Under the pieces are notes generated by a model. It was not told the origin of the DNA, made no database searches, and saw only the letters and a list, made by a program, of their open reading frames with translations. From IMG/VR virus record IMGVR_UViG_3300014962_000018, positions 1-38,962 of that record: a stretch of DNA of 38,962 bases, one strand, 5' to 3'. Shown in pieces: positions 1 to 38,962 of the stretch (position 1 is its first letter; each line of letters starts with the position of its first letter). This DNA comes from a virus. Made by a program: the position numbers and the translations under genes.

Positions 1-84
1 TGGCGTAACACCAACGCCGCCGGGAGCAAGCCCATCCGGCCCGGCGGTCTCTCTACCGGGTGGGCGCTTAGAGAGAGTGAACAC
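1..84 (+). other. Leader of the late operon fragment with a GC hairpin
   Basis: A GCG-TAA at 3-8 may be the end of a gene that lies outside the window. An inverted repeat CCGCCGGG (17-24) / CCCGGCGG (40-47) follows, giving an 8-bp stem. There is no T-run after it, only a pyrimidine stretch TCTCTCT, so it is a weak terminator candidate at best. AGAGAGAG at 71-78 can act as the ribosome binding site of the gene at 85. Confidence 0.35.
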
Positions 85-270
85 ATGGACAACGTGACAG
101 TTACATTGGATCAAAACGACCTTAACGCGATTGCTTGGCTTTTCGATCATGGGATCAAAGCTACAGGTTTGCAGGGCTCGAAAATGGCTTATCCTGTTCT
201 GGCAAAACTGGAAGCGGCTGTCGCGCAATCAAACGAGCCAGTCCAAACCGATGAAGGAAACGATCAATGA
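85..270 (+). CDS. Hypothetical small protein
   Basis: A 61-residue acidic protein of unknown function. It starts with ATG 8 nt after a GAGAGAG ribosome binding site. No signal peptide, membrane segment or recognised motif is visible. Its stop overlaps the next start (ATGA at 267-270), so the two genes are probably translated together. Position at the head of the fibre genes suggests a virion or tail-accessory role, but that is only context. Confidence 0.7.
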   Translation: MDNVTVTLDQNDLNAIAWLFDHGIKATGLQGSKMAYPVLAKLEAAVAQSNEPVQTDEGNDQ

Positions 271-629
271 CCACGCTCACATTCGCCATCGACAGCGCAG
301 AAAATCTCCGCACATCGATAACCATTCCAGATGTTGCGACGCCTCGCATTTTGGCGTGGCTTACTTCGCCCGATAGCGGCTATGGCGTTGTGAAAGAAAA
401 CGTGCAGCACTCCGAGCCGGATATGGACTGGACGCCGGCAAAAGGCGAGACGGAAGCTGATCGACCCATGAAAGAATGGCAGGCATGGGAAACGCGACCC
501 GCTACGGTTGAAGAAGCGGCCAACGCGTTCGCGGAGTCTACGCTGCGCGGCTTGCTGTCTTCCACAGTGGAGTGGGAGCGCGCCAAGGCCGCACAAGCCG
601 CAGCCGCAGCGGTCGAGCCAATCGTGTGA
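267..629 (+). CDS. Hypothetical protein ahead of the fibre genes
   Basis: A 120-residue protein, translationally coupled to the preceding gene by ATGA. It has a beta-rich start, a Trp-containing middle (WTPAKGE, EWQAWE) and an Ala-rich C-terminal helix. I do not recognise the family. It sits directly before a run of tail-fibre genes in the same operon, so a tail-associated role is plausible but unproven. Confidence 0.7.
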   Translation: MTTLTFAIDSAENLRTSITIPDVATPRILAWLTSPDSGYGVVKENVQHSEPDMDWTPAKGETEADRPMKEWQAWETRPATVEEAANAFAESTLRGLLSSTVEWERAKAAQAAAAAVEPIV

Positions 630-660
630 CTTAGGCTCTAGCCTGTAGGATGGTGATATA

Positions 661-1470
661 ATGGTCATCGGCGGCGCTCTAGGCCAGCAAGCTATCGGTC
701 AGGGCTCGCCGGTGGTCGGTGTCTCTTATAGCATCGGCGCGCTTGGCCAATTCGCTATTGGTCAGCAATCGTCAAATACAGACGCATCAAATATTGGCGC
801 TGCTGCGAGCGTCGCGAGTTCGGCAGGACAAGCGGTTGTTTTGGGGCAAGGCGCAGCCGCCACTACAGCGAGCTTTGGAGTTGCGGGGAGTGCGGTGTCG
901 GGCGCGCAGGGCGCAGCCATCACCACAGCTTCGTTCCAAGTAGCCGGTGCAAGCTCCGCCAGCGCTACGAGCGGCCAAGCAGGATCGACTTTCAGCACTG
1001 CCGGCGTAGCGACAGTAGTAGGTATTGCGGCGGCACAAGCAAATGCAACAATAAGTGCTGCCGGCGTAGCTACAGTTACAGGCAGCGCGTCGGCGCGCGC
1101 CGTAGCGGTGTTCGGGGTTGCTGCCGGCGCGACAGTCATAGGTAGCGCGTCTTCTAGTGTGGTTGTTGCCGCAACTGCGTCGTGCGCCGGCTCCGCCTCG
1201 ATGTCCATATCAGCGAGCGCGATCGCTTCCGCCATAGCAACGGCATCGGGGGCTTCGACTGCGCTTGCTGTATCAGACAAACTCATCGTCGCCGCGACGA
1301 CAGCAATTTCAGGAAAAGCGACGGCGCTGGCAAGCGGGCTTTTTACGTTCAGCGGAACTTTCCCGCATACTGATCCAGAGGTTATCTGTATCCCTTGGGA
1401 AGCACGCAGTATGGAGGCTGTATCTGAGCTGCGTAGTATGGTAGCAGAGCACAGACGGAGGGCCTGCTGA
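661..1470 (+). CDS. Ala/Ser/Gly/Val-rich repetitive structural protein, fibre-like
   Basis: A 269-residue protein with very low complexity. From about residue 40 to 220 it consists of alternating short beta-type units such as TASFGVAGSAVSG, STAGVATVVG and SAAGVATVTG, repeated roughly every 15-20 residues. This alternation is typical of beta-solenoid or fibrous phage shaft proteins. The last 40 residues are non-repetitive and Arg-rich. The stop overlaps the next ATG (TGATG at 1468-1472). A long shadow reading frame exists on the other strand (762-1781), caused by the biased composition. Role as a fibre shaft is inferred from composition and neighbours. Confidence 0.75.
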   Translation: MVIGGALGQQAIGQGSPVVGVSYSIGALGQFAIGQQSSNTDASNIGAAASVASSAGQAVVLGQGAAATTASFGVAGSAVSGAQGAAITTASFQVAGASSASATSGQAGSTFSTAGVATVVGIAAAQANATISAAGVATVTGSASARAVAVFGVAAGATVIGSASSSVVVAATASCAGSASMSISASAIASAIATASGASTALAVSDKLIVAATTAISGKATALASGLFTFSGTFPHTDPEVICIPWEARSMEAVSELRSMVAEHRRRAC

Positions 1471-1778
1471 TGCGACTTGGAAAGTTTCGGAAGACCCCCG
1501 CAGAGGTTAAGCGATACGCCATAAGTTATGATCACTGGCTCGACGAAGGCGAGTATATTTCTACGATTGCCTTTGCAGTGTCGCCATCTGCTGGCGTTCT
1601 TGTTGTTGCTCCAGATACTGTTGGTCAAAACGTCCGGCAGGTAGGGTTTTTTATATCCGGTGGTAGCGATAAACAGAGCTATACGCTCGTGGTTACGATG
1701 ACCACGACAGGAGGGCAAACCAAGCAGGACTCTATTCTTGTAGAAGTCCGGAACGAAGTGGTAGGGGTAGTGGTATGA
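1470..1778 (+). CDS. Putative fibre-tail adaptor (Gp77-like)
   Basis: A 102-residue beta-rich protein. The N-terminus (LGKFRKTPAEVKRYAISYD, then HWLDEGEYI) and the Ig-like alternation that follows resemble the small fibre-tail adaptor proteins found before fibre genes in many podo- and siphoviruses. It would join the next fibre to the tail. It overlaps both neighbours (TGATG upstream, ATGA downstream). Family assignment is from memory of the sequence pattern and needs a profile search. Confidence 0.6.
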   Translation: MRLGKFRKTPAEVKRYAISYDHWLDEGEYISTIAFAVSPSAGVLVVAPDTVGQNVRQVGFFISGGSDKQSYTLVVTMTTTGGQTKQDSILVEVRNEVVGVVV

Positions 1779-2428
1779 CAATAGCGATCAAACACCCGTT
1801 CGTATCTCAGAAGTCGGACGGTGCTGATCCGACGGAGGTGCAACCGTCAAACTGGAACGCCGCACATCAGATTGAGATGGCGTCCGGGTTCGTCATCGGT
1901 CGGCTTTCGCCGTTCACAGGCGCGGCCGAGGAGCTCCCCGCTACAGTTTTTGGCGCAGGGTTACTTAATCAAGCGAGTGCGGCGGCGGCTCGCGCTACGA
2001 TTAAAGCTGTAAATAGCGAAGGTGACGCGATGACCGGCGCGCTCGCCCTGCCAGCAAACGGGCTCAACGTCGGCTCCGGACAGCTTCAAGTTACTGGCGG
2101 AAATGTCACTATATCAGGTGCGTTTACCGCAGCGGGTAACATCACTGCCTACTCTGACGCGCGTCTGAAGGAGAACATTACCCCCATCACCGATGCACTG
2201 AAAATGGTGCTGAAGCTGCAGGGGGTGCGTTACACCCGCCGCGCGACAGGGCAGGTCAACATTGGTCTGATTGCGCAGGACGTGGGCAACGTAGTGCCGG
2301 AAGTTATCGAAGCAGACGGTCAGGGCATCTACAGTGTGGCATACGCGAACCTCACAGCGTTATTGATCGAAGCCATCAAAGAGCTGAACGATCGGCTGGA
2401 GGCACTTGAGCGTAAAGAGGCGATCTGA
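1775..2428 (+). CDS. Tail fibre with C-terminal S74 intramolecular chaperone
   Basis: A 217-residue protein. The C-terminal 90 residues match the peptidase S74 chaperone domain: YSDARLKENI begins at Ser127, followed by ALKMVLKLQGVRYT, IGLIAQDV, VPEVIE, YSVAYANLTALLIEAIKEL and a terminal coiled coil. In this family the domain trimerises the fibre and then cuts itself off before the Ser of the SD-x-RLK motif; Ser127 and Lys132 are present. The N-terminal part (ATIKAVNSEGDAMTGALAL) resembles phage collar or fibre repeats. The mature fibre would be only about 126 residues. One copy of the dispersed dyad lies inside the gene at 2124. Confidence 0.88.
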   Translation: MTIAIKHPFVSQKSDGADPTEVQPSNWNAAHQIEMASGFVIGRLSPFTGAAEELPATVFGAGLLNQASAAAARATIKAVNSEGDAMTGALALPANGLNVGSGQLQVTGGNVTISGAFTAAGNITAYSDARLKENITPITDALKMVLKLQGVRYTRRATGQVNIGLIAQDVGNVVPEVIEADGQGIYSVAYANLTALLIEAIKELNDRLEALERKEAI

Positions 2429-3114
2429 TGGGAACGCTACCCGGTAACAACAGCTCAATTTCGTTTGCGCAAATACAAGAGGAGTTTGCGCGCGGGACGA
2501 ACTTGGGCTCTTACCGGGGAACGGGGTGGTTCACCGACGACAATACGTCGGGTAGTTTTCCAGCGAGCCCAAACCCTATTTCGTTTTTGGATTTTCGATC
2601 AAAACGCAAAACAAACCCAGTCACACCCAATAACCGTGTCATAACGGCGGATGAGATTTTCACAGTTCCTGTATTTAACACAATCACGATTACGATCCGT
2701 GGTGGTGGTGGTGGAGGTATGGGTTATCGCGGAGTGCCGTGGGGCAACCCCGGAAATGATGGCGCAGATGGCGGACAGACTGTCTTCGGAAGCTATGGGA
2801 CGGCCGGCGGCGGTGGTGGCGGACACTACAGCGTGCGTGGGTCCGATGGCGCAGGCGCTGACGGCGGTGCAGCGGGGGGTCATGGCGATGGACCCGGCGG
2901 TAATGGCGGCAAGGTTGTCGTTGTTTGGGTAAACTCAAAGGCGGCCGATAAGGCGCATCAGGGTGAAAAGATCGAAATCAAAGTTGGCAGGGGCGGTGCG
3001 GGTGGCGCGGGTGGCGTCAACTTCGGCAACACTGGCAACGGGTGGTTCCCGATGGGGAACAACAATTCAGGCGGTAACGGAGCCAACGGCTCTATCACCA
3101 TAGAGGTAACCTAG
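2428..3114 (+). CDS. Glycine-rich receptor-binding (adhesin-like) tail protein
   Basis: A 228-residue protein. Residues 1-60 (ISFAQIQEEF, ISFLDFRS) look like an attachment domain. From residue 93 the chain is dominated by glycine runs (GGGGGG, AGGGGGGH, GGAAGGHGDGPGGNGG, GRGGAGGAGG). This pattern occurs at phage tips, for example T4-type gp38 adhesins, where glycine strands form polyglycine-II bundles displaying variable loops. It overlaps the S74 fibre gene by 1 nt, fitting an assembly partner or tip. Function is inferred from composition and position; no homolog was searched. Confidence 0.7.
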   Translation: MGTLPGNNSSISFAQIQEEFARGTNLGSYRGTGWFTDDNTSGSFPASPNPISFLDFRSKRKTNPVTPNNRVITADEIFTVPVFNTITITIRGGGGGGMGYRGVPWGNPGNDGADGGQTVFGSYGTAGGGGGGHYSVRGSDGAGADGGAAGGHGDGPGGNGGKVVVVWVNSKAADKAHQGEKIEIKVGRGGAGGAGGVNFGNTGNGWFPMGNNNSGGNGANGSITIEVT

Positions 3115-3127
3115 CGGGGTAATTATT

Positions 3128-3271
3128 ATGGCGAAGAAACCGTTTCCCTTCGAGAAGTCCGAGAAGGACAAAGAGCCCAAGAGCATGAAAGAGGGCTCGA
3201 AGCGTGAAGAGGCGCTCGATAAGAAACAGATGAAGGTGAAAGCCTTCCGCAAGGGCGGCAAGTGTGGCTAA
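3128..3271 (+). CDS. Small highly charged hypothetical protein
   Basis: A 47-residue Lys/Glu-rich protein (MAKKPFPFEKSEKD start, KAFRKGGKCG end). The start is the ATG at 3128, with GGGG at 3116-3119 as a distant ribosome binding site. The preceding dyad copy at 3107-3122 covers that site. Its 3' end overlaps the next small gene by 8 nt. Such short charged proteins ahead of podoviral tail tube genes are common but of unknown role. Confidence 0.6.
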   Translation: MAKKPFPFEKSEKDKEPKSMKEGSKREEALDKKQMKVKAFRKGGKCG

Positions 3272-3428
3272 CACGCCCAACCCGTTCTCTCTGCCGAAAC
3301 TGAAGACGCTGAACAAGACGATGAAGATCGCGCAGCGCAAGCCCCCGATTGGCTTTACACAAGGCGGCTCCAGCCGCAAGGACAGCGGCGCACGAGTAGC
3401 CGGAAAAGACGCAACGAAGAGGAGTTGA
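3264..3428 (+). CDS. Small basic hypothetical protein (GTG start)
   Basis: A 54-residue protein starting at GTG 3264 (VANTPNPFSLPKLKTLNK), in another frame from its overlapping upstream neighbour. It is rich in Lys and Arg and ends GKDATKRS. Its last codons AAG-AGG-AGT also form the AAGAGGAG ribosome binding site of the gene at 3431. Compact tiling with no gap supports it being real. Function unknown. Confidence 0.55.
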   Translation: MANTPNPFSLPKLKTLNKTMKIAQRKPPIGFTQGGSSRKDSGARVAGKDATKRS

Positions 3429-3430
3429 TT

Positions 3431-3607
3431 ATGACGACTGGACCCCGACACCGCACACAGCCCAAGCCCGAAGCAGCTTCCGAAGCAGCTCCCGAGCCGG
3501 TGGTGGTCGAGATCAAAACGCCCGAACCGTCTGAGCCGGCGCTCAGCCCCCAGACACTCGCCGAGCAGGCTGCGGGCCGCGCCGCGCTCGTCGACCGCGC
3601 CAAGTAA
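3431..3607 (+). CDS. Small Pro/Ala/Glu-rich hypothetical protein
   Basis: A 58-residue protein starting MTTGPRHRTQ. The ATG at 3431 follows an excellent AAGAGGAG site at 3417-3424. An in-frame TTG at 3425 lies too close to that site to be preferred. The Pro/Glu-rich middle looks disordered; the C-terminus (LAEQAAGRAALVDRAK) is a helix. Function unknown. Confidence 0.6.
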   Translation: MTTGPRHRTQPKPEAASEAAPEPVVVEIKTPEPSEPALSPQTLAEQAAGRAALVDRAK

Positions 3608-3621
3608 TGTAGGACGCAGCC

Positions 3622-5403
3622 GTGTCGACGATCAGAGTTTCGCAATTCGCGGGGATGGTCCCGATGCTGGGAGACACTAATCTCCCAGATAGCGCGGCTG
3701 CGCTTGCACGCAACTGCTTTTTATACTCCGGTGGTGTGTCGGGCTTCAATGTCTGGGAGGACGTCCGCACGCTGTCCATCGCGTCGACGGCCAGTGCGTT
3801 CCGACTGCCGTCTCCGCAGATGCAGGCGACGACGTTCGCCGGGTCGACGTGGACCGAGTTTGCGACGGACTATACCGACGTCATTCGCTCTTTCGTGAAG
3901 GATGATCAGTTCGAGCGTTACTATATGGCGGCCCCCAACAACCCGCCAACTTACAACACAAAAGCTCGCATGGTCGCCGGCAGCCCGGCGTATCTGTTGG
4001 GCGTGCCGCAGCCAGTTTACCCGCCACGGGTAACCACTTTTGACCTCAACGCAACGACAAAAATTACACGCTCATACGTTTACACTTACGTCAGCGAGTT
4101 TGGTGAGGAAGGTCCGCCGTCCGAGCCGGTGAGCGCGACGAGTTCGGCCGAAGACGTGTGGCAGGTTGAATATCAGGGGTTGGTGGATAGCCGGCGCAAC
4201 CTGTCCAAGGTGCGCATCTACCGCACGATTACATCGTCGCAGGGCATCGCCACCTACTTTCAAGTGGCCGAAGTCGCCATGCCGGCGAACAACGCTGAAG
4301 CGTCATATCAGGACACGTCGAAAGATACGGTCGTCTCGGCAAACAACCAGCTCCAGAGCGCAAGTTGGTTTCCGCCGCCGCCAGACCTTGAGGGTTGGGT
4401 CGCCATGCCGAATGGCATACTCTGCGGCTGGCGCGGTAAAGAGATTTGGTTCTCCGAGCAGTATCGCCCGCATGCGTGGAACCCCAACAACACGCTCTAC
4501 ACCCAGTGGAAGGTTATTGGGCTGGGCGTGATCGGGCAGACGGTTGTCGTGTGCACCGAAGGTTACCCCTCGATGGTGACCGGCATTAACCCTGCGACCA
4601 TGGTCGCGGCGAGCATCTCGGCGTTCGAGCCGTGCATGTCGCGCGGATCGATCGTGTCGACGCCCGAGGGCGTCTACTACGCTTCGCCGAACGGGCTGAT
4701 CTTGGCGGCGCAGGGGATGTTTACGAACGTCACCAAGCAGATATTCTCGAAGGACAAGTGGCAGACCCTCAACCTCAAGACGCTGCGCGCTGTGCGTGTC
4801 GGCACCGCCTACATGGCGTTCGGGTCCGTGTCATATGGTGCGTTTAACCGGGCGACGTTTGACGATGCAGGGTTTAAGATGACGTCGCAGGTGGGGTCGT
4901 CCGACGGTGTGTTCTTTGATCCTCAGAACCCGGCGGTAACGTCCTTGCTGCGGACTGATCAGCCTGTTGCTAATATGACGACTGATCCGTGGTCGGGCGA
5001 AACGCTCATTTTCCAAAACGGCAAGATCAAGTGGCTTGACCTCGCGAGCACGACGAAAGAACGCTTTCCTTATGTGTGGCGGTCAAAAGTGTTCCAAAGC
5101 GCCAAGCCGGAAAACTTCGAAGCGATTAAGGTCACCTTCACCAAGCCGTCTGGCGAGACGGTCATCCCAACTACGCCGCGCGACACCGCGCTCAACCAGA
5201 CTTACGACGTGTCGAAATATGGCATCCTTCGAGTTTACGCCGATAATAGACACGTTGCGTCCTACGAACTGTGGACATCGGGTGAGCAGCTCCGCCTGCC
5301 CTCTGGCTTCTACGCGACATTTTGGCAGTTTGAGATCGAGGGTGTCGTAGACATCAACTCCGTGCAGATGGCGACGAGCGCGAAGGAGTTGCGTGGTGTC
5401 TAA
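3622..5403 (+). CDS. Putative tail tubular/nozzle protein (T7 gp12-like)
   Basis: A 593-residue protein starting with GTG. The N-terminus (FAGMVPMLGDTNLPDSAAA, then LARNC and GGVSGF) has the character of podoviral tail tubular protein B, which forms the propeller-like nozzle through which DNA leaves. A fibronectin-like stretch YVYTYVSEFGEEGPPSEPV lies near residues 150-168. The rest is beta-rich with many aromatic residues, as in a virion protein. It sits between the adhesin-like set and the long fibre gene, where T7-like phages keep tail tube parts. Homology was judged by eye, so a different tail component remains possible. A perfect dyad copy is at 4017. Confidence 0.6.
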   Translation: MSTIRVSQFAGMVPMLGDTNLPDSAAALARNCFLYSGGVSGFNVWEDVRTLSIASTASAFRLPSPQMQATTFAGSTWTEFATDYTDVIRSFVKDDQFERYYMAAPNNPPTYNTKARMVAGSPAYLLGVPQPVYPPRVTTFDLNATTKITRSYVYTYVSEFGEEGPPSEPVSATSSAEDVWQVEYQGLVDSRRNLSKVRIYRTITSSQGIATYFQVAEVAMPANNAEASYQDTSKDTVVSANNQLQSASWFPPPPDLEGWVAMPNGILCGWRGKEIWFSEQYRPHAWNPNNTLYTQWKVIGLGVIGQTVVVCTEGYPSMVTGINPATMVAASISAFEPCMSRGSIVSTPEGVYYASPNGLILAAQGMFTNVTKQIFSKDKWQTLNLKTLRAVRVGTAYMAFGSVSYGAFNRATFDDAGFKMTSQVGSSDGVFFDPQNPAVTSLLRTDQPVANMTTDPWSGETLIFQNGKIKWLDLASTTKERFPYVWRSKVFQSAKPENFEAIKVTFTKPSGETVIPTTPRDTALNQTYDVSKYGILRVYADNRHVASYELWTSGEQLRLPSGFYATFWQFEIEGVVDINSVQMATSAKELRGV

Positions 5404-7465
5404 ATATCCGGCAATCGGCGAGCCGCAACCGACAGTCGAAAGCCTACTTTCCACTGTCCAAGCGCTTAAAATTTCAGTTGAGATGTTATCCGGCCAACGA
5501 CCGGGCGGCGGCGCTGCCGTTACGCGTTATGAGCAAGCTACCTCGCCGGGTAATCCCGAATTAGGTAGCTTTTGGATCGACAGCAGCGACGCAGGCAAGA
5601 CCTACTACTGGAATGGTAGTTTTTGGGTTGATATTTCTAATAGCCGATTTGAGGCGATAGTTACTGGCGAGGCGTCTACTCTTTCCGACTCTGCAAAAGC
5701 TGAGTTATTAACTGAATGGCAGAAGCAGATTGCGACCGAGCAGTATAAACTCAGCGCCGAATTTGATGGGGCAGTTGAACAAAGCCGCGCTGAATTTAAT
5801 ACGGCTGTTGCAGGAGCAAATGCTGCAACGGCGCTTGTCCAAGCGGATGTAAATGCTGCACGCAGTGAAGCAACGGCCGCACTAGCGACAGCTAAGGCCG
5901 AGATCGATGCTGATATTGCAGGATTAACTGCTGCAGACACGGCCATTTCTACACAGATCAGTTCGCTGACGTCGACCGTGAACAACAACACCGCCGCGAT
6001 CAGCAACGAGGCGGTTACGCGCGCCAACGCGGACAGCGCCCTATCCGCATCACTCACGTCTTTACAAACGACAGTTGGAAATAATAAGGCTGCGCTCGAT
6101 AGCGAAGTAATTGCTCGGACGAACGCGGACAGCGCCTTGTCTGCGTCCATCAGTTCGCTGACGTCGACTGTGAACAGCAACAAAGCGTCAGCAGACAATT
6201 CGATTGCTACGCTGGCAAACGCGGACAGCGCCCTATCCGCGTCCATTAGTTCGCTGACGTCGACTGTGAACAATAATACAGCCGCGATCAACAACGAGGC
6301 GGTTACGCGCGCCAACGCGGACAGCGCCTTGTCTGCATCGCTTACGTCTTTACAAACGACAGTTGGAAACAATAGCGCCTCTATCACCAACTTACAGGGC
6401 TCATATAATGGCCTCTCTGTAAAGTATGGCATTGTCGGCACGATCAACGGCCAAACTGGCGGCTTCGTCTTCTCCGGCATCGGCAAGAACGACGGCAGCG
6501 TGGTCTATAATCTGGAGATCGGAGCCAACGTCACCATCAATGGCAGCCTGATCGTCAATGGCACGATTAAAAATCAGGGACTAGAAGATTACGCCGCTTC
6601 AAACTCCGGTATGTCGATTGGCGTCAAAAACTCTGGGAATGTCAGCGTCCGGGTAAGAAAAAACGCGCGTGTTGCGTGTATCGCTTCATATTCAGGCCAT
6701 AAAGACGACTGGAGCTATCCCGGTAGATTAAAAATAAGGGCAAACGGAAATGTCATCTCTGACGTAGAGGTGAACTGCTCTATCGATTATGTTTATGGCT
6801 TGGCCATGCCTATGACGACATTTGCGGTTTATCCCGGCAATGTCGGAACAAGAATACAGGGCAACGGTCAGGCAAGCGCCAGCGCAGAATATTCATATAC
6901 AGAGCAATACGTCGCCTACTATGTTTGGGTTGGCTTCCCGGCTCCGGTTTATGCGTCTCGCACGGTATCTTTTCCCGCCGCCTATGCCTTCGACGATAGC
7001 CAGTCCTCGACATGGCTTGCTCCCAAATCCGGGAGCCCATGGATAAAGTATATCTTTGCCCAGAGCGTTCAGGTTGGCGCCTACAAGGTTATGGGGTTTT
7101 CGTCTCTTGCGTCAGGATCGACGCAAGGACGCGCGCCGAAAGCGTGGTCACTACAGGCTTCAAACGACGGAACCAACTGGACGACACTCGATACCAGATC
7201 AAATCAGACCGGCTGGGGAGATCAGGAGGATCGGCAGTTTCAGATTTCCGGGACGAACGGCGTTTACAACAACTACACGCAATATCGCATGGTCATCACC
7301 GAAAGCGTCGACGCTAACGAGACGCTTGTTGGCGTCGTGCAGCTTTCTTTCTTCCTGCCCGGCGATGTGTCTGACTCGCAGAACGTCGTCTTTAATGCGT
7401 TCATCGACTCGTCGTCTAATTTTTTGGGTAACGTCTCGATCTACGTCGTGGAGCTATCGAAATGA
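5393..7465 (+). CDS. Tail fibre with coiled-coil repeats and C-terminal discoidin-like domain
   Basis: A 690-residue fibre. The GTG at 5393 or the GTG at 5396 can start it; the second is 7 nt from AAGGAG and fits better. Residues 100-175 are an Ala-rich coiled coil. Residues 189-333 hold 4.5 copies of a 32-residue unit (SLTSTVNNNTAAI, ANADSALSA) typical of trimeric shafts. A segment with GQTGGFVFSGIGKNDGS and ANVTINGSLIVNGTI follows, as in phage host-specificity proteins with DUF1983-type tips. Residues about 510-655 resemble an F5/8 type C domain (AFDDSQSSTWLAP, WIKYIF, WSLQASNDGTNW, YRMVI), which binds carbohydrate. Inferred role is receptor recognition on surface glycan. Confidence 0.82.
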   Translation: MVSKYPAIGEPQPTVESLLSTVQALKISVEMLSGQRPGGGAAVTRYEQATSPGNPELGSFWIDSSDAGKTYYWNGSFWVDISNSRFEAIVTGEASTLSDSAKAELLTEWQKQIATEQYKLSAEFDGAVEQSRAEFNTAVAGANAATALVQADVNAARSEATAALATAKAEIDADIAGLTAADTAISTQISSLTSTVNNNTAAISNEAVTRANADSALSASLTSLQTTVGNNKAALDSEVIARTNADSALSASISSLTSTVNSNKASADNSIATLANADSALSASISSLTSTVNNNTAAINNEAVTRANADSALSASLTSLQTTVGNNSASITNLQGSYNGLSVKYGIVGTINGQTGGFVFSGIGKNDGSVVYNLEIGANVTINGSLIVNGTIKNQGLEDYAASNSGMSIGVKNSGNVSVRVRKNARVACIASYSGHKDDWSYPGRLKIRANGNVISDVEVNCSIDYVYGLAMPMTTFAVYPGNVGTRIQGNGQASASAEYSYTEQYVAYYVWVGFPAPVYASRTVSFPAAYAFDDSQSSTWLAPKSGSPWIKYIFAQSVQVGAYKVMGFSSLASGSTQGRAPKAWSLQASNDGTNWTTLDTRSNQTGWGDQEDRQFQISGTNGVYNNYTQYRMVITESVDANETLVGVVQLSFFLPGDVSDSQNVVFNAFIDSSSNFLGNVSIYVVELSK
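5957..6390 (+). repeat. Tandem 96-bp repeats inside the fibre gene
   Basis: About 4.5 units of 96 bp encode 32-residue coiled-coil repeats. A 288-bp (three-unit) periodicity is strongest at DNA level: the stretch beginning at about 5957 recurs at about 6245 with only scattered third-position changes. This indicates recent duplication by slippage or recombination, which changes shaft length. Confidence 0.8.
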
Positions 7466-7902
7466 AGTTTGTCCGCTATGACCCGGCTGACGGCCGAATT
7501 ACATCGGTCGGCGAAATGACCGAGGCGAACATCGACGAATTGAACGCCGGCGGCGACACGCTGATTAAGACCGGCGAGACGCTTTATACGATCAAAGGCT
7601 GGCGCGTCGATCTGGAGACGCACACGGTCGTCGTCGACGAAGTCGTGCCCGCCAAAGAGCCTGCGCTCAAGTCCGCGATCCGAGGCGAACTTCTTCGCAC
7701 CGACTACACGCAAGCCGTCGACGCCAGCGAGCATATCCTGCCGGAGGTTCAATCCGACTGGCGCGACTATCGCCGGGTGTTGCGAGCCGCGCACAAACTC
7801 CAGACCTTTGATGCGATCGTCGACGCCTTGCCGCCGCACGACCCGGAAGGCGTTGACCGTTTCCAGAGGTTTCGGTTCTTGAAAACAATCCCGTCTCCTT
7901 GA
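7462..7902 (+). CDS. Tail fibre assembly / tail-associated protein (APC-like)
   Basis: A 146-residue protein overlapping the fibre stop (ATGA). The C-terminal half has the pattern of the phage tail assembly chaperone family: LLRTDYTQAVDA, then SDWRDYRRVLRAAHK. Proteins of this type commonly follow fibre genes. The N-terminal half (FVRYDPADGRITSVGEM) matches the usual start of these fibre-associated proteins. Likely a chaperone or fibre cap; assignment is by pattern only. Confidence 0.65.
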   Translation: MKFVRYDPADGRITSVGEMTEANIDELNAGGDTLIKTGETLYTIKGWRVDLETHTVVVDEVVPAKEPALKSAIRGELLRTDYTQAVDASEHILPEVQSDWRDYRRVLRAAHKLQTFDAIVDALPPHDPEGVDRFQRFRFLKTIPSP

Positions 7903-8339
7903 GCGACTACCAAGTCATCACCGATAATGTTTCGCACGGCACGAAAGTAGCGCGCGCCGCCGGCCTTTCCTACGACCCCAGCCGCGACCACAACATAGTT
8001 ACTTGTCGGGGTAATGAGCTTCTTGGGGGGTATGTGCTACGAAATTATCGCCATAAGAGTATTGAGTTACATTTTGCTGGGTTTGACCCATATTGGATTA
8101 CAAGAAACTTACTTTGGGCTGTGTCTGGATATGTATTCATCCAGCTAAAGTGTGAAAAAGCCATAGCCTTTATCGAGGAAACAAACACCGATAGCCTTGC
8201 GATTGCATTGAAGGTAGGATTTATAGAGGAAGCACGTATTCGCGATGCGTGTCTGGACGGCGATTTACTTATACTTTCCTTGCGCAAGGACGACTGCCGT
8301 CACCTCAAAGTAAGGCCGCGCACGAAGTTCTGGGGGTAG
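7899..8339 (+). CDS. Internal virion protein A-like / GNAT-fold protein (T7 gp13-like)
   Basis: A 146-residue protein beginning at TTG 7899, overlapping the previous stop (TTGA); no ATG lies near. The stretch AIAFIEETNTDSLAIALKVGFIEEARIRD followed by DGDLLILSLRK has the order of a GNAT acetyltransferase fold: the strand and helix after the acetyl-CoA site, then the closing strand. T7 gp13 and relatives have this fold and lie just before gp14, as here. Whether it still binds acetyl-CoA is unclear, because no clear RxxGxG/A loop is visible. Its codons are visibly AT-richer than the neighbours. Confidence 0.6.
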   Translation: MSDYQVITDNVSHGTKVARAAGLSYDPSRDHNIVTCRGNELLGGYVLRNYRHKSIELHFAGFDPYWITRNLLWAVSGYVFIQLKCEKAIAFIEETNTDSLAIALKVGFIEEARIRDACLDGDLLILSLRKDDCRHLKVRPRTKFWG

Positions 8340-8342
8340 CGC

Positions 8343-9437
8343 ATGGGCGGTGGCGGCGGTTCTCCGCAACCTGACTGGGCGGGCATCATGGCGGCTCAGG
8401 CTGCTATGGAGCAGACGCGCGTTCTTGGCGAGATCGCCAAGGAAAATATGGCTTGGTCGAAAGAGCAGTATTACGACGCCAAAGAGACCAACAAGCCAAT
8501 CATCGAAGAATTTACGAAGTCGATGCAACTGCAGAACGACTTCGCCGGGCAGCAGCAAAAGTTCTACACCGAGAATTATCAGCCGCTCGAAAAAGACCTC
8601 GTCGACACCGCGAATAACTGGGACACGACCGAACGTCGAGACATGATGGCCGGCGAAGCCGCCGCCGACGTCGCGCAGCAGTTCGAAGGCGCACGTCAGG
8701 CCGCCGAGCAGCAGCTCAAGGACTTTGGCGTCGACCCGTCGAGCCCGAAGTATGCCGCCACTAATCTGGGCGCGAAGCTGGCGCAGGCGCAGGCCGCCGC
8801 CGCCGCACAGAACATGGCGCGTCGCAATGTCGAGCTGCAGGGCATCCAGCTCAAGCAAAACGCCGTGAACACGGGCCGGGGCTACCCCGGCAACATCAAT
8901 CAGTCTTGGGGGTCGGCGACCAACTCCGGCAACAGCGCGATCCAAGGCACCAACAACACCACGCAGCTTGGCTCCAACATGATGGGCACGCCGGTCCAGT
9001 GGTATGGGCTGCAGAACCAAGCGTTGGGCACTTGGGGCAACATCGCCAACAACAACTACAAGAACTACCTCGACGGCTACCAGCTCCAACAGAAGCAGAG
9101 CTCCTCGGGTATGGGTCAGATCGCCGGCCTTGCAGGCGGACTGATCAGCAGCTTCTTGGCGGACGGTGGCGCTGTCCCGGCGCATGCGTCGCCGACTTCT
9201 GGTGCGGCGGTCGACGACGTCCCCGCACGCCTCACAGCCGGAGAGTTTGTCATCCCCAAACGCGCGGTCGAGTGGCTGGGCGAGAAGACGCTACACCAGC
9301 TCATCTCAAAATCCGACAAGGAGCGCGAGCAGGTGATGGCGCAGTCCGGCGCGGTGCCGGAGCAGGGCGTTGTTCCGCGCGAACAGCCGAGATTTGTGTC
9401 GCGCAGCGAGCCTCGCGCCGCATTACCTGTGGGGTAA
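8343..9437 (+). CDS. Internal virion protein B-like (T7 gp14 position)
   Basis: A 364-residue protein starting MGGGGGSPQPDWAG. A long helical region rich in Ala, Gln and Glu (about 15-165) is followed by Asn/Gly/Gln-rich loops (YPGNINQSWGSATNSGNSA). A short hydrophobic segment IAGLAGGLISSFLADGGAV lies near 260, then DDVPARLTAGEFVIPKRAVEWLG, a conserved module of phage tail and ejection proteins. In T7, gp14 is ejected first and forms a pore in the outer membrane. Order before the lysozyme-domain and giant proteins supports the same role. The dyad at 9423-9437 spans the stop codon. Confidence 0.65.
   Translation: MGGGGGSPQPDWAGIMAAQAAMEQTRVLGEIAKENMAWSKEQYYDAKETNKPIIEEFTKSMQLQNDFAGQQQKFYTENYQPLEKDLVDTANNWDTTERRDMMAGEAAADVAQQFEGARQAAEQQLKDFGVDPSSPKYAATNLGAKLAQAQAAAAAQNMARRNVELQGIQLKQNAVNTGRGYPGNINQSWGSATNSGNSAIQGTNNTTQLGSNMMGTPVQWYGLQNQALGTWGNIANNNYKNYLDGYQLQQKQSSSGMGQIAGLAGGLISSFLADGGAVPAHASPTSGAAVDDVPARLTAGEFVIPKRAVEWLGEKTLHQLISKSDKEREQVMAQSGAVPEQGVVPREQPRFVSRSEPRAALPVG
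9423..9437. repeat. Dispersed dyad copy at a gene junction
   Basis: TTACC-TGTGG-GGTAA, perfect arms, extendable by one A/T pair to 9422-9438. It contains the stop codon TAA of the upstream gene. Its GGGG is the only plausible ribosome binding site for the ATG at 9441, so a protein or RNA fold at the dyad could affect translation of the lysozyme-domain gene. Confidence 0.7.
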
Positions 9438-9440
9438 TCG

Positions 9441-11069
9441 ATGGGACGATTTGCAAAAGAAGTCGACGAGTTCGTAGCCGCGTTCAAAGCGGGCAACGAC
9501 ATCGGCTATCGCATGCGCTACTTCCAACTGCAGCAGCGCCAGCAGCAGCTCCGCGAACTGCAGTTCCAGCAACGGTTGCAGCGCGGCACAGGCGGCGGCA
9601 ACGGCATGCCGGCTGACACGCAGGAGCTTATCGAACGAGGGCGCAGTAACCGCTTCGGTCCCGGCAGCGAGAACACGACGCAGCCAGCGACAACCAAGCA
9701 GGCGACCGTCCAGCCGAAGAAGCAAGAAATCCCCGACGCCACGCCGACGGCGCAGCCGGACAAGTCGTCGGACGCCACGCCTGCGGCGACGACCCCGTCG
9801 TCCGGTGGCGGCGGTTCGACCGGCGGCGAGAAGCACGCCAGCATCCTCGACAAGTATCCCGGCAGCTACCAGACGGCGGCGCTGGAGACCGGCACGGCGA
9901 ACGATGCCTCGCCTGTGCGCTCGGCGCTGGGCGGCATGAGTGCGCCGGGTGGCGGGGTTGGTGGCGCGTCCCCGGTTGCGTTCGGATCGAACTCGATGGC
10001 GATGTATCGGGCGCTCACTGACCTTGGCGTCAAGCCGCAAGTCGCCGCTGGCGCTGTTGGCTCGATGATGGGCGAGAGCGGGCGCGGGCTGAACCCTGCG
10101 ACGTATGTAGCCAACGACAATGGTGGTCCGTCCGGCGGCGCGCTGCAGTGGCATAACGAGCGACTGACGGGCCTGTATAATTTTGCCGGCACGAGCGACA
10201 TCTCAAAAATTCCGATCGAGACGCAAGCGAAGTATATGCAGCAAGAGCTGCAGGGGCGTGAGAACGGCACGCTCAAAGCGCTCCTCGCTGCGGATACCGT
10301 TCAGCAAGGCACGGACATTTGGACGCGCAAGTTCGAACGCCCGCAGTATCCAGACAAGGACGTTGCGAAGCGCACGCCAATGGGCGAGGCGTTTTGGAAG
10401 CACGTCGAGAGCGGCAACGTCGCCTCTACTACCCCGAGCAATCGCAATCAGGACGCGGGTAACGCGCGCCAGCAGGTTGCGGCGATCGATACGGGCACAA
10501 GGACCGATGCGTCCCCTACTCCGCGTCCCGCCGCTACGACACCTGCCACAACTACTCCAGCGACTACGACCCCAGTTACCCCGGCGAGTAGCCCTGCTCC
10601 AAAAGCGATTGACACCCCGCTCCCGCCCACTCGCCCGGCTGATCTGGGTAAAGTGAACGCGCCGCTTCCGCCTGCGCGCCCGCCGGAGTCGGAGCTGAAC
10701 CCCGAGTTCCCGAAAACGGCCGGGCAGCCTGCGCCGGAGCCGCCGCGCCGTCCGGAGATGGGTCAACCTATGCCGGCCGAGCCCGCGAAAGAAGCGGTGC
10801 CGGCCGGTGCGCAACCCGGTCAAGATGCGCTCGCACCAGCAGCGCAACAGCCGGCGCAGAGCGATGGTTGGAGCTTCCTCGACGACATCGGGCAAGGCAT
10901 CGACGACTTCTTCAACGACCTGAATGTCTCCGCTGATTGGGACGTTGGGTCAGCCGGCGGCGACGCCGGTGGTGACTTTGGCGGAATTGGCGACGCGATC
11001 GGCGGAATTGGTGACGCGATCGGCGGCGCGCTCGGTGGACTGTTTAATCGTGGCGGCATGGTGAGATAA
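9441..11069 (+). CDS. Internal virion protein with phage tail lysozyme domain
   Basis: A 542-residue protein. The N-terminal 60 residues are Gln-rich helices (YFQLQQRQQQLRELQFQQR). A disordered Thr/Pro/Ala linker follows. Residues about 183-320 match the phage tail lysozyme fold: AMYRALTDLGVKPQVAAGAV, then MMGESG with candidate catalytic Glu212, GGPSGGALQWHNERL, IETQAKYMQQEL and DIWTRKFERP. The domain would cut peptidoglycan during DNA entry. Residues 325-470 are a long Pro/Ala/Thr linker. The end (about 475-542) holds aspartates and GGIGDAIGG repeats. Coupled to the next gene by TAATG overlap at 11069. In T7 the wall-cutting domain sits in gp16; here it is on a separate protein. Confidence 0.82.
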   Translation: MGRFAKEVDEFVAAFKAGNDIGYRMRYFQLQQRQQQLRELQFQQRLQRGTGGGNGMPADTQELIERGRSNRFGPGSENTTQPATTKQATVQPKKQEIPDATPTAQPDKSSDATPAATTPSSGGGGSTGGEKHASILDKYPGSYQTAALETGTANDASPVRSALGGMSAPGGGVGGASPVAFGSNSMAMYRALTDLGVKPQVAAGAVGSMMGESGRGLNPATYVANDNGGPSGGALQWHNERLTGLYNFAGTSDISKIPIETQAKYMQQELQGRENGTLKALLAADTVQQGTDIWTRKFERPQYPDKDVAKRTPMGEAFWKHVESGNVASTTPSNRNQDAGNARQQVAAIDTGTRTDASPTPRPAATTPATTTPATTTPVTPASSPAPKAIDTPLPPTRPADLGKVNAPLPPARPPESELNPEFPKTAGQPAPEPPRRPEMGQPMPAEPAKEAVPAGAQPGQDALAPAAQQPAQSDGWSFLDDIGQGIDDFFNDLNVSADWDVGSAGGDAGGDFGGIGDAIGGIGDAIGGALGGLFNRGGMVR

Positions 11070-13165
11070 TGGAAGAGGACTTTCCCGACATCGAACTTCC
11101 TGATGACGTCGGCGACGACGTTCAGGAGGCCGTGCCCGTCAGCGCCCCCCAGCGCGCGATGCCTGCGCAGCAGCCAGTTGCGCAGCAGGAGAGCGGTGGG
11201 TTTGACCTCTTCGAGAGCCTCGGCGCTGCGATCAGCGCCGGCCTTCAGGGCCTGCAGGAGATGTTCGGCCTGAGCGATGCGCAGGCGGCGGTGCCCGACC
11301 CGCGCGGCCAGAACATGCAGGGCGCGACGGCGATGTTTCGCGGTGCCGGCGCATACTCCGGCGAGGAGATGAAGGCGATCCGCAAGGCGGTCGATCCCGA
11401 GGACAAGCTGACCGAAGGCGTCGCCAACCTTGCTGGATTGATGAACGCATACGAGTCATTCTCTGCGCGCGGCGACGCCGCCAGCGCCAAGAAGATGGCT
11501 GCATCGATCATCCAATACTCACAACAGCGATCGATCGCGCTCGGCGGATTGGCGCTCGAAGCGCTCAAGGATGGCAATTACTCGGACGGCGCGAAGGCGC
11601 TCGTGCAGGCGTTCAACGTCATTCCGAACGGGCAGCAAGTGTCCATCGAGAAGGGCGTCGGCGTCGTTCGCGATATGAAGACCGGCGAGACGGTCAAGGA
11701 GATCAAACTTACCCCGCAGGTAATGATCGCGGCGGCGGGCAAACTCGCCAGCGGCGAAGACTACTACAAGATGCTGATCGACACGGCGTCCGGCAAGATG
11801 TCGTCCAGCACGACGCCGTCGGGGCTTGCAGAAGGCGACGAGCTGAAGCGTTACCAAGAAGCGGAAGCCTCCGGCAAGCCGGTCAATACTCAGGGCATGA
11901 GTATGGCTCAGCTAAAATCGGCGATCGAGTATAATCGCAACGTGCGTTTTACGGCTGGAGAGCAGGGCAAGAACAACCGCCAGCAGAGCCAGCACGACTT
12001 TCAGTCGGGGGAAAACCAAAAGAACCGCGACCTCAGAGAACACCTTAAACAGCTCGCGATCGACGCCACGTCGGAGAACACTGACAAGCGCGTCGCCGCT
12101 TCTAAAGAGCTTGCTCAGATGGGGATCAACGCGCGCACGGTTCTCAAGCAAATGGGGATCGACGCCAACAAGGACCTGCAGGACGATCGGCAGGACTTCA
12201 CCGCCGGCGAAAACGCGAAGAACCGCGAAGCCGCTCAGACCCGTGTCAACACACAACAGGCTGGCGCAACCGAGCGCACGGGTATGTCGCAGGCTGGCGC
12301 AACAGAGCGCACGAAGCTGAACATCGGATCGCGGGAGTCAGAGGGCGCAGCCAATCGCGCGTCGCGAGAAGGTATCGCGGCGGGCGCGCAGTCCACGTCG
12401 CGCCAGAACACCCTCGATCGTATCGACGCCACTGCAGCAAATAAAGCGATCGACATCGACGCTCGCGACAAGCGGCAAGATAAGAGTTTGAGCGTTCGGG
12501 AGTCGGAGGGCGCGGCTAACCGCAAGTCAAGAGAGGGCATTGCGGCGGGCGCGCAGTCCACGTCTCGCCAGAACACCCTCGACCGTATTGACGCCGGCGC
12601 GGCAAACAAGGCGATCGACCTCGACGCTCGCAGCCAGCGCCAAGACAAGAGCTTGGGCGTCCGAATGTCAGAGGGCGCAGCCAATCGCGCGGCTACCCGA
12701 CAGAACACCCTCGACCGTATCGATGCTTCTGCAGCAAAGCAGTCGATCGATCTCAACGCTCGCAACGAACGTCAAGCGACGGGCATCAACGCGCGGGTCA
12801 ATGCCGGTAGGCAGCGCGCGATGGGTAAAGAGCTTGAAGCGATCACCAAGATGACCGACCACGAAGTCCTTGGTGTCGACGAGACGATGACGCCCAAAGT
12901 GTCGGCTGGACAGGCGCAGGTCACGCGGACCATTGCCCGCAACATCATCGAAGGCGTCGGCAGCGGCTACCGCGATCAGGGTCTGGACGCGGCGCGCAAG
13001 ATCACTGCGTGGGACGCGGCGGCGCGTCGGCCCAAATACCAGATCAAACTTAACCAGTCGAAGGACGGCTACTCAATCACGCTTCCCGACGGAACCGCCA
13101 TGCCGGTCAACGAGAACGCGTTCCGTGAAATCCAGAAGCTCCGTCAAGACATGGGCGCGCGATGA
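11069..13165 (+). CDS. Coiled-coil internal core protein with 55-residue repeats (T7 gp15 position)
   Basis: A 698-residue protein. An acidic start (EEDFPDIELPDDVGDDVQE) leads to a helical domain at about 85-190 (GEEMKAIRKAVDPEDKL). From about 280 to 600 the chain is nearly all charged helix, with repeats containing AGATERT, RESEGAANR, SREGIAAGAQSTSRQNTLDRI and ANKAIDIDAR. A compact C-terminal domain follows (KLNQSKDGYSITLPDGTAM). By order it matches T7 gp15, which forms the periplasmic tunnel with gp16. The long repeated helix could set tunnel length. Function is inferred from position and architecture. The stop overlaps the giant gene (ATGA). Confidence 0.65.
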   Translation: MEEDFPDIELPDDVGDDVQEAVPVSAPQRAMPAQQPVAQQESGGFDLFESLGAAISAGLQGLQEMFGLSDAQAAVPDPRGQNMQGATAMFRGAGAYSGEEMKAIRKAVDPEDKLTEGVANLAGLMNAYESFSARGDAASAKKMAASIIQYSQQRSIALGGLALEALKDGNYSDGAKALVQAFNVIPNGQQVSIEKGVGVVRDMKTGETVKEIKLTPQVMIAAAGKLASGEDYYKMLIDTASGKMSSSTTPSGLAEGDELKRYQEAEASGKPVNTQGMSMAQLKSAIEYNRNVRFTAGEQGKNNRQQSQHDFQSGENQKNRDLREHLKQLAIDATSENTDKRVAASKELAQMGINARTVLKQMGIDANKDLQDDRQDFTAGENAKNREAAQTRVNTQQAGATERTGMSQAGATERTKLNIGSRESEGAANRASREGIAAGAQSTSRQNTLDRIDATAANKAIDIDARDKRQDKSLSVRESEGAANRKSREGIAAGAQSTSRQNTLDRIDAGAANKAIDLDARSQRQDKSLGVRMSEGAANRAATRQNTLDRIDASAAKQSIDLNARNERQATGINARVNAGRQRAMGKELEAITKMTDHEVLGVDETMTPKVSAGQAQVTRTIARNIIEGVGSGYRDQGLDAARKITAWDAAARRPKYQIKLNQSKDGYSITLPDGTAMPVNENAFREIQKLRQDMGAR
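12336..12830 (+). repeat. Three 165-bp repeats in the coiled-coil core protein
   Basis: Units start near 12336, 12501 and 12666 with an exact 165-bp (55-codon) period. Copies one and two are nearly identical over most of the unit. Copy three lacks the block encoding SREGIAAGAQST, an internal in-frame loss. The repeat encodes a charged helical segment, so copy number would change helix length without breaking frame. Confidence 0.85.
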
Positions 13166-16100
13166 CCGACGACAGGTTCAGCGATTGGGGTGATTATGTT
13201 GCTCCGGAGCCGAAGGAGACGACGTCTTCTACTCCGGCCAGTAGCCGATTTGCTGATTGGTCAAATGACGAAGACCTTCAGGCCAAGGGGAACTCCTCTG
13301 ATGGCATGGGCTACCTCGACCCAATAAAAGGCGCGGCCGCCGGCGCTGTTGGCGACGTCGCTGCCGCCGCAACCGGCGTGCAGTTTGCGGCGGAGAAAGC
13401 GGGCTATCCGACAGTCGCGGGCGTCGCGCGAAATGTATCGAGCGGACTGCATCGCGCAGAGAAAGTAATCGAAGACACTATTACTCCGGAGGGTAAGGCG
13501 GCCCAAGGCGCGGCCCTGATCCCCAACGAGGATCAAGAGCAGCTCCTTTCACACCCCGTCCGTGAAGTGCTGATGAAGGGTGCGGGCGTCGCTGCTCCCG
13601 CCGCTGTTGGCGTTGTGGGCGGGACACTGGGCGCGATGCTGGCCGGTCCGGCTGGCGCTGCTGCGGGCACCGCCGGCGCGGGCGCGCTCTACGGTCTGGC
13701 GAAGGGCGTCGATCAGGCGGTTGCGTGGACCAACGACCTCAACGACGAAGACCTCGCGAAAGAAGCGCCGGTCTTCGGCAAGTTCAAACAGATGTATCTC
13801 GAGGAGAACCTCGGGAAAGGTCTCGATCAAGCGGCGGCCGAGAAGCGCGCCAGCTATGACGCGCGTGTCGCGCTGCACGACGGCCTCTATGGCATCAAGC
13901 AGGCTGCGTTCGATGCGGGCACCAACGCGCTCGCCTTCGGTGCCGGCCGCAAAGTTCTTTCAGGGCTCGGCGGCAGCCGGCTGACAGATTACGTCCTGTC
14001 GGGTGGAAGCCTCGGCGCTGTGTCGGCGTCGAGCGACGTCAACCAGCAGAACGTCGAGATCACCAAGAAGGGCGAGGGGCAGGTCAATCCATTCCAGACG
14101 GCGATCGCGTTCCTCAACGGCACGGCCGAGGGCATCGCGTTCCATGGTGCTGGCGAAGGCGCGAAGAAACTCGCGAAGTGGGCCGGCTTCGATAAAGACG
14201 ACGCACCGCCGGCTGACAACACACCGCGCAATATGTCGCGCGATATGTTCGCCGAGAAGCAGGCCGTCAATACGCCAGCGAGCAATGCACCGACCACGGG
14301 CGAAGTGCCCAAGGGCGCGCGCACTGGCGAGCCGCCCAAACCGAACGAAGCCGCGCAGGAAGGGCAGATTGGCAACACGGTCAATCCGCCGACGCGCGAT
14401 CAGGGAACGCCCGCTGCTGACAAGGTGAAAGCGACGAGCAAGGCGCGCGGGAAGAAAGTAGACGCCAGCGTTACGGTTCTCGACGACAGCACGCCGCCGG
14501 CGGCTGAGTTGGAAGCGCTGCAGAAGTCGACGGCCGGCGCTCCGGACACCGTGCAGCTTGCCGAGCCGCCCAAACCCGCCCCTGTTCCGACGGCGGAAAC
14601 GCCTGCCGAAAATCAGGCAGCTGGCTCTATTGATGCAGATGAAGAACGCAATCTGAGCCAAGCACTTAAATTGGCAAGGGGGGATGGGTGGCTTAATATT
14701 GATGTTCAGGGTGTTGGCAAACCATACGAGCGCGATGCGACGCTGGACCCTTTGGACCTCTTATTGCGCCATGGGTATGCAGATGCCGCAGAAAGTCTTG
14801 TCCAGAGATGGGAGAGCCACGCAGCATCCGCAAAAAGTGAAAAGAACAAACAAGAAATTGGAGCAGTTGCGACCGAAGCGCGGCGGCGGCTAGTTGATTA
14901 TTTATCGCGCAGTAGCGCTGACAGTGCTGAACCCGCGCCAGTTACCCAAGAGGTAAGCCCGGCGACTGAGGTGCCCGAAGCCGACCCGACCATTGACAGT
15001 CAGGTCAATGACTTTTTTGATAAGAAGCGCGACGTCATCCGCTTCAACAACCCCAATCAGGTGCCGGAGCTCCCCGAGAGCCAGCGCGTCGGCGTGCGCG
15101 AACATAAAGGCTCCGACGGCAGCGTCTGGTGGCACCGCCCGCGCAAGGTCCCGCAGGGCAAGATCGAGCAGGCAATCAAGGGGAAAACCGAGAACGAACT
15201 GCTTGGGCTCGGTCCCTACACCAAAGAAGACGTTCAGGCTGACGTCGCCGCCGGCGGTCAGGAGATGGCCGCTGTAGCGCGCGACGAGAACGGCGTGGAG
15301 ACAGCCGCCGCCGCGACGACCGACCGGCTCGCGTCGGATACGGTTGAAGCGCTGCAGGAAGCGAACCCCGGCAAGACCGTCACCCTCGAGCAACCCGAGC
15401 AGGTCATCGAGGGACGGTTGAACGGGACGGGCGCTGTTGAGGCTCCCGCTGATCCGAACGCGTTCGACGAAGCACTGGCCCGCCGTGAGGTTGAGGAGCA
15501 GCTACGCACCGCCCAGCCGAGAATAGGCGATGATGGTCGGCGTATTCTCCCCCCGGCTCCTACGGAGGAAAACATCCGCGCCGGCGTAGAGACACGCCAC
15601 AAGGAATGGCAGATAGAGCAGGAGAAAGCGGCCGCCGAGGAGCGGCGTGCGAAGCGCGATCTTGAAGAGGAAGTGGCTGCGGAGAAAGAGAACGCCCCGC
15701 CGGCCCCACCCGCCGACTTCAAGTCGCAGAAGAACCCCGCACGCGACCGTAAGCGGGCAGAGAACCGCGACGCTGCCGACACACTGTTTAACGAGCAAGC
15801 GCCGTCCCGCGAGACGAAAGGCCGCGCAGCAATTATTGAGCGCGCCAACAAAATCCTCGCGGCCGCTAAAGAACGCGGCATCACGATCCCAAGCAAGTTG
15901 GACTACGAGAAGCACTCCGCAGGGCAGGCGTTCCTGAAGGAAGCGCAAATTCTCGCCAGCAAGGCGCGCGCCGCACTCAAGACCCCCAAGCAGTTCCCTT
16001 CCGCCGAGGACTTCGACCGTTTTGCGCAGGCCGAGTTCGACCTTCGTGATGGGCTCGAGGGCTACGACCGTTATAAGAAAAACGCTCGCGCCGAGGGCGA

Positions 16101-19100
16101 CGCCAAGTTCGGCGTCAAGTTCAACGAGAAGTTTCAGAAGGGCGCTAAAGCAAAAGACGAGCGCACCGAGGTCTCCGGCGAGTTGGAGATGCGCGGCGAG
16201 GGCGACGAGTTCTCCCGAGACGACACCGAGAACGAAGGTCAGGCGAAGACGCTTGCTGACGCAGCGGTCGACCGCGAGGTCGAGGAATACGAAGAGCCGA
16301 AGCCAAACGATCGCCCGACGGTAGAGCTGAAGGGTGATGAGGTTGTCGCGGCCGCAGACAAGTCCGCCGACATCGGCACCAAGATCAAGGTGGAGACGCG
16401 GAAGTCTCGGACCATTACTCGGCCGGGTAAGTCCGAACGAGCTAGTGTAGACCTCAACGATCCATACGAAGCGCTGCTGCTTCAAAGAATTAAAGACGCC
16501 GAACGAGAGCTCGACAAACTGCGCTCGCTTCCTACTGAAGAAATGTCTGAGCCCGAATTGGATCGGCATGAGAGCGGTATATCCGAATACGAGGATCGGC
16601 TTGCGCTCGCAAAAGGCGATCTTGCACAACTCAAAAAGCGAAAAGATTTTACTTCAGCGCTTGAGTCAGACGAAACAGGAACTTCAAAGCAGGAAAAAAT
16701 AACGGCTAAACGCACGTCTAAACTGTCTGACGAGCTGAGCAGTATAGCCGGGAGAAAACTCGGACCGTTTCGTAAATTTATAGTTAAGCAGCTTCAGGAG
16801 ATTGTCGGTGACGTGCAGGTGCACATCGTCAACGGTGCCGATCTAACGCGCATAGCCCGCGAACCGTATGAGTCGGGGACAGTCCGGGGACTATACACGG
16901 ATCACCCCGGTCAAGGTCCTCGCATCTCAATAGCCGAACACTTATCCAAACAAGAGTTCGAAGAAGTATTGATACACGAAGCGATGCATGCGCTATCGCA
17001 TCGCGCATTAGCGCGATCCGCAGAGTTCAGACACCAACTTAACGTCATCAAAGACACGCTGCTCAATCACCTGAAGGCGAAGGGGATTAACCCCCGTAGT
17101 TACTCGGAAGAAGCGCGACCGTTTCGATATGGGTTTACAGACTCTATAGATGAGTTTTTATCAGAAGCATGGGGTAATAAGGTATTTCATGAAGAGCTAG
17201 ATAAAGCGCAGTTGAGTGAAGGCGCTGCGCGAGAGCTGGGTATTCGAGATTGGCGCGGCAAATCTCTATGGTATGCGTTTGTCGAAAAAGTTAGAAACGC
17301 GTTTACCCGCATGGGTATTCCGTGGCCCAAAGAGCGTGTATCGGCGCTCGAGGGCATTATTAAAGTTACTGAAGAGATTGCAGAATACCAAAAGCGAGGT
17401 AAAACCGCAGAAGAATTAAGAGATGAAGAGCTCCTTGCGGGTATGGCGTCGCTGCCAAGTATAGACTTTGCAGATACCGCCAAACGCATGATCGATCGGC
17501 TGGACACCACCAACGCTAAAGACCTTTACGGCAAGTTCAAGCGCGGCGCGGCGTCCAACACGATGCTCGCTATGATAGGCCAGAAGCTCGGACCGAAGTT
17601 CGGCTACTACGCCCGCAAGGCGGTTCAGTTACAACAAGAGATGGCGGTGCGCACCGACAACATCCTGCGCCGGAAGGGTGGCGGGTTGGAGATGGTGCGC
17701 GAGGGCGACGAGCTGCGCAAAGCTAAACCCGAGATGATGCAGAAGGCGTTCGACCTTGGGTTCGAAGCGCGCGAGTATGATCTCGATATGACGCCCGGCG
17801 CGAAGAACGAGCACATCTTTGGCACGAGCGCCAAGTCGGACATCCTCAACGCTACGCAGGCTAAGAAGGCGTATGGCCGGCTGCGTGCAGAGATCGACGC
17901 GCTTGACCCTGACGTGCGGTCGTGGCTGGAGCGCTCTGCAAAATTCTTCCGCGAAGAAGACAACAACACCCGTATGGGGATGATCCGGCGCGTGCTCGAC
18001 ACGACGGACGCTGATAAGCAGCTCGCGGCCGCCGTGGCGCGCGGCGACATCTCTCGGGCGGACGGCACGATGGACGCGCTGGCGCAGCGCATCTTCGACA
18101 GCAAGATGACCGACAAGGACAAGGACCTGTTCAAGACGGACAAGGTCGTCAACCACCTGAACGACATTGCCGGGTTGAAGCGCCTCAAGGGTTGGTATTT
18201 CCCGCAGGAGCGCAAGGGCGACTACACGCTGGGAGCGCGCCGCGAAGTCCCTACCCCCACGGGTAGCCATGCACATGCGGTGTCGACAGACCCGGCGAAC
18301 AACACATTCACCTTCACCGACCCGCGCGGCGCAAACTCCGATGCTCGCGCACGGCGCGCTGCGCAAGAGTGGGCGCGCGAACTGGTCGACAAGGACTTCC
18401 GCGCGACGATCAAGAAAGTGTTCGTGCTCCAGAGCGATCCGACCAAGATCATCTCCAACGAAGAGGCAGGGGCGATTGGCGCACCGCCGACGCTCAAAGC
18501 CTATAAAGTTGAGGTGATGAACGAGTTCTTCGACCTGTTCGAGGACCCGGCGTCGCGTAACGCGAAACGCGCCGAGCTGGAGAAGGACGGCTGGATCAAC
18601 ATCAAAAACAGCGTTCGTCAGCAGAACCCCAACGCGCGCTGGGACGGCATGGTGCCTTCGCAGTTTGCTACCCTGATCTCGTCTCTTCAGAGCCGAGACA
18701 AATTTAAGGGTATGACGCCGGGACAGCAAAACGAGCTCCTGCAGGCGCTGAGCCAGTCGGCGACCCGCCTCCTGCCGGGCGCGCGCATCCAGCACCACAA
18801 CCTACAAAGCCGCAACGTCGCCGGCTACAACCGGAACATAATCAACGTCCTCGCCAAGAGCGCCGAGGAGAGCGCGCGCTTCCAAGCGAAGACCGAGTTC
18901 ATGCCGAAGATCAGCGAAATGCTGAAATCGGCCAAGGACGAGATCGACCTGAACCCATACAGCAAGCGGGCGGAAGATCGGCAGCTCGTGCTGCGCGATC
19001 TCGAGACCCGGCTGCTGGTCGAGACCGGCGTCCACCACGAGGGCTTCATCAACAAGACCCTCGACACGCTGAACAAGGTGTCGATTATTGACAAGCTGTT

Positions 19101-20664
19101 TGGCCCGTCGTTCCACATCATCAACATCCAAGAACCGGCGCTGGTCGCGGCTCCTGTCGTCGGCGGGCGGCACGGGTTCGTCCGCACCGCGCGAGCGATG
19201 AAGGACGCCTACAACATGATCGGCGGGCGCACCAACGCCCTCGTGCCGGCCGTCAAGGATACGTGGCGCGCGATCCAAGGCGAGAAGACCAACTTCTCCG
19301 ACTACCGCGCCAACTTCAAAGCTGAGATCGCTAAGAACATCTCGGGCGAGCGCGGCGTGCGACTGTCGGGCATGCTCGACATGCTGCATGATAGTAACCT
19401 GCTCGGGCATGAGGCGGGCATGGAGGTCGCGCGCCTTGCCGACCCCGCCGCCGGCCGCTTCATGCAGGCGCTCGACCGGGTGGACCTTGTGTCGCGGCAG
19501 GTGGGTCAGGCCATCGAGGCGATCAACCGCGCGGTGACCGGGCTCACAGCCTATGAGCTTGAGTATGCGCGCAACAAGGGCAACCATCAGGCGGCGATGC
19601 GCTACGCTCACGACGTCGTCCACGACACGATGGGCAATTACTCCGCGAGTAACTCCGCGCCGGTGTTCAATCACCCGGTCGGCCGGGCGATGCTCCAGTT
19701 CAAGAAATACGCCCAGAAGACCTACTTCCTCCTCGGCAAGATGGCGGGACGCGCCTATGAGGGTGACCGGGAGTCGCAGAAGGCGCTGCTCGGCGTGCTG
19801 TTTACCCACGGGGTAGTCGCCGGCGCGCTCGGCATGCCGATCGAACCGATCAAGGCTGCGGCGATCGTGTCCAACGCGCTCGGCATCTCCCCCTACTCGT
19901 GGGACGAGATTGAGGCGGCGATCCGCGACGAAGCGGCTACGCTGCTGGGCAAGAAGGTCGGAACGGCGGTGACGCGCGGCGTCCCCCGCGCTTTCCTCGG
20001 CTACGACGCGTCCGGCCGGCAGGGGCTGGCCGACCTCACCACAGGTCTCGGCCCGCGCTCGTCGAGCAGCAGCGACATCAAGAGCTGGCTGTTCGACACG
20101 ATCATGGGTCCATCGCTGGGCATGCCCTTCAAAATGATGGAAGGCGCGCAGAAGTCGGTCGGCAACCTTGCGAAGGGCGACGTGAGCGGCGCGGCGCGCG
20201 AAGCGCTCGACGTGTTCCCTGTGAAGTTCGTGCGCGATTTTGCTCGCGCCGGCTACGGTGCGGTAGAGGGGCGCAAGAACAACACCGGCCGCGAGCTCAT
20301 GGCTCCCTACTCGCCGTTCGAGACGGCCGTGCAGATGGCCGGTTTCACGCCGTCGAGGCGTGCCGACGAGGCGGAGATGCGTTCCAAGTTCAACGCGGTC
20401 GACCAGCACCGCAAGCATGAACGTCGGGGACTGATCGCCGATTGGGTGACGGCTACCCCGGAGGGTAAGCGAGACGCTATGGCGGCGATCCAGAAGTATA
20501 ACCAGACGGTGCCCGGCAACGCGCGTATCCAGCAGTCCGATCTGCAGTCGGAGTTGAAGCGCCGCAAGACGGAGAAAGCCAAGGGCGGCTACGACCGTGG
20601 CATGCGCATCACGAAACAGAACCGCGATATTCATGATCGCATGAACCAAGTCTACGGAGATTGA
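13162..20664 (+). CDS. Giant polyvalent virion protein with zinc metallopeptidase motif and PLxRFG-like C-terminus
   Basis: A 2500-residue protein and the largest gene here. Residues about 50-250 contain Ala/Gly-rich hydrophobic helices (GVAAPAAVGVVGGTLGAML) that could enter a membrane. Residues 330-1090 are mostly charged, disordered or coiled. At 1268-1276 a zincin motif is seen (VLIHEAMHALSHR; His1272, Glu1273, His1276), with a downstream acidic stretch DEFLSEAWGN as candidate third ligand. Residues 1450-2100 are helical. NHPVGRAMLQFKKYAQKTY and SPFETAVQMAGFTPSR resemble the PLxRFG module of phage polyvalent proteins. Known families of this kind are packaged in the capsid and injected, and carry effector domains. 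It occupies the T7 gp16 place, so it may also build the ejection channel. The peptidase substrate is unknown. Confidence 0.75.
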   Translation: MTDDRFSDWGDYVAPEPKETTSSTPASSRFADWSNDEDLQAKGNSSDGMGYLDPIKGAAAGAVGDVAAAATGVQFAAEKAGYPTVAGVARNVSSGLHRAEKVIEDTITPEGKAAQGAALIPNEDQEQLLSHPVREVLMKGAGVAAPAAVGVVGGTLGAMLAGPAGAAAGTAGAGALYGLAKGVDQAVAWTNDLNDEDLAKEAPVFGKFKQMYLEENLGKGLDQAAAEKRASYDARVALHDGLYGIKQAAFDAGTNALAFGAGRKVLSGLGGSRLTDYVLSGGSLGAVSASSDVNQQNVEITKKGEGQVNPFQTAIAFLNGTAEGIAFHGAGEGAKKLAKWAGFDKDDAPPADNTPRNMSRDMFAEKQAVNTPASNAPTTGEVPKGARTGEPPKPNEAAQEGQIGNTVNPPTRDQGTPAADKVKATSKARGKKVDASVTVLDDSTPPAAELEALQKSTAGAPDTVQLAEPPKPAPVPTAETPAENQAAGSIDADEERNLSQALKLARGDGWLNIDVQGVGKPYERDATLDPLDLLLRHGYADAAESLVQRWESHAASAKSEKNKQEIGAVATEARRRLVDYLSRSSADSAEPAPVTQEVSPATEVPEADPTIDSQVNDFFDKKRDVIRFNNPNQVPELPESQRVGVREHKGSDGSVWWHRPRKVPQGKIEQAIKGKTENELLGLGPYTKEDVQADVAAGGQEMAAVARDENGVETAAAATTDRLASDTVEALQEANPGKTVTLEQPEQVIEGRLNGTGAVEAPADPNAFDEALARREVEEQLRTAQPRIGDDGRRILPPAPTEENIRAGVETRHKEWQIEQEKAAAEERRAKRDLEEEVAAEKENAPPAPPADFKSQKNPARDRKRAENRDAADTLFNEQAPSRETKGRAAIIERANKILAAAKERGITIPSKLDYEKHSAGQAFLKEAQILASKARAALKTPKQFPSAEDFDRFAQAEFDLRDGLEGYDRYKKNARAEGDAKFGVKFNEKFQKGAKAKDERTEVSGELEMRGEGDEFSRDDTENEGQAKTLADAAVDREVEEYEEPKPNDRPTVELKGDEVVAAADKSADIGTKIKVETRKSRTITRPGKSERASVDLNDPYEALLLQRIKDAERELDKLRSLPTEEMSEPELDRHESGISEYEDRLALAKGDLAQLKKRKDFTSALESDETGTSKQEKITAKRTSKLSDELSSIAGRKLGPFRKFIVKQLQEIVGDVQVHIVNGADLTRIAREPYESGTVRGLYTDHPGQGPRISIAEHLSKQEFEEVLIHEAMHALSHRALARSAEFRHQLNVIKDTLLNHLKAKGINPRSYSEEARPFRYGFTDSIDEFLSEAWGNKVFHEELDKAQLSEGAARELGIRDWRGKSLWYAFVEKVRNAFTRMGIPWPKERVSALEGIIKVTEEIAEYQKRGKTAEELRDEELLAGMASLPSIDFADTAKRMIDRLDTTNAKDLYGKFKRGAASNTMLAMIGQKLGPKFGYYARKAVQLQQEMAVRTDNILRRKGGGLEMVREGDELRKAKPEMMQKAFDLGFEAREYDLDMTPGAKNEHIFGTSAKSDILNATQAKKAYGRLRAEIDALDPDVRSWLERSAKFFREEDNNTRMGMIRRVLDTTDADKQLAAAVARGDISRADGTMDALAQRIFDSKMTDKDKDLFKTDKVVNHLNDIAGLKRLKGWYFPQERKGDYTLGARREVPTPTGSHAHAVSTDPANNTFTFTDPRGANSDARARRAAQEWARELVDKDFRATIKKVFVLQSDPTKIISNEEAGAIGAPPTLKAYKVEVMNEFFDLFEDPASRNAKRAELEKDGWINIKNSVRQQNPNARWDGMVPSQFATLISSLQSRDKFKGMTPGQQNELLQALSQSATRLLPGARIQHHNLQSRNVAGYNRNIINVLAKSAEESARFQAKTEFMPKISEMLKSAKDEIDLNPYSKRAEDRQLVLRDLETRLLVETGVHHEGFINKTLDTLNKVSIIDKLFGPSFHIINIQEPALVAAPVVGGRHGFVRTARAMKDAYNMIGGRTNALVPAVKDTWRAIQGEKTNFSDYRANFKAEIAKNISGERGVRLSGMLDMLHDSNLLGHEAGMEVARLADPAAGRFMQALDRVDLVSRQVGQAIEAINRAVTGLTAYELEYARNKGNHQAAMRYAHDVVHDTMGNYSASNSAPVFNHPVGRAMLQFKKYAQKTYFLLGKMAGRAYEGDRESQKALLGVLFTHGVVAGALGMPIEPIKAAAIVSNALGISPYSWDEIEAAIRDEAATLLGKKVGTAVTRGVPRAFLGYDASGRQGLADLTTGLGPRSSSSSDIKSWLFDTIMGPSLGMPFKMMEGAQKSVGNLAKGDVSGAAREALDVFPVKFVRDFARAGYGAVEGRKNNTGRELMAPYSPFETAVQMAGFTPSRRADEAEMRSKFNAVDQHRKHERRGLIADWVTATPEGKRDAMAAIQKYNQTVPGNARIQQSDLQSELKRRKTEKAKGGYDRGMRITKQNRDIHDRMNQVYGD
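16441..17500 (+). other. AT-richer segment of the giant gene carrying the metallopeptidase
   Basis: Codon choice shifts clearly within one reading frame. Residues about 1094-1447 use many A/T-ending codons (for example TTTCGTAAATTTATAGTTAA at 16769), while flanking parts are strongly GC-ending. The segment begins with a coiled coil (LLLQRIKDAERELDKLRSL) and contains the HEAMH motif. A smaller shift of the same sort lies at about 14630-14900 (residues 490-580). This suggests domains acquired in frame from another source. Boundaries are by eye. Confidence 0.55.
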
Positions 20665-20665
20665 T

Positions 20666-21019
20666 TTGATCGAGGAGCTAGTCGGGCGCGTGCTCGCCAC
20701 ACGAAATGCGGTGCACTTGGCGCACTGGAGGACGAACAGCTACGCGCAACATCAGGCGCTGGGTTCGTTCTATGAGGACCTTACCGACAAGATCGATAAG
20801 ATCGTCGAGATGTATCAGGGTGCGCTGGACATGATCGACAAAGTATCGATCAAAGAGGTATCACCGAAGGACATCCTCACACACTTAAATACGGAAGCGG
20901 AATGGATCGAAGAGAACTTGGAAGAGCTCTCGGGCAATGTGAAAGCTATCGAGAATGTCTTGCAGGACTTGAGCGGGAGTTACTACACGACGATCTACAA
21001 ACTGACACACTTACAGTAG
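20666..21019 (+). CDS. Dps/ferritin-like small helical protein
   Basis: A 117-residue all-helical protein. It starts at TTG 20666 behind GGAG at 20656-20659, 1 nt after the giant gene. The segment RNAVHLAHWRTNSYAQHQAL (His17, His20, Trp21, His29) followed by FYEDLTDKIDKIVEMYQGA mimics the Dps/bacterioferritin signature, in which a His, Asp and Glu at the dimer face bind iron. Similar phage proteins are filed under DUF5856. It could be a virion or host-protection protein; iron binding is not shown. Confidence 0.6.
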   Translation: MIEELVGRVLATRNAVHLAHWRTNSYAQHQALGSFYEDLTDKIDKIVEMYQGALDMIDKVSIKEVSPKDILTHLNTEAEWIEENLEELSGNVKAIENVLQDLSGSYYTTIYKLTHLQ

Positions 21020-21028
21020 GAGAGCCCG

Positions 21029-21283
21029 ATGGCGAAGACCCCAGCGTGGACGCGGAAAGAAGGCAAAAATCCAAATGGCGGTCTAAACGCCAAGGGTCGC
21101 GCTTCCTACAACCGCGCCAATCCCGGCAAGCCCGGCCTCAAGGCCCCTCAACCCGAGGGCGGTCCCCGACGCGATAGCTTTTGCGCGCGCATGAAAGGGA
21201 TGAAGAAGAAACTCACCAGCGAGAAGACGGCCAACGATCCGAACTCTCGGATCAACAAAAGCCTGCGGGCGTGGAACTGCTGA
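21029..21283 (+). CDS. DUF6321-like conserved small protein
   Basis: An 84-residue basic protein. Motifs include AWTRKEGKNPNGGLNAKGRA, LKAPQPEGG, RRDSFCARMKGMKKKL and NDPNSRINKSLRAWNC. These match a strongly conserved small domain found in phages and bacteria (DUF6321 as I recall), of unknown function. Two Cys and many Lys/Arg suggest nucleic acid contact. A GGAG site precedes the ATG at 21029, and its stop overlaps the next ATG (TGATG). Confidence 0.75.
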   Translation: MAKTPAWTRKEGKNPNGGLNAKGRASYNRANPGKPGLKAPQPEGGPRRDSFCARMKGMKKKLTSEKTANDPNSRINKSLRAWNC

Positions 21284-21978
21284 TGAACGCTTATGGCGTG
21301 ATCTTCGACGGCAACCGAGCGTTTGTGGGCTCGCCGCATGGCAAGCCCATCTCGCTCAGCGCCGACGCGAAGCAGCGCGTGCAGGACTTAGCTAAACGCT
21401 ACGGTGTTTGGTATGAGGGCGACGGTAAAGATGTTGCCGTGAACAGCGCACTGTTCGGCCCAAGGACTGCATATCGAGGGTCTTGGGACGACGCCCTTGC
21501 GAAGGCGGTGAAGGGTTACCCGCCGGAGTATTTGAGCGGCATGTTCTCAAACGTCGCTGTCAACGGGATGAAAGCCGACACGCTTGCTCCAGCAACGACG
21601 ATCTTCGAGAGCATCCTCAAGAACCAAGAGGGTAACCGCTACTTTACAGACCGAAAGTTTGACGCCGCAACCCTGACCAAGTTTCTGCAGATGGTCAGCG
21701 ACAGCAAATACGATTTCGTCGCCATGTCAAAAAAGCGGGCGACAAAAGAGAACGTGTCAAAATTTTTCGACGCCGGCGAGGAAAGAATGTTCCCGCCAAA
21801 CTGGGACAAATACCCTTACCCAGCGGGTAAGGTGATGAAGAAATTCGAAGACGCCCGCAACCAGTTTCTGCTCGACCAAAAGTCGGGGGTATATGTTGCG
21901 GGTGCCGGCCATCTTATTGAGCTGCTGCGGATGGATAAATCACTACGGATGGTTGGCGGCTCGAAAGCGAAGGTTTAA
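21283..21978 (+). CDS. Hypothetical protein of the late operon
   Basis: A 231-residue protein. The start at 21283 is chosen because it overlaps the preceding stop (TGATG); an upstream in-frame start at 21181 would run through the DUF6321-like gene. No signal peptide or membrane helix is seen. Sequence features include GVIFDGNRAFVGSPHGKPI and a late segment FPPNWDKYPYPAGKVMKKF. I do not recognise the family. Two dyad copies lie within it (21516 and 21816). Confidence 0.7.
   Translation: MNAYGVIFDGNRAFVGSPHGKPISLSADAKQRVQDLAKRYGVWYEGDGKDVAVNSALFGPRTAYRGSWDDALAKAVKGYPPEYLSGMFSNVAVNGMKADTLAPATTIFESILKNQEGNRYFTDRKFDAATLTKFLQMVSDSKYDFVAMSKKRATKENVSKFFDAGEERMFPPNWDKYPYPAGKVMKKFEDARNQFLLDQKSGVYVAGAGHLIELLRMDKSLRMVGGSKAKV
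21816..21830. repeat. Longest dispersed dyad copy
   Basis: TTACC-CAGCG-GGTAA with arms that extend to CCTTACC / GGTAAGG (21814-21832), the longest perfect copy. It lies inside the unknown 231-residue gene and encodes YPAGK. Confidence 0.7.
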
Positions 21979-21980
21979 TC

Positions 21981-22250
21981 ATGGCTGAGAAGCGTGACCC
22001 GAAGTCGCACCGCACACCCTCGCAAATTCGCAAGATGGACCGGGAGTATAACTCCCGCCCTGAGATCGTCTCGAAGCGCGTGAAGAATAATCAAGCGCGG
22101 GCTGAGATGGTGAAAGCCGGTAAGGCTCACAAGGGCGACGGCATGGACGTCGACCACAAGCGCCCCCTGCGTGCCGGCGGATCGAACGCGAAGAGTAACC
22201 TTCGCGTGATCCCCAAAAGCCGAAATCGCGGCTGGCGAGACGGCGTGTAA
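21981..22250 (+). CDS. HNH-like small protein
   Basis: An 89-residue basic protein. DVDHKRPLRAGGSNAKSNLRV at 56-76 is the core of HNH nucleases (Asp58-His59, then GGSN, then the Asn of the NLR motif). The family uses a beta-beta-alpha metal fold to cut DNA, often next to terminases. Here it lies among late structural genes instead. The usual second Cys pairs are missing and the protein is short, so it may be a minimal nuclease or a DNA-binding relic. Confidence 0.75.
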   Translation: MAEKRDPKSHRTPSQIRKMDREYNSRPEIVSKRVKNNQARAEMVKAGKAHKGDGMDVDHKRPLRAGGSNAKSNLRVIPKSRNRGWRDGV

Positions 22251-22290
22251 TCCAGCAGTTTTACCTTCAAACTACCGACAAACCGCCCCG

Positions 22291-22309
22291 CCTTTGGTAA
22301 GCCTGAAGC
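22291..22309 (+). other. Small hairpin before the endolysin ribosome binding site
   Basis: GGTAAGC / GCCTACC flank a short loop, 7 nt upstream of the GGAGG of the endolysin gene. It is imperfect and of opposite polarity to the dispersed dyad. It might tune endolysin translation; there is no direct evidence. Confidence 0.3.
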
Positions 22310-22327
22310 CTACCGGAGGTTGAAGTT

Positions 22328-22843
22328 ATGAGTTGGCCCCTGCAGTCGCAGTGCGACACTTTCTACGGCAATCCACGAGGTCGTAACGGTCAAGCGTCCC
22401 GGCAGTGGGAGAGCGCCAACCTCGTGATGATCTCGCCGGCTTTCCCGATTACTTTTCTGGGTAAGCCCTGCAAAATGCGCATCCACAAGAAGACCGCCGA
22501 CGCATGGATGGCGTGGTCGGAAGAGGTGTGGAAGAACGCCGGCAAGGACGTGAAGACCATCCGTTTGTGGGGCATGGACAACTTCGGCGGCGCGTATAAC
22601 TACCGCGTCATGCGCGGCGGTAGCGCGCTGTCGATGCACGCCTACGGCTGCGCTGCCGACTTCGACGCCCCGAACAACGGGATGCACGACAGCACGCCAC
22701 GCATCGCCAAATATTACGACCAGATCGTCGCACCCTTCACCAAGCTGGGCGGCGTCTGGGGTGGGTCTTGGGACGGCGACCGTGACACGTTCGACGAGCG
22801 CGCTGCCGACGGCATGCACTTTCAGTGGGCTCGCCTGCGGTGA
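22328..22843 (+). CDS. Endolysin, M15 family (VanY-like) peptidase
   Basis: A 171-residue peptidoglycan peptidase. ALSMHAYGCAADFD carries the SxHxxGxAxD zinc motif with His104 and Asp111. DGMHFQW carries the third zinc ligand His164. The family cuts peptide bonds of the wall stem peptide (L-Ala-D-Glu or D-Ala-D-Ala type). No signal peptide or signal-anchor is present, so it needs a holin to reach the wall. A strong GGAGG site precedes the ATG. It opens the lysis cassette, with membrane genes directly downstream. Length fits single-domain phage endolysins. Confidence 0.92.
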   Translation: MSWPLQSQCDTFYGNPRGRNGQASRQWESANLVMISPAFPITFLGKPCKMRIHKKTADAWMAWSEEVWKNAGKDVKTIRLWGMDNFGGAYNYRVMRGGSALSMHAYGCAADFDAPNNGMHDSTPRIAKYYDQIVAPFTKLGGVWGGSWDGDRDTFDERAADGMHFQWARLR

Positions 22844-22926
22844 CGAAGGAGACGACATTCTTCCTTTTGTGGAGTGTCGTCATGATTGTTTTATTCGCAT
22901 GTGTTTTGAGCGTCTTAACGCAGTGA
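22840..22926 (+). CDS. Tiny one-helix membrane peptide in the lysis cassette
   Basis: A 28-residue peptide from GTG 22840, overlapping the endolysin stop (GTGA). It reads MTKETTFFLLWSVV, then MIVLFACVLSVLTQ: a short charged start and one hydrophobic helix. Only 11 nt separate it from the holin ATG. An internal ATG at 22882 could give a 14-residue form. Likely a membrane lysis modulator, or a translational-coupling leader for the holin; neither is proven. Its very small size means chance occurrence is possible. Confidence 0.45.
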   Translation: MTKETTFFLLWSVVMIVLFACVLSVLTQ

Positions 22927-22937
22927 GGAGAATGAAT

Positions 22938-23117
22938 ATGAAGGGTAACCGCACTTACATCGTCGCAGCGATCACCGCTGTCTTCGGCGTGCTCGCGATG
23001 GTCGACTGGAACACGTTTCTGCAGGACCCCAAGGCGGGCGCGTCCGTCCTCGGCATGTCGATCCTGATGGCGGTCATGCGCTCGATCACGTCTACCCCGC
23101 CGGGTAGCGCCGAGTGA
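22938..23117 (+). CDS. Putative holin
   Basis: A 59-residue membrane protein. The ATG at 22938 is 7 nt from GAGGAG; the ATG at 22932 is too close. It begins MKGNRTYIVAAITAVFGVLAM, with a second hydrophobic stretch (GASVLGMSILMAVMRSI) and a polar tail. Two helices with a basic start fit a class II holin that permeabilises the inner membrane for the M15 endolysin. Position between endolysin and spanins supports this. Confidence 0.7.
   Translation: MKGNRTYIVAAITAVFGVLAMVDWNTFLQDPKAGASVLGMSILMAVMRSITSTPPGSAE
23092..23107. repeat. Dispersed dyad copy at the end of the holin gene
   Basis: CTACC-CCGCCG-GGTAG with perfect arms. The first arm base pair is C-G instead of T-A, a paired (compensatory) change relative to the consensus. 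Confidence 0.65.
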
Positions 23118-23329
23118 TGGTCGCTACGATCCTCACACTCGCCGTCTTCTCTGGCCTCGCCCTGATTGGCTCGTGGCTGATGGGGAGCGTGCGGCAGTTG
23201 GGGGCCGAGCAAGAGCGCCTGCGCCAAGTTGAGAAAGACTTGGCGGTGGCGAAAAAGCAGGCCGATATAATGGCCCAAGACAAGAGCGTCGACGATGTTG
23301 CTCACGATCTCGATACTGGGACTTTTTAG
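23117..23329 (+). CDS. i-spanin (Rz-like)
   Basis: A 70-residue protein. The ATG at 23117 overlaps the holin stop (TGATG). An N-terminal membrane helix (ATILTLAVFSGLALIGSWLM) is followed by a coiled coil (LGAEQERLRQVEKDLAVAKKQ). This is the layout of the inner-membrane spanin, which with an outer-membrane lipoprotein partner fuses the two membranes in the last step of lysis of Gram-negative cells. It is shorter than lambda Rz. The partner gene overlaps its 3' end in another frame. Confidence 0.7.
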   Translation: MVATILTLAVFSGLALIGSWLMGSVRQLGAEQERLRQVEKDLAVAKKQADIMAQDKSVDDVAHDLDTGTF

Positions 23330-23513
23330 TCTCTCATTGGGCGAACCGGCAGTGGGGGGTGGGTGTCCACCCCTCGTCGCCTATAGCGCCGAGACCCAAC
23401 AGATGGCCGCTGCGGAGCTGCGCAAGCTCCCCAAGGGGTCGCCGCTGGCGAAGATGATCGTGGACTACAAGAAAACCCGCGACGCATGCCGCGCCGGAGG
23501 GTCGAGTGGCTGA
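23295..23513 (+). CDS. Putative o-spanin (Rz1-like)
   Basis: A 72-residue protein overlapping the Rz-like gene by 35 nt in another frame, as Rz/Rz1 pairs do. A hydrophobic start (LLTISILGLFSLSLG) leads to GGGC, a candidate lipobox with Cys24, although the residues before it are atypical and no basic residue precedes the hydrophobic stretch. The rest (YSAETQQMAAAELRKLP, MIVDYKKTRDACRA) resembles small Rz1-type proteins of alphaproteobacterial phages. If lipidated it would sit in the outer membrane facing the periplasm. Confidence 0.55.
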   Translation: MLLTISILGLFSLSLGEPAVGGGCPPLVAYSAETQQMAAAELRKLPKGSPLAKMIVDYKKTRDACRAGGSSG

Positions 23514-23730
23514 CGATACGAGAGACATTGCGATCGAAGTGCGCACCAAAGTCGAGAAACTCGAGCAGAGCGTCGAGGAGATTGAGAAAGACCTCAAGCG
23601 CCTGATGTCTTATGTCGACCAAGGTCAAGGGATCGCCGGCGCGTTACGCGTGCTTGGCTTCTCTGGGATTGGCGGAGCGGTCGCGCTGATTGGGGATAAC
23701 TGGGCGAGCCTTAAAAGATTTTTCAGCTAG
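23506..23730 (+). CDS. XhlA-like membrane-associated lysis protein
   Basis: A 74-residue protein starting at GTG 23506, overlapping the previous gene by 8 nt. A coiled coil (EVRTKVEKLEQSVEEIEKDL) is followed by one C-terminal hydrophobic segment (IAGALRVLGFSGIGGAVALI). This is the layout of XhlA-type hemolysin/holin partners. Together with the preceding holin it would make a two-component membrane lesion system. Assignment is by layout, not by strict sequence match. Confidence 0.55.
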   Translation: MADDTRDIAIEVRTKVEKLEQSVEEIEKDLKRLMSYVDQGQGIAGALRVLGFSGIGGAVALIGDNWASLKRFFS

Positions 23731-23740
23731 GGAGGGCGCG

Positions 23741-23971
23741 ATGATCGACGACGAAGAATATTCCGAACAGGAATTTGCGATCGCCGACTACCCCCTCGAC
23801 TCCGTCGCCGCGCGTTGCGAGAGCGTCGCCCGCCTCATCGTAGTGGCGTCCAAACTACCTGAAGGTCGACTTCTCGACGAGGCGCTGATGATGTTGTCCG
23901 CCGTCCGTCGTTCGTTTGCGACACTGCCGGCCGGAGAGCTGGCGTCGATCTCCGGCGGCAAGGGGAACTAG
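23741..23971 (+). CDS. Hypothetical acidic protein, last late gene
   Basis: A 76-residue protein; the ATG at 23741 has GGGAGG close upstream. The N-terminus is acidic (DDEEYSEQEF); the rest is helical (ESVARLIVVASKLP, ALMMLSAVRRSFATL). No motif recognised. It ends tail to tail with the minus-strand gene, and the two stop codons share the palindrome CTAG at 23968-23971. Confidence 0.65.
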   Translation: MIDDEEYSEQEFAIADYPLDSVAARCESVARLIVVASKLPEGRLLDEALMMLSAVRRSFATLPAGELASISGGKGN

Positions 23972-24549
23972 AACCGATACCACCCAGCCAACGCCGCCAA
24001 CCTGCCCGGTTTTTTCTTCGTAGAATTTACCGATGGCTTGGGTGGCGGTGGAGGCGACGGCGCTACCTGCTTGGGTAACTCTTGCGCCGCACGGACAAGC
24101 TGCTCCTGCAGCCGCTTCTCCCGATACTTCTTCGCGTTATACTCCCGGTTCTTGCGCAGCCGGTTTTCGCGCTGCTCGGGCGTCTCGTTACGCGGGATAC
24201 CCTTCAACCTCGCAGCCTTGGCGGTCCACAGCTCTCTCTGCCGGGCGGCGTATTCCGGGTCGTTCTTCATCCGCTCTTTATGGCGAGCACGGGTCTCCGC
24301 GTAATGTTCTTTGTGCCACTGCCGCTGGTATGCGCGCCGTTCGGCGAGATACACTTCACGATCTTCTGGCGTCATGTGCCGGCGATATTTAACTCTCAGC
24401 CCGGCTTCGACCGCTCGATACTCTGCATCTCGGCGCTTCTCGCGCCGCTTCTCGTTATACCGCTCGCGGATCGCGCGCAGCTTTTCCGGGTTCTGCTCGT
24501 TCCATTTACGCTTCGCTGCTTTTTCATCTTCCTTGTTCTTGTATGCCAT
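23968..24549 (-). CDS. Lys/Arg/Glu-rich hypothetical protein
   Basis: A 193-residue, extremely charged protein. Repeated short units with Tyr, Trp and Arg (KRKWNEQNPEKLRAIRERYNE, RAYQRQWHKEHYAE, ENRLRKNREYNAKKYREK) suggest a long single helix. The tail is Pro-rich (PSPPPPPKPS). Similar charged helices occur in phage DNA-binding or nuclease-associated proteins, without a known activity. It is the last gene of the early minus-strand run, 16 nt after the preceding stop. One dyad copy (24063) falls within it. Confidence 0.75.
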   Translation of the reverse strand: MAYKNKEDEKAAKRKWNEQNPEKLRAIRERYNEKRREKRRDAEYRAVEAGLRVKYRRHMTPEDREVYLAERRAYQRQWHKEHYAETRARHKERMKNDPEYAARQRELWTAKAARLKGIPRNETPEQRENRLRKNREYNAKKYREKRLQEQLVRAAQELPKQVAPSPPPPPKPSVNSTKKKPGRLAALAGWYRF

Positions 24550-24565
24550 GACTTAACCTATATGA

Positions 24566-24826
24566 TTAACCACCGTTATTTGGCTCCGTCACGCCTTCAA
24601 TCGCGGCGCGGGCGCGGACAATAACTTGAATATCAATGCAGGGAACGCCGATGCTGGCGCGCGTTGAATACGCGGCGCTAACAACATCCTTCAACACCTC
24701 CTTCATCCTGTCCCGTTCCGCTGTGACGGCGGCGAGTTTGGCGCGGAGGCGGGCGATTTCATCGCGCAGAACATAACAGTCACTTTCCCAATCGTGAACC
24801 AGTTCGGCGTTTTCGTCGTCGCTCAT
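24566..24826 (-). CDS. Early coiled-coil protein, GVTEP family member
   Basis: An 86-residue protein. The ATG at 24826 overlaps the previous stop (ATGA) and follows AGGAG. A coiled coil (DEIARLRAKLAAVTAERDRM) and an ending ARAAIEGVTEP are shared with the genes at 25255 and 25685. This looks like one family spread by duplication of modules. Function unknown; similar proteins in other phages are variable early proteins. Confidence 0.7.
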   Translation of the reverse strand: MSDDENAELVHDWESDCYVLRDEIARLRAKLAAVTAERDRMKEVLKDVVSAAYSTRASIGVPCIDIQVIVRARAAIEGVTEPNNGG

Positions 24827-25053
24827 ATCCCGCTCCTGATTTCTGAGATAAGCAACTGGAAATGACGATCTTCGCAATACGTTTTAGCCTTATCCAGCGT
24901 CTCAAAACGCTTGTTTACATCAAGTAGGAATGGAGACTGTTTTATTCCCCACTTTGGCGGAAGTTGTTTTGAGTATAGCATACGGCAAACCACAAATTTG
25001 TTGCCGTGGCCTTCCAGAATATGGTCGTTATTTTCTTCAATCCATTTAATCAT
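24823..25053 (-). CDS. Hypothetical small early protein
   Basis: A 76-residue protein from the ATG at 25053, which overlaps the previous stop. An upstream in-frame start at 25095 would run into the preceding gene and is unlikely. It contains MIKWIEENNDHILEGHGNK and a helix RFETLDKAKTYCEDRHFQL. It ends EIRSGI, encoded by the ribosome binding site of the next gene. Function unknown. Confidence 0.65.
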   Translation of the reverse strand: MIKWIEENNDHILEGHGNKFVVCRMLYSKQLPPKWGIKQSPFLLDVNKRFETLDKAKTYCEDRHFQLLISEIRSGI

Positions 25054-25265
25054 TTCCCACTCCTGATTGCTGCGGCGATTTTTCGCAGCGCCCACTTCAA
25101 ATCAAATGGAACATATACGCGAAAGAGAGACTCGCCTTGGATTTGCCCATTAGCGCCAATCGCGCGGACGCGGGCTACGGCCTCACTCATTGAGTCGGCA
25201 TCAATCGTAAAGCCGTATGTTTCACCATTAAAGTTGTATTCGAATAAATATGTTTTATTGCTCAT
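25050..25265 (-). CDS. Hypothetical small early protein ending AAIRSGK
   Basis: A 71-residue protein. Beta strands (KTYLFEYNFNGETYGFTID) precede a helix (SMSEAVARVRAIGANG). The last residues IAAAIRSGK are encoded by the AGGAGCGGGAAATGA cassette that also starts the next gene. The 5' end overlaps the previous gene by 16 nt. Function unknown. Confidence 0.68.
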   Translation of the reverse strand: MSNKTYLFEYNFNGETYGFTIDADSMSEAVARVRAIGANGQIQGESLFRVYVPFDLKWALRKIAAAIRSGK

Positions 25266-25692
25266 TTCCCGCTCCTGATTGCTGCGGCTCCGTCACGCCT
25301 TCAAGCGCGGCGCGGGCGGCTTCCCTTACAATTCTAGGCGTGTGATATGCCGGGTCTTCTGGCGTGTCACAATGTCGGATGAACCCAAGTTCTATGCCGT
25401 TGTGAATGTAACTGTCTGCACGCTTGACTACCTCCCGCATCCTGTCCCGTTCCTTCGTGACGGCGGCGAGTTCGGCGCGGAGGCGTTCAATCTCGCTCTG
25501 ACCATCCCTCGGCGCGCTCTTGATGTCGCGCCATGGTGTTTGTGGAATATGCACAAGGACCGATTTTGGACTGTTCCGACAAAGACGCAAAGCCGCCGGA
25601 ATTGCATCCTCTAGCGTCGCCTGCTTCGTGATCAAAACGTCATCGGCCATTCTTTCGCCGTTGACGTATCGCTGGAAGAAAAATTCAGGCAT
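25255..25692 (-). CDS. Early coiled-coil protein, GVTEP family member
   Basis: A 145-residue protein. A unique N-terminal domain (EFFFQRYVNGERMADDVLITK, ALRLCRNSPKSVLVHIPQTP) is joined to the shared coiled coil (IERLRAELAAVTKERDRM) and ending (AARAALEGVTEP). The last residues SGAGNEQ come from reading the shared ribosome-binding cassette in another frame, so the same DNA ends proteins as IRSGK elsewhere. Function unknown. Confidence 0.7.
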   Translation of the reverse strand: MPEFFFQRYVNGERMADDVLITKQATLEDAIPAALRLCRNSPKSVLVHIPQTPWRDIKSAPRDGQSEIERLRAELAAVTKERDRMREVVKRADSYIHNGIELGFIRHCDTPEDPAYHTPRIVREAARAALEGVTEPQQSGAGNEQ

Positions 25693-26119
25693 TGCTGTCT
25701 CCTGTCACCGGCTCCGTCACGCCTTCAAGCGCGGCGCGGGCGCGGTGAAGGGCCGCATTTACGGCCATGTCCCTGCCAACCTCAAACTTGATATCATGTA
25801 AAAGCAAACCATCGTTATTTATGCGCCTTATCGGATGCTTTAGCGCAGCCACGCAATCTCTCAACGCCTCCCGCATCCTGTCCCGTTCCGCTGTGACGGC
25901 GGCAAGGTCGGCGCGAAGATTGGCGACGGTTTCTCTTTCTTCGCGTAGTTCACTCTCTGCCTCGCGCAATGCTATTAGGCGTTGCTCTGAATGGTGCTTG
26001 TAATTGAACAACTCCTTTTGCAGGTTTTCTCTCTCCGCACGGAGTTGCAGTAGTTCCTGATATTGTTGCGTCCGTTCGTCGATTGATTTTTCAACTAGCG
26101 CGATATAACTGTCACTCAT
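25685..26119 (-). CDS. Early coiled-coil protein, GVTEP family member
   Basis: A 144-residue, almost entirely helical protein (ERTQQYQELLQLRAERENLQ, EAESELREERETVANLRADL). It shares LAAVTAERDRMREAL and the ending RARAALEGVTEP with the genes at 24566 and 25255. It overlaps both neighbours by 4 and 8 nt. Function unknown; possibly a protein-interaction or scaffold-like early factor. Confidence 0.7.
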   Translation of the reverse strand: MSDSYIALVEKSIDERTQQYQELLQLRAERENLQKELFNYKHHSEQRLIALREAESELREERETVANLRADLAAVTAERDRMREALRDCVAALKHPIRRINNDGLLLHDIKFEVGRDMAVNAALHRARAALEGVTEPVTGDSNA

Positions 26120-27132
26120 TTCCCGCTCCTGATTGCTGTGGCAATTGCATAGCTTACATGCGCCGTCATTTCTTTTTTCGTGCTGTTAAGCCATGTTTCT
26201 ATGTCGAACAAAAACGACCCTTCCGCTACCTTCGCACACCGCTCCCTCTCCGCCGCTTCGATATGCGGGCGGATGGCGGCGATGGCAGCGCGGCCTTCTC
26301 CTAATTCCTCCGGCGTTAAATTACTGGGATCGAAACAACCTAAGCGTCCAGTTCGTTCAAATTTGTTCCGCCGTATAGCGACAGCCGCCATCTCCACCAG
26401 CGCCTTGTCATCCACAGGCGCGAGACAGCTTGGCGCGGGCATAATATATCCAGCGCACTCCATTAGCGTCTCGTAGGCAACGCCAAACACTAAAGATAAT
26501 GTGTATAACGCATGAGGCGACGGGGTTGCGATCTTACCGTTTTCTAATTGGCTCAGATATGCGTTTGAGATTTCTTTGCCGGTGGCTTCTTCAACCTCGC
26601 GCAGAGTCATTTGTTTTTCCTGACGAACCTTCTTTAAGAATGGTCCAAGTCTGAGCTTAGTCATAGATTGTTCTGCTTCTACCGCTTTTTTCAGCGCATC
26701 CCTCTCCACCAGCGCCTTGTCATCCACAGGCGCGAGACGGGCGGCGAGGGCGTCGCGTTCTTTCTCTGCGGCGAGACGTTTCCGTCGCTCTAAAACTGCA
26801 ACGCTCCACCAGTCCGTAGGAATAGGAGCGCGGCTTTCGTGGTTTTGATTTGGCAAAAGTTCTTTCAACCCATCCCGATCTGCCAGCACCGTCTCAAGAG
26901 CGTCGGCGGCTTCCGGCCCATCGGGATTTATATTCCATGTCGCTATTTCGGCGTGACCCTGATACATCCCGCTTGTTTTTCGCAACCGCGCAACCAAATC
27001 CGCATAATCCGTGCCCTGAAATTGCGCGGCGTAGGCGGCTGTTAGTGACGCCATAACCTGTGCTTCTAGGCTCACATGCGTTTTGTTATAAACGCGCATA
27101 AATTCTCTATACGCTTTATCGTTCGGTTTCAT
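26116..27132 (-). CDS. Ea22-like early protein with inserted XRE helix-turn-helix domain
   Basis: A 338-residue chimera. Residues 1-143 resemble variable early proteins (DYADLVARLR, EAADALETVLADRD). Residues about 157-222 form an XRE-type HTH: KLRLGPFLKKVRQEKQMTLR, EVEEATGKEISNAYLSQLENG, then a helix pair. The segment LAPVDDKALVE occurs twice, at 133-143 and 237-247, flanking the HTH. Residues 248-338 resume the early-protein type (AAIAAIRPHIEAAERERCAK) and end IRSGK. The HTH would bind DNA as a dimer and could regulate this region. The insertion is in frame (312 bp). Confidence 0.75.
   Translation of the reverse strand: MKPNDKAYREFMRVYNKTHVSLEAQVMASLTAAYAAQFQGTDYADLVARLRKTSGMYQGHAEIATWNINPDGPEAADALETVLADRDGLKELLPNQNHESRAPIPTDWWSVAVLERRKRLAAEKERDALAARLAPVDDKALVERDALKKAVEAEQSMTKLRLGPFLKKVRQEKQMTLREVEEATGKEISNAYLSQLENGKIATPSPHALYTLSLVFGVAYETLMECAGYIMPAPSCLAPVDDKALVEMAAVAIRRNKFERTGRLGCFDPSNLTPEELGEGRAAIAAIRPHIEAAERERCAKVAEGSFLFDIETWLNSTKKEMTAHVSYAIATAIRSGK
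26391..26738. repeat. 36-bp exact direct repeat flanking the XRE domain
   Basis: Copies at 26391-26426 and 26703-26738 are identical and exactly 312 bp (104 codons) apart. They encode LAPVDDKALVE in the minus-strand gene. Recombination between them would delete the HTH domain and leave an intact shorter gene. Confidence 0.9.
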
Positions 27133-27329
27133 GGCTCACCTCCAAACAGCGAAAAAATAAATTCAGCCGCCATCCAAAGCATAACCGGCTTAAAAGATGT
27201 CGTGCTGGCGTAATATCTTTGTTCGTCTTCCGCCTCTCCGATTATGATGACGTTTTTGAGTTTGCCTTTTGCCGCGTCTAAAACCTTATCTGCATCATTG
27301 CAGTCTGGCTGTTTTAGTTCGTGAATCAT
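27129..27329 (-). CDS. Hypothetical small early protein with hydrophobic C-terminus
   Basis: A 66-residue protein. The C-terminal half has a hydrophobic stretch (FKPVMLWMAAEFIFSLF), probably membrane-associated. The final GGEP is encoded by GGAGGTGAGCC, the ribosome binding site of the next gene, and its stop overlaps that gene's ATG. Function unknown. Confidence 0.65.
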   Translation of the reverse strand: MIHELKQPDCNDADKVLDAAKGKLKNVIIIGEAEDEQRYYASTTSFKPVMLWMAAEFIFSLFGGEP

Positions 27330-27354
27330 TTTATCCTCGTTACTTCAACGCAGA

Positions 27355-27435
27355 TCATTCCGTTTCTTTCTGACGTGCTAACGTGTCGTCTTTGGTGTTT
27401 AGGATTTTCATAGTTTTAAGAACCAAAGAGTCCAT
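27355..27435 (-). CDS. Possible 26-residue peptide
   Basis: From the ATG at 27435: MDSLVLKTMKILNTKDDTLA, then RQKETE. It follows the strong GAGGGGTGAG cassette with good spacing, which is the main support. It fills the gap between two other small genes. Too short to judge by sequence alone. Confidence 0.4.
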   Translation of the reverse strand: MDSLVLKTMKILNTKDDTLARQKETE

Positions 27436-27438
27436 CAC

Positions 27439-27702
27439 TCACCCCTCGCCTTGCGTCGCGCAATTATCATCGTCTTTTTTGCCCGATAACATTCTCGCCG
27501 CTTCCTGCAATACGTCGTCTCGCATTTCGCACCACTCTGGCGTGTCGAATGATTTATCGGTTGACCGTTTTTGATGTCCGCAATAATCAGCTACTCTGAA
27601 CGTGCAGAATAACCTCTCGTGCTGGCAGACTACGCTCACCTTGCCGTCAGTAATGACGCCTATCGGGCCAAACGAGCGATTTTTTCTTTTTATTCCGACC
27701 AT
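27439..27702 (-). CDS. Hypothetical early protein with Cys/His residues
   Basis: An 87-residue protein. The pattern VCQHERLFCTFRVADYCGHQK holds three Cys and two His that could bind zinc. It starts at the ATG at 27702 with AAGGAG upstream and overlaps the preceding gene by 13 nt. The ending ATQGEG is encoded by the GAGGGGTGAG cassette of the next gene. Function unknown. Confidence 0.68.
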   Translation of the reverse strand: MVGIKRKNRSFGPIGVITDGKVSVVCQHERLFCTFRVADYCGHQKRSTDKSFDTPEWCEMRDDVLQEAARMLSGKKDDDNCATQGEG

Positions 27703-27854
27703 TGATATAGACTCCTTCTGGGCAATGCTGGCAATGCGCTTTTGTCTATCTTTCCCGGCTTTTCAGGCTTTGCCGGAAATCCCCGCGATTGTATCTTTTG
27801 AGAATCGCCTTTAATTCCCAACGCCGCCTCAATCGCTTCAGTTGTAGGTTTCAT
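27690..27854 (-). CDS. Hypothetical 54-residue early protein
   Basis: Starts at the ATG at 27854, overlapping the preceding stop (ATGA). Sequence begins MKPTTEAIEAALGIKGDSQK and becomes Pro/Lys-rich. It closes what would otherwise be a 150-bp gap, and it overlaps the next start by 13 nt, consistent with the tight tiling here. Function unknown. Confidence 0.6.
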   Translation of the reverse strand: MKPTTEAIEAALGIKGDSQKIQSRGFPAKPEKPGKIDKSALPALPRRSLYQWSE

Positions 27855-28114
27855 TGGCTATCTTCCCTCACGGCATACGGCGAAGGCGTTGGGCTATACC
27901 CATTCTCGGCGAGCCATTTCTTGCTTTCCTCGATCATTTCGTCTGTCGCTTCGCCCCATGACAGCCGCGCTTTATGAACGCCTGCCAGTGCGTTTTTGGG
28001 GTTTGGGTTCGGAATGCCCACAATGTTTTGCAAAAACCCAACAACATTTTCCTCGGTTGGGTTTTTAAGAACGGTAATTTGTCCTGGATGTAGCTCGTGG
28101 TAAACCTTTGTCAT
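27851..28114 (-). CDS. Hypothetical early protein
   Basis: An 87-residue protein from the ATG at 28114; the GTG one codon earlier is less likely. GGAGAGGTGAG lies just upstream, encoded by the end of the previous gene. Features: YHELHPGQITVLKNPTEEN and a helix ATDEMIEESKKWLAENG. No recognised family. Confidence 0.65.
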   Translation of the reverse strand: MTKVYHELHPGQITVLKNPTEENVVGFLQNIVGIPNPNPKNALAGVHKARLSWGEATDEMIEESKKWLAENGYSPTPSPYAVREDSQ

Positions 28115-28305
28115 CACTCACCTCTCCACACGATCCGCTTGATAAAGTTCGGTTGCAAAAGCGGCCAAACGCCAACAAAGAGCGCCGCCGAAGCCAATCG
28201 ACACGGCAAACATTTTGGCGGCGGTGCGCTCGCTAATGTATCTGCGGCAACTTCGGCATGTAAAAAAGCCCCGGTCAGATAAATTGTAATAAGTATATTC
28301 CGCAT
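28114..28305 (-). CDS. Small membrane protein
   Basis: A 63-residue protein from the ATG at 28305, with the GAGGGGTGAG cassette upstream. It has an N-terminal hydrophobic segment (MRNILITIYLTGAFLHA) and a second one (LASAALFVGVWPLL). A CLPC pair lies between them. The stop overlaps the next ATG (TGATG). Possibly a small inner-membrane early protein; function unknown. Confidence 0.6.
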   Translation of the reverse strand: MRNILITIYLTGAFLHAEVAADTLASAPPPKCLPCRLASAALFVGVWPLLQPNFIKRIVWRGE

Positions 28306-28472
28306 CACTCACCCCTCGCCTTGCGTCGCAAACGAACCGAGTTGAGATTAAACTCAACATCTATTCCGATAGCGCGCATATCCAAATCATGTCGGATCAT
28401 GTCGTATTCGTCGCACCATTTACCGGCTATAAATCGAGTCCATATCCGCCGCTTAGACGGTCTCTTTCTCAT
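28305..28472 (-). CDS. Hypothetical 55-residue basic protein
   Basis: Starts at the ATG at 28472 behind GAGGGGTGAG. Begins MRKRPSKRRIWTRFIAGKWC and ends LRRKARGE, where the last codons are again the ribosome binding site of the next gene. Strongly basic N-terminus, so nucleic-acid binding is possible. Function unknown. Confidence 0.55.
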   Translation of the reverse strand: MRKRPSKRRIWTRFIAGKWCDEYDMIRHDLDMRAIGIDVEFNLNSVRLRRKARGE

Positions 28473-28525
28473 CACTCACCCCTCGCTTTGCGCATGGCGT
28501 TGTTCAGCCTAGTCAAAATGCTCTG

Positions 28526-28786
28526 TCATAATGTGTCGTCAGGACCGATAAACGCATTAAGCAATGTTTGAGCTTGTTTGGCTGCCGCATACAGGTCTGG
28601 CGCGGCGGCGATTAGGTGAGAGTTGGCTTGCTGTTGACTGTTGAAATCGTGAACGGGTTTGTCGTCAATCCAGATGGTGCAGATAGTATGATGTTTTGAT
28701 GCTCTTATTAAGATGTCTTCGTAGGGGGCATCGTGTTCGGACTCGTCTGTTGTCCACGGCCCCGGTGTCCATTTTGGTTCGGTCAT
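28526..28786 (-). CDS. Conserved phage early protein (TPGPW...LIAAAPDL type)
   Basis: An 86-residue protein. MTEPKWTPGPWTTDE at the start and QQQANSHLIAAAPDLYAAAK near the end are hallmarks of a very widespread small phage/prophage protein of unknown function. The ATG at 28786 has GGGGAG upstream; the longer form from 28801 is not needed. It lies after a tiny membrane gene that supplies its ribosome binding site. Confidence 0.75.
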   Translation of the reverse strand: MTEPKWTPGPWTTDESEHDAPYEDILIRASKHHTICTIWIDDKPVHDFNSQQQANSHLIAAAPDLYAAAKQAQTLLNAFIGPDDTL

Positions 28787-28790
28787 TTGT

Positions 28791-28898
28791 TCACTCCCCA
28801 ATCCACATTTTGACGACCCACCCGGCTGCGGCAGCGAAGCACAAAATCCCGAATATATGCGAGACGGTGTTGAAGTCTGGCAGTTGATTGTCGGTCAC
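28791..28898 (-). CDS. Tiny membrane protein (35 residues)
   Basis: Starts at GTG 28898, overlapping the previous stop (GTGA), behind GGAG. After VTDNQLPDFNTVSHIFG one hydrophobic helix runs ILCFAAAAGWVVKMWIG. The last codons GGG-GAG form the ribosome binding site of the next gene. Coupling on both sides supports it being real. Function unknown. Confidence 0.55.
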   Translation of the reverse strand: MTDNQLPDFNTVSHIFGILCFAAAAGWVVKMWIGE

Positions 28899-29086
28899 GT
28901 CGCTATCTCCGGGCGTTCCAGGAATTTGACCCGAGGGAGAGACACAGGGACCGTCCTGATAATCTCTCCTGATCGGGATTGACTGACCGCATTAATTTGA
29001 ACAACGACGGTCTCGATCATTAGCGGCTTGTCTTCGAACGGCCGAAATATTTTTCCGCGCGCTTTGCTAATTTGACTGTCTTTCAT
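28895..29086 (-). CDS. Hypothetical early protein
   Basis: A 63-residue protein (KDSQISKARGKIFRPFEDKP, then beta-type IETVVVQINAVSQS). The ATG at 29086 overlaps the previous stop. The ending PEIAT carries the GGAG site used by the next gene. No recognised motif. Confidence 0.65.
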   Translation of the reverse strand: MKDSQISKARGKIFRPFEDKPLMIETVVVQINAVSQSRSGEIIRTVPVSLPRVKFLERPEIAT

Positions 29087-29286
29087 TTTGCACCTTCTAA
29101 TTTCTCGCGAATAATTCTCGATCTTGCCTTAACCGTCGTTATTGATAAGCCGAGCTTCGCAGCAATTTCTTTGCGTGGCATATTATGCGCCTCAAGTTCA
29201 GCCTGGGCCGCTTCGGCGGGAGTAAGAGACCCCGACGACCTGTGATAGCCGCCGTGGATCAATCGACCTTTTGTGTCGTGCCTCAT
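29083..29286 (-). CDS. Small HTH protein (sigma-70 region 4 / LuxR-type)
   Basis: A 67-residue protein. MPRKEIAAKLGLSITTVKAR (35-54) is a clear helix-turn-helix of the sigma region 4 / GerE class, and SLTPAEAAQAELEAHN ahead of it resembles the supporting helices. The ATG at 29286 overlaps the previous stop; an upstream GTG at 29310 is less likely. It is a candidate early transcription factor of the phage. Confidence 0.7.
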   Translation of the reverse strand: MRHDTKGRLIHGGYHRSSGSLTPAEAAQAELEAHNMPRKEIAAKLGLSITTVKARSRIIREKLEGAK

Positions 29287-29570
29287 GGCGTGATTTTCCA
29301 GGCCAGCCACAGGCGAACGCGATTCAACGGTGAATTGAACTTTGCGTCGATAGCCTCGTTAATTTTAGCTTCGGCTTTCTCATGCCGTTCATTGATGGCC
29401 AGTTGTTCAGCGACCCATTTTTTCTTAATTGCCGCAACACGAGCGCGAGCTTTGTCGAGAGCTTGAGGCGATAGGCGACGACCCAGACGGCGTTCTACCA
29501 ATTCCTCGACCATGGCGTAGACCGCCAGCAAGCTGATAAGAGCGGCGGGAAGGATGATGATCTTGAGCAT
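29283..29570 (-). CDS. Membrane-anchored helical protein
   Basis: A 95-residue protein. An N-terminal membrane helix (LKIIILPAALISLLAVYAMV) is followed by charged helices (ALDKARARVAAIKKKWVAEQ, RHEKAEAKINEAIDAKF). A soluble coiled domain facing the cytoplasm is likely. It follows a strong hairpin (29595-29618). Function unknown. Confidence 0.68.
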   Translation of the reverse strand: MLKIIILPAALISLLAVYAMVEELVERRLGRRLSPQALDKARARVAAIKKKWVAEQLAINERHEKAEAKINEAIDAKFNSPLNRVRLWLAWKITP

Positions 29571-29594
29571 GTGGTATATGTCTCCGAGGGATAT

Positions 29595-29618
29595 GCGGCG
29601 GCGTGGTGTCGCCGCCGC
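29595..29618 (-). other. Perfect 9-bp GC hairpin between early genes
   Basis: GCGGCGGCG (29595-29603) and CGCCGCCGC (29610-29618) form a perfect stem with a 6-nt loop. There is no U-run in either direction, so it is not a standard intrinsic terminator. Located between the histone-like gene and the membrane gene on the minus strand; it may protect or partially stop the transcript. Confidence 0.55.
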
Positions 29619-29628
29619 TATTCATCAA

Positions 29629-29871
29629 CTACGCAGCGTCGGAATACTTGTCGGCTTTGGCCTGCGCCGATTCCAGAGCGCGACGGGCGCGCACGACGAT
29701 CTTGTCGGCCTGCACCTGTGCGGCCCCAAATTGCTTGCGAGCCTTCTCCAAAGCCCGCGCCGCAGCTTTGGCCAGCGCCTGCGGCGTCCGCTTCGGGCGC
29801 TTTGTCGCCGTTTTCTTGGACGCAGTCTTCCGCGTTACGGCGGATTTCCGAACAACAGATTTTTTTGCCAT
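29629..29871 (-). CDS. Histone H1-like basic protein
   Basis: An 80-residue protein from the ATG at 29871 (AGGAAA upstream). The first half is Lys/Arg/Thr/Ala (AKKSVVRKSAVTRKTASKKT, KRPKRTPQAL); the second half is Ala-rich helix (AKAAARALEKARKQFGAAQ). This composition matches H1-like nucleoid proteins. It probably binds DNA without sequence preference, and could compact phage or host DNA. It is framed by two strong hairpins, which may set its expression apart from other early genes. A longer form from 29946 would translate the upstream hairpin and is rejected. Confidence 0.72.
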   Translation of the reverse strand: MAKKSVVRKSAVTRKTASKKTATKRPKRTPQALAKAAARALEKARKQFGAAQVQADKIVVRARRALESAQAKADKYSDAA

Positions 29872-29896
29872 TTTAATTTCCTGGTTTTGAGTTGTT

Positions 29897-29934
29897 CCGG
29901 GGCGGGTCAAGGAGATCAAACCAACCCGCCCCGG
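29897..29934 (-). other. Strong 11-bp hairpin upstream of the histone-like gene
   Basis: CCGGGGCGGGT (29897-29907) and ACCCGCCCCGG (29924-29934) form an 11-bp perfect stem with a 16-nt loop. It lies 26 nt before the ATG of the histone-like gene, in the roughly 150-nt gene-free stretch 29872-30025. No U-run follows, so attenuation or RNA processing is more likely than plain termination. Confidence 0.6.
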
Positions 29935-30025
29935 CGCACTTGTCAAAGTCGTTACGCGATGACTCGTGCATCCCTCGTCGCCTCGCGGCTTCGAGTATCC
30001 CGGCGTGTTTCACGTCCCGCCGGAA

Positions 30026-30151
30026 TTACTGAATTGTCAGCGCGCCGGAACTCAACCCTGCGCAGACAATGATGGTTATGATCGCGAAAAGAGCGGCTAC
30101 GGCGCCAATTAACGAGCCGACAATGGCGACCGCCAGATCGAATTTAGACAT
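30026..30151 (-). CDS. Small membrane protein (41 residues)
   Basis: Starts at the ATG at 30151 with GGGAG upstream. SKFDLAVAIVGSLIGAVAAL and FAIITIIVCAGL make one long or two short hydrophobic helices. The longer form from 30616 would cover two other genes and is rejected. Function unknown. Confidence 0.6.
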   Translation of the reverse strand: MSKFDLAVAIVGSLIGAVAALFAIITIIVCAGLSSGALTIQ

Positions 30152-30192
30152 CGTAATCTCCCGGCTTTTCGAGTTGCTTCCGGCATCCATAT

Positions 30193-30450
30193 TCACAGCC
30201 CCATCGCGTGAGGGGCGCCGAAGCAGATCGGCGACTGTAGGGCCAGCTTCCAGCGATAGACGTATTCGTTGCTGGCCGCTTCGGCCGGCGTCCGCCCGCA
30301 GCGAATCCGCCAGGCCAAGCGGGTTACGGTGTCCATGCCCGGCACACGCGGCGGCAATGTCCCGCCGCACATCGTTTTGAGGATTTCGAGAGCCTGGAGG
30401 GCTTCGGCGCGATAAAGACGCTGGGCGTCGCGTATGTCTTGCACGAACAT
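30193..30450 (-). CDS. Hypothetical early protein
   Basis: An 85-residue protein (VQDIRDAQRLYRAEALQALE, CGGTLPPRVPG, TPAEAASNEYVYRWKLALQ). Helical, with scattered Arg. No recognised family and no membrane segment. ATG at 30450, 11 nt after the previous stop. Confidence 0.6.
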   Translation of the reverse strand: MFVQDIRDAQRLYRAEALQALEILKTMCGGTLPPRVPGMDTVTRLAWRIRCGRTPAEAASNEYVYRWKLALQSPICFGAPHAMGL

Positions 30451-30461
30451 GGGCAGAGCTT

Positions 30462-30641
30462 TCAGGGTTGCAGATTGGCGTAGAGGATGGCCGTTTCGAT
30501 CTTGTCGAGCAGGGCCTTCGGTTCAGCGATGTAAGGTTCGGATTCTGACCACCCGCTGGCGGAACGAATCTCGTATTCCTCCTGAATGAAGGCTTGAGCC
30601 GCTTGAAGAGCTTCAATCAGGATCGGATTCGAATTAGCCAT
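30462..30641 (-). CDS. Hypothetical 59-residue early protein
   Basis: From the ATG at 30641, overlapping the previous stop (TGATG). MANSNPILIEALQAAQAFIQ, then an acidic middle and an ending ETAILYANLQP. Pattern resembles small helical phage proteins of unknown role. Its ribosome binding site GGAGG is within the last codons (MEAR) of the preceding gene. Confidence 0.6.
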   Translation of the reverse strand: MANSNPILIEALQAAQAFIQEEYEIRSASGWSESEPYIAEPKALLDKIETAILYANLQP

Positions 30642-30889
30642 CAGCGCGCCTCCATGCCGATAGCGGCGGCGCCGGCTTCGGTCAGGAGCCAGTCGGCGGC
30701 GTCTTTGAAGCGATGCTCGACAAACCAGCCGCGACCGTTTGGTCGATAGCCAGCCAGCGTCACCGGCTGGGGCGCGGCAAGACCAGCGCCGGCGATCCGG
30801 TTGGCCACGATCTTGTGAAACTGGCCCTGCCCGGCGGCGATCGCGCGCAGGGCGTCGGTCATGCCTTTTGTGAGGCGCGGGGCGCTCAT
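30641..30889 (-). CDS. Small winged-helix-like hypothetical protein
   Basis: An 82-residue basic protein. RLTKGMTDALRAIAAG, HKIVANRIAGAGLA, then a beta pair YRPNGRGWFVEHRF and LLTEAGAAAI suggest a winged-helix type layout, as in proteins ending with LTxAG. DNA binding is possible. The ATG overlaps the stop of the ribbon-helix-helix gene (ATGA). Confidence 0.6.
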   Translation of the reverse strand: MSAPRLTKGMTDALRAIAAGQGQFHKIVANRIAGAGLAAPQPVTLAGYRPNGRGWFVEHRFKDAADWLLTEAGAAAIGMEAR

Positions 30890-31047
30890 ATCTCGACGCC
30901 CTCTTTTTTAAGGGCGATCTCGATCAGCGCGCGGACGGCGTGAGACAGCGTAAATTTGCCGGGCTGGGCTTTCCGCCAGCGCTCGACGGCGGCGAACAAC
31001 CGGGCCGGCGCAAGGAAGGATTTCTTGAGAATGACATCGTCGAGCAT
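30886..31047 (-). CDS. Putative ribbon-helix-helix-like regulator, first early gene
   Basis: A 53-residue protein. The ATG at 31047 has GAGG 6 nt upstream and is preferred over the ATG at 31059, which has no site. DVILKKSFLAPARLFAAVER, then LSHAVRALIEIALKKEG gives strand-helix-helix, the layout of CopG/Arc-type repressors. It is the first gene after the divergent promoter with three operator-like dyads, so autoregulation is likely. Inference from size and place. Confidence 0.5.
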   Translation of the reverse strand: MLDDVILKKSFLAPARLFAAVERWRKAQPGKFTLSHAVRALIEIALKKEGVEI

Positions 31048-31072
31048 CGGGCGCCTCATTGGATAATGCCCG

Positions 31073-31101
31073 AGACTTATCGGAAATAATCAGACTGTCA
31101 A
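31073..31101 (-). promoter_or_regulatory. Promoter of the early minus-strand operon
   Basis: A perfect -35 box TTGACA on the minus strand (31101-31096), 16 nt spacer, then a weak -10 TAAGTC (31079-31074). Operator-like dyads at 31079-31095 and 31101-31117 overlap it. Transcription would run into the gene at 31047. Confidence 0.45.
31079..31095. promoter_or_regulatory. Operator-like dyad (degenerate)
   Basis: ATCGGA-AATAA-TCAGAC. Matches the 6-5-6 layout of the perfect site at 31142 with two changes in the right arm. Centre at 31087, 22 bp from the next site (two helical turns). Confidence 0.5.
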
Positions 31102-31117
31102 GCGGAAAAAATCAGAT
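31101..31117. promoter_or_regulatory. Operator-like dyad
   Basis: AGCGGA-AAAAA-TCAGAT, centre 31109. The block CGGAAAAAATCAGA repeats CGGAAATAATCAGA of the neighbouring site with one change. It overlaps the -35 of the minus-strand promoter. CGGAAAA/TTTTCCG (31103-31123) also form an inverted repeat here. Confidence 0.5.
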
Positions 31118-31125
31118 TTTCCGTA

Positions 31126-31154
31126 TTGACCTAATAATAAAATCGGATTATATC
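31126..31154 (+). promoter_or_regulatory. Promoter of the 31201 gene
   Basis: TTGACC (31126-31131), 17-nt spacer, TATATC (31149-31154). The -10 box lies inside the perfect operator dyad 31142-31158. Start of transcription would be near 31161, giving a 40-nt leader with a CCGGG/CCCGG hairpin (31166-31180) and an AGGGAG ribosome binding site at 31187. Confidence 0.5.
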
Positions 31155-31158
31155 CGAT
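31142..31158. promoter_or_regulatory. Perfect operator dyad
   Basis: ATCGGA-TTATA-TCCGAT, perfect 6-bp arms with a 5-bp gap, covering the -10 box of the plus-strand promoter. A repressor bound here would block transcription of the gene at 31201. Confidence 0.65.
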
Positions 31159-31200
31159 CTATGCACCGGGATAGGCCCGGCGCGATAGGGAGTAGACCTT

Positions 31201-31692
31201 ATGAACACCAACGACCTGAACTTTGTCATCACCGTCCCGAGCAGCAAGGGAATTTGGAACCTATATCCGACGCGCGAGATCGCGGTCGAAAATTTGGCCA
31301 CGTTGCAGGCCGAACGACCCGACGAGTTTGCCGGCGCCAGCGTCCTGACCTACGACGACTGGCACTCGCAGATGGAGTCGGAACTGCTGGCTGACGGAAT
31401 AAAGGAGATCGACAACGAGGATTACTGGTATGCCCTCGAAGTCCTGCCGCCGCTCCAGTGGCATAGCGCCGATGGCGTCACGCGGTTCTGCATGTCCGAA
31501 TTTACGCGCGGCAATATCACCAATCAGTATGCCTCGATCTCCCGCGACGGCGTCGAGCGCTACTTTGTGAAGCCGGTTCGGTTTAACGACCGGTCAACTT
31601 ACATCACGACCGACGACATTCGGGAATACGACGAGCTGCTGCGATTGCTCGCCCTCTCCGAAACACTACTCGCGCGATCAGAGGCCCTTTAG
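31201..31692 (+). CDS. Hypothetical protein under dyad-controlled promoter
   Basis: A 163-residue acidic protein. TREIAVENLATLQAERPDEF, EDYWYALEVLPPLQWH, TRFCMSEFTRGNITNQYASI, then a Tyr-containing helix. The LPP-containing centre resembles small alphaproteobacterial/phage proteins of unknown function (DUF1419-like is possible). It is a single-gene unit with its own promoter, operator and terminator, which suggests tight separate control, for example an early switch or host-takeover protein. Confidence 0.65.
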   Translation: MNTNDLNFVITVPSSKGIWNLYPTREIAVENLATLQAERPDEFAGASVLTYDDWHSQMESELLADGIKEIDNEDYWYALEVLPPLQWHSADGVTRFCMSEFTRGNITNQYASISRDGVERYFVKPVRFNDRSTYITTDDIREYDELLRLLALSETLLARSEAL

Positions 31693-31706
31693 CCAACTCC
31701 TGGCGG

Positions 31707-31739
31707 CCCCGCCAGAGACCTGATCCCTGGCGGGGTTTT
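31707..31739 (+). terminator. Intrinsic terminator
   Basis: CCCCGCCAG (31707-31715) and CTGGCGGGG (31727-31735) make a perfect 9-bp stem, followed by TTTT. A competing stem CTGGCGG/CCGCCAG (31700-31715) shares the left arm. Ends the gene at 31201. Confidence 0.8.
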
Positions 31740-31743
31740 GCAT

Positions 31744-32181
31744 TCACGCCGGAATGCCGTTTTTCTCCATCCATTCCCGATCCTTCTGCAACATGATTTC
31801 CCGCCGCTCAGGAGAATGCCCGAGACGCTCGTATCGTTGGGCTAACTCCTCCAGTTTTGCGTCGATCGCGGTCGTTTTCGATGGCTGGGGCCCCGCAGGG
31901 GCAGCCGAAGCCGTCAGGCTACGCCAGCCGAAGCCGTCAGGCCCCGCCGGGGTTGGCGTCGCCGCCGGGGTCGAAGCCGCCGTCAAATAGCCCTTCTGCT
32001 CCAGCGCGAAATCGATCAAGCTGCGAATAATCGCGGCTTTACCCAGCCCAAAGCTCGCAATCTGACTGTCCTCAGCATATCGGGCGATCAGCTCCATCGT
32101 GACCGGACTCAGCGATAGCTGGATTTTGTATGTTTTCACGTCGTCGGGGTTCATTTTAGGGCGACCAGGTGCGATTTTCAT
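31744..32181 (-). CDS. Ribbon-helix-helix DNA-binding protein
   Basis: A 145-residue protein from the ATG at 32181 (AGGA upstream); a longer form to 32385 would translate the operator region and is rejected. VKTYKIQLSLSPVTMELIAR then GLGKAAIIRSLIDFALEQKG gives the strand-helix-helix of Arc/MetJ-type regulators, with a GRPKMNP arm before it. A Pro/Ala linker (TPAATPTPAGPDG) leads to a helical tail (DAKLEELAQRYERLGHSPER). Two operator-like dyads lie in its own upstream region, so it is the best candidate to bind the GGA-N5-TCC sites. Specificity is inference. Confidence 0.7.
   Translation of the reverse strand: MKIAPGRPKMNPDDVKTYKIQLSLSPVTMELIARYAEDSQIASFGLGKAAIIRSLIDFALEQKGYLTAASTPAATPTPAGPDGFGWRSLTASAAPAGPQPSKTTAIDAKLEELAQRYERLGHSPERREIMLQKDREWMEKNGIPA
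31902..31942. repeat. 18-bp direct repeat in the ribbon-helix-helix gene linker
   Basis: CAGCCGAAGCCGTCAGGC occurs at 31902-31919 and 31925-31942, 23 bp apart. The spacing is not a multiple of three, so copy loss would shift the frame. It lies in the low-complexity linker. Confidence 0.75.
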
Positions 32182-32230
32182 GTTGTGTATATCCTCATTT
32201 AATTGATTGCAGTTTTTGGATAGCTCAAAT

Positions 32231-32247
32231 GTCGGATAACGTCCAGT
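32231..32247. promoter_or_regulatory. Operator-like dyad (degenerate)
   Basis: GTCGGA-TAACG-TCCAGT, same GGA-N5-TCC core. Centre is 23 bp from the next site. Confidence 0.5.
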
Positions 32248-32253
32248 TATAAA

Positions 32254-32270
32254 ATTGGAAAATCTCCAAT
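32254..32270. promoter_or_regulatory. Perfect operator dyad before the ribbon-helix-helix gene
   Basis: ATTGGA-AAATC-TCCAAT, perfect; extendable by one pair on each side. It abuts a TATAAT box on the minus strand (32274-32269) that is a plausible -10 for the ribbon-helix-helix gene. Confidence 0.6.
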
Positions 32271-32558
32271 TATAATTTATTATAACCATACAAAAAGGCC
32301 ATAAACTATTACACACATGGGGAATAGTTAGTCTCTCCGGGGAAGAGTTTTTCATGTAAACACGATTGAAAATAAACGGCTTCAAAAACCGTTACGCAAA
32401 AAAACTATGCAACTAACACACATAAATGTATTGTATATATATAATGCAGAAAAAGGCATGTAATTAAATAGAAAAAAATAAGAATCATAAGTAGAAGAGT
32501 TTAATAGTTTTTTTTATTTTTTTTATTTTATTGTATTTACTACAGTTTGTATGTCAAC

Positions 32559-32616
32559 AACTATTCCGCAAAACCTTTCCCAAACCGTTCCGCAGGCCAA
32601 ATCATGCGGAATAGTT
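32559..32616. repeat. 12-bp inverted repeat upstream of the terminase genes
   Basis: AACTATTCCGCA (32559-32570) and TGCGGAATAGTT (32605-32616) are perfect inverted copies, 34 nt apart. A further direct copy of GTTCCGCA lies between them (32587-32594), and GGAATAGTT recurs at 32321. ACCGTTACGCA near 32388 is a related element. Candidate terminase or initiator binding site. Confidence 0.65.
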
Positions 32617-32663
32617 TCGACACCCCACAGCTAGACGAAACCCAGCCCATCAAACACCAGATT

Positions 32664-32692
32664 TTGACAATCCGGCCGCCAATCGCTAAATC
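32664..32692 (+). promoter_or_regulatory. Candidate promoter of the packaging operon
   Basis: Perfect -35 TTGACA (32664-32669), 17-nt spacer, -10 TAAATC (weak). The start would be near 32699, just before the dyad at 32703 and the ATG at 32731. Confidence 0.45.
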
Positions 32693-32702
32693 ACAATTCA
32701 AT

Positions 32703-32719
32703 ATCGGATATTTTCCAAT
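32703..32719. promoter_or_regulatory. Operator-like dyad before the terminase small subunit
   Basis: ATCGGA-TATTT-TCCAAT; one mismatch between the arms, combining the left arm of the 31142 site with the right arm of the 32254 site. It lies just downstream of the candidate promoter, where a bound repressor would block the packaging genes. Confidence 0.55.
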
Positions 32720-32730
32720 CGGCGAATCGG

Positions 32731-33267
32731 ATGACAACCACGAAAAAGCCCAGGGCGTCGAGAGCGACAGGCAGACCACGCGGTCGGCCGTCCGACTACA
32801 CGCCCGAACTTGTCGACCGGATCTGCGCAGAATTGGCCTGCGGTAAATCGATCCGAACAGTCTGCAAAGCCGACGACATGCCGAGCGTCCAGACAATCTT
32901 TTCCTGGCTGCGCTTAAAACCAGAATTTCTTGATCGCTACGCACGCGCGAAAAACGAAGCTGCTGATGCTCTTGTTGAGGAAATGCTCGACATCGCCGAC
33001 GATGGCTCGAATGACTGGATGGAAGTTCACGACAAGGACGGCGCCTGCATCGGCTATAAGGTCAACGGCGAGCACGTTCAGCGTTCCCGCCTGCGCGTCG
33101 ACAGCCGCAAATGGATCGCGAGCAAGCTCAAGCCGAAAAAATACGGCGACAGCGTCGATCTCAATCACGGCGTCCAGCCAAACGATCCGCTCGCCGACAT
33201 GCTACGCGCCATTCAAGGCACAGCCCTAAAACCGATTGCTCAGATCGAGGACGGCGACGACGAATGA
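32731..33267 (+). CDS. terS: Terminase small subunit (Sf6-like)
   Basis: A 178-residue DNA-recognition subunit of the packaging motor. A basic arm (ATGRPRGRPSDYTPELVDRI) and an N-terminal HTH (ELACGKSIRTVCKADDMPSV, QTIFSWLRLKPEF) precede a helical oligomerisation region (ARAKNEAADALVEEMLDIAD). This matches the Sf6 gp1-type family, including the typical IADDGSNDWM and RSRLRVDSRKWIASKLKPKK segments. It recognises the packaging site and recruits the large subunit. Overlap with the next gene is ATGA. The ATG at 32731 has only a weak ribosome binding site. Confidence 0.88.
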   Translation: MTTTKKPRASRATGRPRGRPSDYTPELVDRICAELACGKSIRTVCKADDMPSVQTIFSWLRLKPEFLDRYARAKNEAADALVEEMLDIADDGSNDWMEVHDKDGACIGYKVNGEHVQRSRLRVDSRKWIASKLKPKKYGDSVDLNHGVQPNDPLADMLRAIQGTALKPIAQIEDGDDE

Positions 33268-34853
33268 ACGCCGTCAGCCCGCCGCGGCTTCCCCTCGACT
33301 TCGTCCCGGCCACGCCCGAGGAGCTTACCATCGCCCTTTCCGACCCGCGATGGCGTATCGGCTCCGGCTTCCTCTACAAGATCATGGTCAAGAGCCCAGA
33401 CCAAGCCAGCGGCGCCACAACGATTCCGTTCCGGCCTAATCGTGCGCAGCGGAAATTGCTCAAGAGCTTGTGGACGCGAAACCTGATTTTGAAAGCCCGC
33501 CAGCTCGGGTTCACCACACTCGTCTCGATCCTCTGGCTCGATCACGCCCTGTTCAATCCAGACCAGCGCTGCGGCATCATCGCCCAGGATCGCGAGGCGG
33601 CAGAGGCCATCTTCCGCGACAAGGTCAAATTCGCCTACGAGCGCCTGCCCGATCCAATCCGCGAGGCGTTTCCGCTCGCGCGTGACAGCGCCAGCGAACT
33701 TCTGTTCGCTCATAACAATTCCTCGATCCGCGTCGCCACGTCCATGCGATCCGGCACGATCCACCGCCTTCACGTCTCCGAGTTTGGTAAAACGTGCGCC
33801 AAGTTTCCCGACAAGGCGCGCGAAGTCGTCACAGGCTCGCTCCCCGCCGTCCCGCTCGATGGCATCGCTATCATCGAATCCACCGCCGAAGGACAAGGCG
33901 GAGATTTCTACGACATGACCAAACGCGCGCAAGCGCTCCACCAAACCAGCGGCGGCAACGATCTAACCCCCCGCGATTACCGCTTTCACTTCTACCCATG
34001 GCACGATGCGCCAGAATACGAGCTGGACCCCGCCGGCGTCATCATCACGCCCAAGGACCACGAGTATTTCGACGGTATCGAAGCCGAGACAGTCAAAAAA
34101 CTCTCCTTGCGTCAGCGCGCCTGGTATTGCGCCACGCGATCCGCCGATTTCGCCGGCGATCCCGAGAAAATGTGGCAGGAATATCCCTCGACCGCAGACG
34201 AAGCGTTCAAGGTCTCGACCGAAGGCACCTACTACGCCGTTCAGCTGGCCGCCGCTCGACGCGATGGCCGTATCGGTCGCGTTCCGCACGTCTCGAACGT
34301 CCCAGTCAACACGTTCTGGGACATCGGATCGCGAGACGGAACAGCAATCTGGTTCCACCAGAAGATCGGCGCAGAGCATCGATTTATTGCCTTCGACGAA
34401 GCATGGGGCGAGCCCTACGCTTATTTCATTCAACGGATGCAATCGCGCGGCTGGATATGGGGAACCCACTATCTCCCGCATGACGCCGAGCACAAGCGGC
34501 AGCAAGGCGCCCGCGTCGCAAGCCCGCTCGAAATGCTCGAAGAACTAACGCCAGGCTGGAAGTGGCAGATCGTTCCCCGCGTTGAGGACATAACCAACGG
34601 CATCCAGATCACGCGCGCCAAATTCAGCGAAGCCTATTTCGACGAGACGAATTGCGCAGCCGGCATCGCCCACCTTGGGCTTTATCGAAAAGACTGGAAC
34701 GAACGTCTAGCAGTCTGGGCCGACAAGCCGCGCCACGACGAACACTCGGAAGCCGCCGACGCTTTTCGTCAATGGGCGCAAGGATGGCAAGACTACGCCG
34801 TGTCTTCCGGCTCGCGCCCTTTTAGATCACGCGCCGGAGGATGGGCAGTATGA
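33264..34853 (+). CDS. terL: Terminase large subunit
   Basis: A 529-residue packaging ATPase-nuclease. The ATG at 33264 overlaps the small-subunit stop. A non-classical Walker A (LKARQLGFTTL, residues 76-86), RLHVSEFGK near the Walker B position and IIESTAEGQGG (coupling motif) mark the ATPase. The C-terminal part starts with NTFWDIGSRDGTAIWF (RNase H-like nuclease, first Asp) and ends with DEHSEAADAFRQW (later acidic residues). It translocates DNA into the procapsid through the portal and cuts it. All motifs are in order, so it should be active. Confidence 0.93.
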   Translation: MNAVSPPRLPLDFVPATPEELTIALSDPRWRIGSGFLYKIMVKSPDQASGATTIPFRPNRAQRKLLKSLWTRNLILKARQLGFTTLVSILWLDHALFNPDQRCGIIAQDREAAEAIFRDKVKFAYERLPDPIREAFPLARDSASELLFAHNNSSIRVATSMRSGTIHRLHVSEFGKTCAKFPDKAREVVTGSLPAVPLDGIAIIESTAEGQGGDFYDMTKRAQALHQTSGGNDLTPRDYRFHFYPWHDAPEYELDPAGVIITPKDHEYFDGIEAETVKKLSLRQRAWYCATRSADFAGDPEKMWQEYPSTADEAFKVSTEGTYYAVQLAAARRDGRIGRVPHVSNVPVNTFWDIGSRDGTAIWFHQKIGAEHRFIAFDEAWGEPYAYFIQRMQSRGWIWGTHYLPHDAEHKRQQGARVASPLEMLEELTPGWKWQIVPRVEDITNGIQITRAKFSEAYFDETNCAAGIAHLGLYRKDWNERLAVWADKPRHDEHSEAADAFRQWAQGWQDYAVSSGSRPFRSRAGGWAV

Positions 34854-36052
34854 CCATGATCACCGTCCATAACGGCGATTGCCTCGACGTGCTGGCATCC
34901 CTGCCAAAGTGCAGCATCGACGCGGTTGTGACCGATCCGCCGTATGAGTTGGGCTTTATGGGCAAGTCGTGGGATGCGAGTGGCGTAGCGTTCAGCCCGG
35001 ACACATGGCGACAGGTAATGCGCGTCTTGAAGCCCGGCGGCCACATGGTCGCGTTTGGAGCGCCGAAGAACTATCACCGCCTCGCCTGCGCCATTGAGGA
35101 CGCGGGGTTTGAAATTAGGGATTCATTGATGTGGGTTTTTGGTCAGGGTTTTCCGAAGAGCCAAGATGTTAGCAAGGCGATTGATAAGGCCGCTGGCGCA
35201 GAGCGTGAGATTGTCGGGCCAAAGTTTCGTCCTGACGGGAAGACAATGGCGAGCGCCGCGCCGAATGGCCCCGGCGGAAACTTTACTGGCGACGATAGGC
35301 CGTGGAAACATGACCCTGCGGCGGTTTTACGTAATCAATCCATAACCGCCCCCGCCACAGACGCCGCCCGCGAATGGCAAGGTTGGGGCACTGCGCTCAA
35401 GCCTGCCTATGAGCCAATCGTCCTTGCCCGCAAGCCCTTGAGCGAAGGCACAGTCGCCGCGAATGTGCTGCGATGGGGGACCGGGGCGATTAATATTGAT
35501 GCGACGCGGGTGGAGGGCGGAGAACGCCCACACATTGAAAGACGCAATGACAAATCACTTGATGGCGATGTTTATGGAAGCGGCATAAACGGAAGCCGAT
35601 GCGTCGGGACTACTAATGCAGGCCGATGGCCCGCCAATTTCTGCCATGACGGTAGCCAAGAGGTGGTGGATTTGTTTCCTGAAAGTGCAAGCGGCTCTGG
35701 AGGACGTTTGGCTTCATGCACAGCAAAAGGATTTTCGACTGTCACCAGTGGTCCATCCGACATCGGTGAATTTAAACCGTATAGTGATGCCGGAAAAGGG
35801 TCAGCCGCCCGCTTCTTCTACTGCGCCAAAGCCTCAAAAAACGACCGCGCTGGCTCCAAACACCCGACCGTCAAGCCCGTCGCCCTCATGCAATGGCTCA
35901 TTCGCATGGTCACGCCACCCGGCGGAACCATACTTGACCCGTTCGCAGGCTCCGGCACAACCGGACAAGCCGCCATCAACGAAGCCGTCGCCGCAATCCT
36001 GATCGAACGCGAAAAGGAATATTACGACGACATCATGCGGAGGATCGCATGA
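34850..36052 (+). CDS. DNA methyltransferase, N6-adenine/N4-cytosine type
   Basis: A 400-residue enzyme. The ATG at 34850 overlaps the terL stop (ATGA) and is 9 nt from GGAGG; the ATG at 34841 touches that site. Catalytic motif IV DPPY is at 29-32 and the S-adenosylmethionine site DPFAGSGTT at 363-371, so the order is catalytic first, cofactor last (beta class). The middle (about 150-320) is long and likely holds target recognition. It methylates DNA bases; no restriction partner is adjacent, so protection of phage DNA or regulation is likely. Placement between terminase and portal suggests late expression. Confidence 0.9.
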   Translation: MTMITVHNGDCLDVLASLPKCSIDAVVTDPPYELGFMGKSWDASGVAFSPDTWRQVMRVLKPGGHMVAFGAPKNYHRLACAIEDAGFEIRDSLMWVFGQGFPKSQDVSKAIDKAAGAEREIVGPKFRPDGKTMASAAPNGPGGNFTGDDRPWKHDPAAVLRNQSITAPATDAAREWQGWGTALKPAYEPIVLARKPLSEGTVAANVLRWGTGAINIDATRVEGGERPHIERRNDKSLDGDVYGSGINGSRCVGTTNAGRWPANFCHDGSQEVVDLFPESASGSGGRLASCTAKGFSTVTSGPSDIGEFKPYSDAGKGSAARFFYCAKASKNDRAGSKHPTVKPVALMQWLIRMVTPPGGTILDPFAGSGTTGQAAINEAVAAILIEREKEYYDDIMRRIA

Positions 36053-36492
36053 CCACTAAACTCATCAAGCCGTTCCTCGACCTGACCCAGACGCACTTCA
36101 CCCGCGTCAAAGGCGACATCACCATCTATGGCGCTTGGTGCGGCGACGACCGGCGCCCTTGTCTCGCGCTTGTCCCGACGATTCGCTACGGCCTCGCCCG
36201 TTTCCACCCCTGCATCGTCCATATCGATGACGCATGGAAATGGAACTGGCGCAAAGGCGACGGCGACCCTGCTTATTGCGCCAAAGCCTCAAAAGTCTTT
36301 GCTCGATACTTAGGCTTGAACGAGCACAGCGCCCGCGATTGCGCGAAAGTCGTCGTCGCCATCCAGGATCACATCGGCGACCTGTTCACGATTCCGCCCA
36401 AGCCGACCGAGGCTTTTGTCGCAGCCGACGCCATCGTGACCAATCTCGACACTGGCAAACAAAAACACGCGGAGATTCTCGATCATGTCTGA
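36049..36492 (+). CDS. Hypothetical protein between methyltransferase and portal
   Basis: A 147-residue protein. KPFLDLTQTHFTRVKGDITI, GAWCGDDRRPCLALVPT, DDAWKWNWRKGDGDPAYCAK, then helices. Conserved Trp and Cys suggest a folded domain, but I do not recognise it. It overlaps both neighbours (ATGA with the methyltransferase, 8 nt with the portal), so it is produced with the packaging machinery. Confidence 0.7.
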   Translation: MTTKLIKPFLDLTQTHFTRVKGDITIYGAWCGDDRRPCLALVPTIRYGLARFHPCIVHIDDAWKWNWRKGDGDPAYCAKASKVFARYLGLNEHSARDCAKVVVAIQDHIGDLFTIPPKPTEAFVAADAIVTNLDTGKQKHAEILDHV

Positions 36493-38812
36493 CATCGAAA
36501 GCACCCGCGAATACCTCCCCGATTCTGGCATGGACCTGGCCAAAGCCACGGTCAAAGAAAATAACGCATGGGCTAGACTGCCTAAAGCTGAAATCGCCAT
36601 TGAGCAAAAGAAAACCAATCTCGACAGCCCGGAAAACAAGGAACGCCATCGACGGCTAGTTTCCTGGTATCAGCACGAGTTGCAGTTGCAGGCCGAAAAT
36701 CGGGCTCAAATGCAGATCGACGAAGACGTTTACGACAACGAGCAATGGGACCCGACCGACGCCGAAGAACTGCGCAAGCGCGGCCAGGTGCCAATCGTCT
36801 ATAACGTCGTCGCCCCCACCATCGACTCTATCGTCAACACCGAAAAACGCACCCGAACACAATACAAAGTTTTGCCTCGACGCAAAGACGGATCGCGACC
36901 CGCCGAACGCAAAACGCAGTTGATGAAATATCTCGACGACGTAAACCGCAGCCAATTCGGCACGTCTCGCGCGTTCGAGGACGCTGTCAAAGTTGGCGTC
37001 GGATGGCTGGAAACAGGATCGCAATCTGGCGACGATGGCGAACCGGTTTATGACCGCTACGAAAGCTGGCGCAACATTCTTTGGGACAGCCGATCCATTG
37101 AAAAAGACTTGTCCGACGCCCGTTATCTGTTCAGGCCAAAATGGATCGACGTTGACGTTGCGGCGGCTTTGTTCCCAGATCGCCGGGGATTGCTCCACCT
37201 GTCAGCGCTCGACTCTGGACGCCAGCTTGTCGACAGCGCTTTCGGCGATCAGCCAATGGACTCGCTCGAATCCTACAACGGGACCATGGGCTATCGATCA
37301 GGCGATTATTTCTATTTCAAGCGCTACCGCGTCCGTCTGATTGAAATGTGGTATCGAGCGCCGGCACAGGTTGAACGAATCGAAGGCGGCGAGTTTTCCG
37401 GCATGATGTTTGACCCGGACTACGCGCCCCATGCCGAAGAAGTGGCAAGCGGTCGGGCTACGGTAATCGCCCGCACCCAAATGAGGATGCACGTCTCCAT
37501 CTTCACCCACAAGGGCCTGCTATGGATCAGTCAGTCGCCCTACAAGCACAATCAATTCCCGTTTACGCCAATCTGGGGTTATCGACGCGGCAGGACCGGC
37601 CTACCCTATGGCGCCATCCGTCGTTTGCGCGACATTCAGATGGACATCAATAAGCGCGCTTCAAAATCATTGCACATTATTTCGAGCAACAAGGTCATTA
37701 TGGACGAAGGCGCAGTCCCGGACCTGAAACAATTCGAGGAAGAAGTAGCCAGGCCAGATTCGATCATCGTCAAAAAGCAAGGCAAGGAACTGGTCATCAA
37801 CGCCGACCGTGAACTTGCTCCCGCGCACATGGAATGGATGTCGCGCGAAATCCAGATGATCCAGTCGACAAGCGGCGTCACTGACGAATTTATGGGGCGC
37901 ACAACCAACGCCGTCTCTGGTGTCGCCATCGAACGTCGGCAAGCCCAGGGCGGATTGGCCACCCAAACCTTTTTCGACAATTTGCTATTTGCCATGAAAG
38001 TGCATGGCGAAAAGCGGCTTTCTCTGATCGAGCAATATTTCACCGAAGAAAAAAGCTTCCGTATTACCAACATGCGCGGCACTCCCGAATATGTGACGGT
38101 GAACGACGGCCTGCCCGAAAACGACATTGTCCGCACCAAAGCGGATTTTGTAATTTCAGAAGACCAATGGTCCGCGACAATTCGACAGGCTCAAACGTCC
38201 GAATTTATGCAGATGCTTACCCAGCTTGCGCCGGCGGCCCCGCAGCTTGTCATGCTGATGCTCGATTTATTGATCGAAAGCATGGATATTCCAAACCGAG
38301 ACGAGATCGTCTCTCGGATCCGGCAGGCGACAGGTATGCGCGATCCAGACGCCGAGGAACCGACGCCAGAAGAAATCGCCCGAGCACAGGAACAGGCCAA
38401 GCAAGCGCAGATGCAGGAAGCCATGATGGCGGCGACCATCGCGGAAAAGCAGGCCAGCGCCGAGCAAAAGGCCGCACAGGCGCGCAAGACTCTGGCCGAC
38501 GCCGACGCACAGGCTCAAAAACTGATCGCCGACATGGCCGGCGTCAACGTGAACACTCAAAAGGCCGCGCTCGAAGCGGCTTTGGCCATGGTGTCGGCGC
38601 CTGCCATAGTTCCGATTGCCGATGGCGTCCTGCACGAAAGCGGCTTCCAGTCGCGCACCGAGAAGGAAGACGCGGCAATGCTGGCGCAGGCGCAGCAGCG
38701 CAAGGCCATGGCCGAACAAGCAGCCCAGGAACAGGCGGCAGCCCAGCAGCAACAGGCCATGCAGCCGCAGCCCGATCCTAATCAGCCACAACCCATGCAG
38801 CCGACGGTGTGA
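36485..38812 (+). CDS. Portal protein (P22-like)
   Basis: A 775-residue protein of the P22/Sf6-type portal family. Clear family segments are RGQVPIVYNVVAPTIDSIVN, TRTQYKVLPRRKDG, FEDAVKVGVGWLE, YESWRNILWDSRS, FPFTPIWGYRRGRTGLPYGA and RTTNAVSGVAIERRQAQG. It forms the twelve-subunit ring at one capsid vertex, through which DNA is packed and released. Residues about 640-775 are Ala/Gln-rich helices (QAKQAQMQEAMMAATIAEKQ, AAQEQAAAQQQQ), likely the long barrel seen in P22 portals. Confidence 0.92.
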   Translation: MSDIESTREYLPDSGMDLAKATVKENNAWARLPKAEIAIEQKKTNLDSPENKERHRRLVSWYQHELQLQAENRAQMQIDEDVYDNEQWDPTDAEELRKRGQVPIVYNVVAPTIDSIVNTEKRTRTQYKVLPRRKDGSRPAERKTQLMKYLDDVNRSQFGTSRAFEDAVKVGVGWLETGSQSGDDGEPVYDRYESWRNILWDSRSIEKDLSDARYLFRPKWIDVDVAAALFPDRRGLLHLSALDSGRQLVDSAFGDQPMDSLESYNGTMGYRSGDYFYFKRYRVRLIEMWYRAPAQVERIEGGEFSGMMFDPDYAPHAEEVASGRATVIARTQMRMHVSIFTHKGLLWISQSPYKHNQFPFTPIWGYRRGRTGLPYGAIRRLRDIQMDINKRASKSLHIISSNKVIMDEGAVPDLKQFEEEVARPDSIIVKKQGKELVINADRELAPAHMEWMSREIQMIQSTSGVTDEFMGRTTNAVSGVAIERRQAQGGLATQTFFDNLLFAMKVHGEKRLSLIEQYFTEEKSFRITNMRGTPEYVTVNDGLPENDIVRTKADFVISEDQWSATIRQAQTSEFMQMLTQLAPAAPQLVMLMLDLLIESMDIPNRDEIVSRIRQATGMRDPDAEEPTPEEIARAQEQAKQAQMQEAMMAATIAEKQASAEQKAAQARKTLADADAQAQKLIADMAGVNVNTQKAALEAALAMVSAPAIVPIADGVLHESGFQSRTEKEDAAMLAQAQQRKAMAEQAAQEQAAAQQQQAMQPQPDPNQPQPMQPTV

Positions 38813-38814
38813 CG

Positions 38815-38962
38815 ATGACCATAAATCCCAAACAGGTTTTGACCGAAGCCGAAAGCCTTATTGGCAAGCGCGGGCAGGACTACGGCGACATCGAGGATAA
38901 TTTCACGCATATCGCCAGCATTTTCACGATCATGACCGGCAAAAACTTTACCGCGCATGACG
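38815..38962 (+). CDS. DUF6378-like protein, 3' end cut by window
   Basis: Starts at the ATG at 38815, 2 nt after the portal stop, and runs off the window after 49 codons. TEAESLIGKRGQDYGDIEDN, then FTHIASIFTIMTG matches the start of a small conserved phage domain (DUF6378 as I recall). It is usually about 90-100 residues and of unknown function. Its presence between portal and capsid genes is unusual but packed in the operon. Confidence 0.65.
   Translation, partial: MTINPKQVLTEAESLIGKRGQDYGDIEDNFTHIASIFTIMTGKNFTAHD

Follow-up and report, generated by a model that had tools for sequence, protein, structure and literature searches.

Six 17-bp dyads as probable repressor operators at three predicted start regions of a phage genome

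The window analysed here (the whole stretch of DNA, a linear virus record of 38,962 bases) contains six, possibly seven, 17-bp dyads that are probably the operators through which one phage-encoded, dimeric DNA-binding protein represses three predicted start regions. This reading is supported directly by the identity of the motif, its statistics, its confinement to three regions and its overlap with promoter-like elements. The site-bearing regions are a divergent early promoter, the DNA upstream of the gene at 31744-32181, and the interval between a promoter-like element and the ATG of the terminase small subunit gene (terS), as an earlier note on this DNA had placed them. The dyads, to which no strand is assigned, are as follows.

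31079 to 31095: dyad 1, ATCGGA-AATAA-TCAGAC, degenerate, two of six arm pairs mismatched
31101 to 31117: dyad 2, AGCGGA-AAAAA-TCAGAT, degenerate, two of six arm pairs mismatched
31142 to 31158: dyad 3, ATCGGA-TTATA-TCCGAT, perfect, none of six arm pairs mismatched
32231 to 32247: dyad 4, GTCGGA-TAACG-TCCAGT, three of six arm pairs mismatched, the weakest of the six
32254 to 32270: dyad 5, ATTGGA-AAATC-TCCAAT, perfect, none of six arm pairs mismatched
32703 to 32719: dyad 6, ATCGGA-TATTT-TCCAAT, one of six arm pairs mismatched
31058 to 31074: possible seventh, weak site, ATTGGATAATGCCCGAG (ATTGGA-TAATG-CCCGAG), rank 8 in the window by position weight matrix (PWM)

All six copies described in the earlier note were found where it had put them, but they are of unequal quality: 31142, 32254 and 32703 are good and match ATYGGA-N5-TCCRAT exactly, whereas 31079, 31101 and 32231 are degenerate. 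The layout GGA-N5-TCC or GGA-N5-TCA, which had been taken as common to the set, is kept in every one. Its centre-to-centre distances of 22, 41 and 23 bp also proved correct and are near whole helical turns, with dyads 1 and 2 separated by 22 bp and dyads 4 and 5 by 23 bp. The possible seventh site is located 21 bp from dyad 1 and overlaps an alternative start codon (31057-31059) of the gene at 30886-31047.

Chance resemblance in AT-rich intergenic DNA is a most improbable source of these sites. The two non-coding stretches (31048-31200 and 32182-32730) contain three exact consensus matches, whereas dinucleotide shuffling gives an expectation of 0.0005, and none of 2000 shuffles reached three; with up to two mismatches allowed, seven matches were observed against 0.17 expected, a number that no shuffle out of 2000 equalled. 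Because the consensus was picked after the sites had been seen, a consensus-free score was added, in which spacers of 0 to 12 were each tried and the best triple of near-perfect dyads was scored. None of 1000 shuffles came up to the 19.8 of the real sequence (95% point 13.3, maximum 17.0), and the best-scoring triple was exactly 31142, 32254 and 32703 at spacer 5. The one result on the side of chance is a count of dyad families with wide tolerance, which was not unusual relative to shuffles and is uninformative; against it stand the triple score and the exact-match counts.

The dyads were also compared with the rest of the record. The genome-wide search for ATYGGA-N5-TCCRAT that the earlier note had proposed returned the three exact matches already among its sites and no further one elsewhere in the 38,962 bases. 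In leave-one-out PWM scans of the 39-kb window, the number of non-site positions scoring above the site left out was zero for 31079, 31142, 32254 and 32703, one for 31101 and four for 32231; four of the six sites thus stand above every non-site position. The sole high-scoring site elsewhere, at 10200, lies within a late coding gene. Apart from this one comparable coding site, the dyads are restricted to the three intergenic regions and occur essentially nowhere else in 39 kb. Several near-identical dyads of fixed layout are present beyond chance.

The positions of the dyads relative to promoters and genes carry the remainder of the argument. Promoters were taken as consensus matches, as distinct from mapped transcription starts.

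31126 to 31154, plus strand: candidate rightward promoter of the gene at 31201-31692, TTGACC-17-TATATC, 9/12
31201 to 31692, plus strand: gene for a DUF1419 protein (PF07215, 7.3e-7), with no other gene separating the rightward promoter from the hairpin at 31707-31735
32530 to 32557, minus strand: strong candidate promoter toward the gene at 31744-32181, TTGACA-16-TACAAT, 11/12
32664 to 32692, plus strand: candidate terS promoter, TTGACA-17-TAAATC, 9/12
32731 to 33267, plus strand: gene for a terminase small subunit of the Sf6 type (PF20901, 3.6e-42), the first gene of the late operon

To the right of 32731, the Sf6-type terS is accompanied by genes for the terminase large subunit, a DNA methyltransferase and the portal protein, and small genes to the left of 31047 form a leftward cluster that extends to about 23968. 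Between these blocks, the genes at 31201-31692 (plus strand) and 31744-32181 (minus strand) converge on the GC-rich hairpin at 31707-31735. The DUF1419 protein has weak relatives in Citrobacter and Enterobacter plasmids and in Vibrio phages. RNA family and tRNA searches found none. At the divergent promoter, the rightward −10 element TATATC (31149-31154) sits within perfect dyad 3. As read from the sequence, a leftward consensus −35 TTGACA is located at 31100-31095, with dyad 1 filling the spacer downstream of it and dyad 2 adjoining it. In front of terS, the promoter-like element ends at 32692 and is followed by dyad 6 and then by the ATG at 32731. For the gene at 31744-32181, a near promoter-like element (−10 TATAAT at 32284-32279, weak −35) lies just upstream of dyad 5, and the much better 11/12 promoter (32557-32530) is found farther upstream, about 260 bp from dyads 4 and 5; if the latter promoter is used, these two dyads may be part of the leader of the gene. 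The sites therefore overlap or adjoin promoters, as defined by consensus matches.

Since one dyad covers a plausible −10 box and another fills the spacer of a TTGACA element, a repressor-type operator set is the best reading of this arrangement. Phage repressor operators usually have half-sites one helical turn (11 bp) apart and pairs about two turns apart. Counting against the operator reading are the degeneracy of three of the six sites, the weakness of 32231, and the poor −10 that matches the leftward −35. The distance between dyads 4 and 5 and the best promoter of the gene at 31744-32181 also counts against it, as do searches that gave no homologous phage with the same regulator or sites and no library match for either proposed ribbon-helix-helix (RHH) protein. 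We infer that a single dimeric protein binds all of the 17-bp dyads, with cooperative binding to the pairs at 22 and 23 bp. When bound, it would block initiation in three places: the divergent early promoter, which serves the DUF1419 gene to the right and the early cluster to the left; the promoter of the gene at 31744-32181; and the start of the terS/late operon. The earlier note had envisaged one repressor governing early and packaging genes together. Motif statistics and promoter geometry give good support to the part of that proposal in which the three regulatory regions carry predicted sites for one protein. That early and packaging genes are jointly controlled is plausible, as judged from position only.

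Use of the sites by two or more regulators is improbable. On that account, one protein would bind dyads 1 and 2, with their TCA right half, and a second one the canonical dyads 3, 5 and 6, as for CI and Cro or for two RHH paralogues. Dyads 1 and 2 do have in common a 19-nt direct repeat (84%), their TCAGA right half is absent from the other dyads, and several candidate DNA-binding proteins are encoded in the window. However, the left-half GGA and the layout are identical across the dyads, and leave-one-out models built without dyad 1 or dyad 2 still give each of them the highest rank in the window or the one just below it.

The dyads of the AT-rich stretch 32182-32730, and perhaps all of the dyads, could also be replication-origin iterons bound by an initiator comparable to the lambda O protein, which we regard as unlikely. 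This stretch has a GC content of 26-40% and contains a second repeat family. In a paired-dyad scan of viral contigs, many unrelated virus contigs were among the matches listed, several with three to five copies about 21-22 bp apart; the scan is biased by its own pattern and shows recurrence of such arrays, not their frequency. Arrays of the TCGGA-N5-TCCGA type, some degenerate, with this spacing were present in L229, L268, L218, L261, L179, L181 and L195 among the matches listed, and by our reading of the translations several such arrays (L179, L181, L190 and L195) lie inside initiator-like genes. The dyad layout is consequently common to repressor operators and origin iterons. Against an origin, dyads 1-3 are on a divergent promoter 1.1 kb away, a −10 box lies at the centre of dyad 3, the window has no recognised initiator gene, and the second repeat is a better iteron candidate than the dyads. 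What favours the operator reading here is the distribution of the sites over three promoter regions.

The second repeat is an unrelated 12-mer (GCGGAATAGTTT / AACYRTTMCRCA) with six copies at 32303-32617, in both orientations, around the 26-40% GC tract. In 150 shuffles the largest such family had five copies and the usual one two to three. The −35 of the 32557-32530 promoter has one copy directly beside it. These 12-mers are candidate replication iterons or terminase-binding repeats. A packaging role has likewise to be considered for the terS-proximal dyads, which could be cos- or pac-type sequences recognised by the terminase small subunit. Dyads 4-6 flank the non-coding DNA that precedes terS, and in lambda, terminase-binding repeats are located just upstream of terS. 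Identical dyads on an early promoter have no place in a packaging site, however, and this explanation is very unlikely.

If the dyads are operators, three proteins encoded in the window are candidates for binding them.

30886 to 31047, minus strand: 53-aa protein, product of the first gene of the leftward early cluster, RHH-like by pattern only
31744 to 32181, minus strand: 145-aa protein with an N-terminus that is RHH-like by pattern and a confidently modelled helical hairpin at the C-terminus, candidate autoregulated binder
26116 to 27132, minus strand: 338-aa protein of the leftward cluster, Cro/CI-type helix-turn-helix (HTH) at residues ~161-226 (HTH_3, 3.9e-10), rival candidate binder

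The ribbon-helix-helix identity proposed in the earlier note found no support in Pfam, PHROGs, NCBIfam, PDB sequences, PDB folds or an RHH_1 search. For the 53-aa and 145-aa proteins, Pfam, NCBIfam and PDB sequences gave no relevant match and PHROG scores were only marginal, the one profile match of the 53-aa protein being phrog_4738 (repressor) at E=0.19. A search of the record with the RHH_1 profile (PF01402) up to E=10 gave nothing, and the 145-aa protein has no match to any RHH family profile. Low-confidence single-sequence models place helices at residues 13-27 and 34-48 of the 53-aa protein and at 26-38 and 47-62 of the 145-aa protein, in both cases where an RHH fold would have them but without a strand, and searches of PDB folds with these models returned nothing usable. 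A resemblance of the two proteins to RHH proteins, suggested by our reading of their sequence patterns and by the low-confidence two-helix models, is a lead. In contrast, the HTH_3 match of the 338-aa protein exceeds the curated cut-off.

The two proteins that the earlier note had named as binders are not established as such, and the Cro/CI-type HTH protein, which it did not list, is a candidate as well. Tentatively, the most likely binder is the 145-aa protein (31744-32181), which would regulate its own gene through dyads 4 and 5. Among the proteins of the window, the HTH protein at 26116-27132 comes next as a rather unlikely one, and the 53-aa protein is less likely still. Because the record omits part of the genome, the true repressor could lie outside the window, and a repressor encoded in the missing part is a possible, if doubtful, candidate, slightly likelier than the HTH protein.

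Several other features of possible regulators were observed. The HTH domain of the 338-aa protein is flanked by two copies of a 39-nt direct repeat (97%, 312 bp apart) encoding LAPVDDKALVE, as if the HTH had been inserted, with duplication, into a phage protein of another kind; L084, considered as a relative of this protein, has in common with it only a 25-residue C-terminal motif and was rejected. A 75-aa protein at 29083-29310 has an HTH of the LuxR/sigma-70 region 4 type, with weak matches only. The protein at 20666-21019, whose gene adjoins that of a 2500-aa protein, matches the PHROG "starvation-inducible transcriptional regulator" (E=1e-22) and is possibly Dps-like.

Relatives were sought for the regulators and for the sites. 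No true homologue of the 145-aa protein was found in viral and genome contigs, phage and plasmid records, 385 genomes (all of one class, that of the Sphingobium relative) and 37 virus records. The only weak match (0.003), in G004, was discarded since it runs antisense across head-region reading frames. The searched collections also gave no relatives of the 53-aa protein. Terminase relatives are plentiful, but the stretches fetched around them contain neither proposed regulator nor the DUF1419 gene, none of the 37 whole terminase-sharing phage records has an exact site, and upstream of terS no relative inspected has the same layout, a low-GC non-coding block beside a comparable regulator gene. 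Since repressor and operator usually change together and these relatives also have no such regulators, the siteless relatives neither support nor refute the operators. A literature search turned up no RHH repressor acting at a terminase operon.

By the terminase large subunit (TerL), the nearest characterised phages are the Lessieviruses, at ~67-69% DNA identity. The window resembles the Lessievirus podoviruses (Bcep22, BcepIL02 and JC1) in encoding TerL, the portal protein and a very large protein in comparable order. In the early region 23968-32181, unlike in Lessieviruses, no gene for an integrase, a recombinase or replication was recognised. Whereas terS and terL are ~6.5 kb apart in BcepIL02, they adjoin in the window. 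The terminase small subunit is of the Sf6 type here and of the Terminase_2 family in JC1, where the annotated repressor gp7 and regulator gp8 are far from the terminase genes (PMC9144972).

With respect to control, the dyads resemble the operators of the Cro/CI-type HTH repressors of lambda, 434 and P22, which are dyads of 14-17 bp in pairs ~22-24 bp apart that cover the −10 and −35 elements of divergent early promoters. Unlike in those phages, the terminase promoter has sites as well, the divergent region is not bordered by a CI/Cro gene pair, and the HTH protein is an unusual 338-aa fusion. The small RHH-type repressors Arc and Mnt of P22 are similar in their short dyads and autoregulation, the window proteins being RHH-like by pattern only. 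The Arc operator has a similar arm-N5-arm layout. The half-site sequence differs from those of Arc and Mnt, and no searched library places the window proteins in the RHH superfamily. P1 C1 and mycobacteriophage L5 gp71 each act as one repressor at many sites, in early and late genes alike; their sites are asymmetric and outnumber those of the window, which has six symmetric ones within 1.6 kb.

A more specific proposal, speculative at present, is that the product of 31744-32181 is a repressor outside the families in profile libraries that, in a Lessievirus-related phage, directly silences the early operon as well as the terminase/late promoter, so that the usual early-to-late cascade is bypassed. 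Dispersed shared operators are already known (lambda CI, P22 Arc/Mnt, P1 C1 and the L5 stoperators) and what is new is the virus; the understanding of phage repression would be unchanged. If the operator reading is true, early and packaging genes would be coupled through one operator set, and a regulator without detectable relatives would have a tractable binding motif.
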